10,297 nucleotides of DNA, taken from the NCBI GenBank assembly GCA_027064085.1, contig JAMOQH010000102.1, forward strand, positions 1-10,297, in the 5' to 3' direction. The stretch comes from a bacterium (lineage in GTDB: Bacteria > UBP6 > JAFGXH01). Shown here piece by piece: positions 1 through 10,297 of the stretch. The position numbers and the translations under genes were made by a program. Position 1 is the stretch's first letter, and each line of letters starts with the position of its first letter. The notes beneath the pieces are model-generated. The model was not told the origin of the DNA, searched no databases, and worked only from the letters and a program-made list of their open reading frames with translations.

Positions 1-1133
1 TAGATATATTTATAGACGAAAGACGAAATTATCAAAAAGCCACTCAACATGCCATTAAATTTTTAAAAGAACTACATGATAAATATGACGATTGGTACTT
101 AACTTTAGCTGCATATAATTGTGGGCCAGGCTGTGTTGATAAACGAATAGAAGCTGGAGAAAGTAGAGATTTTTGGGAAATTAGAGATAGTTTTCCTACT
201 GAAACTCAAAACTATGTAAGTAAATTCGTTGCAGTATTAATTATTTACAAAGATTTAGATGAATTTGGATTAACTCCTATTATTAAACCTAAAGCTGAAA
301 CATTTATATTTGAGTTATTTAACCCCGTACCATTAAGCTTTATTGCAAAAGCAAGTGGTTTATCTATAAACGATATAAAAAAATATAACACCGAATTAAC
401 AACTAACATAACCCCTCCGAATGTTGATATTTATAAATTAAAATTACCTATTACTGTAAAAGAAAATTTTACAAAAAACTTTGAAAAAATGAAAGATGAT
501 ATAAAAAAAGGTTTTATTTTTCACTACTTAAAAAAAGGACAAACTATTTCAGATTTAGCTGTTTTATATTCTACTTCCTCAAAAGCAATTATGCTTGCAA
601 ATAATCTGAAAAATACAAGAAAATTACAAATAAATCAAAGGTTATTAATCCCAATAGACCCAGCAAAACTATCCCGAAACGGCAAACATTACTCTCTAGA
701 AACATCCATAGATAAAAATAAAAAGAAATACATTCACAAAATAAAAAGAGGAGAATCCTTGTGGAGTATTGCAAGAGATTTTAATGTTACACTAAATGAT
801 ATAAAAAGATGGAATCCTAAACTAAATCCAAGAAAATTAATGGTTGGCAGTCCAATAATACTAAAGGTCAAAGGATTTAACACTAAAAGCTATTATGAAT
901 CATTAATTAAAAGAAACATTCTTGTTACATATAGTATAAAAAAGGGGGAATCTTTGTGGCTATTAGCTTTAAGATATAAAATTCCTTTAAATGAAATAAA
1001 AAGAAAAAATAAAATAAAAAAATCTAGTAAAATACAAATTGGTAAAATCTTAAAATTAAATATTTCAAAGAAAATATATAATAAATACAAAAAAGAATTT
1101 AAAATTTACAAGAAAAGCAAAAAAAGAATATAA
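1..1133 (+). CDS. mltD: MltD-like lytic murein transglycosylase with LysM repeats (5' truncated)
   Basis: The reading frame is open from base 3 to the TAA at 1131-1133 (376 residues visible) and the N-terminus lies outside the window. The visible start is the end of the lysozyme-like SLT domain: DERRN and the AAYNCGPG motif (residues 36-43), where most relatives have AAYNAGPG, then a PTETQNYV segment typical of MltD. Next come a divergent LysM-like unit (about 100-150, with the MltD-type TPP) and three LysM repeats (about 173-216, 243-288, 308-352), two with the classic GESLW core. A lysine-rich tail of about 24 residues ends the protein. The family cleaves peptidoglycan glycan strands non-hydrolytically, giving 1,6-anhydro-muropeptides, in the periplasm or at the outer membrane; LysM binds peptidoglycan. 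The catalytic glutamate and any signal peptide are upstream and unseen. The in-frame ATG at 489 is internal. Family assignment is firm; the exact MltD subtype is likely. Confidence 0.9.
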   Translation, partial: DIFIDERRNYQKATQHAIKFLKELHDKYDDWYLTLAAYNCGPGCVDKRIEAGESRDFWEIRDSFPTETQNYVSKFVAVLIIYKDLDEFGLTPIIKPKAETFIFELFNPVPLSFIAKASGLSINDIKKYNTELTTNITPPNVDIYKLKLPITVKENFTKNFEKMKDDIKKGFIFHYLKKGQTISDLAVLYSTSSKAIMLANNLKNTRKLQINQRLLIPIDPAKLSRNGKHYSLETSIDKNKKKYIHKIKRGESLWSIARDFNVTLNDIKRWNPKLNPRKLMVGSPIILKVKGFNTKSYYESLIKRNILVTYSIKKGESLWLLALRYKIPLNEIKRKNKIKKSSKIQIGKILKLNISKKIYNKYKKEFKIYKKSKKRI

Positions 1134-2081
1134 TCACTCATACGCACTCCAGTAATCATCAAAAAAATTATCAATCATTGACATGGCTTTATTATAGTCA
1201 TTAATTCGCATTAAATTAAATTTTAATTCCTTTGCTCCCTTAATATCCTTTATATAAGAACCATAAAACTTCTTCATTTTATATATACCAGTTTTTTCAC
1301 CATAATATTCAATAATTAACTTAAAATGTCTTTTCATAATATCATAAACTTCTTTTATTGTGGGCTCATTAATATCTTTTGAAAATATCCATGGATGCTT
1401 TACTGCACTCCGCCCTATCATTATACCATCACAACCAAGTTTAAAAACTCTTGCTATATCTTCTTTAGTATTAATCTCTCCATTACAAATAAATGGAATA
1501 GTGGCCATGTCAGCAATTTCTTTAAAGATATCTTCATCAAAAAAACCTTTGTAAGCTTGAGAAGTTGTTCTTCTGTGTACAGTAAATGCATCAGCTCCTG
1601 CATTTTGGATATTTTTTATAACTTCTTTATATGTCAACTCCTCATTATTCCAGCCAAGCCTTATTTTTACAGTTAATGGAATATCAATATTGTCTTTAAC
1701 GGCCTTAACAATATCATATACTTTGTCAGGTTCTCTTAATAAAGCAGAACCTGCTCCCTTTTTAACAATTTTTCTTGCAGGACAGCCCATATTTAAATCT
1801 AAAATATCAGCACCAACATCTTTTACATGGGGAAGTGCTTTTAAAAATGTTTCTGTGTCAGAAGCAGCTATTTGAACAATAAACGGATTATCATATTTTC
1901 CTCTTTCCATAAGCTGAAAACCTTTTGGGTTTTTATAGATTAAACTATTAGCCATTATCATTTCAGTAACAGCAAAATCTGCACCAAGTTCGTAGGCTAA
2001 ATTTCTAAATGGAATATCTGTTGCACCAGCCATTGGGGCTAATATTAGAGGTTTATTGTATTCAAATTTCCCGATTTTCAA
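1134..2081 (-). CDS. dusB: tRNA-dihydrouridine synthase (DusB-like), probable TTG start
   Basis: This flavoenzyme reduces specific uridines in the tRNA D-loop to dihydrouridine with FMN and NADPH. With the TTG start it has 315 residues, close to the usual Dus length. Visible motifs are APMAGATDIPFR (15-26, FMN barrel entry), LNMGCPARKIVKKGAGSALL (96-115) with catalytic Cys100, VKIRLGW (138-144), VHRRT (168-172, where many relatives have VHGRT), CNGEI (199-203) and DGIMIGRSA (218-226) near the phosphate site. A small helical C-terminal domain follows. The frame extends to an ATG at 2135, but TTG at 2081-2079 has AAGGAG (2093-2088) six bases upstream, gives the family-typical N-terminus MKIGKFEYNKPLILAPMAG, and a good promoter overlaps the longer start. 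The gene ends directly against the mltD stop. DusB over DusA or DusC is likely, not proven. Confidence 0.92.
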   Translation of the reverse strand: MKIGKFEYNKPLILAPMAGATDIPFRNLAYELGADFAVTEMIMANSLIYKNPKGFQLMERGKYDNPFIVQIAASDTETFLKALPHVKDVGADILDLNMGCPARKIVKKGAGSALLREPDKVYDIVKAVKDNIDIPLTVKIRLGWNNEELTYKEVIKNIQNAGADAFTVHRRTTSQAYKGFFDEDIFKEIADMATIPFICNGEINTKEDIARVFKLGCDGIMIGRSAVKHPWIFSKDINEPTIKEVYDIMKRHFKLIIEYYGEKTGIYKMKKFYGSYIKDIKGAKELKFNLMRINDYNKAMSMIDNFFDDYWSAYE

Positions 2082-2103
2082 AAATAACTCCTTAAAAGGG
2101 TTG

Positions 2104-2131
2104 ATTTTACAGATAATTATGAGAATTTCAA
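2104..2131 (-). promoter_or_regulatory. Predicted sigma70-type promoter of the dus gene
   Basis: On the minus strand TTGAAA (2131-2126) is followed after 16 bases by TAAAAT (2109-2104). Transcription would begin about 2097, just before the AAGGAG that serves the TTG at 2081. The promoter lies inside the N-terminal extension of the longer reading frame, which argues for the shorter protein. Confidence 0.5.
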
Positions 2132-2192
2132 GCATTTTAAATCAGAGAGGAAAAAAATTACAACTTATGCTGTTTTGTTATGTGTTTTAATA

Positions 2193-2489
2193 CTATAATT
2201 TCCCAAGCTCTTCAACTGAAAGTCCTGTTATATCCGATATTTGATTTATATCAAAGTTTGCAAGAAGCATTCTTTTAGCTAGTTCGCGTTTGCCTTTTTC
2301 TATACCTTTTTTTTCTCCTCTTTCTTCAATTTCATTAATCAATCTCATCATTCCACCCATTTTATCCTCCTGGTTTAAAGTTTTCAGAGCTTCTTTAATA
2401 TCTATTTTATCACTTGATATTAATTTAACAAATTTATTGATTTTATCATAACGGTTTTCTATCTTATTTTTTTTATCCTTATTTTTCAC
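2193..2489 (-). CDS. Stand-alone C-terminal part of an Rpn-family (PD-(D/E)XK nuclease/transposase-like) protein, GTG start
   Basis: This is a 98-residue, lysine- and glutamate-rich protein. Residues about 50-98 match the typical C-terminus of Rpn-family proteins (recombination-promoting nuclease / putative transposase): an E-R-G-E-K-K-G-I-E-K-G-K stretch, then a small helical module ending TGLSVEELGKL. The nuclease domain that normally precedes this (full proteins are usually about 250-350 residues) is absent: an in-frame TGA lies two codons before the GTG, and the rdgC promoter region begins within about 170 bases. It does not look like passive debris: the GTG is preceded by AGGAGGG (2503-2497) at seven bases and by a near-consensus promoter. 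E. coli rpn genes make short C-terminal products from internal starts that inhibit the full-length nuclease, so an inhibitor role is possible. A degraded rpn remnant is the alternative. The family match is by motif recognition only. Confidence 0.7.
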   Translation of the reverse strand: MKNKDKKNKIENRYDKINKFVKLISSDKIDIKEALKTLNQEDKMGGMMRLINEIEERGEKKGIEKGKRELAKRMLLANFDINQISDITGLSVEELGKL

Positions 2490-2509
2490 TATTCAACCCT
2501 CCTAATAAG

Positions 2510-2538
2510 AGTATAACTTCCTTTATTTAAATGTGCAA
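2510..2538 (-). promoter_or_regulatory. Strong predicted sigma70-type promoter of the Rpn C-terminal ORF
   Basis: On the minus strand TTGCAC (2538-2533) and TATACT (2515-2510) are 17 bases apart, close to consensus. The start point would fall near 2503, at the edge of the AGGAGGG ribosome binding site, so the leader is only about a dozen bases. Confidence 0.6.
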
Positions 2539-2607
2539 GTGGATAAAATTTTTATTTAATCGAAATTCTAAAACCAAGGTAAATACACAAAACTTATCTT
2601 TAATTAA

Positions 2608-2636
2608 TTGAAATCTAGCTCAAAAAATGTTAAAAG
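2608..2636 (+). promoter_or_regulatory. Candidate promoter of the rdgC two-gene unit
   Basis: TTGAAA (2608-2613) is followed after 17 bases by TAAAAG (2631-2636). The -10 is weak and the surroundings are AT-rich, so this is tentative. It overlaps the ATG at 2627, which supports the downstream ATG at 2663 as the real rdgC start. Confidence 0.35.
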
Positions 2637-2662
2637 TTTATTCCATTTTAAAGGAGATTTTT

Positions 2663-3265
2663 ATGGGAATAATATCAGGTGGTTTAACCTTTAAAGCTTA
2701 TATAGTAGAAGGTTATGATTTTAGGAATATTAACTATGAAGAATGGTTAGATAAATTAAATAAAGGCAAATTCAAAGCAATTAATAAAGAAAAATCAGAA
2801 AAAGAAAGTTTTGGTTTTTCTGATAGTAAAGATATTTTTTTAGAAGAACTAGAATTTAGAAATACTTTTTATGATAATTATATTCATTTTAATTTTAGAA
2901 GAGATACTCTAAAAATGCAAAAATCTGTAATTAATCACTATATTAAAGAAATAGAAAAAACTTTCACTAAAAAAGTTACCAAAAGAGAATTAAAAGAGAT
3001 AAAAGCAAGAGCTGAAGCGAAATATATAAGAGAATTATACCCAACAATTGCTTCTTATGAAATTATTTGGAATGTTGAAACAGGTATTTTATATTTTTTC
3101 ACACAATCAAGAGCAGTAAATGATAAATTTACAGAATGGTTTGAAAGAAATATGGAATTAGAATTAACAGAATTAGAAACAGCTACATTTGCTGCTACAA
3201 TATTAAATGATGAAGAATTAGTTCAGTTTGATAAAAAATCTCCATCATCATTAGTTTCAATATAA
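2663..3265 (+). CDS. rdgC: RdgC-family protein, short form (recombination-associated)
   Basis: The start is the ATG at 2663, with AAGGAG (2651-2656) six bases upstream; the upstream in-frame ATG at 2627 has no ribosome binding site and overlaps a candidate promoter. The 200-residue product begins MGIISGGLTFKAYIVEG. The core (about 75-170) aligns by eye with E. coli RdgC: SVINHYIKEIEK, then KRELKE, then LYPTIASYEIIWNVETGILYF, where E. coli has its own LPRAFS...MMWIDTVNGLIMV and SAKKAE segments. E. coli RdgC (303 residues) forms a ring dimer on double-stranded DNA and limits RecA access; this protein lacks the C-terminal third. Short RdgC-like proteins starting MGF/MGI also occur in Desulfobacterota. 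The next gene begins eight bases downstream, so the two are probably translated together. The family call is good; ring formation or a RecA-related role is inferred. Confidence 0.75.
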   Translation: MGIISGGLTFKAYIVEGYDFRNINYEEWLDKLNKGKFKAINKEKSEKESFGFSDSKDIFLEELEFRNTFYDNYIHFNFRRDTLKMQKSVINHYIKEIEKTFTKKVTKRELKEIKARAEAKYIRELYPTIASYEIIWNVETGILYFFTQSRAVNDKFTEWFERNMELELTELETATFAATILNDEELVQFDKKSPSSLVSI

Positions 3266-3273
3266 GGAGTAAC

Positions 3274-3819
3274 ATGTTAGAAAATAGATCTATTGATATT
3301 AAAAATATGATAGGAAACAAAGATTTTTTTGCAAGAGAGTTTTTAATTTGGCTTTGGTATTCGTCAGAACTAGACCAAGGACATATTAAATTAAAAGATG
3401 ATGATATAACTGTTTTCATAGAAGATAAATTGGTTTTAGAAGAGCTTTTAGGCGACCAAGAGGATTTATTTAAAGGTGGCGTTCCATCTGAATCTCCAGA
3501 AGCAAAATATGCTCTTAGATCTGGTAAAATTATTAAAGAATGTAAAATTAAAATTATAAAAGGAAATGCTTCTTTAAGTGAACAACAATTTGAATGGATT
3601 TTTAATTTTAAGGCAAATGGCTTTAATATCAGTGGAATTAAGCTACCTTCTGTGGATGTTAAAGATTACAAAGAAAAACTTAGACAAAGAATGATGTTTT
3701 TAGAAGAATTATATGATTACTTAGGAGCATTATATAAAAAATTCTTAGAAACTAGATTAGTTAAATCAACATGGGACGAAGAACTACTTAAAATTAAGGA
3801 ATGGATAGGAAATGATTAA
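3274..3819 (+). CDS. Protein of unknown function encoded with the short RdgC
   Basis: This 181-residue protein starts at ATG 3274. Its AAGGAG (3264-3269) overlaps the stop of the preceding rdgC gene, so coupled translation is likely. No signal peptide or membrane segment is visible. The N-terminus has FFAREFLIWLWYSSE (about 18-32), followed by a predicted beta-rich stretch with FIEDKLVLEE. A second region has ALRSGKIIKECKIKI and an FKANGFNISGIKLPSVDV strand-turn segment. The C-terminus (about 130-181) is helical, with KFLETRL and a WDEELLKIKEWI ending. I recall similar proteins next to short RdgC genes in Desulfobacterota but cannot verify this here. The simplest idea is a partner subunit supplying what the short RdgC lacks; no enzymatic motif supports a specific reaction. 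The gene converges on the signal peptidase operon with only 11 bases between stops. Confidence 0.75.
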   Translation: MLENRSIDIKNMIGNKDFFAREFLIWLWYSSELDQGHIKLKDDDITVFIEDKLVLEELLGDQEDLFKGGVPSESPEAKYALRSGKIIKECKIKIIKGNASLSEQQFEWIFNFKANGFNISGIKLPSVDVKDYKEKLRQRMMFLEELYDYLGALYKKFLETRLVKSTWDEELLKIKEWIGND

Positions 3820-3830
3820 ATTTATCAATA

Positions 3831-4619
3831 TTATGGAATCTTTTTAAAAACTCTGTCAAATCTACTTTCACCATCAATTGAGCTATACCAAATAAACAAT
3901 GGTTCACCTTTTACATTTTTTAAAGGAATAGGACCAAAAAATCTGCTATCTTCTGAATCTCCCCTATTGTCTCCAATTACAAAAACCATGTTTTTAGGAA
4001 TAGTATATGAATTTATGAGACTATGCTTATTATATGTTATTTTATTAAATTTATTTACTCCAAAATTGCGAGACATTTGGGGGTAAGGTATCATATCCAA
4101 TGAATATATTACATGTTTTCCAATTGTTTCCAAATGGAGATAAGAACTATAATTAATCCAATATGGAGCTTTTAAACTCTTAAAACTAAATATACTTTTT
4201 TGCCTTATTCTTTTAATTTCTTTATCATTTATATATATAGTACTGTCTATCATTTTAATTTTATCTCCTCCTATTGCAACAACTCTTTTAATAAAGTTTT
4301 CTGTTGTATTTATTGGACTTTCGAAACCCATTTTTTTAGAAAACTCTCTTGTTGGAGGCTCAAAAATTATAATATCTCCCCTTTTAGGCTGATTAAAATC
4401 AAAAATTTTAATATTTGTAAAAGGAATACTCAAACCATAAGTAAATCTACTACTTATTATTCTATCTCCACTCATTAAAGACGGAATCATACTTCCCGAA
4501 GAAATATAATTACTGTCAATAATAAATGCCCTTATAATAAAAACAATAAAAAAAGTTATAAATAAATACCTAAAAAATTTCTTTATATTTATAGGCTTAT
4601 TTGAATCATTATTTTCCAT
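3831..4619 (-). CDS. lepB: Signal peptidase I, second of two tandem genes
   Basis: This is a 262-residue type I signal peptidase, which removes signal peptides from exported proteins at the periplasmic face of the inner membrane. A single membrane segment (about 17-35) precedes the catalytic box. Box B is SGSMIPSL with nucleophile Ser43; box C is RGDIIIFEPP (80-89); box D is FIKRVVAIGGD (109-119) with general base Lys111; box E is GDNRGDSEDSRFFGP (216-230). All catalytic elements are present, with about 105 residues between Lys111 and box E, longer than in minimal enzymes. The start overlaps the end of the upstream signal peptidase gene by 11 bases and no good ribosome binding site is seen, so coupled translation is likely. 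Predicted active. The substrate split between the two enzymes is unknown. Confidence 0.93.
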   Translation of the reverse strand: MENNDSNKPINIKKFFRYLFITFFIVFIIRAFIIDSNYISSGSMIPSLMSGDRIISSRFTYGLSIPFTNIKIFDFNQPKRGDIIIFEPPTREFSKKMGFESPINTTENFIKRVVAIGGDKIKMIDSTIYINDKEIKRIRQKSIFSFKSLKAPYWINYSSYLHLETIGKHVIYSLDMIPYPQMSRNFGVNKFNKITYNKHSLINSYTIPKNMVFVIGDNRGDSEDSRFFGPIPLKNVKGEPLFIWYSSIDGESRFDRVFKKIP

Positions 4620-6165
4620 AAAATATATTAAAAAATCTATTTACTCTTGGAATCCAATTATGAGTAGAAAGCCATATTATCATTGGAGTACCTTTTATAT
4701 TGTTTTTAGGAACAGGGCCCCAAAATCTACTATCAGAAGAGCCATCTCTGTTATCTCCCATTGCAAAACAATATCCTTTTGGCACTTTATAAGGCCCTAC
4801 AATTTTATGAATATTTGCTTCTGGAATATCAACTCTAGAAAATGAGGTTCTTCCATTAATATCAACACCAAAATTTGCAGTCATAGAAACTGGCCAATAA
4901 ACATTAAACTCTACTCCATTTATAACTTGCTTATAAGAAGCAACTTCAGAAGGTAATCCGTATGGATTCATATATGCCATACCACTAGGTTTTTTACTTA
5001 AAACTCTTTTAACTTCTTTATTATTTATAAATAAAACTTGATTTTTAATTTCAATTTTATCCCCCCCTTTTGCAACAATTCTTAGTACAGGAAGAGTAGC
5101 AGGAATATTAACTTTAGAACTGTCTATTTTATAGTTATCTACTAAATCTCCTACTTTTATATTAGAAACATCTTTGTCAGTAACTTTAACATCCGATTTT
5201 TTTACAGAACCAAAAAATCTACTATCAAAATAAGATAAACCAATGTTATCGCTTAATAAAAAATAACTATCTTTAGGTACAACATAAGGCTTTACTACCT
5301 TTAATGGTTTTACTGTAAAATCACCATTTTTATCTGCTCCAAAATAATCTAATAAACCACTAGTTGTAACTGTAGTATAAGTATGGCTTCCTAAGTGCTC
5401 TTCATAAAGAATGCCTACACTTGACTTCATATTATTTTGATGGTCTCTGTCATCAAAATAAAACTTTTGTTTTAAAAGCTTCTTTTTTATAGGTTTTCCA
5501 TTTATATAAACAATATTATCTTTAACTTCAACAGTATCACCTTCATTTGCAATCATTCTTTTTACAAAATTATCAATAACCCCTGCAACTGATATAAATT
5601 TTGGATCTTTATTTTGTGGAGGCTCAAAAATAATAATATCACCTTTATGTGGATGATTCCATTCTAAAAATTTAATATTTTTCCAAGGTATTGAAAATCC
5701 CCAAATAAATTTAGAAGCAAAGATTCTATCTCCTGGCATAATAGTAGGAATCATACTCCCTGTTGGAATATGATAAGTGTCCATTATTAGAGCTCTTAAA
5801 AAGAATACTATAATAACAGCTGATATCAAAGTTTCAATAAATTCTTGAATTGGCCTATCAACAGTATCAGGTAAATATTTATTTAAGACCTCATACGACT
5901 TAATAAGTTGAAGTCTTAATTTAACTTTTCTGCCTTTATCCTTTGATTTAGTTAGACTTTTAAGTGTTTCAAATGTTTGAATCAACTCTTTAGTAGCTTC
6001 AGCAGAAAGTTTTTTCTTGTATCTTTTAATATATTTCTTTTTCATGTTAAGAAATTTTTTAGATTTGGACTTTAACTTAAACCACCCCCACTTTTTAGGA
6101 ACTTTTTTTTCAAAAAGGCCTAGGTTTTCAGGAAATTTATTATCTTGTTTAACAATATTACTCAT
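4609..6165 (-). CDS. lepB: Enlarged signal peptidase I with duplicated box D-E region
   Basis: The start is the ATG at 6165-6163, with GAGGA (6175-6171) five bases upstream; the longer frame to 6198 runs into the promoter. At 518 residues it is far longer than the usual 200-330. Residues 1-100 are a very basic, partly helical cytosolic region. A membrane segment (about 108-127) leads to PTGSMIPTI with Ser137, then KGDIIIFEPP (174-183). The remainder holds two copies of the same half-domain. Copy 1 (about 200-320) has FVKRMIANEGD with Lys202 but a degraded box E, SDNIGLSYFDSRFFG (305-319). Copy 2 (about 359-485) has VLRIVAKGGD, with Leu361 in place of the lysine, but an intact GDNRDGSSDSRFWGP (470-484). 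Spacings of 103 and 109 residues match the 105 in the neighbouring paralogue, so this is a true duplication. Ser137, Lys202 and the second box E would together make one full active site. Activity is inferred. Confidence 0.9.
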   Translation of the reverse strand: MSNIVKQDNKFPENLGLFEKKVPKKWGWFKLKSKSKKFLNMKKKYIKRYKKKLSAEATKELIQTFETLKSLTKSKDKGRKVKLRLQLIKSYEVLNKYLPDTVDRPIQEFIETLISAVIIVFFLRALIMDTYHIPTGSMIPTIMPGDRIFASKFIWGFSIPWKNIKFLEWNHPHKGDIIIFEPPQNKDPKFISVAGVIDNFVKRMIANEGDTVEVKDNIVYINGKPIKKKLLKQKFYFDDRDHQNNMKSSVGILYEEHLGSHTYTTVTTSGLLDYFGADKNGDFTVKPLKVVKPYVVPKDSYFLLSDNIGLSYFDSRFFGSVKKSDVKVTDKDVSNIKVGDLVDNYKIDSSKVNIPATLPVLRIVAKGGDKIEIKNQVLFINNKEVKRVLSKKPSGMAYMNPYGLPSEVASYKQVINGVEFNVYWPVSMTANFGVDINGRTSFSRVDIPEANIHKIVGPYKVPKGYCFAMGDNRDGSSDSRFWGPVPKNNIKGTPMIIWLSTHNWIPRVNRFFNIFYGK

Positions 6166-6187
6166 ATATATCCTCACATCAAGGATT

Positions 6188-6217
6188 TTGTATATCATAA
6201 ATTAAAATGATATACAA
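6188..6217. promoter_or_regulatory. Perfect inverted repeat (11-bp arms, 8-bp spacer), candidate operator
   Basis: TTGTATATCAT (6188-6198) and ATGATATACAA (6207-6217) are exact reverse complements separated by AAATTAAA. The arms carry the -10 and -35 of the leftward signal peptidase promoter. The centre (about 6202) lies about 63 bases upstream of the predicted start for the rightward ferredoxin gene. A bound dimer could therefore block one gene and act on the other. Because it sits upstream of both predicted start points, it is more likely a DNA site than an RNA hairpin. No known regulator family is assigned. Confidence 0.5.
6189..6217 (-). promoter_or_regulatory. Predicted promoter of the signal peptidase pair
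   Basis: On the minus strand TTGTAT (6217-6212) and TATACA (6194-6189) are 17 bases apart. The start would be near 6182, followed by the GAGGA at 6175-6171. Both hexamers fall inside the arms of the inverted repeat. Confidence 0.5.
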
Positions 6218-6230
6218 GTAGAATGATTTC

Positions 6231-6259
6231 TTGCAGTAATCAGTAAATAACATTATAAT
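6231..6259 (+). promoter_or_regulatory. Strong predicted sigma70-type promoter of the ferredoxin/FIST operon
   Basis: TTGCAG (6231-6236) and a perfect TATAAT (6254-6259) are 17 bases apart. The start would be near 6266, and AGGAG (6271-6275) follows five bases before the ATG at 6281. Confidence 0.65.
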
Positions 6260-6280
6260 AAATTTAACATAGGAGCTTTT

Positions 6281-6889
6281 ATGGTAAAAGAAAAAGATAT
6301 TGATAGAAAAAATTTTGTGAAAGCATCTACAGGTTTTATAAAAGAAAGTGTCTTTAATTTTGTAAATTCATATAAACCAGATTTAGTAGATAAATTAACT
6401 AAAAAAGATGACAAATTCTATATTCCTAAAAAATTACTAAATCCACCAGGTGCAGTAGAAAACTATGCTGAAAAATGTACCGCATGTGAACAATGTATAG
6501 AAGTTTGCCCATATAATTCAATTATTCTATTTGAAGATAAAAAACTAGATAAGGAAGTTGCAAAAATAGACCCATATAAATCGGCCTGCTATCTGTGCAA
6601 AGATATTCCATGTGCATCAATATGCCCTGATGGAGCCCTAGAGCCATTAAATAATCGTCTTGAAATAAAACTTGGTTTCGCTGCGGCAACCTTTCATTGC
6701 TTAAATCAAAAAGCTAAAGAAAAGATTTGTTCTAAATGTCAAGACCTCTGCCCATTTTTAGACTCTTGTATTACATTTAATAAATTTAATATTCCATCTA
6801 TAGATAAAAAAGTTTGTTTAGGTTGTGGGATATGTGCAGAACATTGTCCCGAAAATGCTAGTGGAATAATTATTTTTCCTAAAAAATAA
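6281..6889 (+). CDS. NapF-like polyferredoxin with up to four [4Fe-4S] clusters
   Basis: This 202-residue cytosolic-type iron-sulfur protein has no signal peptide. About 60 N-terminal residues precede four cysteine groups: C66-C69-C72-C76 followed by Pro; C103-C106-C111-C115 with Pro; a divergent group C140, C150, C153, C157 and C163; and C179-C182-C185-C189 with Pro. The PPGAVE-to-first-cluster arrangement and the CSKCQDLCP...CLGCGICAEHCP order resemble NapF, a cytoplasmic accessory ferredoxin of periplasmic nitrate reductase and related molybdoenzyme systems. No napA or other reductase gene is in the window, so the electron partner is unknown and a gene symbol is not given. It has a strong promoter and ribosome binding site and sits 49 bases upstream of the FIST-GGDEF-EAL gene, probably in the same operon. 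A general redox carrier or maturation factor for another enzyme is equally possible. Confidence 0.85.
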   Translation: MVKEKDIDRKNFVKASTGFIKESVFNFVNSYKPDLVDKLTKKDDKFYIPKKLLNPPGAVENYAEKCTACEQCIEVCPYNSIILFEDKKLDKEVAKIDPYKSACYLCKDIPCASICPDGALEPLNNRLEIKLGFAAATFHCLNQKAKEKICSKCQDLCPFLDSCITFNKFNIPSIDKKVCLGCGICAEHCPENASGIIIFPKK

Positions 6890-6904
6890 GGAAAGTTATA
6901 TATT

Positions 6905-6937
6905 ATGCCGAAAGATGTTTATAGGCTTGGGGTTTAA
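6905..6937 (+). CDS. Possible 10-residue leader peptide ending just before the FIST gene
   Basis: The ATG at 6905 has AAGGAAAG (6888-6895) about ten bases upstream and opens the peptide MPKDVYRLGV. Its TAA (6935-6937) lies one base before the ATG at 6939. This geometry suits termination-reinitiation, and the downstream ATG has only a weak TTGGGG as a ribosome binding site. So short a frame may be chance. Confidence 0.25.
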   Translation: MPKDVYRLGV

Positions 6938-6938
6938 A

Positions 6939-9416
6939 ATGAAAACATTAAGTTTTTACTATAAAAATAAAAATGATATAACGAAATTTATAAAAAACAA
7001 TGTATTGCCTGATAAAGAAATGCTAATACAAGTTTTCACATCATCTACCAATATAACTTTTATACAAAAATTACAAAAACAATTAAATAAATATCTAAAT
7101 AATCCAAGTATTATAGGAACAACAACAGATGGAATTATTAGTAGTACCGGAGTAGCAACAACAAATTCCACATTAATATCTATTTCTATTTTTGATAATA
7201 CCAAAATAAAAACACTAATTACAGAACATGAAAATAAAGATTATTTTGCTACAGGCAAAAAAATAATAAAAAATTTAATAAAAAAAGATTCAAAAGTTTT
7301 CATTACTTTTACAGATGGCCTTAACACTAATGGAGAGGAATACTTAAAAGGAATCACTTCTGTTGATAAAAATATTATTGTTGCAGGAGGAATGGCCGGA
7401 GATAACACCGCCTTTAAAATAACCTATGTTTTCAATGAAAATAAAATTGTTTCAAATGGAGCTGTGGGAGCTATTCTAAATAGTGATAAGTTAAAGTTAT
7501 TAACAGAATATAGTTTTGATTGGGATGCAATTGGCATAAAAATGAAAATTACTAAATCTGATAAAAACAGGGTATACGAAATAAATCATAAGAAAGCAGT
7601 TGAAGTATATGCAGAGTATCTTGGAAGTAAAACAGCAAAAAATCTTCCTACCATAGGTGTTGAATTCCCATTAATTATGGAAATTGATAATATGAAGATA
7701 GGAAGAGTTGCCATAAATAAAGAAAGTGACGACTCACTATTATTTGCAGGAAATATTAAAAAAGATACAGAAGTTAGATTTGGAGTAGGTAATACTACAA
7801 CTATACTAAATAAAACAATGTCTAGAATTAATTTATTAAAATCTAAACAACCAGAATCAATTTTTGTATACTCTTGCATGGGACGAAGAAGATTTGTTCC
7901 AGAAGTAGTAAAAAAAGAAGCAATAACATTAAATAAAATAACAACTACTATAGGATTTTATACTTATGGTGAATTTTTTCACAAAGATCAAAAAAATTTT
8001 TTACTAAATGAAACAACAACTTTTTTAGCCTTAACAGAAAATACTTTTAAAAATTTAAAAGTTCAAGAAAACAAAACAATAAAAAATATTTCAACAACTT
8101 TAGATACAATATCACATTTAACGAATAAAATATCTAAAGATTTTGAATATATCACCAAACATCAAAAAGAAATCATTGATAAAAGAGTTTATGAATTAAA
8201 AAAATCCTATTATAAAGATATGTTAACTAAATTAAACAACAGAAATCAATTAATTGCTGACTTAAATAATAATAACAATAATAATGCCACGCTAATATTG
8301 TTAAATATAGATAATTTTAGAGAAATAAATGGATTTTATGGTAATATTGTAGGAGATTTTATACTAGTTGAAATATCTAAAAAGTTAACAATAATAATGA
8401 AAAGTTATAATTTTAAACATTATCGATTAAATGCTGATGAATTTGCCTTATTTAAAAAATCAAAAACAAAAATCAATAAATTAGAAACTTTCATTAAAAA
8501 TTTAAATAATGAACTAGGAAGACTCATTATAAATTACCAAAATACAGAACTACATATTAGATTATCAATTGGAGCTGTTTCTAAAAAAACTAATAGACCA
8601 TTAGCTTTTGCTGATTTAGCCTTAAAACAAGCAAGATTAGAAAAGAAATCATATTGCATTTATAATGATAATTTAAAACTAACCGAACAATATTCACAAA
8701 ACATAGAAATGGCCATAAAAATAAAAAATGCAATAAAAAATGATAAAATAATACCCTATTACCAGCCAATTATTGATAATAACACTCAAGAAATAGTTAA
8801 ATATGAAGCACTTGTAAGATTAATAGATGAAAATAACAAAGTAATATCTCCTTTTTTCTTTTTAAATATTTCTCAAAAAATCAGACTATATAATGAAGTA
8901 ACAAAAGCAGTTATAAGACACTCCTTTAAAAAGTTTCATAATACCAAGTATGAATTTTCAGTTAATTTAACGATTAATGATATTAAAAATCCAGAAATAA
9001 TTAATTATATTTTTAAATATATTAAAAAGTACAATGTTGCAAACAGATTAATTTTTGAAATTACAGAAACAGATGAAATAAAAAACTATAAAATATTATT
9101 AGATTTTATAAATAAAATAAAACCTTATGGAGTAAAAATAGCAATTGATGATTTTGGAAGTGGATATTCAAATTTTAATTATATACTAAAAATAAAACCA
9201 GATATTATAAAAATTGATGGTTCTATAATAAAAAATATTGAAAACGATCAAGATTCCTTCTTAATCACTAAAACAATAGTTTCATTTGCTAAAGAAATGA
9301 ATATTAAAACTCTTGCTGAATTTGTAGAAAATGAAAACATATTAGAAATCACTAAAAATCTAGGAGTTGATTACTCCCAAGGATATTATTTTAGTCCCCC
9401 TAAAAAAGATATATAA
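6939..9416 (+). CDS. FIST-GGDEF-EAL protein, predicted c-di-GMP phosphodiesterase
   Basis: The 825-residue product is numbered from ATG 6939, chosen because MKTLSFYY is a natural FIST start; an in-frame ATG at 6915 is the alternative. FIST_N spans about 12-207 (IIGTTTDGIIS, VAGGMAGD) and FIST_C about 224-364 (VYSCMGRRRF, TIGFYTYGEFF); FIST domains are thought to sense small ligands in the cytoplasm. A helical, probably coiled-coil linker (about 370-422) leads to GGDEF (about 425-577). Its signature is NADEF (498-502), so cyclase activity is doubtful. EAL (about 587-822) keeps YEALVRL (Glu623), FSVNLT, FEITE, DDFGSGYS (737-744), KIDGS, the AEFVE glutamate and SQGYYF, so c-di-GMP hydrolysis to pGpG is expected. 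GGDEF may act as a GTP-binding regulator. No membrane segment is seen. A run of seven asparagines (443-449) lies in the GGDEF domain. Confidence 0.92.
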   Translation: MKTLSFYYKNKNDITKFIKNNVLPDKEMLIQVFTSSTNITFIQKLQKQLNKYLNNPSIIGTTTDGIISSTGVATTNSTLISISIFDNTKIKTLITEHENKDYFATGKKIIKNLIKKDSKVFITFTDGLNTNGEEYLKGITSVDKNIIVAGGMAGDNTAFKITYVFNENKIVSNGAVGAILNSDKLKLLTEYSFDWDAIGIKMKITKSDKNRVYEINHKKAVEVYAEYLGSKTAKNLPTIGVEFPLIMEIDNMKIGRVAINKESDDSLLFAGNIKKDTEVRFGVGNTTTILNKTMSRINLLKSKQPESIFVYSCMGRRRFVPEVVKKEAITLNKITTTIGFYTYGEFFHKDQKNFLLNETTTFLALTENTFKNLKVQENKTIKNISTTLDTISHLTNKISKDFEYITKHQKEIIDKRVYELKKSYYKDMLTKLNNRNQLIADLNNNNNNNATLILLNIDNFREINGFYGNIVGDFILVEISKKLTIIMKSYNFKHYRLNADEFALFKKSKTKINKLETFIKNLNNELGRLIINYQNTELHIRLSIGAVSKKTNRPLAFADLALKQARLEKKSYCIYNDNLKLTEQYSQNIEMAIKIKNAIKNDKIIPYYQPIIDNNTQEIVKYEALVRLIDENNKVISPFFFLNISQKIRLYNEVTKAVIRHSFKKFHNTKYEFSVNLTINDIKNPEIINYIFKYIKKYNVANRLIFEITETDEIKNYKILLDFINKIKPYGVKIAIDDFGSGYSNFNYILKIKPDIIKIDGSIIKNIENDQDSFLITKTIVSFAKEMNIKTLAEFVENENILEITKNLGVDYSQGYYFSPPKKDI
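8265..8285 (+). repeat. Triplet repeat encoding seven asparagines
   Basis: Six AAT codons and one AAC in the fourth position lie between the first helix and first strand of the GGDEF domain. Changes in copy number would stay in frame and alter only a loop. Confidence 0.8.
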
Positions 9417-9423
9417 TAATTAT

Positions 9424-9452
9424 TTGTATTTTTCTTATTTTGATGTTATACA
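9424..9452 (+). promoter_or_regulatory. Predicted promoter of the beta-propeller lipoprotein gene
   Basis: TTGTAT (9424-9429) and TATACA (9447-9452) are 17 bases apart, the same two hexamers as the signal peptidase promoter. The start would be near 9459. This suggests the lipoprotein gene has its own transcription despite lying 75 bases behind the FIST gene. Confidence 0.5.
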
Positions 9453-9458
9453 TAACAT
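9443..9458. promoter_or_regulatory. Palindrome overlapping the lipoprotein -10, candidate operator
   Basis: ATGTTATACATAACAT has exact 7-bp arms around AC and covers the whole predicted -10 element. Such placement suits a repressor site. A 16-base AT-rich palindrome could also occur by chance. Confidence 0.35.
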
Positions 9459-9491
9459 TAGACCTTAATAATTCCAAAAGGAGATAAAATT

Positions 9492-10297
9492 ATGTTTAAA
9501 ACTTCAATATTTATTTTATTACTAAGTTCATTTTTTTTAGTATTATCATGTGGTGGAGATGATAAAAAAGAAAACAATAATCCGAAAGACACAGAAAGTA
9601 GAGCTTTATGGAAGTATAAATTAAAAAATCAGACAAATAATTTTCAAAATATTCCAGCAATTGATGAAAATGGCAATTTATATTTTGCAACAAATGAAAA
9701 TGAAGATTTTGCTAAAAAAGGAAAATTTACTATTATATCAATAGATAAAAACGGAAAATTACGCTGGGAAAAAGTTATTGAAAACACAAGAGGTTATGAA
9801 AAAATAACCTATAAAGATAATAAAGTATTTTTTTTAATAGGTAACTATTCTCCACTTGAAACAACTGAACTAGAAAAATTACCTTCAGCTACAACTTATG
9901 CTCTTAATTCAGATAATGGTAATGAAATCTGGAAAACAGAAGAAAGGGAATGGATTTTTACATGGCCTAAATTTGCAGTCGGCAACAATAGAGTATATGT
10001 TTATATCAATGAAAATGATTTACTTGAAGCAGAAAGTAAAATTATTGCCTATGATATAAATACTGGTGCCAATAAAGGTGAAATAGTTATTAACTCAGAA
10101 ACAGGTAGAACAGGAAGTCTTTTACTTAGAACTATGACTGTTTCAGAAAATAATATTTTTATACTTACAACTAAAGGACAAGGAAATGTTGCAATAACAA
10201 AAATAATTGATTCGGGGGATATACTTTCAAATGGCTGGCATTTTGAAAGTGCTGGTTTTTATTCAGGAGAATATCAAAGCGTTCCTTATATTAATGA
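9492..10297 (+). CDS. PQQ-like beta-propeller lipoprotein (3' end outside window)
   Basis: The ATG at 9492 has AAGGAG (9478-9483) eight bases upstream. The frame is open to the window edge, giving 268 residues. A lipoprotein signal peptide is clear: MFKTS, a hydrophobic core, and the lipobox LVLSC with Cys20 as the lipidated residue, followed by a polar, charged linker (GGDDKKENNN). From about residue 40 there are blade-like repeats of the PQQ-like or outer-membrane-assembly BamB type: IDENGNLYFAT, ISIDKNGKLRWEK, YALNSDNGNEIWKTE, AYDINTGANKG, with tryptophans after strands. It is probably anchored in a membrane facing the periplasm. With Gly at +2 there is no inner-membrane retention aspartate, which would fit outer membrane sorting if E. 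coli rules apply. The true ligand is unknown; such propellers often serve as scaffolds. A BamB assignment is not supported. Confidence 0.88.
   Translation, partial: MFKTSIFILLLSSFFLVLSCGGDDKKENNNPKDTESRALWKYKLKNQTNNFQNIPAIDENGNLYFATNENEDFAKKGKFTIISIDKNGKLRWEKVIENTRGYEKITYKDNKVFFLIGNYSPLETTELEKLPSATTYALNSDNGNEIWKTEEREWIFTWPKFAVGNNRVYVYINENDLLEAESKIIAYDINTGANKGEIVINSETGRTGSLLLRTMTVSENNIFILTTKGQGNVAITKIIDSGDILSNGWHFESAGFYSGEYQSVPYIN

Follow-up and report, generated by a model that had tools for sequence, protein, structure and literature searches.

P0001, a 518-amino acid signal peptidase I (SPase; peptidase family S26), is encoded on the minus strand at positions 4609-6165 of the window, the whole stretch of 10,297 nucleotides that was analysed, which derives from one draft genome of 195 contigs. 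The reading frame is uninterrupted, and an alternative upstream ATG at position 6198 would extend the protein to 529 amino acids. Only one further S26 gene is encoded in this genome, coding for a 262-amino acid paralogue (P0003), the start of which shares 11 bases with the end of P0001 and which lacks the ~100-residue N-terminal extension of P0001. An 833-amino acid FIST-GGDEF-EAL protein is encoded at positions 6915-9416, in which a sensor domain is fused to domains for cyclic-di-GMP synthesis and breakdown. Two adjacent proteins of 212 and 181 amino acids (2627-3819) have no Pfam match above the cut-off. A 98-amino acid ORF (2193-2489), the upstream part of which is absent and which has no Pfam confirmation, is probably a remnant; its tail is presumably similar to the C-terminal end of Rpn/PD-(D/E)XK transposase-like proteins. 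The features of P0001 and of its tandem paralogue are as follows:

4609..6165, minus strand: P0001, internally duplicated signal peptidase I (ORF; PF10502 1.5e-55, TIGR02227 5e-54)
5860..6165, minus strand: charged and helical N-terminal extension, residues 1-102, common to the orthologue P0002 (BLASTP 53% over 20-327; helices in the model)
5782..5859, minus strand: candidate hydrophobic membrane anchor helix, residues 103-128 (sequence; model helix 103-127)
5728..5769, minus strand: box B, residues 133-146, with the nucleophile Ser137 at 5755-5757 (Ser invariant, 44/44)
5617..5658, minus strand: box C, residues 170-183 (Gly175 invariant; PSSM 26.9 bits)
5476..5571, minus strand: D1, box D of copy 1, residues 199-230, with the catalytic Lys202 at 5560-5562 (family alignment)
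5182..5283, minus strand: E1, decayed box E of copy 1, residues 295-328, with Ser305 for the invariant Gly (5251-5253), Ile308 for Arg and one additional residue
5101..5181, minus strand: linker, residues 329-355, with no significant match to box C or the strand following box E
4999..5100, minus strand: D2, box D of copy 2, residues 356-389, with Leu361 for Lys (5083-5085); Arg362 and GGD retained
4705..4788, minus strand: E2, intact box E of copy 2, residues 460-487, GDNRDGSSDSRFWG, with Gly470 at 4756-4758 (82.9 bits; 74% to P0002)
4666..4695, minus strand: core strand following box E (GTPMIIWLS), residues 491-500, occurring once (33.8 bits in copy 2; no match in copy 1)
3831..4619, minus strand: P0003, 262-amino acid tandem paralogue with full Ser, Lys and box E (11-base overlap with the end of P0001)

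Type I signal peptidases employ a Ser-Lys dyad, and box E completes the fold of their active site. P0001 matches PF10502 with 188 bits (1.5e-55; cut-off 22.9) and TIGR02227 with 182 bits (5e-54; cut-off 47). The nucleophile, Ser137, is present in box B, in a column occupied by Ser in 44 of 44 family members. The general base is present as Lys202 in copy 1, with Leu361 at the corresponding position of copy 2, while the GDN box E with the invariant Gly, Ser and Asp and the Arg is complete in copy 2 (470-480). The hydrophobic helix at residues 103-128 is a candidate membrane anchor by sequence and model. By the sequence features examined, P0001 belongs to the S26 signal peptidases.

PF10502 matches the single P0001 frame twice, over overlapping profile ranges (2-159 and 72-167), and BLASTP alignment of copy 1 with copy 2 gives 29% identity over 140 amino acids (E 6e-12). 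Both results bear out the first-pass annotation of this DNA, which had described two tandem copies of the segment from box D to box E. The positions given there for the copies (residues 200-320 at 5568-5206 and 359-485 at 5091-4711) were likewise reproduced, as were the spacings between the Lys or Leu and the box E Gly or Ser of 103 residues in copy 1, 109 in copy 2 and 105 in the paralogue. The same annotation had allowed for the second segment being a standard inserted domain without homology to the first. This does not hold, as the insert in P0001 is homologous to the D-E half of the enzyme and in the long Bacteroidota enzymes that were read the insert occurs with a single box E. The two copies are ~62% alike in their DNA and share no word longer than 14 bases, and are therefore neither fresh nor an artefact of assembly. 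While the draft state of the genome in itself leaves room for an assembly or annotation artefact, misassembly cannot produce copies that have diverged to this extent, the frame is open and its composition even, making such an origin scarcely conceivable. Whether the linker (residues 329-355) contains a degenerate box C, as suggested by the length of the repeat unit (159 residues), was also considered; the best PSSM match, SNIKVGDLVDNYKI, had a shuffle p of 0.35 and the candidate was rejected.

Ten positions of the D-E segment are invariant (44/44) in the family alignment of 44 sequences, and each copy misses a single, different one of them. Copy 1 retains Lys202 and has lost the Gly of the GDN motif (Ser305), while copy 2 has lost the catalytic Lys (Leu361) and retains an intact box E with Gly470. 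These reciprocal losses had been noted in the first-pass annotation, and damage to box E of copy 1 extends to an Arg column conserved in 95% of the family (I308 in copy 1, R473 in copy 2) and to the insertion of one residue between the invariant box E Ser and Asp. The full set of ten invariant residues is present in D1 combined with E2 and in no other combination, and an intact Lys-Gly pair arises only from Lys202 and the box E of copy 2. A search of copy 1 for the strand that follows box E found none (p 0.60), a loss absent from the first-pass annotation, while that of copy 2 scores 33.8 bits.

The closest orthologue among the genomes searched, P0002 (L005:1504-2514, genome G001), is a single-copy protein of 336 amino acids from another genus of the same family. 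Its front part aligns with residues 20-327 of P0001 (53%) and its end aligns again with residues 355-518 (44%; BLASTP), such that P0002 matches N and D1 at one end and E2 and the tail at the other. When scored against a family profile built without P0001 and without P0002, the N-D1-E2 combination obtains 213 bits, compared to 211 for P0002 itself, 202 for N-D2-E2 and 165 for N-D1-E1; with the tails trimmed, the scores are 196 for N-D1-E2, 184 for N-D2-E2 and 164 for N-D1-E1. Segment identities to P0002 are 77% for N, 74% for E2, 45% for E1, 39% for D1 and 43% for D2. The difference between E2 and E1 indicates that the evolutionary rate of the catalytic N region is matched by box E2 and not by E1. 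Support for a duplication with complementary losses comes from the profile scores, from P0002 as a single-copy orthologue and from the columns that are invariant in the family.

In the E. coli SPase I, Gly272 is located beside Lys145, and any side chain at this Gly would clash (PMC4049620). In the pseudo-enzyme SipA, the Lys is lost and Asn occupies the Gly272 position (PMC4049620). Judged by this packing, Lys202 of P0001 would fit Gly470 and not Ser305, and, by analogy, Ser305 and Leu361 would suit each other as dead partners. The SPase core ladder includes a strand (294-298) after box E that neighbours the strand of box C (130-133) (PMC12984324), and on this basis the sheet of boxes B and C could be completed only by the strand following E2.

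These sequence features show a tandem duplication, restricted to this lineage among the genomes searched, of the D-to-E half of the catalytic domain within the gene. By the best explanation, one SPase domain would probably fold from the anchor helix, box B with Ser137, box C, D1 with Lys202, E2 and the last strand, that following E2. The E1-linker-D2 stretch (about residues 275-431), bearing the dead Ser305 and Leu361, would then form a circularly permuted half-domain between D1 and E2, at the position in the chain that domain II occupies in LepB. It may function in substrate handling or may merely be tolerated, and signal peptide cleavage is predicted to proceed by the ordinary Ser-Lys mechanism. 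The more specific arrangement, in which complementary halves provide a single site and the two dead ones associate into a circularly permuted pseudo-half-domain where LepB has domain II, is put forward tentatively, its chances being slightly below even. Several observations count against a composite site. D1 is fast-evolving and, at 39% identity to P0002, is no closer to it than D2 (43%), and copy 1 has kept most of its box E (Asp, Asn, Ser, Asp, Ser and Arg). The composite reading is further limited to one genome, which is a draft.

Structure prediction had been proposed in the first-pass annotation as the means to establish which box E packs against Ser137 and Lys202. In one AlphaFold run the relatives were aligned by unguided MAFFT, whereby the single-copy relatives fell on D1 and E2; in a second, the same relatives were pushed onto E1 by the inclusion of copy 1 fragments in the alignment. 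AlphaFold built either arrangement according to the alignment supplied, both with low confidence, which counts against a composite site, although the composite was the more confident of the two. The composite run has a mean pLDDT of 52.4 and a pTM of 0.42, compared to 42.1 and 0.35 for the E1-forced run, with no overlap between the runs in the mean pLDDT ranges of their five models. The catalytic core (131-230) reaches 68 in the composite and 54 in the E1-forced run, and the packed box E 72.5 and 57.5, respectively. The insert of E1, linker and D2 is mostly below a pLDDT of 50 in the composite and has no confident fold in either run. Low-confidence models of either arrangement match the catalytic fold of SPases and SipA, with Z about 11-13. 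Residues 126-503 of the composite model align with SipA with Z 12.7 and rmsd 2.5 over 122 residues, and residues 127-511 with LepB (1b12) with Z 11.9 and rmsd 3.3 over 153. As AlphaFold follows the alignment it is given, the structures are not decisive, and the difference in confidence only leans towards E2.

These models also bear on the alternative that boxes B, C, D1 and E1 form a full catalytic domain, with D2-E2 as a C-terminal docking or substrate-recognition module. When the relatives are aligned to copy 1, residues 117-339 do fold in an SPase-like manner (SipA Z 13.4, rmsd 4.6, 135 residues), and the Ser, the Lys and most of box E are present in this copy. However, Ser305 occupies the position of the Lys-packing Gly, Arg is replaced by Ile308, a residue is inserted and the strand after box E is lacking, the model confidence is lower (42 vs 52), and the stronger conservation of E2 than of E1 is the opposite of what this alternative needs, rendering it unlikely. 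Of the two readings offered in the first-pass annotation, the composite site across the copies is thus favoured as the more probable, and that of one working copy joined to a new module is disfavoured.

An intact P0003, adjacent to P0001, could perform the housekeeping cleavage, and P0001 therefore need not be active. P0001 might be a non-cleaving protein, SipA-like or decaying, with signal peptide cleavage performed by P0003, and the branch of D1-E1 is the longest of the tree (2.1). This is quite improbable, given that Ser137 and Lys202 are retained in P0001 while SipA has lost both its Ser and its Lys (PMC4049620), that the N region of P0001 is 77% identical to that of P0002 compared to 56% for P0003, and that the frame has remained open across 518 codons. 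It is also conceivable that P0001 requires dimerization, or P0003 as a partner, for its activity, with halves shared between chains, as the overlap between the two genes makes co-expression likely. One chain already contains all of the required parts, however, so that this arrangement would be very surprising. As P0003 has no N-terminal extension and sits on a long branch (1.1), the two enzymes may have divided their duties; with its complete site, P0003 may also take part in the work.

Among the 28 genomes of the phylum that were searched, 24 of which have S26 matches, no second frame with two such overlapping PF10502 stretches was found, and every complete S26 gene other than P0001 is single-copy. 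The same duplication was likewise absent from 108 genomes of relatives and other phyla for which all matches were listed, P0001 standing alone; one 401-amino acid frame in this set has only a small profile overlap (82-103), of the kind described below for the Bacteroidota. Viral contigs were also searched and yielded few further relatives. Among the genomes searched, the D-E duplication arose in the lineage of P0001 only, and a literature search of partial coverage retrieved no report of an internal D-E duplication in signal peptidases. In the phylogenetic tree, a single family-level group contains the two copies together with P0003 and P0002, but three long branches prevent their ordering; the copies as sisters obtain a p-AU of 0.24. 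The derivation of copy 2 from P0003, instead of from P0001 itself, was considered and not retained, as the tree groups all of these sequences but cannot order them.

P0001 resembles the LepB-type SPases (PF10502, TIGR02227, S26) in its candidate anchor, box B Ser, box D Lys, GDN box E and the predicted fold of N-D1-E2, and differs from them in its second D-E half and in the loss of the Lys from one copy and of the box E Gly and Arg from the other. In E. coli LepB (PDB 1b12), domain II is located between boxes D and E, which is also where P0001 has its large insert; LepB, however, has a single copy of each of these boxes, whereas the insert in P0001 is homologous to the catalytic half-domain. 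In the SipA of Streptococcus pyogenes (PDB 4n31), the packing Gly was lost along with the Lys, a pairing also seen in the E1-D2 half of P0001, but SipA is a single-copy protein in which both Ser and Lys are replaced, while P0001 retains Ser137, Lys202 and the full set of active-site residues. P0002 shares the N-terminal extension and the high conservation of the N region and E2 with P0001, and differs in its length and in having no duplication. If the site is composite, P0001 would offer a rare example from nature in which duplication and complementary degeneration took place inside a single enzyme domain and not between genes, and for which a close relative without the duplication is available for comparison. 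It further suggests one route by which an insert at the domain II position may arise, namely from the catalytic half of the enzyme itself.

The long SPases of the Bacteroidota (360-600 amino acids) are similar to P0001 in chain length and in having two PF10502 stretches per frame. In many of these enzymes the stretches overlap (2-100 and 77-168), and they were considered as a parallel duplication, which was rejected: the sequences read have one box E, and the overlap (77-100) corresponds to the ING hairpin of domain II and not to a second D-E unit. No second box E was found in the sample of 99 Bacteroidota genomes, among the matches listed or the sequences read, and P0001, with two boxes D and two boxes E, does not share this layout of a single box E and a non-homologous insert. 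In the Bacteroidota SPases L059-L065, PF10502 positions 77-100 are matched twice, as the INGE hairpin at the end of domain II resembles the hairpin that follows box D; this likeness could be the result of convergence or of an old partial repeat. One in-frame TAG was read through in the S26 gene of another member of the phylum (G017:C117:898-1524), which may reflect a pseudogene, a sequencing error or recoding.
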